Below the pieces are notes generated by a model. That model ran no database searches. It was not told the origin of the DNA and worked only from the letters and a program-made list of their open reading frames with translations. From positions 1 through 40,138 of the forward strand of contig CAIOCZ010000179.1 in the NCBI GenBank assembly GCA_903856805.1: a stretch of 40,138 nt of DNA. The letters are read 5' to 3'. Shown one piece after another: positions 1 through 40,138 of this stretch. Made by a program: the position numbers and the translations under genes. The DNA is from an uncultured cyanobacterium. Lineage in GTDB: Bacteria; Cyanobacteriota; Cyanobacteriia; PCC-6307; Cyanobiaceae. Position 1 is the first letter of the stretch, and the number at the start of each line of letters is the position of its first letter.

Positions 1-220
1 GGATGGCTACCACCAGGATCACCCGCAGCAGGGCGGAGATGATGTTGGCCAGAAATCCCGTCAAACTGGCATCGAGCTTGCCTCCGGCCAGGGCCCGGCG
101 CACCAGCTTCATGGCAAAGCCGATCAGCCAACCGCCAACGACCCAGATCGCGACGGCCCCCACCAACTTGAACAGGAAGGGAACCACGATCCCACCCAGG
201 ATCGAGACATCGAGAGGCAC
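1..220 (-). CDS. MscS-family mechanosensitive channel, N-terminal part (cut by window edge)
   Basis: Only the first 73 codons are present; the gene runs off the left edge. MscS channels open under membrane tension and release solutes during osmotic down-shock. The visible protein has a hydrophobic helix (about residues 9-30, with VGAVAIWVVGGWLIGF), a short basic linker and then the family-typical stretch around GGKLDASLTGFLANIISALLR, which matches the region between TM2 and the pore helix TM3 of MscS. I chose GTG at 220 because it gives the short polar N-terminus typical of the family. The frame stays open upstream, so an earlier TTG start cannot be excluded. It is divergent from the LuxR-type regulator. 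Family call is good; the exact subfamily cannot be judged without the C-terminal part. Confidence 0.75.
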   Translation of the reverse strand, partial: MPLDVSILGGIVVPFLFKLVGAVAIWVVGGWLIGFAMKLVRRALAGGKLDASLTGFLANIISALLRVILVVAI

Positions 221-405
221 GGAACAACCCGCAAAGACCGGCCTAGCTTGACTATTCAAAAGCCAATCGTCAATACGCTGTCATGGGACCCAAAAAATGC
301 CCGTCGTGATGGGAAAAGCTGGGCAGGAATTGGTAAGATCATCCTGGTCAACTGCCCGTTCCCCCCTGGGGCCAGCGGTGGCTCCCCCCGACAGGCTGCG
401 GCAGG

Positions 406-1167
406 ATGGAGGGAAGAGCCAGACGCTGCGCGGCCATGGACCCCCAGAGAGCGCCGGCCTCGCCCTTCCCTGACCCCCAGACGGACCCGCAGACCCTGCT
501 GGAACGGGGACGCCAGGTGCGTCACCTGCTCAGTCGCTGGCGGTTGGTGGTGTGCACCGCCCAGCGCTCCTATGGCCACCTGGCGCTGGCCAATCTGTTC
601 GGCAGTCCCCCGGGGGAGCCGGTGCAACGGCTCCTGGGGCTGGCCCGCCGGGGGGTGGAGGCCCGGGCCCTGGTGCCTGAACAGGCCAAGGACGTGTTGA
701 TCCTGAGCCAGGAAACCCTCCTGGATGGGCCCGCCCTGCCGGTGCTGCGCCAGCTGCTGCAGCGCCCCGCTCCCCCCACGGTGCTGCTGGGCCTGGGGAC
801 TCCCCACCGGGTGACGGTGCGGGCGGCCCTGGAGGCCGGCGTGCAAGCCCTGATCAGCCAGGACACCCTGGGCCAGGGAATCCTGCTGGAGGCCCTAACC
901 AGCCTCAACCGGGGCCAACCGTTTCTGGATCACCGCTGCAGCGCCCTGGTGGGCAGCCCCGGCCGGGCCAGCGATGAGCTGAGCGCCCGCGAGCTGGAGA
1001 TTTTGGGCCTGGTGGCCGAGGGCTGCGGCAATCGGCTGATCGCCCAACGGTTGCAGATTGCCGAGGTCACGGCCCGCGACCACGTTCAGCGCATCCTGCA
1101 CAAGCTGCAGGTGCCGGATCGCGCCGCCGCCGCCGTGGCTGGCCTAAGGCGCGGTTATCTCCACTGA
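406..1167 (+). CDS. LuxR-type response-regulator-like transcription factor with degenerate receiver
   Basis: 253-residue protein. The C-terminal 60 residues are a clear LuxR/GerE helix-turn-helix (LSARELEILGLVAEG, then IAQRLQIAEVTARDHVQRILHKLQV), which binds DNA. The first 190 residues look like a receiver fold: a beta-strand ending in LILSQETL where a normal receiver has the phosphorylated Asp, then VLLGLGTP and an EAGVQALISQD segment resembling the receiver's GA-x-GY-x-xK region. The phospho-acceptor Asp appears to be missing, so ordinary phosphorelay control is unlikely; this is inference from an eye alignment. The start is uncertain: ATG at 406 has AGG only just before it, and an in-frame ATG at 436 is an alternative. 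It is divergent from the MscS gene and 91 bp upstream of the chitinase, so it could act locally, but nothing proves that. Confidence 0.8.
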   Translation: MEGRARRCAAMDPQRAPASPFPDPQTDPQTLLERGRQVRHLLSRWRLVVCTAQRSYGHLALANLFGSPPGEPVQRLLGLARRGVEARALVPEQAKDVLILSQETLLDGPALPVLRQLLQRPAPPTVLLGLGTPHRVTVRAALEAGVQALISQDTLGQGILLEALTSLNRGQPFLDHRCSALVGSPGRASDELSARELEILGLVAEGCGNRLIAQRLQIAEVTARDHVQRILHKLQVPDRAAAAVAGLRRGYLH

Positions 1168-1189
1168 TTCGCTGACTCCCCAGGGCGAA

Positions 1190-1207
1190 ATCCTTCATTT
1201 GAAGGAT
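1190..1207. repeat. Short perfect inverted repeat between the regulator and the chitinase
   Basis: ATCCTTC - ATTT - GAAGGAT is a perfect 7-bp inverted repeat with a 4-nt loop. It lies 22 bp after the regulator stop and 51 bp before the chitinase start. Its right arm begins the 11-mer GAAGGATGGGG (1201-1211), which recurs at 1229-1239. No T-run follows, so it is not a standard terminator. It could be an operator or a 5'-leader hairpin. Confidence 0.5.
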
Positions 1208-1258
1208 GGGGCGCGAGGGCTGATCCGCGAAGGATGGGGGCCGTTGCGGAGTCATCCC

Positions 1259-3031
1259 ATGGCCACCAGCCCCCTGCTCAGCGTCAGCCTCAGCCTCACC
1301 AGCCAGTGGAATGGCGCCTTCGAGGGCGAGATCACCCTCACCAACAGCGGCACCACGCCCCTGACGGACTGGAGTGTCGGTTTTCGCAGCCGCTACGCCC
1401 TGCGCAGCCTCAGCAACTTCACGCTGCAGCAAAGCCAGCTCGCCGATGGCAGCTGGCAGATCACCCTGCGGCCGCCGTCGTGGGGGCTCCGCCTGGCCCC
1501 CGGGGCCTCCAGCCGCTCCTATCTGCAGGGGGTGCTGCCCGCGGGCGTCAGCCTCAGCAGCCTCAAAGCCAGCGAGGTGGTGTTCCCCGACGCCGGTGCC
1601 ACAGGGACCGGCACGGGCAGCGGGAGCGGGACAGCCACAGGCACCGGCACGGGGAGCGGCACCGGCACCAGCACCGCCCCCCTCAGCTCCGGCGGGATCA
1701 ACTCCGGCAACAGCGGCGATCGCCTCTGGGGCGAACAATTCTTCGCCCCCTATGTGGACATGACCCTCTATCCGGTGCCCGACCTCGACGGCCTGGCCCG
1801 CCAGCACGGGGTGGGACTGTTCACCCTGGCCTTCCTCCAGGCCACCCCCACCGGGGAGGCCGCCTGGGCCGGCCTGCCGTCGCTGGGGCTCACCAGCACA
1901 GACTCCCAAGCGCTGGCGATCCGCCGGGAGATCAACCAGCTGCGGGCCGCCGGGGGGGACGTGATGGTGTCCCTGGGCGGGGCGGCCGGCATCAGCTTGG
2001 CCCAGAGTTTCAGGGCCGCCGGCCGCAGCGCCGCCGACCTGGCCGGCCGTTACCGCCAGGTGATCGACAACCTGGCACTGAACCGGATCGACTTCGACAT
2101 CGAGGGGGCCGCCCTTGCGGACCAGGCCGCCAACCAACTCCACAGTGCCGCCCTGAAACTGGTGCAGCAGAGCCATCCGGGCGTGGAAGTTTGGCTCACC
2201 CTGCCGGTGCTGCCCCAGGGGCTCACAGGCGATGGCCTCACCGTGGTGCGCCAGGCGTTGGCCGCCGGCGTCAAGCTCGACGGGGTGAACCTGATGGCGA
2301 TGGACTACGGCGACAGCGCTGCCCCCCCGACCCGTCAGTCGATGGGCCAGTACGCCATCGATGCCGCCAACGCCAGCTTCCGCCAGCTCAGTGATTTGTT
2401 CCGTAGCTACGGCCAGGGCTTTGGCTGGAACCAGCTGGGCCTCACCCCGATGATCGGCGTCAACGACGTGACCACCGAGCTGTTCAGCACCGCCGATGCC
2501 ACGGTGGTGGAGACCTTCGCCCGCCAGCAGGGCCTGGGCATGCTGTCGATGTGGTCGATCGCACGGGATCAGCCGGGGCCGATGGGCCGGGTGGAGGCCA
2601 CCCACTCCGGCACCGCCAACGCCAGCGGCAGCTACGGGGCGATCTGGGGGGACTACGGCAGCGATCCCCTGATCTCTGGCGGCACCAGCGGCGGTGGCGG
2701 CGGAAGTGGCGGCGGCCTGCCCACGAGCACGATCAACGTGGCGGCAACCAGCCGGGATCTCACCGCCAGCGATGCCACGGCGGAACGGTTCCAACTCGGC
2801 TATGCCTGGGGACGGCAGCTCACCATCCAGGGCTTCAACCCCAGCCAGGACGTGCTGGATCTCAGTAACTTTTGGGCCGAAGGACGCCAGGCCCGGGTGG
2901 TGGCGAGCGGCAGCGGCGCCAGCGTGATGCTCGACTTCAACGCCCAGCAGGTCCATCTGCCTGGCGTCTCCCCCACGGCCCTCACCAGCACGGGTCTCCC
3001 CAGCCCCGTGCTGCAGGTGTGGCAGGGCTGA
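1259..3031 (+). CDS. GH18 chitinase with N-terminal CBM2 and C-terminal RTX-like domain
   Basis: 590-residue secreted-type glycoside hydrolase predicted to cleave chitin or related beta-1,4-GlcNAc polymers. Order of parts: a CBM2-like carbohydrate-binding domain (about residues 5-110, LTSQWNGAFEGEITLTNSG, several Trp); a Thr/Gly/Ser linker (about 115-139); a GH18 barrel (about 150-455) with SLGG, the catalytic strand RIDFDIEG (D278, D280, acid E282), VNLMAMDYG and the closing SMWSIARD; a Gly/Ser linker; and a C-terminal domain (about 488-590) with YAWGRQLTIQGFNPSQDVLD. The first Asp of the DxxDxDxE motif is Asn, as in some bacterial GH18 enzymes. I chose ATG at 1259 because GGAG sits 7 nt upstream and the CBM begins at once; an upstream ATG at 1199 adds an unconserved stretch. 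There is no N-terminal signal peptide. Chitin use has been reported in picocyanobacteria, which fits this gene. Confidence 0.88.
   Translation: MATSPLLSVSLSLTSQWNGAFEGEITLTNSGTTPLTDWSVGFRSRYALRSLSNFTLQQSQLADGSWQITLRPPSWGLRLAPGASSRSYLQGVLPAGVSLSSLKASEVVFPDAGATGTGTGSGSGTATGTGTGSGTGTSTAPLSSGGINSGNSGDRLWGEQFFAPYVDMTLYPVPDLDGLARQHGVGLFTLAFLQATPTGEAAWAGLPSLGLTSTDSQALAIRREINQLRAAGGDVMVSLGGAAGISLAQSFRAAGRSAADLAGRYRQVIDNLALNRIDFDIEGAALADQAANQLHSAALKLVQQSHPGVEVWLTLPVLPQGLTGDGLTVVRQALAAGVKLDGVNLMAMDYGDSAAPPTRQSMGQYAIDAANASFRQLSDLFRSYGQGFGWNQLGLTPMIGVNDVTTELFSTADATVVETFARQQGLGMLSMWSIARDQPGPMGRVEATHSGTANASGSYGAIWGDYGSDPLISGGTSGGGGGSGGGLPTSTINVAATSRDLTASDATAERFQLGYAWGRQLTIQGFNPSQDVLDLSNFWAEGRQARVVASGSGASVMLDFNAQQVHLPGVSPTALTSTGLPSPVLQVWQG
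1600..1674 (+). repeat. Degenerate tandem repeat encoding the Thr/Gly/Ser linker of the chitinase
   Basis: About 75 bp of imperfect ACCGGCACGGGCAGC-like hexamer and nonamer repeats encode a TGTGTGSG-type linker between the binding and catalytic domains. Such tracts expand and contract easily by slippage. It is inside the coding region and in frame. Confidence 0.8.
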
Positions 3032-3072
3032 CGCCCGATCCCCTTTCGCCCTCCCACCAACCGCCACCGCCC

Positions 3073-4071
3073 GTGAGCCTCCCTCCCAACCGGCCCCAGC
3101 CCAGCCTGGCCTTCGCCAATGGCGACGCCCTGCCAGCCCTGGGCCTGGGCACCTGGTGCTTGCCGCTGGAGCAGACCGCCACCACGGTGCGCACCGCCCT
3201 GGAGTTGGGCTATCGCCACATCGACGCCGCCGCCAGCTATGGCAATGAGGCCCAGATCGGCACCGCCCTGCGGGAGGCCCTCGCCGAGGGGAAGGTGCGG
3301 CGGGAGGACTTGTGGATCACCTCCAAGCTCTGGAACGACGCCCATGAGCCGCAGGAGGTGCGGCCAGCCCTGGAGCGCAGCCTGCGGGATCTGGGCCTCG
3401 ACCAGCTGGATCTCTACCTGATGCACTGGCCCGTGGCCCAGCGCCGCGGCGTGGGCATGCCCACCACCCCGGCCGACCAATACGGCCTCGATCAGGTGCC
3501 CCTTGCCGCCACCTGGGCTGCGATGGAGGAGTTGGTGGAGGCCGGCCTGTGTCGTCAGATCGGGGTGTCCAACTTCAGCCGCACCAAGCTGATCGCCCTG
3601 GGCCGCATCGCCCGGATCCAGCCGGCGGTGTTGCAGGTGGAGCGCCATCCGCTGCTGCAACAGAACGACCTGCTCGCCTACTGCCAAGGGGCCGGCATCC
3701 ACCTCACGGCCTACGCCCCGCTGGGAGCCCCAGGCGACCGCCGGCCGCCCCTGGTGCTCCAGCAGCCGGAGGTGCAGGCGATGGCCGCCGAACGGCAGCT
3801 CACCCCCGCCCAGCTGGTGCTGGCCTGGGGCATCGGCTGCGGCACCGCCGTGATCCCCAAAAGCGTGCAGCCCCAGCGGCTGGCCGAAAATCTGGACGCC
3901 GCAACCCAACACCTCGATGCCGACCTGATGGAGCGGCTGGCGGGGCTGGATCAGAACCAACGCCTGATCGATGGGCGCTTCTGGTGCCTGGAGGGGGGCC
4001 CCTACACCCAGGAGAACCTTTGGGATGGGGAGCCGGGGCCTCTCCCTAGTGCGCCGACCCACCCGAGATGA
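3073..4071 (+). CDS. Aldo/keto reductase
   Basis: 332-residue NAD(P)H-dependent reductase of the AKR superfamily, cytoplasmic; it reduces carbonyl groups of aldehydes or ketones. The catalytic tetrad is complete: D51 and Y56 (in HIDAAASYGNE), K85 (ITSKLW) and H118 (LMHWP). The cofactor-binding end is visible as AVIPKSVQPQRLAENL. Other family landmarks are GVSNFS and LQVERHPLLQQNDLLAYC. I use GTG at 3073, just before the conserved ALPALGLGTW region; the open frame extends upstream into the chitinase gene, but that part is a shadow. It starts 41 bp after the chitinase and could be co-transcribed, with a terminator after it at 4092-4135. The substrate cannot be told from the sequence; the C-terminus resembles the plant and yeast glycerol or xylose reductase-like branch. 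Confidence 0.88.
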   Translation: MSLPPNRPQPSLAFANGDALPALGLGTWCLPLEQTATTVRTALELGYRHIDAAASYGNEAQIGTALREALAEGKVRREDLWITSKLWNDAHEPQEVRPALERSLRDLGLDQLDLYLMHWPVAQRRGVGMPTTPADQYGLDQVPLAATWAAMEELVEAGLCRQIGVSNFSRTKLIALGRIARIQPAVLQVERHPLLQQNDLLAYCQGAGIHLTAYAPLGAPGDRRPPLVLQQPEVQAMAAERQLTPAQLVLAWGIGCGTAVIPKSVQPQRLAENLDAATQHLDADLMERLAGLDQNQRLIDGRFWCLEGGPYTQENLWDGEPGPLPSAPTHPR

Positions 4072-4091
4072 CCATGCTGGATGGGCGGAGG

Positions 4092-4135
4092 CTGCTCACG
4101 GTCACACTGGCATCGCCAGGTTGAGCAGTTTTTTT
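4092..4135 (+). terminator. Rho-independent terminator after the aldo/keto reductase
   Basis: CTGCTCA (4092-4098) pairs perfectly with TGAGCAG (4122-4128). Inside is a second perfect stem, CTGGC-ATC-GCCAG (4107-4119). Seven T residues follow (4129-4135). This is the clearest terminator in the window and ends the chitinase/reductase transcription unit. Confidence 0.8.
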
Positions 4136-5113
4136 AATCCGAATCGAACCGTCACCCGCTAAGACCTCACGACTCTTGGACCCTGTAAGAATAAAGGCGG
4201 TCGATAGTTGTAAGCTCCAAATTCTGGTTCGGCAAATCGGGCGAATTTTTCCGCCACCAGCCCTTGAATTGCGAACTGCGGGCTGCAAGTTTATCCATAA
4301 CGCCGTTTGGTGCAACGAATAAATTGATAACTGTTGGCACACTCCTTCCGTGCTCCCATGCGGCTCGTTGAATTCCCTTGACTGGGTCTTGCCTTTTGAG
4401 CACATCACTACCTTGGCAATCACTAAACTCTGCTTCCCGATCGGCGAAACAAGTTATAATTGGCGTGGCTGCTATTGCCGGTAAGGAAGTTCTCAAGCCA
4501 AAGGCAAGGACGGCGGTGGAAAACTGCTGGCCGCAAGGAGTGTGTGTGGCGAGCGCTCCAGAGCTACAGCACTGCTCGGAAGCGGCTCAGGTGGATGGCT
4601 GGGTTAGCCGTACGAGAAAGCTTTCCGGATTTAGAGTTGGCGGGCGACTGTGTTTGTGTCCTTGAGGAAAGTCTTTGAAAAATCGGTTGAGTATCCGGGC
4701 TTTTCAATGATTTTATTCTGAGTTGCCTTGTTGCCGCCGGCTAGCAGCAAAAGAAGCTGATCACCACGGAAACTGTAAGGCGGTCAACACACATAAGGAC
4801 ATGAGCTCTTCCTGCCCTCTCTTTGAGATCGTAAATCCAAGACTGGTACTCTTCAGTGGCAAAGACCTCCGTCCTACGGCTGTAGCTCTTGGGCTACGCA
4901 GAGGCAAGAGGGGGCATGATTTTTGGTGAAAATCAGTATAACGAGTGTTCGGAAGGTTACGGGAGTTCGGCTCAACTCCTGGCAGCTGTGAGGCCGCGGT
5001 CGTGCCCAGATCATGGCCCCCATCCACCCCCGGACCAGCTGACCAGCGGACCCCCCTCCAGCGGCACCGGGCCTGGAACGTGGGAAAATCGCTGCCAATT
5101 CGCTGCGTCCCCC
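4136..5113. other. Lower-GC, gene-poor kilobase upstream of the amino-acid transporter
   Basis: Between the terminator and the transporter I see no recognisable gene. By eye the GC content is nearer half than the roughly two thirds of the flanks, and most open frames are short and low in complexity. One minus-strand frame (4167-4496) is listed separately. A TATAAC box at 4937-4942 could serve as a -10 for the transporter but lacks a good -35. A small hairpin, GTAGC-TCTTGG-GCTAC (4882-4897), lies before it. The stretch may be decayed foreign DNA or may hold an unannotated RNA; neither is demonstrated. Confidence 0.5.
4167..4496 (-). CDS. Hypothetical ORF in low-GC spacer, possibly a remnant
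   Basis: 109-codon frame beginning with TTG. I do not recognise the protein. It has no signal peptide or membrane helix; the middle contains a WEHGRSVPTVINLFV stretch and the end is basic and aromatic (FKGWWRKN, DRLYSY). Composition is more AT-rich than neighbouring genes. It could be a real small gene acquired by transfer, the 3' end of a decayed gene, or chance. The lack of a good ribosome-binding site and the weak start argue for caution. Confidence 0.25.
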   Translation of the reverse strand: MRTSLPAIAATPIITCFADREAEFSDCQGSDVLKRQDPVKGIQRAAWEHGRSVPTVINLFVAPNGVMDKLAARSSQFKGWWRKNSPDLPNQNLELTTIDRLYSYRVQES

Positions 5114-6178
5114 ATGCGCCCATCCGCCCGCAGATGGCTTCCCCTTGCGGTTCTGCTGGCCGTGGGCCTGGTCGGCTGTGCCCCCGAGGGCGGCGGTGGG
5201 GTGCAGAGCACCAAGATGGGCACCATCACCAGTCGGGGCAAGCTGATCTGCGGGGTGGATGGCTCCCTGCCGGGCTTCAGCTTCGTGGGCTCCGACGGCA
5301 CCTATAGCGGCCTCGATGTGGACGTCTGCAAGGCCATGGCGGCCGCCCTGTTCGGGGATCCCGGCAAGGTGGAGTACCGCAACCTCAATTCCAGCGAGCG
5401 CTTCGCCGCCCTGGCCAGCGGTGAGGTGGACCTGCTGTCCCGCAACACCACCATGACCCTCAGCCGCGATGCGGCCGGCGGCAACGCCCTCAGCTTTGCC
5501 CCCCCCACCTTCTATGACGGCCAGGGCGTGATGGTGCCCACCGCCAGCGGCATCACCACCCTCAAGGCCCTGGCCGGCAAACCGATCTGCGTGGAGAGCG
5601 GCACCACCACCGAGCTCAACCTGGCCGACCGGATGCGCGAACAAAACATCCCCTACACGCCGCTCAAGTTCCAGACCGGTGACCAGACCTACGCCGCCTA
5701 CCTGCAAGGGCGCTGCGTGGCGGTCACCAGTGACCGCTCCCAGCTGGCGGGCAAGCGCAGCAGCTTCCCCCAACCCGATGCCCACACCCTGCTGCCGGAT
5801 GTGATGAGCAAGGAACCCCTCGCCCCGGCCACCGTCAACGCCGATCCGGTGTGGGCCGATGCCGTGCGCTGGACGGTGAACACCCTGTTCCAGGCTGAGG
5901 AGCTGGGCATCACCAAGGCCAACATCGCCGCCAAGGTGGCCGAAGCCAAGGCCAACCCCAACCAGGCCGACCTGCGCCGTTTCCTGGGCGTGGAGGGTGA
6001 ATTCGGCAAGCAGCTGGGTCTGCCGGCGGATTTTGTGCCCAAGATCATCGCGGCGGTGGGTAACTACGGCGAAATCTTTGATCGCAATGTGGGCCCAGGC
6101 TCCCGCCTCAAGCTCGACCGCGGCGTGAACAGGCAGTGGAAGGAGGGTGGCCTGATCTACTCGCCGCCCTTCCGCTGA
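5114..6178 (+). CDS. natF: Polar amino-acid ABC transporter, substrate-binding lipoprotein (NatF/AapJ type)
   Basis: 354-residue extracytoplasmic solute-binding protein of family 3. The N-terminus MRPSARRW followed by a hydrophobic core and LVGC (C22) is a lipoprotein signal, so the mature protein is lipid-anchored. Family landmarks are GKLICGVDGSLPGFSF, YSGLDVDVCKAMAAALFGD, EVDLLSRNTTMTLSRD and KPICVESGTTTELNLADRM, typical of AapJ/NatF, which bind acidic and neutral amino acids. The start ATG at 5114 is set by the lipobox position; the frame is open further upstream but without a signal peptide. It is first in a four-gene operon: its TGA shares one base with the ATG of the next gene. The approximately 1-kb spacer upstream should hold its promoter; I saw no perfect NtcA box (GTA-N8-TAC). 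The exact substrate is inferred from homology only. Confidence 0.9.
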   Translation: MRPSARRWLPLAVLLAVGLVGCAPEGGGGVQSTKMGTITSRGKLICGVDGSLPGFSFVGSDGTYSGLDVDVCKAMAAALFGDPGKVEYRNLNSSERFAALASGEVDLLSRNTTMTLSRDAAGGNALSFAPPTFYDGQGVMVPTASGITTLKALAGKPICVESGTTTELNLADRMREQNIPYTPLKFQTGDQTYAAYLQGRCVAVTSDRSQLAGKRSSFPQPDAHTLLPDVMSKEPLAPATVNADPVWADAVRWTVNTLFQAEELGITKANIAAKVAEAKANPNQADLRRFLGVEGEFGKQLGLPADFVPKIIAAVGNYGEIFDRNVGPGSRLKLDRGVNRQWKEGGLIYSPPFR

Positions 6179-7200
6179 TGGCCCGATCCCCCTCCGTTGG
6201 GCCCTCCCCCGCCCCGGGGCTGGTGACGCCGGTTCCTTGGTGGCGTCACCGCCGGGTGGTGCCCTGGGTGGTGCAGGGCGCCGTGGCCCTCACCGTGCTG
6301 GTGGTGGTGGCCTTCCTGCTCGGCAACCTGATCCGCAACCTCACCGCCGCCGGCCTCCTGCTCACCTGGAACTGGCTGGGTCAGCCCGCCGGATTCGACA
6401 TCTCCGAAACCCTGCTTCCCTTCAACGCCGAGCTGCCCTACTGGCGCGGCCTGGCGGCGGGCCTGGTCAACACCCTGCGGGTGGTGATCACGGGCCTGGT
6501 GGGCTCCACCCTGGTGGGCACCCTATTGGGGATGGCCTCCTTCAGTGGCAACGCCCTGCTGCGGGGTCTCACCCGCACCTATGTGGAAGTGGTGCGCAAC
6601 ATCCCGCTGCTGCTGCAGCTGGTGTTCTGGTATTTCGTGGTGTTCCTCTCCCTGCCCAATGGCACCGCGGCCCTCCAGCTGCCGGGGGTGGTGCTCGCCA
6701 AGTCCGGTCTCTACCTGGCCGGCTTCGGAGACGGCCTGCATTGGATCGGTCCCCAGCTCCAAAATGGGGTCTGGCAGGCGCCCTTGCGGCTGTCGGTGGA
6801 GTTTGGCGCCCTGCTCACCGGCCTGATCGCCTACACGGCGGCCTTTATCGCCGAGGTGGTGCGGGGCGGCATCGCTGCGGTGCCGAAGGGCCAGTGGGAG
6901 GCGGCCTCCTCCCTAGGCCTGAGCTGGTGGCAGACCCTCAGCAAGGTGGTGTTGCCCCAGGCCCTGCGGGTGATCGTGCCGGGCCTCAACACCCAATTCA
7001 TCTCCCTGGCCAAAAATTCCTCCCTGGCGGTGGCGGTGGGCTACACCGACCTCTACTCCGTGGCCGAAACCACCCTGAACCAAACCGGCCGGGCCGTGGA
7101 GGTGGTGCTGCTGTTGCTTGGCACCTACCTGGCCCTCGACCTCTTCATCTCCCTGATGATGAATGGCCTCAACCGACTCGTGCAGATCCGGGAGCGCTGA
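6178..7200 (+). CDS. natG: Polar amino-acid ABC transporter permease 1 (NatG/AapQ type)
   Basis: 340-residue inner-membrane permease of the HisM/GltJ family. It has an N-terminal helix (about residues 24-45), a periplasmic segment, then the core helices. The conserved start of the permease domain is WRGLAAGLVNTLRVVITGLVGS, followed by VEVVRNIPLLLQLVFWYF, and the cytoplasmic EAA loop that contacts the ATPase is EAASSLGLSWWQTLSKVVLP. The long loop between helices is usual for AapQ/NatG, which are larger than histidine-type permeases. ATG at 6178 overlaps the stop of the binding protein by one base, indicating translational coupling. It pairs with the next gene to form the transmembrane heterodimer. 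Confidence 0.9.
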   Translation: MARSPSVGPSPAPGLVTPVPWWRHRRVVPWVVQGAVALTVLVVVAFLLGNLIRNLTAAGLLLTWNWLGQPAGFDISETLLPFNAELPYWRGLAAGLVNTLRVVITGLVGSTLVGTLLGMASFSGNALLRGLTRTYVEVVRNIPLLLQLVFWYFVVFLSLPNGTAALQLPGVVLAKSGLYLAGFGDGLHWIGPQLQNGVWQAPLRLSVEFGALLTGLIAYTAAFIAEVVRGGIAAVPKGQWEAASSLGLSWWQTLSKVVLPQALRVIVPGLNTQFISLAKNSSLAVAVGYTDLYSVAETTLNQTGRAVEVVLLLLGTYLALDLFISLMMNGLNRLVQIRER

Positions 7201-7201
7201 G

Positions 7202-8404
7202 ATGACCCCCCTGCTCCGCCGCCTCCGCCAGGATCTGTTCGCTACTCCGGCCGACGGCCTCGTCACCGTGCTGTTGCTGGCCCTGATCGGTGCCGGTGGC
7301 TTCGCCGTTCTGCATTGGGCCCTCGGCCAGGCCCAGTGGGCCGTGATTCGGGCCAACAGCACCCTGTTCGCTGTGGGGCGCTATCCCCTCGACCAGCAGT
7401 GGCGCCTCTGGCTGCTCACCGCCCTGCTGGCCGCGGCCACGGGCCTCAGTTGGGGGATGCTGCGCTCCCATCCCCGGCCCGACCGGGGCGGCAGCCTCTG
7501 GCCCCGCAACGACTGGATGGCGGTGGGGATGGTGGCTCTGCTGAGCCTGGCCCTGCCCTCGCTCCTGGGTCTGGCCCTGCCGCTGCAGCTGCGCTGGTGG
7601 GCCATCGCCGCCCTGCTGCTCCTGCTGCGCTGGCTGGCCGGTCGTTTCGGGCCGCTGCTGCCGGCTCCCCTCAAGCGTTGCCTTCCCCTGGGCCTGCCCC
7701 TGCTCTATCTGCTGGGGATGGTGCTGATCGGCGGAGGCCTTGCCCTGGAGCCCGTGTCCCCCTCCCAATGGGGCGGCCTGATGCTCACCCTGCTGGAATC
7801 CAGTTTCGCGATCCTGCTCTGTTTCCCCCTGGGGGTGCTGCTGGCCCTGGGCCGTCGCAGTGATCTGCCCTTGCTGCGTTGGGGCTCGGTGGTTTACATC
7901 GAATTCTTCCGTGGCGCCCCCCTGATCACCCTGCTGTTTCTGGGCCAGAACATGCTCGGCTTCCTATTGCCGGGCGGCGTGGCCCCCGAGCGGGTGTGGC
8001 GGGCGGCCTGGGTGCTCACCCTGTTCGCGGCCGCTTATCTGGCCGAGGCGGTGCGCTCCGGCCTGGCGGCGGTGCCCCGGGGGCAGCTGGAGGCGGCCCG
8101 CTCCCTAGGCCTCTCCACCCCCCAGGCCTTCACCACCGTGGTGTTGCCCCAGGCCCTGCGGGTGGCCCTGCCCAGCATGGTGGGCCAGTTCATCTCGCTC
8201 CTGCAGGACACCACCCTGCTCTCGCTGATTGGCCTGATGGAGCTGCTGGGTACGGCCCGCACCGTGATGGCCAACCCCGCGTTCCTAGGCCGCAACGCCG
8301 AGGTCTACTTCACCCTGGCGGTGCTGTTCTGGTGCTGCTGCGCCGCCCTGGGGCTCGGCAGCCGTGCCCTTGAACGCCGTCTCAATCCCTCTACCCTCGC
8401 CTGA
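7202..8404 (+). CDS. natH: Polar amino-acid ABC transporter permease 2 (NatH/AapM type)
   Basis: 400-residue inner-membrane permease. The first half holds several extra hydrophobic helices (for example around residues 20-45, 70-90, 107-145 and 160-180), a known feature of AapM/NatH. The second half is the standard permease domain: WGGLMLTLLESSFAILLCFPLG, then YIEFFRGAPLITLLFLGQN and the EAA loop EAARSLGLSTPQAFTTVVLP. The start ATG at 7202 follows the previous stop by one base. Its TGA overlaps the ATG of the ATPase gene. It forms the transmembrane pore together with the NatG-like subunit. Confidence 0.9.
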   Translation: MTPLLRRLRQDLFATPADGLVTVLLLALIGAGGFAVLHWALGQAQWAVIRANSTLFAVGRYPLDQQWRLWLLTALLAAATGLSWGMLRSHPRPDRGGSLWPRNDWMAVGMVALLSLALPSLLGLALPLQLRWWAIAALLLLLRWLAGRFGPLLPAPLKRCLPLGLPLLYLLGMVLIGGGLALEPVSPSQWGGLMLTLLESSFAILLCFPLGVLLALGRRSDLPLLRWGSVVYIEFFRGAPLITLLFLGQNMLGFLLPGGVAPERVWRAAWVLTLFAAAYLAEAVRSGLAAVPRGQLEAARSLGLSTPQAFTTVVLPQALRVALPSMVGQFISLLQDTTLLSLIGLMELLGTARTVMANPAFLGRNAEVYFTLAVLFWCCCAALGLGSRALERRLNPSTLA

Positions 8405-9183
8405 TGACCAGCTCCGTTTCCCCGGCGCGCACTGACGCCGCGCCGATGATTGAGGCCTGCGCTGTGCAGAAGTGGTATCCGAATGGATTCCATGCCCTGC
8501 GGGGCGTCGACCTTACGGTCCAGCGGGGCGAGGTGGTGGTGATCATGGGCCCATCGGGCTCAGGAAAGAGCACCTTCCTGCGCACCTTCAACGCCCTCGA
8601 GGATTTCCAGCAGGGGTCGATCTGCGTGGATGGCATTGTGCTGTCCGACGATCTTCGCCAGATCGATGCCATCCGCCAGGAGGTGGGGATGGTGTTTCAG
8701 CAATTCAACCTCTTCCCCCACCTCACCGTCCTTGAGAACCTCACCCTGGCGCCGGTGCTGGTGCGCAAGCGGCCCAAGGCGGAGGTGGAGCAGCAGGCCC
8801 GGGCCCTGCTCCGGCGGGTTGGGATCGCCGAGCAGTCCGACAAATATCCCGGCCAGCTCTCCGGTGGTCAGCAGCAGCGGGTGGCGATCGCCCGTTCGCT
8901 CTGCATGGAGCCGCGGATCATGCTGTTCGATGAGCCCACCAGTGCCCTCGATCCGGAGATGGTGCGGGAGGTGCTGGAGGTGATGCGGGGGCTGGCCGCC
9001 GAGGGCATGACCATGGTGGTGGTCACCCATGAGGTGAACTTTGCCCGGGAGGTGGCCACACGCGTGGTGCTGATGGCCGATGGCGAAAAGGTGGAGGAGG
9101 CCCCCCCCGAGCAGTTCTTCAGCAACCCCACCCAGGAGCGCAGCCGGCGCTTTCTCGATCAGATCCTCATCTCCAACCCATAG
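8404..9183 (+). CDS. bgtA: Polar amino-acid ABC transporter ATP-binding protein (AapP/GlnQ/BgtA type)
   Basis: 259-residue ABC ATPase that powers the transporter. Walker A is GPSGSGKST (residues 49-57), the Q-loop is GMVFQQFNLFPHLTV, the signature is LSGGQQQR, Walker B is IMLFDEPTSALD and the switch His lies in VVVVTHEV. This is the classic GlnQ/HisP subgroup for polar amino acids. ATG at 8404 overlaps the natH stop; an in-frame Met at residue 15 is an alternative start. In Anabaena the equivalent ATPase BgtA serves two Nat systems; here it is in the same operon as the other subunits, so the symbol is by analogy. Its 3' end overlaps the convergent GAP-family gene by 25 bp. Confidence 0.92.
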   Translation: MTSSVSPARTDAAPMIEACAVQKWYPNGFHALRGVDLTVQRGEVVVIMGPSGSGKSTFLRTFNALEDFQQGSICVDGIVLSDDLRQIDAIRQEVGMVFQQFNLFPHLTVLENLTLAPVLVRKRPKAEVEQQARALLRRVGIAEQSDKYPGQLSGGQQQRVAIARSLCMEPRIMLFDEPTSALDPEMVREVLEVMRGLAAEGMTMVVVTHEVNFAREVATRVVLMADGEKVEEAPPEQFFSNPTQERSRRFLDQILISNP

Positions 9184-9842
9184 AGCCCTTCGAACAGCAG
9201 ATAGGCGGCGAACACCAGGGCCAGGACACCCACCAGCCATTCCGCCTTGTGTTGCAGCCAATGTTCCAGGCTGGCGATGCCGTTGCGGATCGTGCCCGAG
9301 CTGCCAATCCAGGCCAGCGGGGGGAGCAGCAATAGGGAACTGGCCATCAGGGCAAACACCACGGTGATTTCAACATCGGCGGATCGGCCGGGGTGGTTGA
9401 TCAACAGCAAGCCCGCCTGCTTGAGATAAAACACCAGATTTTCGGGTGTCAGCAGGGCCCCCGCAGCGCCGATCAGCACCAGCATCGCCGTGTCAACATC
9501 CGGCAGTTTGTTCATGAAGCGCAGCGCCATCCCTTCCTCGCCGAGGCTGGCCTGGGGGGTCAGTTGGTAGAGGCCCAGGGCCATCAGGCCGCCGGCCCCC
9601 AGCAAATCGATCAGGACCTGTTCCCGTTCGCCATGGGCGAGGCTGATGCCGAAGGCGCTGCCCACGGTCATCAGCAGGGTCACCGCCAACACATTGGCCA
9701 GGGTCCAGCCACTGACGTAGGCGAAGGCCCGGCGCAGGGGCGCGCGGCCCAGCAGCAGCAGGGTGACCACGCCAATGTGGAGCGGGCTGAAGGCGATGCC
9801 GATGCCGAACAACGAAGACTGGGTGACCAGGGACAGACTCAT
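9159..9842 (-). CDS. GAP-family (LysE-like) membrane protein, paralogue 1
   Basis: 227-residue protein with about six membrane helices. It begins with SSLFGIGIAFSPLHIGVVTLLLLG and has PLRRAF, then GWTLANVLAVTLLMTVG and LDLLGAGGLMALGLY-like segments. This pattern fits the GAP/Sap family (named from mycobacterial glycopeptidolipid export), whose members are LysE-like and thought to help move small or lipid molecules; the true substrate is unknown. The start ATG (complement of 9840-9842) puts the first helix at the N-terminus. It runs tail to tail with the transporter operon, overlapping it by 25 bp. A clear paralogue lies at 25705-26439. Confidence 0.75.
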   Translation of the reverse strand: MSLSLVTQSSLFGIGIAFSPLHIGVVTLLLLGRAPLRRAFAYVSGWTLANVLAVTLLMTVGSAFGISLAHGEREQVLIDLLGAGGLMALGLYQLTPQASLGEEGMALRFMNKLPDVDTAMLVLIGAAGALLTPENLVFYLKQAGLLLINHPGRSADVEITVVFALMASSLLLLPPLAWIGSSGTIRNGIASLEHWLQHKAEWLVGVLALVFAAYLLFEGLYGLEMRI

Positions 9843-9974
9843 CAGGGCGCTCCCGCGGCAGACAACCCCTGACGGGGCCCCGGGACCCTAACGAGCCCCC
9901 CCGCCTGTCGGTGTCGAGCGTTACCGGCTTGAGCGAGTAGCCCCCCGATCCGCTAGCCCAACGAATGCAGACAG

Positions 9975-10000
9975 CAAAAAGGGGCCCGGCTGGACCCCTT
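9975..10000 (-). terminator. Rho-independent terminator after the secreted tagged protein gene
   Basis: On the minus strand AAGGGGTCC pairs with GGGCCCCTT (one T-G wobble) around a 4-nt loop, followed by a short T-run and TGC. It sits 27 bp downstream of the stop of the gene at 10027-10716. Confidence 0.7.
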
Positions 10001-10026
10001 GAATCAATGAAGTGGGTGGTCCAGCT

Positions 10027-10716
10027 TCAGGCTTGGGGCGCGCCAGACTTGATCCGTTGGCGCAGGCGACGGCTGACCCCGAATCCGGCGGCGGCTCCCA
10101 GGATCGGCAGGGGGCCCGGAGCTTGGGCGTTCTGGAATTCAGCCTCGAATTCGTAGGTGATCGGATTGGCAACCGTCTGCTGAATCCACATGGTGTAGTC
10201 CCCGGACGGCAGGGGGCCCGCTACCGGACCCAGCAGCGATTGGCTGAACAGGTCGGTCTGGCTGGCGGGATTGGTCGCACAATTTTCAGCGCCGGAGGGG
10301 GCCAGGGCGCCGTAAAAGTCGGAGCACACTCCCTTGGTGCCGAAGTGGCTGTAGGCCAGGGCACCGGGCAGTCCCTGGCTGGGGGCGAACACCGGGGCCG
10401 TGGTCCACTGATTGCCCGCCATCAAACCCACGAAGCCGCGGTCATCCGTGGAGGTGTAGCTGGTGAGGGTCAAGCTGGTGAACACCTTGCCGGTGGGCAC
10501 CGTGAAGGTGACGTAATCGGCGGTGGGGGACACCCCTCCAGCCACCGTGCCCACATTGGTGACGGTTCCTTTGATTTTTACCTTCTTCGAGCCGGTCTCC
10601 ACGCTGGGGGCCATGGGATCGTGGCTATAGGCTGCCTGGGTAGCGCTGGGGCTGGCCAGCAGGGTCAGCGCAGGCACCAGAGCTAATAAAGGCAGCAAAG
10701 CCTTAGAAGAAACCAT
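10027..10716 (-). CDS. Secreted protein with possible C-terminal membrane-sorting tag
   Basis: 229-residue protein. The N-terminus MVSSKALLPLLALVPALTLLASPSATQA is a good Sec signal peptide with a likely cut after TQA. The mature part is a beta-rich domain with Thr/Ser/Gly-rich strands and two Cys (VCSDFYG and ENCATN) that could form a disulfide. It ends with APGPLPILGAAAGFGVSRRLRQRI and a short tail: a small-residue hydrophobic helix bracketed by PLP and a basic cluster. This is laid out like a PEP-CTERM exosortase signal, but the PEP motif is replaced by PLPILGA. I know similar tails from other cyanobacterial surface proteins but cannot confirm that an exosortase handles them. Function unknown. 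It lies 128 bp downstream of the GH57 gene and is followed by a terminator. Confidence 0.75.
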   Translation of the reverse strand: MVSSKALLPLLALVPALTLLASPSATQAAYSHDPMAPSVETGSKKVKIKGTVTNVGTVAGGVSPTADYVTFTVPTGKVFTSLTLTSYTSTDDRGFVGLMAGNQWTTAPVFAPSQGLPGALAYSHFGTKGVCSDFYGALAPSGAENCATNPASQTDLFSQSLLGPVAGPLPSGDYTMWIQQTVANPITYEFEAEFQNAQAPGPLPILGAAAGFGVSRRLRQRIKSGAPQA

Positions 10717-10844
10717 GACCAGGTAAAAGAAAGGTAAAACTCTAAGCTTCTCAAGTCTATCAGCATCTTGAGAACGGGGGCCATTTGTTGCCGATTCAGA
10801 GCAGTTGGCAGGCCTGTTCTCCTTGGGATTCTGATCGATTTCTT

Positions 10845-12440
10845 CTAGGCCCGCTGGGCTGGTGGAGCCTCCCTTGGGGGGAGGGAAGCCCAATCGGCGG
10901 CGTTGAGGCTGGGAAACAGGCCGTCCTCGCCCTGCACGGCCGCCAGCCAGTCGGCGGGAGGGGCACTGCCGGTTTCGATCGCATCCAGCAGGCGCCAGAA
11001 GCGGTCTAGGTGCCTGTGAATCCGGTCCCGGGCCAGGTCGGTGGTGGTGCCGGCCCGCAGGATGAAGCTCCAGTCCGAACTCTGGGCCAGCAGCAGCTCC
11101 CGTCCGGCCTGGGCCAGCCACTGGCGCTGGGCGGTGCTGCCCACGCCCCGGTTCACCCGCCGCACCATGGCCCGGGAGGCCCGCTGCCATTCGGCCACCA
11201 CCCAGGTGTTGGTGGCATTCATCCAGTAGTCGTGGTAGCCCCCGGCGCCCCAGCTGGAGGGGGACGGCTGACACACCTGCAGGGCCATCGGCCGCCCCAG
11301 CACCTCCCGCAGGTGGGTGAAGCGCACCCCCGCCGCCGGCCCCTGCCGGAACAGCTCAGCCAGGAAGTCGGGCCCCTCGAACCACCAGTGCCCGAACAGC
11401 TCCGCATCAAATGGGGCCACCAGCAGGGGGGCGCGATCCATCGTGGCGGCCAGGGCCTCGAGCTGGTCGGCCCGGCCCTGTAGATAACGCTGGGCGTGCT
11501 CCTGCACCCGCCCGGCCGCCACGGCGGGTTGATAGGGCTGCTTGTCCTCCAGGGGACAGCCCTGGGCCGTCACCCGATGCAGCTTCAGCCCCAGGGGGCG
11601 ACGGCTGCGGATGCCGCAGTTCCCCAGGCTGGCCTCCGGCAGATCCCAGCCGAGGTCGCGGTGGAATTCCCGGTAGGCCCCATCGCCGGGATAGCCCTGG
11701 CTGGCACTCCACACCGGCAGGGTGGAGGTGCTGTCCCGTCCGAAGAAGGCCACCCCGGCCGGCGCACAGATCGGTGCGTAGACCCCGTAGCGGGGGCGCG
11801 GCAGGGCGTGCAGCAGCCCGTGGCCGTCGAGCAGGGAATAGCGCAGTCCACAGCCGGCCATCAGGTGGTCGAGGCCTTCGTAATAGGCACACTCCGGCAG
11901 CCACAGCCCCAGGGGGCGATCCCCCAACAGCCGCTGGTGTTCCCGCAGGGCGGTGCGCAGCTGGGCCCGCACGGCTTCGGGGGAGTCGCGCAGCAGGGGG
12001 AGATACCCGTGGGTGGCGGCGCAGCTGATCAGGTCAAGCACGCCGTCCTGCTGCAGCCGTCGGAATCGGGGCAGCAGGTTGCCGTCGCAAGCGAGAAACT
12101 GGGCCCTCGCCCGCTGCAGCCGCTGGTCGAGATCGCTTGCCGCTACCGCCAGCTCCTGGGGAGCCTCCTGCAGGAGCTGCAGGCGCTGTTCCAGCCAGGG
12201 CACGAAGCGATGGTTGAGCTCCGGGTCGCTCAGCAGGGCCAGCAGGGTGGGGGAGAGGCCGAGGGTGAGCCGGGGCTGTTGGGCGGGGTCGGCGGCGGCC
12301 GCCTCAAGCACCGCCAGCAGGGGCAGGTAACACTCCTGCAGGGCCTGGAAGTACCAGTCTTCTTCCAGGGATCCCAGCTCACTGGAGCGAACGTAGGGAA
12401 GGTGGGCGTGGAGCACCAAGGCCAGATCGCCGATGGCCAT
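10845..12440 (-). CDS. GH57 glycoside hydrolase, 1,4-alpha-glucan branching-enzyme type
   Basis: 531-residue cytoplasmic enzyme of family GH57. It opens with LVLHAHLPYVR (the HxH motif of GH57), has the nucleophile E183 in LWLPECAYYEG and the acid/base D345 in APFDAELFGHWWFEG, followed by the DUF1957-type C-terminal domain with SSWGAGGYHDYWMN and SSDWSFIL. Length and motifs match Thermococcus/Thermus-type GH57 branching enzymes, which build alpha-1,6 branches in glycogen-like glucans. It could alternatively be an amylase-like GH57, since the two are hard to separate by motif. The start ATG at the complement of 12438-12440 precedes the conserved strand directly. It is divergent from leuA, with 109 bp between them. 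Confidence 0.88.
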   Translation of the reverse strand: MAIGDLALVLHAHLPYVRSSELGSLEEDWYFQALQECYLPLLAVLEAAAADPAQQPRLTLGLSPTLLALLSDPELNHRFVPWLEQRLQLLQEAPQELAVAASDLDQRLQRARAQFLACDGNLLPRFRRLQQDGVLDLISCAATHGYLPLLRDSPEAVRAQLRTALREHQRLLGDRPLGLWLPECAYYEGLDHLMAGCGLRYSLLDGHGLLHALPRPRYGVYAPICAPAGVAFFGRDSTSTLPVWSASQGYPGDGAYREFHRDLGWDLPEASLGNCGIRSRRPLGLKLHRVTAQGCPLEDKQPYQPAVAAGRVQEHAQRYLQGRADQLEALAATMDRAPLLVAPFDAELFGHWWFEGPDFLAELFRQGPAAGVRFTHLREVLGRPMALQVCQPSPSSWGAGGYHDYWMNATNTWVVAEWQRASRAMVRRVNRGVGSTAQRQWLAQAGRELLLAQSSDWSFILRAGTTTDLARDRIHRHLDRFWRLLDAIETGSAPPADWLAAVQGEDGLFPSLNAADWASLPPREAPPAQRA

Positions 12441-12508
12441 GCACGTCCCGCGGTGATCGCAGTGTAGGTCGCCGTTTCCACGGTTCCCAAGGATCGGACG
12501 CCGCCCCG

Positions 12509-12514
12509 TAGAAT
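12509..12514 (+). promoter_or_regulatory. Possible -10 box for leuA
   Basis: TAGAAT lies 35 bp before the leuA ATG, a sensible distance for a short leader. No good -35 hexamer is seen at 16-19 bp spacing, so this is weak evidence. Confidence 0.3.
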
Positions 12515-12549
12515 GGTTTCAACTCATAGTCATTCCGCCTTAACTGCCC

Positions 12550-14175
12550 ATGGCCCGCGATCCCGGTCGGGTACTGATCTTTGACACCACCCTCCGCGAC
12601 GGCGAGCAATCGCCCGGCGCCAGCCTCAACCTGGAGGAAAAGCTGGCGATTGCCCACCAGCTGGCCCGCTTGGGTGTCGACATCATCGAGGCCGGTTTCC
12701 CCTTTGCCAGCCCCGGGGATTTCAATGCCGTTCAGCGCATCGCCGCCAGTGTGGGCGGACCCGACGGGCCGGTGATCTGCGGCCTGGCCCGGGCCGCCGC
12801 CGGCGATATCAAGGCCTGTGCCGAGGCCGTGGCCCCCGCCGCCCGTCGCCGCATCCACACCTTCATTGCCACCAGTGACATTCACCTGGAACACAAGCTC
12901 CGCAAGAGCCGCTCCGAGGTGCTGGCGATCACGGCCGAGATGGTGGCCTATGCCCGCTCCCTTGTGGAGGATGTGGAGTTTTCCTGTGAGGATGCCGGCC
13001 GGAGTGATCCGGAATACATGCATGAGGTTATTGAAACCGCCATCAAGGCCGGGGCAACGACCATCAATATTCCCGATACAGTTGGCTATGCCACTCCTGC
13101 GGAATTTGGCGACTTGATCGCCGGGATTAATCGCCATGTTCCCAATATCAACGAGGCGGTAATTTCGGTACATGGCCACAATGATCTCGGCCTGGCCGTT
13201 GCCAATTTTCTCGAGGCTGTGAAGACCGGTGCCCGCCAACTGGAATGCACGATCAATGGCATTGGGGAACGGGCTGGCAATGCGTCGCTTGAGGAGTTGG
13301 TGATGGCCTTGCATGTGCGTCGTAGTTATTTCAACCCCTACTTGGGCCGCCCCCGGGACAGTGCCGAGCCCCTCACCGGTGTACGCACCGAGGAGATCAC
13401 CAAAACCTCGCGTCTTGTCTCTAATCTCACCGGCATGGTGGTGCAGCCCAACAAGGCGATTGTGGGGGCCAATGCCTTCGCCCACGAATCCGGTATTCAT
13501 CAGGACGGCGTACTCAAGAACCGCCTCACTTACGAGATTATCGATGCCCAAACCGTGGGATTGATGGATAATCGAATCTCCCTTGGGAAGCTCTCGGGTC
13601 GTAGTGCCTTCCGGGCTCGACTTGAGGAACTTGGCTATAATCTTGATGGCGAAGACCTCAATGATGCCTTCATCCGCTTCAAGGAGTTGGCTGACCGCAA
13701 GCGGGAGATCGTCGATCGCGATCTGGAGGCCATTGTTAGTGAGCAGGTTCAGCAACAGGGTGAGGCACGATTCCAGTTGCGGCGCGTCCAGGTCAGTTGT
13801 GGGACGGGTCTCCAGCCCACGGCCACGGTCACCTTGGCCACGGCCGATGGCACGGAGCTCACGGAGGCGGCGATCGGCACTGGCCCGGTGGATGCCGTCT
13901 GCCGGGCCCTCAATCGCCTGGCCCAGGTACCCAATGAACTGGTTGAGTTCTCCGTGAAATCTGTCACCGAGGGAATTGATGCCATGGGCGATGTCACGAT
14001 CCGCCTGCGTCACCAGGGGATTCTGTATTCCGGTCACTCCGCGGATACCGATATTGTGGTAGCGGCGGCCCAGGCTTTTGTGAATGCCCTCAACCGCCTT
14101 GTGGCTGGCGGCCAGGCGAATCCCCTGCACCCTCAAAAGGCGCCTTTGCCGGTCGCCGAGTTGCCCAGGTTGTGA
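12550..14175 (+). CDS. leuA: 2-isopropylmalate synthase
   Basis: 541-residue enzyme that condenses acetyl-CoA with 2-oxoisovalerate, the first committed step of leucine synthesis. The catalytic barrel starts with [13 protein letters not shown] (residues 11-23) and has the metal-binding HGH at 208-210 (SVHGHNDLG) and [13 protein letters not shown]. The C-terminal part (from about residue 400) is the LeuA allosteric domain, which binds leucine for feedback inhibition. Full length for the bacterial long form. ATG at 12550 is followed closely by the conserved core. Codon and base composition change within the gene: the first 450 bp and the allosteric domain are GC-rich like the neighbours, while roughly 13000-13780 is clearly more AT-rich. 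The protein itself shows no missing motif. Confidence 0.96.
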
Positions 14176-14226
14176 TCGAACGGTCTGGTTCTTTTCTGAC
14201 ATCTCTACCCCTCCGACCTTTTTCCG

Positions 14227-15405
14227 GTGTCTGATTCGCCCTCCAAGACCACCAGAACCCTATATTTACACGTTGGTCATCGAAAAACCGGAAGCAGTTA
14301 CATACAGTACTGCTTGGCCGCGTCCAGGTCGGTCCTTGAATCGGCTGGAATTGATTATCCAATCTCTGGGGAGATCTTGCAGCAGGCGATTAACAGGTTG
14401 CCCACGTCTGGTAATGGTCTGGAGTTGGCCCGTGCCCTCAAGCGCGGCGATCGCCAGGTCGTGCGCGACCATCTCTTGACCGCAAATTCCCTCGACACCT
14501 TATACAGTGCCGAGCAGTTATTGAGTGTTCTCTCCCTGCCGGCAGCGGCTGATCTGTTGTTCTCGGAAGCTGTTCATGCTCAGATCGATCGAATCTCGAT
14601 CTTGCTATTTATCCGGGAACCGGTCGATCATGTTGTCAGTGCCTATGGCCAGGAAGTGAAGCGTAATTACGGCACTTTTGATGTTAATATTGAGGATTAT
14701 TTTGCTCAATATAATCAGCCTGCCAAGGTGTTCGCTGCCCTTGAAGCGTTCGGGCGATGGCCTGATCTGGTGTCGATGGAAGTCCATAACTATTCGCGCT
14801 GTACGGAGGATCTGGCCGATCTTTGTTTTCACTGGCTTGGTTTTGGGGCCTTGGGTGAGCGCGGTCCGGCTCCCCAGTTGGCGGACTCTGGAGAATCAAA
14901 GCAGGTGAATCGATCCCTCACCGTGGCGGAATTTGAATTCTGTAAATCCCTGATGGAAATGGGGATGAAGCCCAATCGTCTTTCCGATGCTCTTGTGTCA
15001 ACTCTTCCGGAGATTAGAAGTGATCTGTTTGACCACTTGGCGCAGTTGGCTGCTCCCCAGATTGCTCGTTTGTCCACGCGATTGCAGCCGGTGCTGAACA
15101 GGGTCAACCCCCTGTTGCCTGCCCAAGCGCGTTATGCTTCCATTGCCCATCCCCTGACGCTCCCTGTTGGTAATTCCAGTGGGATTGGGAGCGCGAAGAT
15201 GTCCGGAGAACAGGCCTGTGGCCCGTCGGACATGTATGGCTTGAATGCGCAACAAATTCGGGTGATCTGTGATGTGCTGACCCTGGATGGATCCCGTCGG
15301 CCGCAGAGGTTTTGGATGCCGGCCCTCACGTGGACGCTCCAGCGGATCGCCGCCTTGCGGGCTGGGTGCAGGCGCGTCCTGTCTCCCAGGCCATCCCGCC
15401 GCTGA
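14227..15405 (+). CDS. Sulfotransferase-family-like P-loop protein
   Basis: 392-residue protein starting with GTG. The N-terminus LYLHVGHRKTGSSYIQ contains the 5'-phosphosulfate-binding loop (K20-T-G-S) seen in PAPS-dependent sulfotransferases, and ILLFIREPVDHVVSAYGQE (R130, S138) matches the 3'-phosphate-binding motif. Between them are helices typical of the fold. The last 100 residues have no family I recognise. Such proteins usually modify surface polysaccharides or small molecules in cyanobacteria, but the acceptor is unknown here. GC content is lower than average and the gene lies just after leuA (51 bp), in a stretch that looks like a variable island. Family call moderate, function uncertain. 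Confidence 0.65.
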   Translation: MSDSPSKTTRTLYLHVGHRKTGSSYIQYCLAASRSVLESAGIDYPISGEILQQAINRLPTSGNGLELARALKRGDRQVVRDHLLTANSLDTLYSAEQLLSVLSLPAAADLLFSEAVHAQIDRISILLFIREPVDHVVSAYGQEVKRNYGTFDVNIEDYFAQYNQPAKVFAALEAFGRWPDLVSMEVHNYSRCTEDLADLCFHWLGFGALGERGPAPQLADSGESKQVNRSLTVAEFEFCKSLMEMGMKPNRLSDALVSTLPEIRSDLFDHLAQLAAPQIARLSTRLQPVLNRVNPLLPAQARYASIAHPLTLPVGNSSGIGSAKMSGEQACGPSDMYGLNAQQIRVICDVLTLDGSRRPQRFWMPALTWTLQRIAALRAGCRRVLSPRPSRR

Positions 15406-15655
15406 AGGCCTGGGGCTTGGGGCTGGAAAGACCAGCTCCCGACTTAATCCGACAGGACTCTTCCTTGTGTTTGATCAAGCGCGACGGCGCGATGGCGTCG
15501 GCAACGCCCATTCACTAGGAAAGCGCTGGCGGGAGGCGGTGGACTTGGACGCATTGACAGGTGGCCCTTTTTTGTGCCAAAGTTTAAGTATTGGCCAATT
15601 TTGTACATTTTCACCTTTGGCCCTCTTGGTCGGCGGGCCGTTCTGAAACGTTTCC
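15406..15655. other. Non-coding spacer with a long-range inverted repeat
   Basis: No credible gene. GCCAAAG (15576-15582) and CTTTGGC (15615-15621) form a perfect 7-bp inverted repeat 32 bp apart, in an AT-rich patch. A perfect TTGACA (15554-15559) is upstream but no TATAAT-like box follows at proper spacing. It may be a regulatory region for the genes that follow. Confidence 0.35.
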
Positions 15656-15682
15656 ATGCTCTGGGTCCCGTTCAAGCTGTCG

Positions 15683-15853
15683 ATGAAGGGGTTCTCCCCC
15701 CTTTACGTGTCGGTCGCCCTAATCTGCCTCTGTGTCTACGCCCTTTCCGATCAGTTTGACCTATCCCACCCCTGGGATAAAATACTGAAAGAGTTTTCGC
15801 TGTATCTGTCCTTCTCCATGTTTTGCGTTTACTTTCTTCAGTACCTCTACTGA
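15683..15853 (+). CDS. Small hydrophobic protein, possibly membrane-bound (uncertain)
   Basis: 56-codon frame starting MKGFSPLYVS, with two likely membrane segments (SPLYVSVALICLCVYAL, and LYLSFSMFCVYFLQYLY at the C-terminus) separated by a polar loop. An earlier in-frame ATG at 15656 adds nine residues. I do not recognise it. Its amphipathic layout and the 65-bp gap before the sugar permease make a real gene plausible, but no strong ribosome-binding site is visible and its size leaves room for chance. Confidence 0.35.
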   Translation: MKGFSPLYVSVALICLCVYALSDQFDLSHPWDKILKEFSLYLSFSMFCVYFLQYLY

Positions 15854-15918
15854 AAGGCCAGCAACGACGCATTCCTGCCGAGACAAGCTTCCATTCCCCC
15901 TGACGTTGCCGTTTGTCC

Positions 15919-16767
15919 ATGCGCTATCTCGTCAGCACCTCTCGGGCGACAACGTTCTCCCGTGCGCTTCAGCTGGGGGTGCTGTTGCTTGTCGCCCTGC
16001 TGATGTTGCTTCCGTTGTTGTGGTTGGTCAGCACGTCCCTCAAGGGCCCGGCTGAAAATATTTTCACCAGTCCACCGACCCTGTTGCCGCTTCGGCCCAG
16101 CCTGGAGGCGTATCACCGGCTGTTTGCCGAGACGCCCCTGGCCACCTATCTCCTCAACAGCAGCCTGGTGAGTGGGGTGGCGGTGCTGGCCAATCTTGTG
16201 TTCTGCTCCCTGGCCGCCTATCCGCTCGCTCGATTGCGCTTCAAGGGGCGCGGTCTGGTGCTGGCCTTGGTGGTGGCCACGATTCTGATCCCCTTCCAAG
16301 TGGTGATGATTCCGCTCTATCTCTTGATGGTTCAACTCGGATTGCGTAACACCCTTTGGGCCCTGATTTTGCCCCAGGCCGCCACGGCTTTTGGCATTTT
16401 TTTGTTGCGTCAGAGTTTTCTTGCCGTTCCCGTGGAATTGGAGGAGGCGGCCCGCATTGATGGCTGTACTCCCCTGGGGGAATGGTGGAACGTGATGATT
16501 CCTGCTGCCAAAGCCGATCTGATCACCCTGGCCATTTTTGTATTTATTGGCAGCTGGAGTGATTTCCTGTGGCCTTTAATCATTTTGGATGATCCTGAGC
16601 GCTATACGCTCCCCCTGGGTCTGCAGCAGTTGGCCAGTAGCTTTTCCCTTGACTGGCGTTTGGTCGCAGCCGGATCGGTGCTTTCGATTCTGCCTGTTCT
16701 TTTTCTTTTTATTCTTTTGCAACGTTATATTCTTCCCAGTGCCACTGCCGATGCCGTCAAGGGGTGA
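15919..16767 (+). CDS. Sugar ABC transporter permease (MalG/LacG family)
   Basis: 282-residue inner-membrane protein with six helices. The N-terminal helix follows a short basic start. The permease core begins at LATYLLNSSLVSGVAVLANLVF, and the cytoplasmic EAA loop is EEAARIDGCTPLGEWWNVMIP, diagnostic of the carbohydrate-uptake CUT1 family (MalG-like second permease). I use ATG at 15919; a TTG two codons earlier is possible. No partner permease, binding protein or ATPase is nearby, so its partners must be encoded elsewhere. In cyanobacteria a similar subunit, GgtD, belongs to the glucosylglycerol/trehalose/sucrose importer, but specificity cannot be assigned here. The 3' end overlaps the convergent gene by 11 bp. 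Confidence 0.85.
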   Translation: MRYLVSTSRATTFSRALQLGVLLLVALLMLLPLLWLVSTSLKGPAENIFTSPPTLLPLRPSLEAYHRLFAETPLATYLLNSSLVSGVAVLANLVFCSLAAYPLARLRFKGRGLVLALVVATILIPFQVVMIPLYLLMVQLGLRNTLWALILPQAATAFGIFLLRQSFLAVPVELEEAARIDGCTPLGEWWNVMIPAAKADLITLAIFVFIGSWSDFLWPLIILDDPERYTLPLGLQQLASSFSLDWRLVAAGSVLSILPVLFLFILLQRYILPSATADAVKG

Positions 16768-17257
16768 GGCGATCAATATTGCCGTTGGCGGGAGAGGGCA
16801 GTGCCGTGCTTCCCGGCCTGGGCATGGCCGGCAGCGAGGGGGGGGACAGCATGGGAGGGAGCAGCGAGTTGGCCTTGCTGCGGGGAATCGGCGCGATCGG
16901 GAGGACCGGTGGGATCGAACGGCTGGCTGGGTTCGACTCCGCGAACTCTTGGCGCTGCCGTTGGCTCTGATACAACCTTGCTTCTAACTGGGCGTTTTGC
17001 TTCTCCAGGGTCTGAAGGCGTTGGCTGAGAATTTGAACCTGTTGTTCCAGCCCATTGCTGCGCGAAAGGATTCGGCTGTTCTCTAGTCCCTGCACCCGTG
17101 CCTGCAGGGTCAGGATGGATTTGCTTTGTTCCCGGGTCCGGCCGATCAGGGCCATCAGCAGCACGGTGACCAGCACGCTCAGACCGATCTGAAACCAGGG
17201 CATCCAGCGCGGTAGGCGTGCCAAGGAGGTGTCATCGGATTCGGAGGGGGACAACAT
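16757..17257 (-). CDS. Single-helix membrane protein with coiled coil and proline-rich tail
   Basis: 166-residue protein I cannot name. One membrane helix (about residues 21-41, FQIGLSVLVTVLLMALIG) follows a short acidic/polar N-terminus. Next is a heptad-rich region (about 48-100) full of Leu, Gln and Glu, predicted coiled coil. The C-terminal 60 residues are rich in Pro, Ser and Ala (SIPPVLPIAPIPRS, LPPMLSPPSLPAMPRPG). Topology suggests a membrane-anchored scaffold with its coil on one side. The start ATG is the complement of 17255-17257, chosen because the helix follows directly; the frame extends upstream without features. It is divergent from the pseudouridine synthase (96 bp) and converges on the sugar permease. 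Confidence 0.65.
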   Translation of the reverse strand: MLSPSESDDTSLARLPRWMPWFQIGLSVLVTVLLMALIGRTREQSKSILTLQARVQGLENSRILSRSNGLEQQVQILSQRLQTLEKQNAQLEARLYQSQRQRQEFAESNPASRSIPPVLPIAPIPRSKANSLLPPMLSPPSLPAMPRPGSTALPSPANGNIDRLTP

Positions 17258-17353
17258 CGGTGTCGCGGTGGCATGGTTCGAATCCTGGCGCCCTGCGCTA
17301 CCGATGGCCAGGGCCCCGGGCGGACAGGATGGCCCCCCAGGGCGTAGGGCGTG

Positions 17354-18055
17354 ATGGCGTTGGATTCCAGCGTGGCAGATCCCAGGGTGGTGCATGCCGA
17401 CCCCTGGTTGTTGGTGGTTGATAAACCCAGTGGCCTGCTCAGCCAGAGCGGCCTTGGGCCGGAGCTGGCGGATGCCGTGCCCGCTCGGCTTGAACCGCAC
17501 TGGGGGCCCCTGAAGCTGGTGCATCGGCTGGATCGCGACACCTCAGGGCTCCTCGTGCTGGCCCGCGATCCCCAGGCCCATCGGCAGTTGTCGGCGGCCT
17601 TCGCCGCCCGCCGGGTGCGGAAGCACTACCTGGCGGATGTGGCCGGTCAGCCGGTCGCCGCGGGCTGGATCGACCAGCCGCTCCTGCGCCGCACCGCCCA
17701 GCCGCCTCGCTACGGCGTCGATCCGGCCGGTAAATCCAGCTGCACGGGCTGGCGGCGGTTGCGGGGGAATCGCCATTGGAGCCGGTTGGAGCTGCGGCCC
17801 CTCACCGGTCGTTCGCACCAGCTGCGGGTCCATCTTGCTTGGCTGGGCCATCCGATCCTGGGGGACCCGATCTATGGCGATCCCCTCTCCCGCGCCATGG
17901 CCCCCCGCCTGCGGTTGCATGCCCATCGCCTGGTGTTCGATCACCCCATCCACGGCCGTCGCCTCGCGCTGATCGCCCCCCTGCCCTGGGGGGCCGAGCC
18001 ACCGCCGCCGCTTGTGGGATCGGGCCCGGTGGTCCCAGAGTGCGAGGCCGCTTGA
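17354..18055 (+). CDS. RluA-family pseudouridine synthase
   Basis: 233-residue RNA-modifying enzyme that isomerises uridine to pseudouridine in rRNA or tRNA. The catalytic motif HRLDRDTSGLLVLAR carries the nucleophilic Asp at D60. Other family segments are VVDKPSGLLSQ (strand I), FAARRVRKHYLA, RLELRPLTGRSHQLRVHL (motif III) and HPILGDPIYG. The length is short: no S4 domain, as in RluA/TruC-type enzymes. The target nucleotide cannot be predicted. ATG at 17354 is used; GTG at 17351 directly before it is equally possible. It is first in a compact run with SemiSWEET and the two fluoride-channel genes (13-bp gap to the next). Confidence 0.88.
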   Translation: MALDSSVADPRVVHADPWLLVVDKPSGLLSQSGLGPELADAVPARLEPHWGPLKLVHRLDRDTSGLLVLARDPQAHRQLSAAFAARRVRKHYLADVAGQPVAAGWIDQPLLRRTAQPPRYGVDPAGKSSCTGWRRLRGNRHWSRLELRPLTGRSHQLRVHLAWLGHPILGDPIYGDPLSRAMAPRLRLHAHRLVFDHPIHGRRLALIAPLPWGAEPPPPLVGSGPVVPECEAA

Positions 18056-18068
18056 CGCCCCCACCCCC

Positions 18069-18371
18069 ATGGCCCAGCCCCTGCCGGTGAGCCTGCTTGG
18101 TTATCTGGCAGCCAGTCTCACCACGGTGAGCTTTTTCCCCCAAGCCCTCAAGACCGTCCGCAATGGCGACACCAGCGGCATCTCCTTGCGGATGTATCTC
18201 CTGCTCACGCTCGGCATCGCCGCCTGGGCGCTCTATGGCTTGATCACCCGCGATGGCCCCCTGATCGTGGCCAACCTGATCACGTTGGTGCCCGCCGTGG
18301 TGGTGCTTGAGCGCACGTGGCAAGCGCGACTTCTCCAACAGAAGCGCCTGCGGCTTGGGCAGGAACGATGA
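18069..18371 (+). CDS. SemiSWEET sugar transporter
   Basis: 100-residue membrane protein with one triple-helix bundle. It shows the PQ motif (P24-Q25 in VSFFPQALKTVRNGDTSGIS) and the second-helix pattern YLLLTLGIAAWALYGL, both diagnostic of bacterial SemiSWEETs, which dimerise and move sugars down their gradient. ATG at 18069 begins just before helix 1; the longer upstream frame overlaps the previous gene and is not conserved. Its stop overlaps the ATG of crcB1 (ATGA), so it is translationally coupled to the fluoride-channel pair. Sugar specificity is unknown. Confidence 0.85.
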   Translation: MAQPLPVSLLGYLAASLTTVSFFPQALKTVRNGDTSGISLRMYLLLTLGIAAWALYGLITRDGPLIVANLITLVPAVVVLERTWQARLLQQKRLRLGQER

Positions 18372-18739
18372 GTGGTGAACCCCTCTGGGTGGTGCTGGGG
18401 GCCCTCCCCGGCGCCTGGTTGCGGTTCTGGCTGGTGAACCAGCTGGAGCCCTGGTTGCCTCGTCGCCACTGGGGAACGGTGCTGGTGAACGTTTCGGCCT
18501 GCCTGCTGTTGGGTCTGGTCTTGGGGCTGGAGGGCCGGGGCCTGCTGAGCTCGGGGGGTGTCACCCTCCTGGCCACGGGGTTTCTGGGCAGTTTCAGTAC
18601 CCTGTCCACCTTTCTGGCGGAGGTCCAGGGGGTGCTGGGGAAAGGCGAATGGGCTCAGGCGCTTGGTCTGGCGACCACAGCGGTGCTGGGGGGCTTGCTG
18701 GCCTTGCTGATGGGCCTGGCCCTGGTCTCCGTTCGATGA
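18368..18739 (+). CDS. crcB1: Fluoride channel subunit CrcB/Fluc, first of a pair
   Basis: 123-residue four-helix membrane protein of the CrcB/Fluc fluoride exporter family, which lets fluoride leave the cell passively. Landmarks: GAWLRFWL (R19), WGTVLVN (pore Asn N41) and the helix-3 break GFLGSFSTLSTF. In single-gene Fluc channels that break reads TTFSTF with two pore-lining Phe; here the first is Leu (L79) and the second is kept (F82). The GGxxxG part after the pore Asn is also altered (NVSACLLLG). It overlaps the SemiSWEET stop and the next crcB start by ATGA junctions. Pairs of half-degenerate crcB genes are known to make heterodimeric channels. Confidence 0.88.
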   Translation: MSGEPLWVVLGALPGAWLRFWLVNQLEPWLPRRHWGTVLVNVSACLLLGLVLGLEGRGLLSSGGVTLLATGFLGSFSTLSTFLAEVQGVLGKGEWAQALGLATTAVLGGLLALLMGLALVSVR

Positions 18740-19140
18740 GCGCTCCGATGGGGCGTCGCTGGCGGGTCCCGCGCGAACTGCTGCTGGTGGGGGCGGGCGC
18801 CGTCCCCGGGGCCCTGCTGCGGTGGTGGCTGCAGGATCCCCTGGTGGCCAACCTGCTGGGGTGTCTGCTGTTCGGTCTGCTGATGGGGCCCGGAGCCGCC
18901 AGGCCGCGGCTGCTGCTGGTGGGAATGGTGGGGTTCTGTGGATCACTCACCACCTTCAGCGGTTGGGAGCTCCAGCTTCAGCAGGCCCTGCAGCATGGGC
19001 GCCCCTGGAACCTGCTGGCCCTGCTGGGGGGCACCCTGGCCGGGGGGCTGGGGGCGCTGCTGCTGGGGATGGGGCTGGGACGGGGATTGGCGGCCCTGGG
19101 ACGTCAGGCGCTGAAGGCTTTGCGGGCGGGGATCGGATAG
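18736..19140 (+). CDS. crcB2: Fluoride channel subunit CrcB/Fluc, second of a pair
   Basis: 134-residue four-helix membrane protein, partner of the preceding gene. Landmarks: GALLRWWL (R29), VANLLGCLLFG (pore Asn N39) and the helix-3 break GFCGSLTTFSGW. Here the first pore Phe is kept (F74) and the second is Trp (W77), the opposite loss to CrcB1. This suggests an antiparallel heterodimer. The start overlaps the crcB1 stop (ATGA). The 3' end overlaps the convergent pgpH-like gene by 37 bp. I saw no convincing fluoride (crcB) riboswitch upstream of the cluster. Confidence 0.85.
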   Translation: MSAPMGRRWRVPRELLLVGAGAVPGALLRWWLQDPLVANLLGCLLFGLLMGPGAARPRLLLVGMVGFCGSLTTFSGWELQLQQALQHGRPWNLLALLGGTLAGGLGALLLGMGLGRGLAALGRQALKALRAGIG

Positions 19141-21191
19141 GGAATGCGCCGGTGGCGCATCCGCTTCCATACGCGCACGAAGGCCCGCATCACCAGGTCC
19201 AGTTCGGCCCGGCTGATCCCGCTGGCGGCGATCTGGCCATCCTCTTGGCGGGCCTCGACGATGCGACGCACCATGGCGCTGGCCTCGGCCTCGCTGGTGC
19301 CGGGGGGCAGGGAGCGCAGGGCGGCTTCGCAACCGTCAGCCAGCATCAGGATGGCCGTTTCGCGGCTGCGGGGGTTGGGGCCCCGGTAGCGGAAGCTGGC
19401 TTCAGGGGTGGCCGGATCCCGTTCCCGCGCCAGGTGCAGGAAGTAGCCCATCTTGAGGGTGCCCTGGTGCTCGGGGATGAAGTCGGCGAGGGGACGGGGC
19501 AGGCGGTAGCGGCGGGCCAGACGCAGGCCTTCGTCCACGTGGGCCTGCAGGATCGCCGCACTGGCCTGGGGGTTGGCCAGGGTGTCGTGGGGATTGAGGC
19601 CCCCCTCCTGGTTCTCAATGAACCATTGGGGCCCGTGGAGCTTGCCCACGTCGTGGTAGAGGGCTCCGGTGCGGATCAGGTCCACATCGGCCTGGATGGC
19701 CCGGGCCCCCTCTTCCGCCAACCCGGTGATCATCAGGGTGTGTTCAAAGGTGCCTGGTGCCTCGGTGGAGAGCCGCCGCAATAGGGGGCGTTCCAGGTCG
19801 GCTAATTCCATCAGCCGGGCCCGGGTGAGCAGCCCGAAGAAGCTTTCCACCAGGGGCGCCAGCAATAGGCCGGCCAGCAGCAGGCCCACCATCAACACGG
19901 CCTCGGAGATCAGGTCGCCGCCTCGGATCGGGTGGCCATCGCCGTGGCCCGCCAGCGCGACCAGTTGTCCAGCGAGCCACTGCAGCAGCAGGGCGCCCAG
20001 GGGCAGCAACAGGGCCAGCTGCAGCAGTTGGGCCCGTTGCCTCTGTCGGCCCGCCAGCACCGCGGCCACCGCCGCCACCACCACGGCCATGATCAGCCGG
20101 AGATCGGGGAGTTGTTCTAGGGGCCAGGGCCACAGCAGGCTGGCCACCGCCAGCCAGGCCAGGCCCGCCATCGTGCCCAGGCCCTGGGCCAACAGCAGGG
20201 TGGGGGGGACCAGAAGCGCCAGCACACTCACCTGGGAGCCGAGCCAGAGCTTGCAGGCCTGAACCACCAGCAGGGTGCCGAGGACGAGCAGGGCCTGGCG
20301 GGGTTCCAGGCTGGCTCGCCAGCGGCGCATCACTAGCAGCATCACGGCGGTGGCGGCCAGGGCCTCGCCAAAATGGGCCAGCCAGGGCAAAGGCCGGGGG
20401 CGGCGGTTGATCAGGCCGAAGTAATCGAGCACATCAAAGGCCTCACTGCTCACCGGTTCCCCCTGGCGGGTGATCAGATCCCCTTGGTGCACAGTGATGG
20501 TGGGCAGACCCCTTTGGGTCACGAGCTCTTCGATTCGGTGCTGGCTCAGCATCGGATCGATCCGCAGGTTCGTGCGGCCCTGCAGATTGCTGGCCAGCAG
20601 GCGGCTGCCCAGGCTGCGGCCCGGTGGGGGCTGTTGGTCCAGCTGCAGGCTGGCGGCGAGAAGTAGCTGGGCATCGGCCAGATTGCCGGCTACCCCCTGG
20701 CTCAGCATGCGCAGCTGGGCCTGGCGGAGATCGCGCTCCCAGCGCATCAGGTCCACCGGGCTGAGTTGACGCAGCCAGCGCCGTTCAGCGCTGGTCAGTT
20801 GCAGGGGATCCACCCGGGGTTGATCGCTGGCCAGCTGGTTCTGAAGGGCCAGCAGTTGGCGATCCAGCTGGGACTGCAGCTGTTGGGTGGCGTGGTCGTC
20901 CACCACCTGCACCTGGGTGCGGGGCACCATCTGGCTGCGGCGCTGCTCCAGGGCCGCGCTGTCCATCACCGTGGCGTTCCGGGGGGCATGGACGGTGAAG
21001 GGGGCCAGCCGCCCGGGCCTCAAGCTGGGTTCCACCAGCCAGGGCCAGCTGGACAACAGCGCCACCAGCAGGCAGGCCAAAATCACCGTTCCCAGGCCTG
21101 GCCCGTGCCAGGGCACCAAGGCCTGGCGAGGCCGTTCCAGCCGCAGCAGCTGCCTCCAGAGCCGCTTCAGCGGATGAACGCCGGTTGGCAT
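19104..21191 (-). CDS. pgpH: 7TM-HD (PgpH-like) cyclic-dinucleotide phosphodiesterase
   Basis: 695-residue membrane protein. Order: one N-terminal helix (about residues 30-50), a long extracytoplasmic domain (about 55-285, 7TMR-HDED type, with [15 protein letters not shown] near its end), about seven membrane helices (about 295-475), and a cytoplasmic HD domain with [13 protein letters not shown], the metal-binding H513-D514 (ALYHDVGKL) and further His ligands ([19 protein letters not shown]). Family members such as Listeria PgpH hydrolyse c-di-AMP, a regulator of potassium and osmotic balance; the substrate here is by homology. ATG at the complement of 21189-21191 is used because the first helix follows; the frame is open upstream. 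It is divergent from folD (75 bp). Confidence 0.88.
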
Positions 21192-21266
21192 GGTGGAAAA
21201 GGGGTGGATCAACCTAGCGGCCCCAACGCTTGGGGTTGCATGCTGGGAACTGGCGCTACTCCATCC

Positions 21267-22148
21267 ATGGCCACCCTGCTTGACGGCCGTCGCCTGGCCG
21301 CTGCCATTGAAGCGCGGCTGGCGGCGGTGGTGGCCGCCGGCCGCGATCAGGTCGGTCGCCCGCCGGGGTTGGCGGTGCTGCGGGTGGGAAACGATCCAGC
21401 CAGTGGCGTGTACGTGGCCAACAAAGAGAAGGCCTGCAGCCGCGTTGGCATCCTGAATCTCGGCAGCCATCTGCCGGGGGACAGCCCCGCCGCCACCGTG
21501 CAGGCCACGATCGAGGGGCTGAACGCCGATCCGGCCGTGGACGGCATTTTGCTGCAGTTACCCCTGCCCCCTGGCCTGGCGGAGGGGCCGCTGCTGGCGG
21601 CGATCGATCCGGACAAAGATGCCGATGGCCTCCACACCCTCAACCTGGGCCGGCTGCTCAAGGGGGAACCAGGTCCGCGCAGCTGCACCCCCGCCGGGGT
21701 GATGGCCCTGTTGGCGGCATCAGGGGTGACGCTGGCCGGCAAGCGGGCGGTGGTGGTGGGCCGCAGCATCCTGGTGGGCCAGCCGATGGCCCTGATGCTG
21801 CAGGCCGCCGATGCCACCGTGAGCGTCGCCCATTCCCGCACCGTCGATCTGGCCGCCCTCACCCGCCAGGCCGAGGTGTTGGTGGTGGCGGCCGGTCGCC
21901 CCGGCATCGTGGGGGCGGAGCATGTGCGTCCCGGGGCGGTGGTGGTGGATGTGGGCATCCACCGCCGGCCCGAGGGGGGGCTCTGCGGGGATGTGCGCCA
22001 CGATGAGGTGGAGCCGATCGCCAGTGCCCTGTCGCCCGTGCCGGGCGGCGTCGGACCGATGACCGTGGCCATGCTCCTGGTCAACACCGTGGTGGCCTGG
22101 TGCCACCGCCATGGGCTGGAGCACGGATTGGACGATCTGTTGCCCTGA
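21267..22148 (+). CDS. folD: Bifunctional methylenetetrahydrofolate dehydrogenase/cyclohydrolase
   Basis: 293-residue cytoplasmic enzyme converting 5,10-methylene-THF to 10-formyl-THF in two steps, supplying one-carbon units. The active-site motif YVANKEKAC has the catalytic Lys K53 (Y49-x3-K). [10 protein letters not shown] and [15 protein letters not shown] are typical folate-site segments, [10 protein letters not shown] follows, and [14 protein letters not shown] is the NADP-binding loop. [14 protein letters not shown] ends the domain. Length is normal. The start ATG at 21267 matches the family N-terminus; the long upstream open frame is antisense shadow of pgpH. It is followed by crtE after 63 bp, a gene order I associate with picocyanobacteria. 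Confidence 0.95.
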
Positions 22149-22205
22149 GCCCCTACGGGTCCCTGGGGTTTGGGCTGGGCTGTAAGAATCGCGCCGAGCA
22201 CCTAG

Positions 22206-23608
<1,403 letters not shown>

Positions 23609-23668
23609 CCCCTAGGGTGACCAGCGCCAGCCTGGGATCCTGGGCCTTGTCATGGCGTCCTCCCACCC

Positions 23669-25159
23669 ATGGCCGTTGAACCCCAGCCTGCCTTGACCGC
23701 TGCCCAAGACGAGGCGGAGGCGGCCTTTGCCACCTGGTTGGCCGCCCCTGCTGATGGCAGTCCCTTCGTGTTGCGGGGGTATGCCGGCACCGGCAAGACA
23801 TTTTTGGCGATGCGCCTTCTGGCCCTGGCCGATGCGGCCGGACTCTGCTGGACCGTCGTGGCTCCCACCCACAAGGCCGTTGGTGTATTACGGCAGCAAC
23901 TGGAGCGGGTGGGCCTGCGCCCCACCTGGTACCCCTCCACGATTCATCGTCTGCTGCGGTTGAAGTTGCGCCGGGAGCGGGAGTTGGAGCGCTGTGAGGC
24001 CACCGAGCAGACCGCCCAGGCCCTGGAGCATCTGGGGTTGGTGCTGGTGGATGAGGCCTCGATGATTGACAGCGAGCTGCTGGAGATCAGCCTGCGCTGC
24101 GCCCATCCCTATCGCTGTCGCCTCGTGTTTGTGGGGGATCCGGCCCAGTTGCCCCCCGTGGGGGAGAGCTCCAGTCCGGTGTTTGACCTCTCCCGTTGCC
24201 GTGGGGCGGAGCTCACCGCTGTGGTGCGCCACGGCGGGCCGGTGTTGCGGTTGGCCGCCGGGCTGCGGGGGGGTGCCCTGCCCTGCTGTCGCCCCCCCGT
24301 TCTGCCGCCATTGCGTCAGCCGGCGGGTCAGGTGGCGATTCTTGAGCGGCGGGACTGGCTCAGGGCGGCGCAGGAGGCACTGCGGCGCTGCGCAGGCACC
24401 GACAACCCCGACCTAGTCCGCATCCTCTGTTACACGAATCGCTCCCTGGAGGAGTTGGTGCCGATGGCCCGACGGGCCCTGCATGGGGCGATGGCGGATC
24501 AGTTGGCCGTGTTGCCGGGGGAGGTGCTAATCACCCGTTCGGCGGTGCTGGCACCGGCCTGTCGGGAGGGGGAGGCGGGGGGGGAAGAGCCGGACATGGT
24601 GCTGGGCTCCAACCGGGAACTCCTGGTTCAGGATGTGGCCCCGGAACGCTGTGATCTGGCGGATTTCGGGGTGGGCCATGACGATGGTCTGAGCGCTCCG
24701 GTGATCGAGACGCTCCAGGCCACGGTGGAGGCCGGCCAAGGACGCCTGCGGCTGCGGCTGTTGCCCCCGATCGGTTCACCCCAACGCCTGGCCCTTGACA
24801 CGGTGCTCCAGCAGCTGCGTCAGCAGGCCAGGGCCGCCGGTCGGCAGGGCGGGCGGCCGCTGTGGCGGCGCTTTTTTCTGGTTCGGGATGCCTTTGCCTC
24901 GTTGGGTCCGGCTGCCGTGCTCACGGTGCACCGCAGCCAGGGCAGCACCTTCTCCGAGGTCTTCGTGGATGGGGATGTGTTCAGACCCGCCGATCCGGTG
25001 CTGCGTCGCCAGTTGGTGTACGTGGCGGTCACCCGGGCGAGCCAGGCGGTGGCGTTGGTGGCCGGCAGCGCCAGCGTTGCGGACCAGGAATGCTGGCGGC
25101 GGTGGCTGGATGCCGGTGCCCTTGAGGCTCACGACCTACGGGAGCAGCCTGCTGGATGA
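23669..25159 (+). CDS. Dda/RecD-like SF1B DNA helicase
   Basis: 496-residue ATPase predicted to unwind DNA 5'-3', similar to phage T4 Dda and the RecD2 core. Walker A is GYAGTGKT (residues 37-44), motif Ia is APTHKAVGVL, Walker B is LVLVDEASMID (D128-E129), motif III is GDPAQLPPVGE, and the UvrD_C_2 end has VHRSQGSTFSEVFVD and QLVYVAVTRAS. It lacks the long N-terminal domain of RecD2, so it is a compact Dda-type helicase. The start ATG at 23669 is 60 bp after the PAP2 gene. Likely role is DNA repair or replication restart; partner unknown. Confidence 0.9.
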   Translation: MAVEPQPALTAAQDEAEAAFATWLAAPADGSPFVLRGYAGTGKTFLAMRLLALADAAGLCWTVVAPTHKAVGVLRQQLERVGLRPTWYPSTIHRLLRLKLRRERELERCEATEQTAQALEHLGLVLVDEASMIDSELLEISLRCAHPYRCRLVFVGDPAQLPPVGESSSPVFDLSRCRGAELTAVVRHGGPVLRLAAGLRGGALPCCRPPVLPPLRQPAGQVAILERRDWLRAAQEALRRCAGTDNPDLVRILCYTNRSLEELVPMARRALHGAMADQLAVLPGEVLITRSAVLAPACREGEAGGEEPDMVLGSNRELLVQDVAPERCDLADFGVGHDDGLSAPVIETLQATVEAGQGRLRLRLLPPIGSPQRLALDTVLQQLRQQARAAGRQGGRPLWRRFFLVRDAFASLGPAAVLTVHRSQGSTFSEVFVDGDVFRPADPVLRRQLVYVAVTRASQAVALVAGSASVADQECWRRWLDAGALEAHDLREQPAG

Positions 25160-25229
25160 TTGCAATGGTCTAGCGGGGCTCAAGCGTGGGAGGATGTTGC
25201 CCATAATATTCCCCCGGGGTAATTTGCGA

Positions 25230-25622
25230 ATGGTTGCGGTGGTCCTTCCGCATGAGTGGAGTATTAGTGCTACTCCTCTTCTCCCGGAGGATCCGCCCCG
25301 CGGATCCTCGTTGGCGGATCCGAATGCGGCCTCCGCGCTACCTCCCCTTCAGGCCAGTAGCTCCGCCATGGTGATCCTGGGAGGCAGCTTGGTGCTGATG
25401 GTGGTGGTGATGGTGCTGCTGGCCCGTGTGATCTTTCCCGGCAGCTTCGGGGGAGGGCCCTGGAGCACTCCCCCACGTCACCCCGGCCGTCATTCCATCT
25501 GGCAGCGGTGTCTCTCTGCCTTGGAATGGAGGTCTGAACGAAAGGAGGTGATCCACGATCCAGACTATCTCTACAAGATCACGAAAGACGATGAGGATCT
25601 GCCAGGCGACGGCAAGGATTGA
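25230..25622 (+). CDS. Small single-helix membrane protein (start uncertain)
   Basis: Up to 130 residues. A hydrophobic helix (ILGGSLVLMVVVMVLLARVIF) is followed by a polar, charged tail ending HDPDYLYKITKDDEDLPGD. Three in-frame ATG starts are possible: 25194 (142 codons), 25230 and 25368. The last begins MVILGGSLV right at the helix and gives 84 residues; it would place the hairpin at 25287-25309 and the AT-rich CATAATATT box at 25202 in a leader. I keep the middle start as a compromise. I do not recognise the family. The C-terminal tail with its Asp/Lys motif looks coding by composition. Confidence 0.6.
   Translation: MVAVVLPHEWSISATPLLPEDPPRGSSLADPNAASALPPLQASSSAMVILGGSLVLMVVVMVLLARVIFPGSFGGGPWSTPPRHPGRHSIWQRCLSALEWRSERKEVIHDPDYLYKITKDDEDLPGDGKD
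25287..25309. repeat. Perfect 10-bp inverted repeat
   Basis: GAGGATCCGC - CCC - GCGGATCCTC: a flawless 10-bp stem with 3-nt loop, followed at 25314 by a third GCGGATCC. No T-run follows. It lies inside the longer versions of the small membrane-protein frame but would be in the 5' leader if that gene starts at 25368. Confidence 0.75.
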
Positions 25623-25704
25623 GCCTGAGTTTTCTGTCTATTTAATGGCCTGATGGGATTTTGGTGGCAATTTTGGTGAATCTTAGGGTGTTGGATCGGC
25701 GTGA

Positions 25705-26439
25705 TTAGCTTAGGACCAGGCCCTCAATTCCTTGCCAGCCCAGATAGACCGCCAACCCCAGACTCACCGCTCCCATCAGGATCTCTCCATGGCGCAACAG
25801 CAGGGTTTTTCCCTGAACGAGCCAGGGTTGCACGCGCTCTTGTCCCAGTGCTCCCAGGGCCATCAAGGGCACCAGCAGCAGGAGGCCGCTGATCAGGCTG
25901 AAGCCCGTGACCACGATCACTTCTTGCTGACGGTTCAATTGGGCGGCCAGCACCCCGCTGGCCGCCTTGGCATAGAGAAACAGATCATCCGGGCTGGCCA
26001 CCTGCACGACGCTGCTCAGGCCCAGGAGCAGGGGCAGGGGCAGGGCACAGAAGCGATCCAGCCGTTGGGCCCAGGGGGGCTGGGCATCGCCCTCCTCCCG
26101 GCGCTGCAGCAGGGAGTTCAGCCCCAGGGCGAGGAGCCCGCCGGCCGCCACCAGATCCAGGCCCGTGCGATGGCTTGTGCCCTTCTCCATGCTCAGCAGC
26201 AAGCCATGGCCGACGCTGAGGAGGAGCGTGATCGTCACGGCGGAGGTGACCAACCAGCCCAACACCAGCCAGCCGCCCCGACGCAGGGGATGGAGACCGA
26301 GCAGCAGCAGCAATAGCAGGCCGATATGGAGGGGACTGAAGCCAATCGCGAGACCGAAGCCCGCCAGTTCCCCCGCCAGGGGGAGCAGGGACAGGCCAGT
26401 CGTCAGGGTTGGGGCCGGATCTGCCGCGAACATAAGCAT
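25705..26439 (-). CDS. GAP-family (LysE-like) membrane protein, paralogue 2
   Basis: 244-residue protein with about six helices, clearly related to the gene at 9159-9842: both have an IGFSPLHIG-like motif (GFGLAIGFSPLHIGLLLLLLLG), a following PLRR, GW and TLLLSVG segments, and LDL-x2-AGGLLALGL. It differs in a longer N-terminus and a tail ending LGWQGIEGLVLS. Start: ATG at the complement of 26437-26439, with a second ATG two codons later; the frame is open further upstream but without conserved features. Role unknown; transport of a small or lipid molecule is the family guess. It converges on the small membrane-protein gene, 82 bp apart. Confidence 0.72.
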   Translation of the reverse strand: MLMFAADPAPTLTTGLSLLPLAGELAGFGLAIGFSPLHIGLLLLLLLGLHPLRRGGWLVLGWLVTSAVTITLLLSVGHGLLLSMEKGTSHRTGLDLVAAGGLLALGLNSLLQRREEGDAQPPWAQRLDRFCALPLPLLLGLSSVVQVASPDDLFLYAKAASGVLAAQLNRQQEVIVVTGFSLISGLLLLVPLMALGALGQERVQPWLVQGKTLLLRHGEILMGAVSLGLAVYLGWQGIEGLVLS

Positions 26440-26537
26440 GGCTTGACTACACGGCCCAGCATTCTGGTTGTTCAGCGACTTCGCCGATCCCAGATCCCGA
26501 GATGCCGATCGGTTCGGCAAGCGGCACGGTCTTGGCC

Positions 26538-26918
26538 TCAGCTCCGGATCTCGAACCAATCGGTGCCGGTGATCGCCACCCGGGTGCTGGACACCTCCCT
26601 CACCTGGGCATCGTTGGTGCCTTTCTCACACCAAAACACCAGTTCGCCGAGCTCGTGCTGGCTGCCCTCGATTTCCACCTCCACCGACCCGTCGCAGTTG
26701 TTGCGCACCCAACCGCTCAATCCCAGTTCATCGGCACGGCGCTTGCAGGCATTCCGATAGCCCACGCCTTGCACCACGCCCCGGACGATCAGCCGCCAGC
26801 GTTCCAGGTTGGCGCTTGGGCGCTTCTGGGGATCACTGGGCTGGAGGAAGCGCCGTTCGTTGGCCGCGGCACGACGGTCGCGGCTGCGGCGGCCAGGCGC
26901 CAGGGAATCTCCGGGCAT
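26538..26918 (-). CDS. acyP: Acylphosphatase
   Basis: Small enzyme that hydrolyses acyl phosphates such as carbamoyl or 1,3-bisphosphoglycerate. The core is complete: RLIVRGVVQGVGYRNACKRRADELGLSGWVRNNCDGSVEVEIEG, with catalytic Arg (R55) and Asn (N73) at the standard 18-residue spacing. The domain starts about 42 residues in, leaving a basic, unconserved N-terminal extension. The start is awkward: no ATG, GTG or TTG lies just before the domain. The first ATG upstream (26918) overlaps cobB by 130 bp; one further up (26969) would overlap its conserved end. Either the gene really overlaps cobB or it uses a non-standard start. It ends the zwf-opcA-cobB run. Confidence 0.8.
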   Translation of the reverse strand: MPGDSLAPGRRSRDRRAAANERRFLQPSDPQKRPSANLERWRLIVRGVVQGVGYRNACKRRADELGLSGWVRNNCDGSVEVEIEGSQHELGELVFWCEKGTNDAQVREVSSTRVAITGTDWFEIRS

Positions 26919-28249
26919 CCAGCCCAATGGAGGTGAAGCCAACTGGCGTGAACGTTTGGTGTTGTCCATCCTTCGGGCCTCCGCGGGGATCCCCAGCCTT
27001 CAAGCTGCCACAATTCAACCGGGGCGGCCACGGTGTCGAGCTGCCATCGATGGAATTCATGACCTGGGACCTGTTCGCCGCGGCGCAGTAGCAGGCTGTT
27101 CCGTTCCACCGTGGCCTGGCGATAGCCGAGGCTCAGGGAGCCCCGATGGGCAGAAAACGGCAGCACGCCAGCCATGGCATGGCGTTCCCCCTGGCCATCC
27201 TCCAGCCACTCGCCCAGCAGCAGCAGGCCTCCACATTCGGCCACCACCGGCACGCCAGCGGCGGCCGCCTGGCGCAGGTGTTGGAGGCTGCGCTGGGCTG
27301 AGGCCAGCCCCTCGGCATGCAGTTCCGGATAGCCACCGGGCAGCAGCACCGCCCGAGCGCCGGTGGGCAAGGGCTCATCGGCCAGCGGACTCCACGGCAC
27401 CGCCTCCAGCCCCACGGCGGCCAACAACTCCGTTGCTTCCGGATAGCGGAAGTGAAAGGCGGCGTCACTGGCCACCGCCACCGGCAGCGGGCCGGTGGGG
27501 GGGATCGGCCTGGGGGTGGGGCTGGGCTGCTCCAGGCACCATGGCACCGGATTGGGGCCCGCCTCTCCCCCCGGCGGAGCCAGTAACGGCCAGATCCGAT
27601 CCATCGCCAGGTGATCCTCCGCCAGCTGGGCCCACTGCCGTTGCCGTTCCTCCAGATCATCCAGCTCCTGGGCGGGGAGCAGGCCGAGGTGGCGTGAGGG
27701 CAATTCCAGGCTGGGATGGTGGGGCAGCACCCCCAGCAGTGGCACCTGGATGCTGGCCAGGGCTTCTGCCAGCAGGGCGCGATGACGGTCGCTGCCAACC
27801 CGGTTCAGCACCACCCCCGCCAGGGTTATGGCCGGTGGACCGTGATCCCGGAAGCCGCGGACCAGCGCCGCCACGGAACCGGCCTGGCGGGAGGACTCCA
27901 CCACCAGCACCACCGGCAGATCAAGCAGGGCGGCCACGGCCGCGGAACTTCCCTCACTGCCGGGCCCCCGCCCATCGAAGAGGCCCATCACCCCCTCCAC
28001 CAGCACCCGCTCGGCCCGCTGGCCATGCCAGGCGTAGCTGCGCCGCACCCACTCCGGGCCACAGAGCAGGGGATCAAGGTTGCGGCAGGGCCGCCCGGCC
28101 ACCGCCCCCAGGAGCTGGGGGTCGAGGTAGTCGGGCCCCACCTTGAACGGTTGGACCGTGGCGCCCCGATGGCGTGCGGCGGCCAGCAGGCAAAGGCTGA
28201 GCAAGGTCTTGCCGCTGCCGCTGCACGGGGCCGCAATTAAACAGCTCAC
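26789..28249 (-). CDS. cobB: Cobyrinic acid a,c-diamide synthase
   Basis: 486-residue CbiA/CobB amidotransferase that uses glutamine and ATP to amidate the a and c carboxylates of cobyrinate in (pseudo)cobalamin synthesis. N-terminal ATP loop: APCSGSGKTLLSLCLL; then VEGVMGLFDGRGPGSEGSSA and VVLNRVGS. The C-terminal type I glutamine-amidotransferase domain has the nucleophile C339 (VVAECGGLLLLG) and the His-rich end NVHASWLHLHW. It starts with GTG at the complement of 28247-28249 (33 bp after opcA). The last 35 residues look unconserved and overlap the acylphosphatase frame. Full length otherwise. Confidence 0.93.
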   Translation of the reverse strand: MSCLIAAPCSGSGKTLLSLCLLAAARHRGATVQPFKVGPDYLDPQLLGAVAGRPCRNLDPLLCGPEWVRRSYAWHGQRAERVLVEGVMGLFDGRGPGSEGSSAAVAALLDLPVVLVVESSRQAGSVAALVRGFRDHGPPAITLAGVVLNRVGSDRHRALLAEALASIQVPLLGVLPHHPSLELPSRHLGLLPAQELDDLEERQRQWAQLAEDHLAMDRIWPLLAPPGGEAGPNPVPWCLEQPSPTPRPIPPTGPLPVAVASDAAFHFRYPEATELLAAVGLEAVPWSPLADEPLPTGARAVLLPGGYPELHAEGLASAQRSLQHLRQAAAAGVPVVAECGGLLLLGEWLEDGQGERHAMAGVLPFSAHRGSLSLGYRQATVERNSLLLRRGEQVPGHEFHRWQLDTVAAPVELWQLEGWGSPRRPEGWTTPNVHASWLHLHWAGCPEIPWRLAAAAATVVPRPTNGASSSPVIPRSAQAPTWNAGG

Positions 28250-28282
28250 GGAAGGGCGGCGCCGGTCCGCCCATTCAAACGC

Positions 28283-29593
28283 TCAGCTCGGCAGGAGGGC
28301 GGCCGCCAGGGGGGCTGCGGCGGCCAGCAACGGGTTGGTGGAGTCGTGGCCTCCCCCCAGCAACCGGGCCAATTCCTTCTCTTCGCTTTCCTCGGGCAGC
28401 GGCACCAGATCCTCCACCAGTTCCATCGCCGCCATGCCGCCGGATTCCAGTCGCATGCAACCGCCGGATTCGGAGCAGAGAATCACGCACAACGGTTGGC
28501 GTTGCTCGGGCCGGCAGATCAGACGCAGGCCCACGATGGCACCGGGATGGGTCTTGGGAACGCCCACGGGCACCGGCATCAGGCGAAAGTGAACCGTGGC
28601 GCCATCGCTGCGCTCAAATTCAGCGGCGATGCCCGCGCCGATGCCATCGCCGATGCCATCGCCAGCCACCGCCTCTCGGTTCACCAGATGCCAGCCGAGC
28701 CGGTCGGCGATCCAGGCCGTCAGCAGCAGCCCCTTCACCGGATGGTCCCCCTCCACATCGATGTCGAGCTGGACCACGTGGTTGAGGGCATCGCGGCGGG
28801 AGGGAGGATCGAACACCATCGCCAGGGATTCGCGCCAGCTGCGCAGGCGCAGCCAGTTCAGATCGTTGAGGGCTTGACCGGTGGCGATCCGTTCCACCAG
28901 CAGGTCGAGGCAGCGTCGGGGTTGACCGAGGGAGCTGTCGATCACCAGGCGGCGGGGGGGCGGGGCCAGGGCCTGCAGCATCTCCATCGGTTCATCCAGG
29001 CTGCTGTTCCACCACACCCAGCAGGGCAGGGTGTCCCCAACCAAGGGGTGGATCATGGCCAGGTTCTGCTGCAGGGCCCCCATGCCGCCCCGCAGCACGA
29101 CCACATCACCGCAGGCTGCCCCGGTGCTGCCTTCCTCGGGGAGGGGGCAATAGGCGGCCACAAGGGTTTCCAGGGGCTGGGCCGGATCGAGGGTGGCCGC
29201 CAGGGTGATCAGCCGTCGTGGGGTGTGGGCGCTGATGGCGCTGTCCACGAAGCGACCCCGCAGATCTTCGCTGCCATGGCCCCCGGCCTGCTGGCCCACA
29301 GACCAGGCCAGGCGCGGATCCATCGGCGCGGTGCTGGGGGGGAGGCCACAGTCGCTGACGGCCAGGCGTGCCGCTTCCAACAGTTCCGGGCTCACCAGGC
29401 CACTGATCGGTCCATCAATGCGCCCACAGCGCACCAGCTGTTGCTCCAGCCAGGCGGGATCCCAGACGATCAGGACAAAGGTGGCGGCGCCGCTAGAGGC
29501 CTCCAGATTGCTGTCCCAGAGCTGCTCCAGGTAGGGCGACACCTCGGTGGGGGGCAGGGCCAGGGGCGCTTGAAGGGTGAGCTGGGCGGACAT
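28283..29593 (-). CDS. opcA: Glucose-6-phosphate dehydrogenase assembly protein OpcA
   Basis: 436-residue cytoplasmic protein needed for full activity and redox (thioredoxin) control of glucose-6-phosphate dehydrogenase in cyanobacteria. Recognised by its gene position directly after zwf and by conserved segments such as RRLVIDSSLGQPRRCLDLL, LNWLRLRSWRE, VVQLDIDVEGDHPVKGLLLTAWIADRLGWHLV and CVILCSESGGCMRLESGGMA. Several Cys (for example the pair in CVILC) may relate to redox sensing. A short internal duplication gives GDGIGDGIGAGI (28637-28660 at DNA level: two copies of a 12-mer). It starts 42 bp after zwf, so it is surely in the same operon. Confidence 0.93.
   Translation of the reverse strand: MSAQLTLQAPLALPPTEVSPYLEQLWDSNLEASSGAATFVLIVWDPAWLEQQLVRCGRIDGPISGLVSPELLEAARLAVSDCGLPPSTAPMDPRLAWSVGQQAGGHGSEDLRGRFVDSAISAHTPRRLITLAATLDPAQPLETLVAAYCPLPEEGSTGAACGDVVVLRGGMGALQQNLAMIHPLVGDTLPCWVWWNSSLDEPMEMLQALAPPPRRLVIDSSLGQPRRCLDLLVERIATGQALNDLNWLRLRSWRESLAMVFDPPSRRDALNHVVQLDIDVEGDHPVKGLLLTAWIADRLGWHLVNREAVAGDGIGDGIGAGIAAEFERSDGATVHFRLMPVPVGVPKTHPGAIVGLRLICRPEQRQPLCVILCSESGGCMRLESGGMAAMELVEDLVPLPEESEEKELARLLGGGHDSTNPLLAAAAPLAAALLPS
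28637..28660. repeat. Tandem 12-bp duplication inside opcA
   Basis: Two exact copies of GCCGATGCCATC (plus-strand reading) in tandem. They encode the GDGI repeat of OpcA and keep the frame. A likely slippage product. Confidence 0.7.
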
Positions 29594-29635
29594 GGCGAGG
29601 GCGGTGAGGGGACGGAAGGCGGAAGGCGGGACGGT

Positions 29636-31159
29636 TCAGGGGCGACGCCAGATCAGGCCGTCCTCGGCCAGTAGGTTGTCGGCGGCGGCGGGCCCCCAGG
29701 TGCGGGCTTCATAGGGATGGACCGGCAGCTGCCAGGGGGCGTCTTCGATCAGCTCCAGCAGGGGGGTGTAGAGGCGCCAGGCGGCTTCCACTTCATCACT
29801 GCGGGTGAACAGGGTCGGGTCCCCAAGCATGGCGTCCGCCAGCAGCCGCACATAGCCCTCATCGGAGGGCTCCCCGAAGGAGTCGTCGTAGGAGAAGCCC
29901 ATGTCCACCGGCCGGCTGCGCATCCCGGAGCCGGGTGCCTTCACCTCGAACTTGATCTCTGCCCCTTCATCCGGCTGGATGCGCAGGATCAGCTGGTTGG
30001 GGGTGGGGGAGCCACCGGCCGCATCAAAGAGATGGACGGGGGCTTCGCGGAAGGTGAGCACCACCTCCGACAGGCGCTTGGGCAGGCGCTTCCCGGTGCG
30101 CAGGTAGAAGGGCACCCCCTGCCAGCGCCAGTTGTTGATGAACACCTTCATGGCCACATAGGTTTCGGTGGTGCTGTTGGGGTTCACCCCCGGTTCTTGG
30201 CGGTAGCCACTCAGGGGGGTGGCGGGGCTTCCGCCAGGGCCGTATTGGCCGCGCACACAGCATTTCCAGGCTTCGTTCTCATTGGCGAGGTGGGCGGCCT
30301 GAAGCACCTTGGCCTTCTCGTTGCGAATGGCCTCCGGGTCGAACCGCCCGGGCGGTTCCATCGCCGTTAGGGCCAGGATCTGGGTGAGGTGGTTCTGGAC
30401 CATGTCCCGCAGGGCGCCGGAGCTTTCGTAGTAGCCCGCCCGCTCTTCCACGCCCACGGTTTCTGCCGCGGTGATTTGCACGCTAGAGATGTAGTTGCGG
30501 TTCCAGATCGGCTCGAAGATCGTGTTGGCAAAGCGCAGCACCAGAATGTTCTGGACCGTCTCCTTTCCGAGGTAGTGGTCGATCCGGAACACCTGGCTCT
30601 CCTTGGCACAGGTCTGAACCACCTTGTTGAGGGCCTGGGCACTGCCGTAGTCGCGTCCAAAGGGCTTTTCGATCACCACGCGGCTGCGGTCGGGATCAGC
30701 GAGCAGGCCGGCGCTGGCCAGGGCGCGGCAGCCACTGCCATAGAACTCCGGGGACACCGAGAGATAGAAGGTGCGGTTGCCACGGGTGGCGCGCTGGCGA
30801 TCGAGGTGGTCGAGTCGGTGCCCCAGCCGCACCAGATGCTCGGTCTGCTGCAGATCCACTGGTTCGTAGAACAAACCCTGGGCAAAGTTCTGCCAGGCGC
30901 TGTGGTGCTCGCTCACGGTGGCGGCCATGGCCTCGGCCATGCGGCTGCGAAATTCCTCATCGCTCCAGGGGCGGCGGGCGCAACCGAGCACGGCGAATTC
31001 ACTGGGCAGGCGCCGCTGCCGGAACAGTTCGAACAGGGCCGGAATCAGCTTGCGGTGGGTCAGGTCGCCACTGGCGCCGAAGATCACCAGGCACTGGGGT
31101 GAGATCACCCGTTCCTGGCGCAGGCCGACCCGCAGCGGATTGGTGAGGATGGCGGTCAT
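29636..31159 (-). CDS. zwf: Glucose-6-phosphate 1-dehydrogenase
   Basis: 507-residue enzyme oxidising glucose-6-phosphate with NADP, the entry to the oxidative pentose phosphate pathway and the main NADPH source in the dark. The NADP-binding loop is GASGDLTHRKL (residues 28-38), the substrate/catalytic motif is RIDHYLGKE (192-200; the active-site His is H195 by family numbering), and VIEKPFGRD, KVFINNWRW and YLRTGKRLPKRL are further family landmarks. Internal Cys (VQTCAKE, WKCCVRGQ) could serve redox regulation. The start ATG (complement of 31157-31159) precedes the conserved core by about 20 residues; the frame is open upstream without conservation. It is first in the zwf-opcA-cobB-acyP run. 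Confidence 0.96.
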   Translation of the reverse strand: MTAILTNPLRVGLRQERVISPQCLVIFGASGDLTHRKLIPALFELFRQRRLPSEFAVLGCARRPWSDEEFRSRMAEAMAATVSEHHSAWQNFAQGLFYEPVDLQQTEHLVRLGHRLDHLDRQRATRGNRTFYLSVSPEFYGSGCRALASAGLLADPDRSRVVIEKPFGRDYGSAQALNKVVQTCAKESQVFRIDHYLGKETVQNILVLRFANTIFEPIWNRNYISSVQITAAETVGVEERAGYYESSGALRDMVQNHLTQILALTAMEPPGRFDPEAIRNEKAKVLQAAHLANENEAWKCCVRGQYGPGGSPATPLSGYRQEPGVNPNSTTETYVAMKVFINNWRWQGVPFYLRTGKRLPKRLSEVVLTFREAPVHLFDAAGGSPTPNQLILRIQPDEGAEIKFEVKAPGSGMRSRPVDMGFSYDDSFGEPSDEGYVRLLADAMLGDPTLFTRSDEVEAAWRLYTPLLELIEDAPWQLPVHPYEARTWGPAAADNLLAEDGLIWRRP

Positions 31160-31299
31160 GGGGGGGGCGGTGGCCTCTGCCCTTGGTTTAACGGCGACCA
31201 GCCGCTTCTGCCGCCGCTTCGGCGCCTGGATCACCTTCTGGGGTGGGTGCAGGGGCGAATGTGTGTGAACGCGCACGGCAAGCCTGCGGTAGCGGGCCA

Positions 31300-31327
31300 G
31301 CAAAACGGCCCACCTTTGGGGCGGGCC
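31300..31327 (-). terminator. Probable rho-independent terminator after petH
   Basis: On the minus strand GGCCCGCC pairs with GGTGGGCC (one G-T wobble) around a short loop, followed by GTTTTGC. It lies about 60 bp after the petH stop and before zwf. The T-run is short. Confidence 0.5.
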
Positions 31328-31385
31328 GATGGGAAGGTTGGTGCTGAAGCCCGCAGGCACGCCCAGGGGGGCGTTTGTCAGCCGA

Positions 31386-32627
<1,242 letters not shown>

Positions 32628-32796
32628 TCAGCTGGGCCGGCATTCCTGGCCCACCCCTCCGCTCCCCCCAGACGTTCAGGGTCGCTACCTTGGGCGACAA
32701 AGTTGTAGGCCGGTGATCGATCGGCCTGCAGGGTGACGCTTTCGGCTCCACCCGTTCCCCAGGGCGATTGGCCCTGATCGAGCCCCCGCCTGTTCC

Positions 32797-33369
32797 TTGA
32801 CGCAGCTTCTGGCCCCGTTCCCCTCCGCCTCCGCCCCGCTTCCGTGGACCAGCCCATCGGATCGGTCCGCGTGTGCTCTGGATACGATTCAACAGACCAT
32901 GGAGCGGTTCCCCCAGGGAACCCGTCGGTTGGCGGTCCAGTTGCGGCTTGACCTGGATCCCCAATGGCTGTGGGCGGTGCTCACCGATTACAACGCGCTG
33001 CATCAGTACATTCCCAATCTCTCCTCCTCCCGGCTGCTGTGGCGACGGGGTCAGAGGGTGGCCCTGGAACAGGTGGGGACCCAGCAGTTTTGTGGCGTGC
33101 GCTTCAGCGCCAGGGTGGAGCTTGAGCTTTGGGAGGAACGGGAGCAGGGCCGTCTGGGTTTCCAGATGCGCGCGGGTGACTTTCGTTGCTTTGAGGGCTG
33201 TTGGCGGATCGGGGTGGATCCCACCAGCACCTGGATGCTCTACGACCTCAAAGTGCAGGGCATGCCGGGCATGCCGATCGGCTTGATCGAGCAGCGACTG
33301 CAACAGGATCTGGCCTGCAATCTGCGCGGTGTGCAGCAGGAAGCTCAGCGCCGGGCTGATTTAGCCTGA
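32797..33369 (+). CDS. SRPBCC (polyketide cyclase/COQ10-like START) family protein
   Basis: 190-residue protein with one SRPBCC domain (about residues 40-180): TRRLAVQLRLDLDPQWLWAVLTDYNALHQYIPNLSSSRLLW, then RFSARVELELWEE and a C-terminal helix GLIEQRLQQDLACNLRGV. Such domains hold a hydrophobic ligand in a deep pocket; cyanobacterial members of this group are uncharacterised and may bind lipids, quinones or pigments. The start is uncertain: TTG at 32797 keeps the IQQTMERFPQG lead-in, which I believe is conserved; ATG at 32899 begins inside it. It is divergent from petH (226 bp) and followed by a terminator. Confidence 0.78.
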   Translation: MTQLLAPFPSASAPLPWTSPSDRSACALDTIQQTMERFPQGTRRLAVQLRLDLDPQWLWAVLTDYNALHQYIPNLSSSRLLWRRGQRVALEQVGTQQFCGVRFSARVELELWEEREQGRLGFQMRAGDFRCFEGCWRIGVDPTSTWMLYDLKVQGMPGMPIGLIEQRLQQDLACNLRGVQQEAQRRADLA

Positions 33370-33463
33370 TCAGATTCCCGTTCTGGCCAGGAATTCAATT
33401 CAACCCTGGACATTGCCTGATGGAATTGAACAATATTTCCTGATTGTCGTGGTCTTTAAGCTT

Positions 33464-33503
33464 CCCTCATCCCCAGAATCAGTTGGGGAGTAGGGGCTTT
33501 TTT
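33464..33503 (+). terminator. Rho-independent terminator after the SRPBCC gene
   Basis: CCCT-CA-TCCCC pairs with GGGGA-GT-AGGG (2x2 internal mismatch) around a loop, then one G, C and six T. It is about 95 bp after the SRPBCC stop and just before the convergent tRNA. Confidence 0.65.
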
Positions 33504-33528
33504 AATGCTCTTTATTTGCTTTTTTTGA

Positions 33529-33601
33529 TACCCCCAAGGGGATTCGAACCCCTGTCGCCTCCGTGAAAGGGAGGTGTCCTAGGCCTCTAGACGATGGGGG
33601 C
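33529..33601 (-). tRNA. tRNA-Glu (anticodon UUC)
   Basis: 73-nt cloverleaf on the minus strand. Acceptor stem GCCCCCA pairs with TGGGGGT (G1-T72 wobble), discriminator A73. The D arm contains TCTAGAGGCCTAGGA, the anticodon arm is CCTCC-CTTTCAC-GGAGG with anticodon TTC, and the T arm is AGGGG-TTCGAAT-CCCCT. No CCA is encoded. In cyanobacteria this tRNA also supplies glutamate for 5-aminolevulinate, the start of chlorophyll, bilin and cobalamin synthesis, via glutamyl-tRNA reductase. Confidence 0.97.
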
Positions 33602-33752
33602 GAGGCCACGGGTTGGCATGGAAGCGAGCATCCAAAACACAACGAGCGTGGGAGAAGCGTGAAGACGTATCCCTTTGAATCGCTGGAATTTGGATGGCCG
33701 CACGTTACCGGCTCCCGATGAATTGGAAGTTACGGGGCGGAGGGACCCTTCG

Positions 33753-34952
33753 TCAAGGGACGGGCCGCGGCGGGGCGGGCTGGCTGGCTTCCAGGGCGGT
33801 CTGGCCACTCCAGATCGGCACCGTGAAATGGAAGCAGGCGCCTTCATCGGGTTCGGACACCACCCAGATGCGGCCCCCATGGACCTCGGCGATGCGTCGG
33901 CAGACCGACAGGCCCACTCCGAATCCGGAGGTGTTTCCTGATGTTTGCGGCAGCCTGACCCGATCCTGGAAGATCCGCTGCTGTTCCTCGCGCGGAATGC
34001 CTGGGCCGCTGTCGCAGATACTCACCTGCACCCACTGACTGGTGCGGTGCAGGACGGTGAGACACACCCGTCCCCCATCGGCGGTGAATTTCAGGGCATT
34101 TTCAATCAGATTGAGCAGCACCTGGCGCATGCGCCGTTTGTCGGCATAGACGTCCGGGAGATCGGCGGGGATGTCGGTGAGGAGATCGAGATCGCGGTTC
34201 ACCCACAGCTTCTCCAATTCCAGAATGGCCTCGGCCGCCACATGGCCCAGGGACAGGCGCTGGGGATTGAACAGCGCCTCCCAGCGGGTGGTGCCCACCT
34301 CGAGAAGGTCCTGGGACAGCGCCTCGATGTCGTCGAGGCGGCGGCTGAGTACGTCCCGGAACCGGGGCTCATCGATCTGACCCAGGCGGTGGCTCTGGAG
34401 GGCCAGCTTGGCCGCCGTGAGTGGCGTGCGCAGCTCATGGGCCACCATCCGCAACAGCCGTTCCTGCACGCCCAGGCGTTCGATCAGGGTTTCGTTTTCC
34501 TGACGTAGCACCAGCAGCTGGTCCTCCAGCTCCACTTCCTTTTGGGTGCGGCTGCCATCAATTTCGGCAGGTCGCAGGCTCACCCCCAGGCTGCTCACCA
34601 CTTCCATCTGATGCCAGCGGGGCAACCAGTTGCGCAGTTGCACGGAGATGGTGCTGCCGGCAAACACCTGGCGGGGCAACGGGGCCAGCTTCACCAGCGC
34701 CGGGGTGGCCACGAGGCGGTGCAACTCCAGCAGCTCGGGGTACTTGCCGGGATCGGCCACCTCGAGGTTGACGTCAAAACCCAGGTCCTCATGCCGCAGA
34801 AAGTGCATCAGCATGCGCAGGTCTGAGCTGGCGAGCTGGTAGCTGTTGGCCAGCAGCAGCAGGGTCAGGTCTTGGCGCGGTGGCGCCGCCTCGATCGTGT
34901 CGACCTGGAGGGACCGGGGTTTGGGGTTGTAGGAATCCCCTGCAGCTGGCAC
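33753..34952 (-). CDS. sasA: Circadian-clock output histidine kinase SasA
   Basis: 399-residue sensor kinase that binds KaiC and phosphorylates RpaA to pass time-of-day information to transcription. The N-terminus (about residues 28-120) is the KaiB-like thioredoxin fold: [33 protein letters not shown] coiled linker (about 130-165) precedes the H-box [17 protein letters not shown] with phosphorylated H172. The ATPase domain has the N-box [10 protein letters not shown]1 DSGPGIP and G2 GFGVGLSV. There is no membrane helix, as expected. It starts with GTG (complement of 34950-34952). It is divergent from the next gene, with inverted repeats between them. Confidence 0.94.
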
Positions 34953-34963
34953 CGAGACAAGGT

Positions 34964-34993
34964 CAAAATCCTGCCTACCTTATGGGGATTTTG
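34964..34993. promoter_or_regulatory. Inverted repeat CAAAATCC-N14-GGATTTTG before sasA
   Basis: A perfect 8-bp inverted repeat with a 14-bp spacer, beginning 11 bp upstream of the sasA start. On the sasA strand the spacer holds CATAAGGT, which could be a -10 element, so the repeat would bracket the promoter like an operator. No known factor can be named from this. Confidence 0.45.
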
Positions 34994-35015
34994 GGCATGG
35001 CCGCTTTGAGTGGCT

Positions 35016-35037
35016 AGGACAGAAGGGTCCCTGTCCT
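35016..35037. promoter_or_regulatory. Inverted repeat AGGACAG-N8-CTGTCCT before the lyase-like gene
   Basis: A perfect 7-bp inverted repeat with an 8-bp spacer, ending 13 bp before the ATG at 35051. TTGGGC (34991-34996) and TAGGAC (35015-35020) at 18-bp spacing form a modest promoter whose -10 falls on the left arm. It could be an operator or a leader hairpin. Confidence 0.45.
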
Positions 35038-35050
35038 GCCCCGGCACGCC

Positions 35051-35671
35051 ATGTCCAACTCCATCGGCAGTGTCCCCGGTCGGTCCGAGGGCCCGCCCTT
35101 CCACCGGGTGCCCCTGTCTCCGCCGGGGCCCGCCGACCCGGCCCCCCGTCCCCCCAGCCGCATCCGCCTCGACAGCAGCCTGCGCCGCTGGTTTGCGCGC
35201 AATCTGGGGCTGTGGCGTTCCCGACGTCTGTACTTTTTTGCCAACGAGGAGGTGTTGCGGGTCGATATGTTGCTGCGGGTGGAGAGCTTCAGCGAGCCCG
35301 TGGAGGGGGAAGCGGCCTATCGCTTCAGTTGGTGGCCGGAGCAGGAGTTCGGATTCTTTGATCAGAAACCCCAGTATCCGCGCGAAGGCCGGACGGAGGC
35401 CTACCTCTGCGGCCATCAGTTGCGCCGCAGCAAGTGTTTCTTGAATGATTTTCCTATCCACAGTCAGATCCGGCAGGTGGATGAACACGAAGTGGTGTTT
35501 GAATCCCACTACCTCCAAACGGATGTGACCGAGCACGTTCGCCTGATCGATGAGGATCGTTTGCGGTCGCGCTCCATCTATTCCTGGCGGCAGGGGGTGC
35601 TGGAACTGGCCGAGATGCACCACGAGGAGCGGCTGGAGGGGGCGGGCCCGTGCCTGGCGGCGAGCGCCTGA
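35051..35671 (+). CDS. CpcS/CpeS-like lipocalin-fold protein (tentative)
   Basis: 206-residue protein. After a Pro-rich, unstructured 35 residues comes a domain beginning RRWFARNLGLWRSRRLYFF, with repeated beta-strands (YRFSWWPEQEF, RTEAYLCGHQLRR, EVVFESHY, RLRSRSIYSWRQGVLELAEMHHEERL). The opening G-x-W-x-S-x-R and the ending basic strands resemble the CpcS/CpeS family, lipocalin-fold lyases that attach bilins to phycobiliproteins, but similarity is weak by eye. It might be a non-enzymatic relative or unrelated. ATG at 35051 is used. It is divergent from sasA. Its operon partner could be the secreted protein gene 105 bp downstream. Confidence 0.5.
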   Translation: MSNSIGSVPGRSEGPPFHRVPLSPPGPADPAPRPPSRIRLDSSLRRWFARNLGLWRSRRLYFFANEEVLRVDMLLRVESFSEPVEGEAAYRFSWWPEQEFGFFDQKPQYPREGRTEAYLCGHQLRRSKCFLNDFPIHSQIRQVDEHEVVFESHYLQTDVTEHVRLIDEDRLRSRSIYSWRQGVLELAEMHHEERLEGAGPCLAASA

Positions 35672-35776
35672 TCTGGCTTGAGGGGACCGCCGGGGGGACG
35701 GTCTCAGGCACCGGCCCGCATCGACGGCCGAACTCCGGAGCATGCATCAGCATGGAGGGGTCCGGATTCGATCCCC

Positions 35777-36196
35777 TTGTCCTTTCTGCTGCGTCACTCC
35801 CGAAAGCTGGTGCTGGCCCCCCTGGTGGCCCTGCCCCTGCTGTTCGCTCCCCTGGCCGTTCAGGCCACCCCGGCCACCCCTACGGAGATGTCCCTCTACA
35901 CCCGGATCGGCGCTCTGAATGTCTGCATCTCCCGCTCTGCTGGGGTGGAGTTCGATAAATCGGTGGCGATTGCCGGTGAAACGGTGGCGCGGGTGATTGA
36001 GGGCCAGCATCAGAGCCAGATTCAGCAGGTGGGCAACAAGGCCCTCACGATTGAGGAACTGCGGAAGGGCTCGATCAATTCGGTGGTGCTGGGCTCCGCC
36101 GAGTTGTGCCCCAAGCAGGTGCCCCCTGAGGTGTTGAAGAAGGTGCAGGACGCCCTCAAGCAACTCGGTGGCAAGGGCGCCCCAGCGCCGAAGTAG
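35777..36196 (+). CDS. Small secreted protein of unknown function
   Basis: 139-residue protein. With TTG at 35777 the N-terminus is a clean Sec signal: SFLLRHSRKLVLAPLVALPLLFAPLAVQA, cut likely after VQA. The mature part starts TPATPTEMSLYTRIGALNVCISRSAGVEFDKSVAIAG and contains ARVIEGQHQSQIQQVGNKALTIEELRKGSINSVVLGSAELCPKQ, with two Cys likely forming a disulfide. I recall similar proteins as conserved and uncharacterised in marine Synechococcus, but cannot name a function. The frame is open upstream to 35678 (also TTG), which would bury the signal; the signal peptide decides the start. It is 54 bp before pepN. Confidence 0.68.
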   Translation: MSFLLRHSRKLVLAPLVALPLLFAPLAVQATPATPTEMSLYTRIGALNVCISRSAGVEFDKSVAIAGETVARVIEGQHQSQIQQVGNKALTIEELRKGSINSVVLGSAELCPKQVPPEVLKKVQDALKQLGGKGAPAPK

Positions 36197-36250
36197 GGCC
36201 TGCCCCTTTGGCATGCCGTCTCCCCTCCCTCCCCTTCCCGGTGCCCGTTG

Positions 36251-38953
36251 ATGGCTGTCGTGCGTCTGGCCGACTACCAACCGTTCCCCTACACGCTGCC
36301 GCAGCTCGATCTGACGGTGCGGCTCTTCGCCGACCATGCCCTGGTGACGGCCGCCTTAGCGGTGGTTCCCCGGCAGGGCTGCGCTGGGGAGCCCCTGGCC
36401 CTGGCGGGGGTGGACCTGGAGCTGCTGGAGCTGGCCCTCGATGGCCAGCCCCTGGCGCCCACCGCCTACCGGCTCGAGGAGACTGGTCTGGTGGTGCTGG
36501 AACCGCCCCGGGGCCCGTTCCGGTTGGAGAGCACGGTGCGGATCCACCCCCAAGCCAACACCACCCTGGAGGGGATCTATGCCAGCGGGGGATTGATCAC
36601 CAGCCAGTGCGAAGCGGAGGGGTTTCGCCGCATCACCTTCCATCCCGACCGGCCCGACCTGCTCAGTCGCTTCCGGGTGCGGATCGAGGCGGATCGGGCC
36701 AGCTGCCCGGTCCTCCTCTCCAATGGCAACGGCGTGGAGGCCGGTCCGCTGGCCGACGATCCCCAGCGCCATTACGCCCTCTGGGACGATCCCTTCCCCA
36801 AGCCCTCCTATCTCTTTGCCTTGGTGGCGGGGTCGCTGGTGGAGGTTCGCGACCAGTTCACCACCGCCAGCGGCGCTGTCGTGCAGCTGCGCCTGCATGT
36901 GGAGCCTGGCGATGAACCGTTCACCACCCATGCCATGGCCTCCCTGAAGCGATCGATGGCCTGGGATGAGCAGGTGTATGGCCTTGAGTACGACCTGGAG
37001 GAATTCAATATCGTTGCCGTGCGCCATTTCAACATGGGCGCCATGGAGAACAAGAGCCTCAATATCTTCAACTCAAAGTTGGTCCTGGCGGACGCGGAAA
37101 CGGCCACTGACGGCGAGCTGGAGCGGGTGGAAAGTGTGATCGCCCATGAATATTTCCATAATTGGACCGGCAATCGCATCACCTGCCGCGACTGGTTTCA
37201 GCTGTCCCTCAAGGAGGGGCTCACCGTGTTTCGGGATCAGTGCTTCAGTGCTGATCTGCATGGCCAGGCCCAGACCCGCATTGAGGCGGTGGCCATGCTC
37301 CGCAATACCCAGTTCCGGGAGGATGCGGGCCCCACGGCCCACCCCGTGCAGCCGGATCAGTACCAGGCGATCGATAATTTCTATACCACCACCATTTATG
37401 AGAAGGGGTCGGAGCTGATCCGCATGCTCCACACCCTGCTCGGGGAGGAGGCCTTCCTGCGGGGCATGGCGCTCTATGTGGAGCGCCACGATGGTTCGGC
37501 CGCCACCTGCGACGACTTCCTCGCCGCCATGGAGCAAGGCCTGCGGGAGACGATGGCCGCCGAATCACCGGAGATGGCTCCCCGCCCGCCGTTCAACTTC
37601 GATCAGTTTCGTCGCTGGTATCACCAGGCCGGCACCCCGGTGGTGCAGGTGCGTCGCCACTGGGATCCGCAGCGGGGGCAGCTGGAGCTGGTGCTCACCC
37701 AGCACACCCCGGCCACGCCCGGACAGGCGGATAAGCCGCCCCTGGTGATTCCCCTGGCCCTGGGGTTCCTCGATCAGGCGGGGGAGCCCCTGCTCCCCCG
37801 GGTGTTGGGCGAGGCGCAGCCCCAGGCCCAGGCGGCCCTGCTGAGCACGCGCTGGGGGCGCCAGACCCGCCTGGTGGTGTTGGAGGCGGCGGAGCAGCGG
37901 CTGGTGTTCGAGGGGCTGCCGGCCCAGCCCCATCCCCCGGCCCTGTCGCTGTTGCGGCAGTTCTCGGCGCCGGTGCGGCTGGAGCTGGGGCGGCCCACCG
38001 CCGAGCTGGTCCACCTGCTGGCCTGTGACAGCGATCCGGTGGCCCGCTGGGATGCGGGCCAGCAGTTGTTGCGCCAGGCGGTGTTGGCCCGCGCCACGGG
38101 CCGGCCTGAGGCCCAACTGGAGGAGGAGTTGATCGATGCCTTCGCCCGCATCCTGGCGGATCCGGCCCTGGCCCAGGCCAGCCGCGCCACCCTGTTGGCC
38201 CTGCCCGGCCTGGCGGAATTGGAGCAGGGAACCACCGAGCCGGATCCCCTGGCCCTGTTCGCGGCCCTGTTGGCCCTGCAGCGGCGCTTCGGCGAGGCCC
38301 TGGCCGAACCGCTGCAACGGGCCCTGGAGGCCTGCACCCCCCATTGGGGGCTGCCCTGGCCCCAGGGCAACGGCGATCGGCTGCTCACGGCCACGATCTG
38401 GAGCTGGCGGGTGGCGGCCGGCGATGGGGCCGTGACGGCGGCGGCCCGGCAGGCGGTGGAGGGGCCGTCGATGACCCTGGCCCGGGCCGGGTTGCGGGCC
38501 CTGCAGGTGCATGCCATCCCCGAGCGGCAGGCCGCCGTGGAGGCCTTTTATCAGCGCTGGCAGGACAAGCCGGTGATTCTCGATGCCTGGTTTGCCCTGG
38601 AGGCCTCGGCCCCGTTTGTCGATGGCCTGGAGCGGGTGGAGCGGCTGCTGGCCCATCCCCGCTTCGATCCCATGGCCCCCAATGCGGTGCGGGCGGTGCT
38701 GGGCGGCCTGGCGGCGAACACCCCGGTGTTCCATCGGGCCGATGGGGAGGGGTATCGGTTTATGGCCGAGCGGATCCGGGATCTGGATCGGCTCAATCCG
38801 ATCACCGCGTCGCGCCTGGCCAAGGTGTTCAGCCGTTGGCAGAGTTATGGCCCCGCTCGCCAGCGGCAGATGCGCTCGGCGCTGGAGGAGCTGGCTGCAG
38901 GGTCCCTGTCGGTGAACACCCGCGAAGTGGTTCAGCAGTGCTTGGCGGCCTGA
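36251..38953 (+). CDS. pepN: Aminopeptidase N (M1 metallopeptidase)
   Basis: 900-residue cytoplasmic zinc enzyme removing N-terminal residues from peptides. The substrate-anchoring GAMEN is at 263-267 (FNMGAMENKSLNIF), and the zinc site HExxH-x18-E is at H299, H303 and E322 (AHEYFHNWTGNRIT...SLKEGL). The catalytic Tyr region (TTIYEKGSELIRML) follows, then the long C-terminal all-helical domain typical of gamma-proteobacterial-type PepN. ATG at 36251 is used; TTG one codon earlier is possible. Full length. The 75 bp after it contain a GGGAGG/CCTCCC inverted repeat but no T-run. Confidence 0.96.
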   Translation: MAVVRLADYQPFPYTLPQLDLTVRLFADHALVTAALAVVPRQGCAGEPLALAGVDLELLELALDGQPLAPTAYRLEETGLVVLEPPRGPFRLESTVRIHPQANTTLEGIYASGGLITSQCEAEGFRRITFHPDRPDLLSRFRVRIEADRASCPVLLSNGNGVEAGPLADDPQRHYALWDDPFPKPSYLFALVAGSLVEVRDQFTTASGAVVQLRLHVEPGDEPFTTHAMASLKRSMAWDEQVYGLEYDLEEFNIVAVRHFNMGAMENKSLNIFNSKLVLADAETATDGELERVESVIAHEYFHNWTGNRITCRDWFQLSLKEGLTVFRDQCFSADLHGQAQTRIEAVAMLRNTQFREDAGPTAHPVQPDQYQAIDNFYTTTIYEKGSELIRMLHTLLGEEAFLRGMALYVERHDGSAATCDDFLAAMEQGLRETMAAESPEMAPRPPFNFDQFRRWYHQAGTPVVQVRRHWDPQRGQLELVLTQHTPATPGQADKPPLVIPLALGFLDQAGEPLLPRVLGEAQPQAQAALLSTRWGRQTRLVVLEAAEQRLVFEGLPAQPHPPALSLLRQFSAPVRLELGRPTAELVHLLACDSDPVARWDAGQQLLRQAVLARATGRPEAQLEEELIDAFARILADPALAQASRATLLALPGLAELEQGTTEPDPLALFAALLALQRRFGEALAEPLQRALEACTPHWGLPWPQGNGDRLLTATIWSWRVAAGDGAVTAAARQAVEGPSMTLARAGLRALQVHAIPERQAAVEAFYQRWQDKPVILDAWFALEASAPFVDGLERVERLLAHPRFDPMAPNAVRAVLGGLAANTPVFHRADGEGYRFMAERIRDLDRLNPITASRLAKVFSRWQSYGPARQRQMRSALEELAAGSLSVNTREVVQQCLAA

Positions 38954-39028
38954 GCAGGGGCGGGGAGGGCTTTCTGGTCCTCCCTGTCAGGATGGGCCTG
39001 ATCTGCGGCACCTGGCCTCCCTGTCCCT

Positions 39029-40138
39029 ATGACGGATCCGTCGACGTTGGAGCCAACCTTGTCCGCCGAGTCCCCCCCTCTCCCTGATCCGGACGACGCC
39101 GCAGCGGACAACTCCCTTGACGCTTTCCCCGATCCCGAGCGCCCCAGCACCGCTGACCTGCCTTCGTTGCTGCGCTGGGCTGGCCTTGCCCTGATCACGG
39201 TGTATGTGATGAGTGTGCTGAGCGTGGCCATCCCGGTGCAGCTGGTGCAGCCCCTCTGGTTGGTGAAGATCACCAATGCCTTGCGCAGTGGCGCCAGCTT
39301 TGCCCTGGAGGGGGCGGTGCTGGTGGCGCTGGCGGAATTCCTCGATCCCGCCTCGCCGGAGCTGGCCCGCTGGTCCCGCCGCATTCGTCGCGGGGCCTTG
39401 CTGGCTGCGGTGGGGTTTGTGTTGATGATTCCCCTGCAGGTGTTCGCTGGATTTGCCCTGCGCTTTGTGCAGGATGAGCAGGAGCAATTGGTGATCAAGA
39501 AGCTTCGGCTCACGGAAAAGGCGATCGCCAAGGCCCGCACGGTGGCGGACATGACCCTGGCCCTATCCCAGCTACCCGGCCAGCAGCGCATGACCAGCCA
39601 GATCACCCCGGAGGTGCTGGAAAGTGCCCGCAGCCAGCTGCTCTATCAGATCCGTCCCCAGATCGGGGAGCTGGACGGGCAACTCACCAGGCAGCGGCTG
39701 GTCCGCTGGAGTCCGGTGTTCGGGGACACGGCCCGAGACAGCGTGATCACCCTGGCCTATGGGGTGGCCTTCGCCGCCCTGGGGCGCCGTGCCAAGGATT
39801 CGGCTTCGTTGCTGGATCGGCTGTTGCAGCGCCGCAACCCCCAGCCCCTCTCGGCGGCAGCCCTCGATGCCCAGGCCGAGGCCCGCGATCGGGAGCTGGA
39901 GGAACAGGAGCTGGTGGCCCAGGACCTGGCGGAGGCGCGCCAGCGCTATTTCGAGGAGCGCAACGACGACTTCGATCCCGACGGGGAGGGTGGTGCACCC
40001 CCCCAGCCCCAGGGTGGTTTTTGGCGTCGTTGGCGGGGAGGGAACCCCCAGGTGGTGGGCTTCTACGAGGAGGAGGAGGAGGAGGACGAGGCCGAGTGGG
40101 GGGAGGGGAGCGGGCCCGCCTCGCCGCCGCCGCAGCCC
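39029..40138 (+). CDS. Membrane protein with acidic C-terminal region, possibly HpsJ-like (3' end beyond window)
   Basis: Open from ATG at 39029 to the window edge (370 codons, no stop). A Pro/Asp-rich N-terminus is followed by a helix (about residues 53-75, WAGLALITVYVMSVLSVAIPVQL), a hydrophobic-amphipathic stretch with LVKITNALRSGASFALEGAVLVALAEFLDP, a second helix (about 125-150, GALLAAVGFVLMIPLQVFAGFAL), a long polar helical part (about 150-230) and a third helix (ITLAYGVAFAALG). The tail is charged, with a run of six Glu (EEEEEED) and a Pro-rich end. The layout recalls HpsJ, associated with cyanobacterial exosortase/polysaccharide systems, but this is a weak guess. Function unknown. Confidence 0.7.
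   Translation, partial: MTDPSTLEPTLSAESPPLPDPDDAAADNSLDAFPDPERPSTADLPSLLRWAGLALITVYVMSVLSVAIPVQLVQPLWLVKITNALRSGASFALEGAVLVALAEFLDPASPELARWSRRIRRGALLAAVGFVLMIPLQVFAGFALRFVQDEQEQLVIKKLRLTEKAIAKARTVADMTLALSQLPGQQRMTSQITPEVLESARSQLLYQIRPQIGELDGQLTRQRLVRWSPVFGDTARDSVITLAYGVAFAALGRRAKDSASLLDRLLQRRNPQPLSAAALDAQAEARDRELEEQELVAQDLAEARQRYFEERNDDFDPDGEGGAPPQPQGGFWRRWRGGNPQVVGFYEEEEEEDEAEWGEGSGPASPPPQP

Follow-up and report, generated by a model that had tools for sequence, protein, structure and literature searches.

Two overlapping crcB genes in the window (the whole stretch of 40,138 nucleotides that was analysed) most likely encode a single-barrelled heterodimeric channel, which would be a bacterial parallel to the FEX proteins. 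With a probability of about 0.6, we infer that their products, CrcB1 and CrcB2, form an antiparallel heterodimer conducting fluoride through one working pore, the mirror pore being vestigial. The argument draws on the residues at the pore positions, their alignment to characterized channels, the pattern of constraint across the family and the distribution of charge in the loops.

The gene pair and its products

The two genes lie on the forward strand, directly after a third gene:

18069..18371, + strand: SemiSWEET-type gene (sugar-transporter-like), just upstream of crcB1, which it overlaps by ATGA
18368..18739, + strand: crcB1, encoding CrcB1 (123 aa), candidate first Fluc subunit, predicted N-out
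18736..19140, + strand: crcB2, encoding CrcB2 (134 aa), candidate second Fluc subunit, predicted N-in

The crcB genes are arranged in tandem, with ATGA common to both ends, and they were the only CrcB matches (E <= 0.001) in the 3.0 Mb genome. CrcB1 and CrcB2 score 75 and 65.9 bits, respectively, against Pfam PF02537 (CRCB), both passing its cut-off of 32.9, and 59.6 and 40.6 against NCBIfam TIGR00494, both under its own cut-off of 80.45. Among named records, CrcB1 has its closest relatives in Cyanobium and Synechococcus. The AlphaFold models, based on 15 sequences each (pLDDT 89.7 for CrcB1 and 87.2 for CrcB2), present the four-helix fold with a broken TM3, and in both models the break, at residues 77-78 in CrcB1 and 72-73 in CrcB2, directly precedes the first Phe position. 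In Foldseek, the best 31 matches to each model were Fluc chains, with query TM values of 0.82-0.89 for CrcB1 and weaker ones for CrcB2 (0.60-0.73, best E 8.5e-4). The helix-3 motif GxxGGxTTFSTFxxE (PMC3755343) is matched in part by each subunit, which reads GFLGSFSTLSTFLAE in CrcB1 and GFCGSLTTFSGWELQ in CrcB2.

The SemiSWEET-type gene is possibly co-translated with crcB1. A homologue on the same strand, at most about 80 bases upstream, accompanies 26/131 Cyanobiaceae pairs (the window included) and 0/42 other cyanobacterial pairs.

The formation of a heterodimer, which a sequence-only reading of this DNA had proposed, appears likely in view of the tandem genes and the opposite charge of the loops. 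In the window pair, 3/4 of the loop Lys and Arg residues of CrcB1 are found in loops 1 and 3, while 5/6 of those of CrcB2 are found in the termini and loop 2. This opposite bias, which predicts CrcB1 as N-out and CrcB2 as N-in, is present in 118/131 Cyanobiaceae pairs. A precedent was reported by Stockbridge and coworkers in 2013: La1 and La2 of L. acidophilus were inactive unless combined (PMC3755343).

Residues at the pore positions

The following positions in the window are relevant to the pores:

18602..18604, + strand: L79 (CTG) of CrcB1, first helix-3 Phe position, equivalent to Ec2 F80 and Bpe F82
18611..18613, + strand: F82 (TTT) of CrcB1, second helix-3 Phe kept, equivalent to Ec2 F83 and Bpe F85
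18838..18840, + strand: P35 of CrcB2, at the triad Thr39 position
18955..18957, + strand: F74 (TTC) of CrcB2, first helix-3 Phe kept
18964..18966, + strand: W77 (TGG) of CrcB2, second helix-3 Phe position

These helix-3 residues are those that the sequence-only reading had given, and their coordinates and frames were confirmed. Its further statement that both subunits keep the pore Asn and the helix-1 Arg agrees with the alignment to Fluc-Bpe and Fluc-Ec2 (N41 and R19 in CrcB1, N39 and R29 in CrcB2). The Phe positions are not shifted, as helix 3 aligns without gaps, with L79/F82 on Ec2 F80/F83 and F74/W77 on Bpe F82/F85; a shifted alignment of this helix was therefore rejected. A single-base sequencing error is also unlikely, CTG and TGG each being two base changes away from any Phe codon. 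In the polar track of CrcB1, Leu101 occupies the Y104 position and Ala105 the S108 position, so that two polar-track groups are missing.

The meaning of this arrangement depends on the geometry of the channel. Last and coworkers reported in 2016 that the two Phe of one domain serve different pores, each pore combining a Phe80 and a Phe83 that come from different domains (PMC4969038). In 2017, Berbasova and coworkers assigned the counterparts of T39, E88 and the polar track in a given domain to the pore that holds the second Phe of that domain (PMC5417652). By this published assignment, pore 1, the candidate working pore, would contain T37, N41, F82, E85, L101 and A105 of CrcB1 plus F74 of CrcB2, and pore 2 would contain P35, N39, W77, Q80, L96 and T100 of CrcB2 plus L79 of CrcB1. 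Because each pore pairs the first Phe of one subunit with the second of the other, L79 and W77 are both assigned to the same pore (PMC4969038), and the other pore keeps its Phe pair. The published geometry thus supports the earlier claim that only one of the two pores has a full Phe lining, with pore 2 keeping neither Phe.

Several mutants are informative in this regard. Concatemers in which both Phe of a single pore were mutated remain functional, with an approximately 2.5-fold lower conductance (PMC4969038), and neither F80L nor F83W is active in the Ec2 homodimer (PMC5636608, Table 1). These Ec2 results contrast with a compiled table (PMC8315801, Table 4), in which Bpe F82I and F85I are listed as still permeating, as are N43D (Stockbridge 2015) and N43S, and F82L is not. 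E88Q conducts at about one fifth, and T39N is dead in Bpe.

Tandem pairs across the Cyanobiaceae

CrcB was detected in at least 337/400 Cyanobiaceae genomes, nearly all of which had two matches among the matches listed, and a further search of 50 genomes from 47 genera served to spread the sample. The fetched loci provided 131 distinct Cyanobiaceae tandem pairs, identical pairs being counted once and L001 being the window; the full set amounts to 303 tandem pairs, or 606 subunits, and its first-Phe column has no gaps. The residues in the 131 Cyanobiaceae pairs were distributed as follows, the gaps at T39 and N43 coming from the CrcB1 of L131 and L186, which are broken or cut:

T39 position: CrcB1 T 107, I 21, V 1, gap 2; CrcB2 T 3, D 59, N 41, others 28 (Asp/Asn in 100/131)
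N43 position: CrcB1 N 129, gap 2; CrcB2 N 108, S 22, G 1
First Phe: CrcB1 F 127, L 2, Y 2; CrcB2 F 126, Y 5
Second Phe: CrcB1 F 105, L 14, W 12; CrcB2 W 106, F 23, L 1, V 1
E88 position: CrcB1 E 90, Q 25, D 14, A 1, N 1 (E/D/Q in 129/131); CrcB2 E 26, D 30, Q 18, others 57 (E/D/Q in 74/131)
Y104 position: CrcB1 Leu in 87/131, the family norm
S108 position: CrcB1 Ser 106, Val 22, Ala 2 (the window and L203)

The idea that the two losses in the window arose as one event is not borne out by these figures. W77 appears to be an old and common trait of the Cyanobiaceae (106/131), whereas L79 looks like a rare and recent change, Leu being found at the first Phe position in 3/606 subunits and, within the Cyanobiaceae, only in the window and L080. 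Any residue other than Phe or Tyr is rare at this position (7/606 subunits: Leu 3, Met 3, Trp 1). Since the nearest sampled pair is only 59% identical, the L79 change can be dated only coarsely.

Likewise, a missing second Phe does not by itself mark a dead pore. Tyr occupies this position in 42/42 first genes of the other cyanobacterial pairs and in 23/34 unpaired other-cyanobacterial CrcBs (some of which could have a partner elsewhere), which indicates that many Flucs can do without the second Phe. In 12 Cyanobiaceae pairs (L011, L017, L019, L021, L024-L029, L032 and L179), Trp is present there in both subunits, which leaves the two pores without a Phe pair. On both sides, the 42 other cyanobacterial pairs retain T39 (Ser in one case), N43, an acidic residue (E/D) at 88 and an aromatic one (Tyr/Phe) at 104.

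Two further observations concern individual lineages. A single genus with small genomes accounts for 23/131 pairs (L123, L200, L201, L203-L205 and L208-L224) in which the pore Asn of CrcB2 is replaced by Ser (22) or Gly (1) and its Glu88 position is occupied by Phe, Val, Leu or Tyr. CrcB1 keeps its Asn in these pairs; indeed, no CrcB1 among the 131 pairs has Ser or Gly there (2 gaps). L131 presents an interrupted crcB1 (a match with one stop and a second partial match) beside an open crcB2.

Constraint on the two subunits

Changes per column were counted on one FastTree of the concatenated Cyanobiaceae pairs (129 tips). The mean number per column was alike in both proteins (30.3 for CrcB1 vs 28.8 for CrcB2), but the pore positions differed: CrcB1 and CrcB2 underwent 12 vs 32 changes at T39, 16 vs 48 at E88, 4 vs 29 at S108 and 22 vs 29 at Y104. 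When 101 well-covered columns were ranked by CrcB2 excess, E88 was first, S108 fourth and T39 sixth, with Y104 outside the top twelve; in CrcB2, the rates of change at E88, Y104 and S108 equal or exceed the median of that protein. For the eight own-side pore positions (39, 43, 85, 88, 104, 108, 112 and 116), the mean CrcB2 excess was 10.5 (P = 0.007 vs random columns); it gave P = 0.010 with the first Phe added crosswise and 0.002 for the triad alone, these P values treating columns as independent, which is not fully true. The value for T39, E88, Y104 and S108 (P = 9e-5) concerns positions picked after the pattern had been seen, and S112 and T116 display no CrcB2 excess. Taken together, the own-side pore residues of CrcB2 appear to have lost constraint relative to those of CrcB1, despite equal overall rates.

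The crosswise counterpart of this pattern, a family-wide relaxation of the first Phe of CrcB1, was not seen in the 131 Cyanobiaceae pairs (Phe in 127/131); the first Phe changed 4 times in CrcB1 vs 3 in CrcB2, and the second Phe position 3 times in CrcB2, where it is mostly Trp, vs 6 in CrcB1. The crosswise Phe prediction thus holds in the window and a few other pairs, and not across the Cyanobiaceae. Because CrcB1 conserves its first Phe and CrcB2 its N43, and the second position of CrcB2 changes less than that of CrcB1, the core of pore 2 seems to be under constraint, perhaps kept for packing or as a plug.

Patterns of Phe loss beyond the family

A single first Phe is missing in 33 pairs. 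In 16 of them, the second Phe is absent from the partner subunit and present in the affected one, and in 2 the opposite holds. A wider same-pore score gave 19 vs 8 in raw counts and 7 vs 4, with 4 ties, after clustering (p 0.55). The association of Phe losses (any non-Phe) within the same pore, uncorrected for kinship in every group, reached an OR of 3.5 in the Cyanobiaceae (p 0.17), 2.7 in Actinomycetota (p 0.09, with a negative same-subunit association at p 7e-6) and 2.0 in all pairs outside the Cyanobiaceae (p 0.12); Bacillota, with 0/5, stand against it. Pairs from Actinomycetota and Bacillota were partly picked by eye among the matches listed and do not constitute a census.

Six Actinomycetota pairs exhibit a crosswise loss of the Tyr/Ala or Tyr/Thr kind (L185, L187, L189, L191, L288 and L294). 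In L185, L187 and L189, one pore has Tyr/Ala and its counterpart Phe/Phe; L288 and L294 show this in the opposite sense, and the other pore of L191 has Tyr/Phe.

A rule by which the kept pore always has one orientation was considered and not seen by the Phe criterion: in clusters at 50% identity, the kept side was N-in vs N-out in 8 vs 4 Actinomycetota and 5 vs 6 Bacillota. Used alone, this criterion misjudges some pairs: in L213 and L224, it counts the CrcB2-side pore as the kept one despite a Ser replacing the pore Asn of CrcB2.

A probable single working pore and the alternative explanations

These observations could be integrated in a model in which the working pore would be formed by T37, N41, F82, E85 and helix 4 of CrcB1 together with Phe74 of CrcB2, and the vestigial mirror pore by P35, N39, W77, Q80 and L96 of CrcB2 together with Leu79 of CrcB1. 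We propose that, once the gene pair was fixed, one pore would have been enough, and for this reason the triad and polar-track positions of CrcB2 would have been freed from constraint in the Cyanobiaceae; in the window lineage, the first Phe of the mirror pore would have been lost as well. The model is favored by the activity of the concatemers, the behavior of Ec2 F80L and F83W, the FEX pattern, the loss of constraint in CrcB2, the charge bias and the 23 pairs with Ser or Gly at the pore Asn of CrcB2. Other facts count against it. The first Phe of CrcB1, N43 of CrcB2 (Asn in 108/131) and the Trp position are conserved; Bpe F82I, F85I, N43D and N43S are listed as permeating, and E88Q retains some conduction; and co-loss within the same pore is only suggestive after clustering. 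In addition, the candidate working pore is itself non-canonical, with Leu at Y104 in most CrcB1 and, in the window, Ala at S108. The one-sided loss of triad and polar-track residues is thus a family-wide excess on the CrcB2 side, and in the window the CrcB1 side also lacks two polar-track groups.

A different account of the conserved core, to be taken as tentative, is that the Cyanobiaceae have a single-barrelled two-gene Fluc independent of FEX whose second pore did not simply drift but is actively closed, Trp85 and Asp/Asn39 of CrcB2 having been selected as a plug. Such a plug would keep the core packed, and most species would consequently still have the first Phe of CrcB1, its loss being confined to scattered lineages like that of the window.

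It is unlikely that both pores conduct. In that case, the CrcB2-side pore would rely on another chemistry, in which Trp stands in for the second Phe, and Asp or Asn (Pro in the window) for the triad Thr. The predominance of Trp and of Asp/Asn at these CrcB2 positions does look as if selected, and non-Phe residues are common at the second position, as the unpaired CrcBs with Tyr and the Trp/Trp pairs illustrate. Moreover, the M. tuberculosis pair has Met and Trp there, discussed as a possible new coordination chemistry (PMC5636608), and the permeating F82I and F85I of Bpe (PMC8315801, Table 4) are in line with such tolerance. However, E88, Y104 and S108 of CrcB2 change as freely as, or more freely than, the median column, T39N is dead in Bpe, and Leu79 of the window removes the other Phe as well, a change that kills Ec2 as F80L (PMC5636608).

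A decay of the whole channel in this genome, leaving it a weak or non-fluoride role, seems quite unlikely. It would explain why one pore carries Leu79, Trp77 and Pro35 and the other Leu101 and Ala105, this Ala being shared with only one other CrcB1 in a column that is Ser in 106/131. Nevertheless, both frames are intact and overlapping, T37, N41, F82, E85 and F74 are kept, and Leu at Y104 is the norm of the family. A search for fluoride riboswitches yielded none in the window at the gathering score and none in the genome among the 150 scored of 639 candidates, while the Synechococcus elongatus control has one; this absence, though it might suggest decay, says nothing on function.

Finally, it is very improbable that CrcB1 and CrcB2 do not assemble together, being unequal paralogues or homodimers of their own. 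For S. sanguinis, a partial recovery of resistance was stated for each crcB by itself (PMC5100911, data not given there), but the charge bias is opposite in 118/131 pairs, La1 and La2 are active only when combined (PMC3755343), and a CrcB2 homodimer would carry Pro35, Trp77 and Gln80 in both pores, as a CrcB1 homodimer would carry Leu79.

Comparison with known systems

The window pair shares with the homodimeric Fluc-Ec2 and Fluc-Bpe the fold, the TM3 break, the Asn and the helix-1 Arg, although those channels have two identical working pores and both Phe in one subunit. With the heterodimeric bacterial Flucs (La1/La2, S. aureus, M. tuberculosis and S. sanguinis), it has in common the tandem crcB genes, the opposite charge bias and the Fluc fold. 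However, the La and Sa pairs keep 3/4 central Phe and the Mt pair loses both second ones (PMC5636608), whereas the window pair keeps 2/4, with both losses in one pore, and its CrcB2 also lacks the triad Thr.

For such heterodimers, Last and coworkers already proposed in 2017 the drift of one pore (PMC5636608). The idea of losing one pore is therefore in print, and what is new here is the evidence across the Cyanobiaceae, with its exceptions; among the papers listed in searches of the open PMC literature, no description of cyanobacterial Fluc pairs was found. The Cyanobiaceae pairs are natural candidate single-pore channels on which to test that proposal and to learn what a second pore is for, and they could distinguish residues retained for structural reasons, such as the first Phe and the Asn of the putatively decayed pore, from residues needed for conduction.

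In yeast FEX, the central residues are F96/M99 and I327/F330, a crosswise arrangement with one functional pore (PMC5417652). In FEX, two domains are fused through a linker helix, unlike the two genes described here, and single-pore function has been demonstrated, whereas that of the window pair is predicted, with a candidate working side that also lacks two polar-track groups. Yet the window pair resembles FEX (yeast Fex1p and plants) in the crosswise Phe, in a possible one-sided loss of triad and polar-track residues and in the pore Asn, which the degenerate pore retains (PMC5417652).
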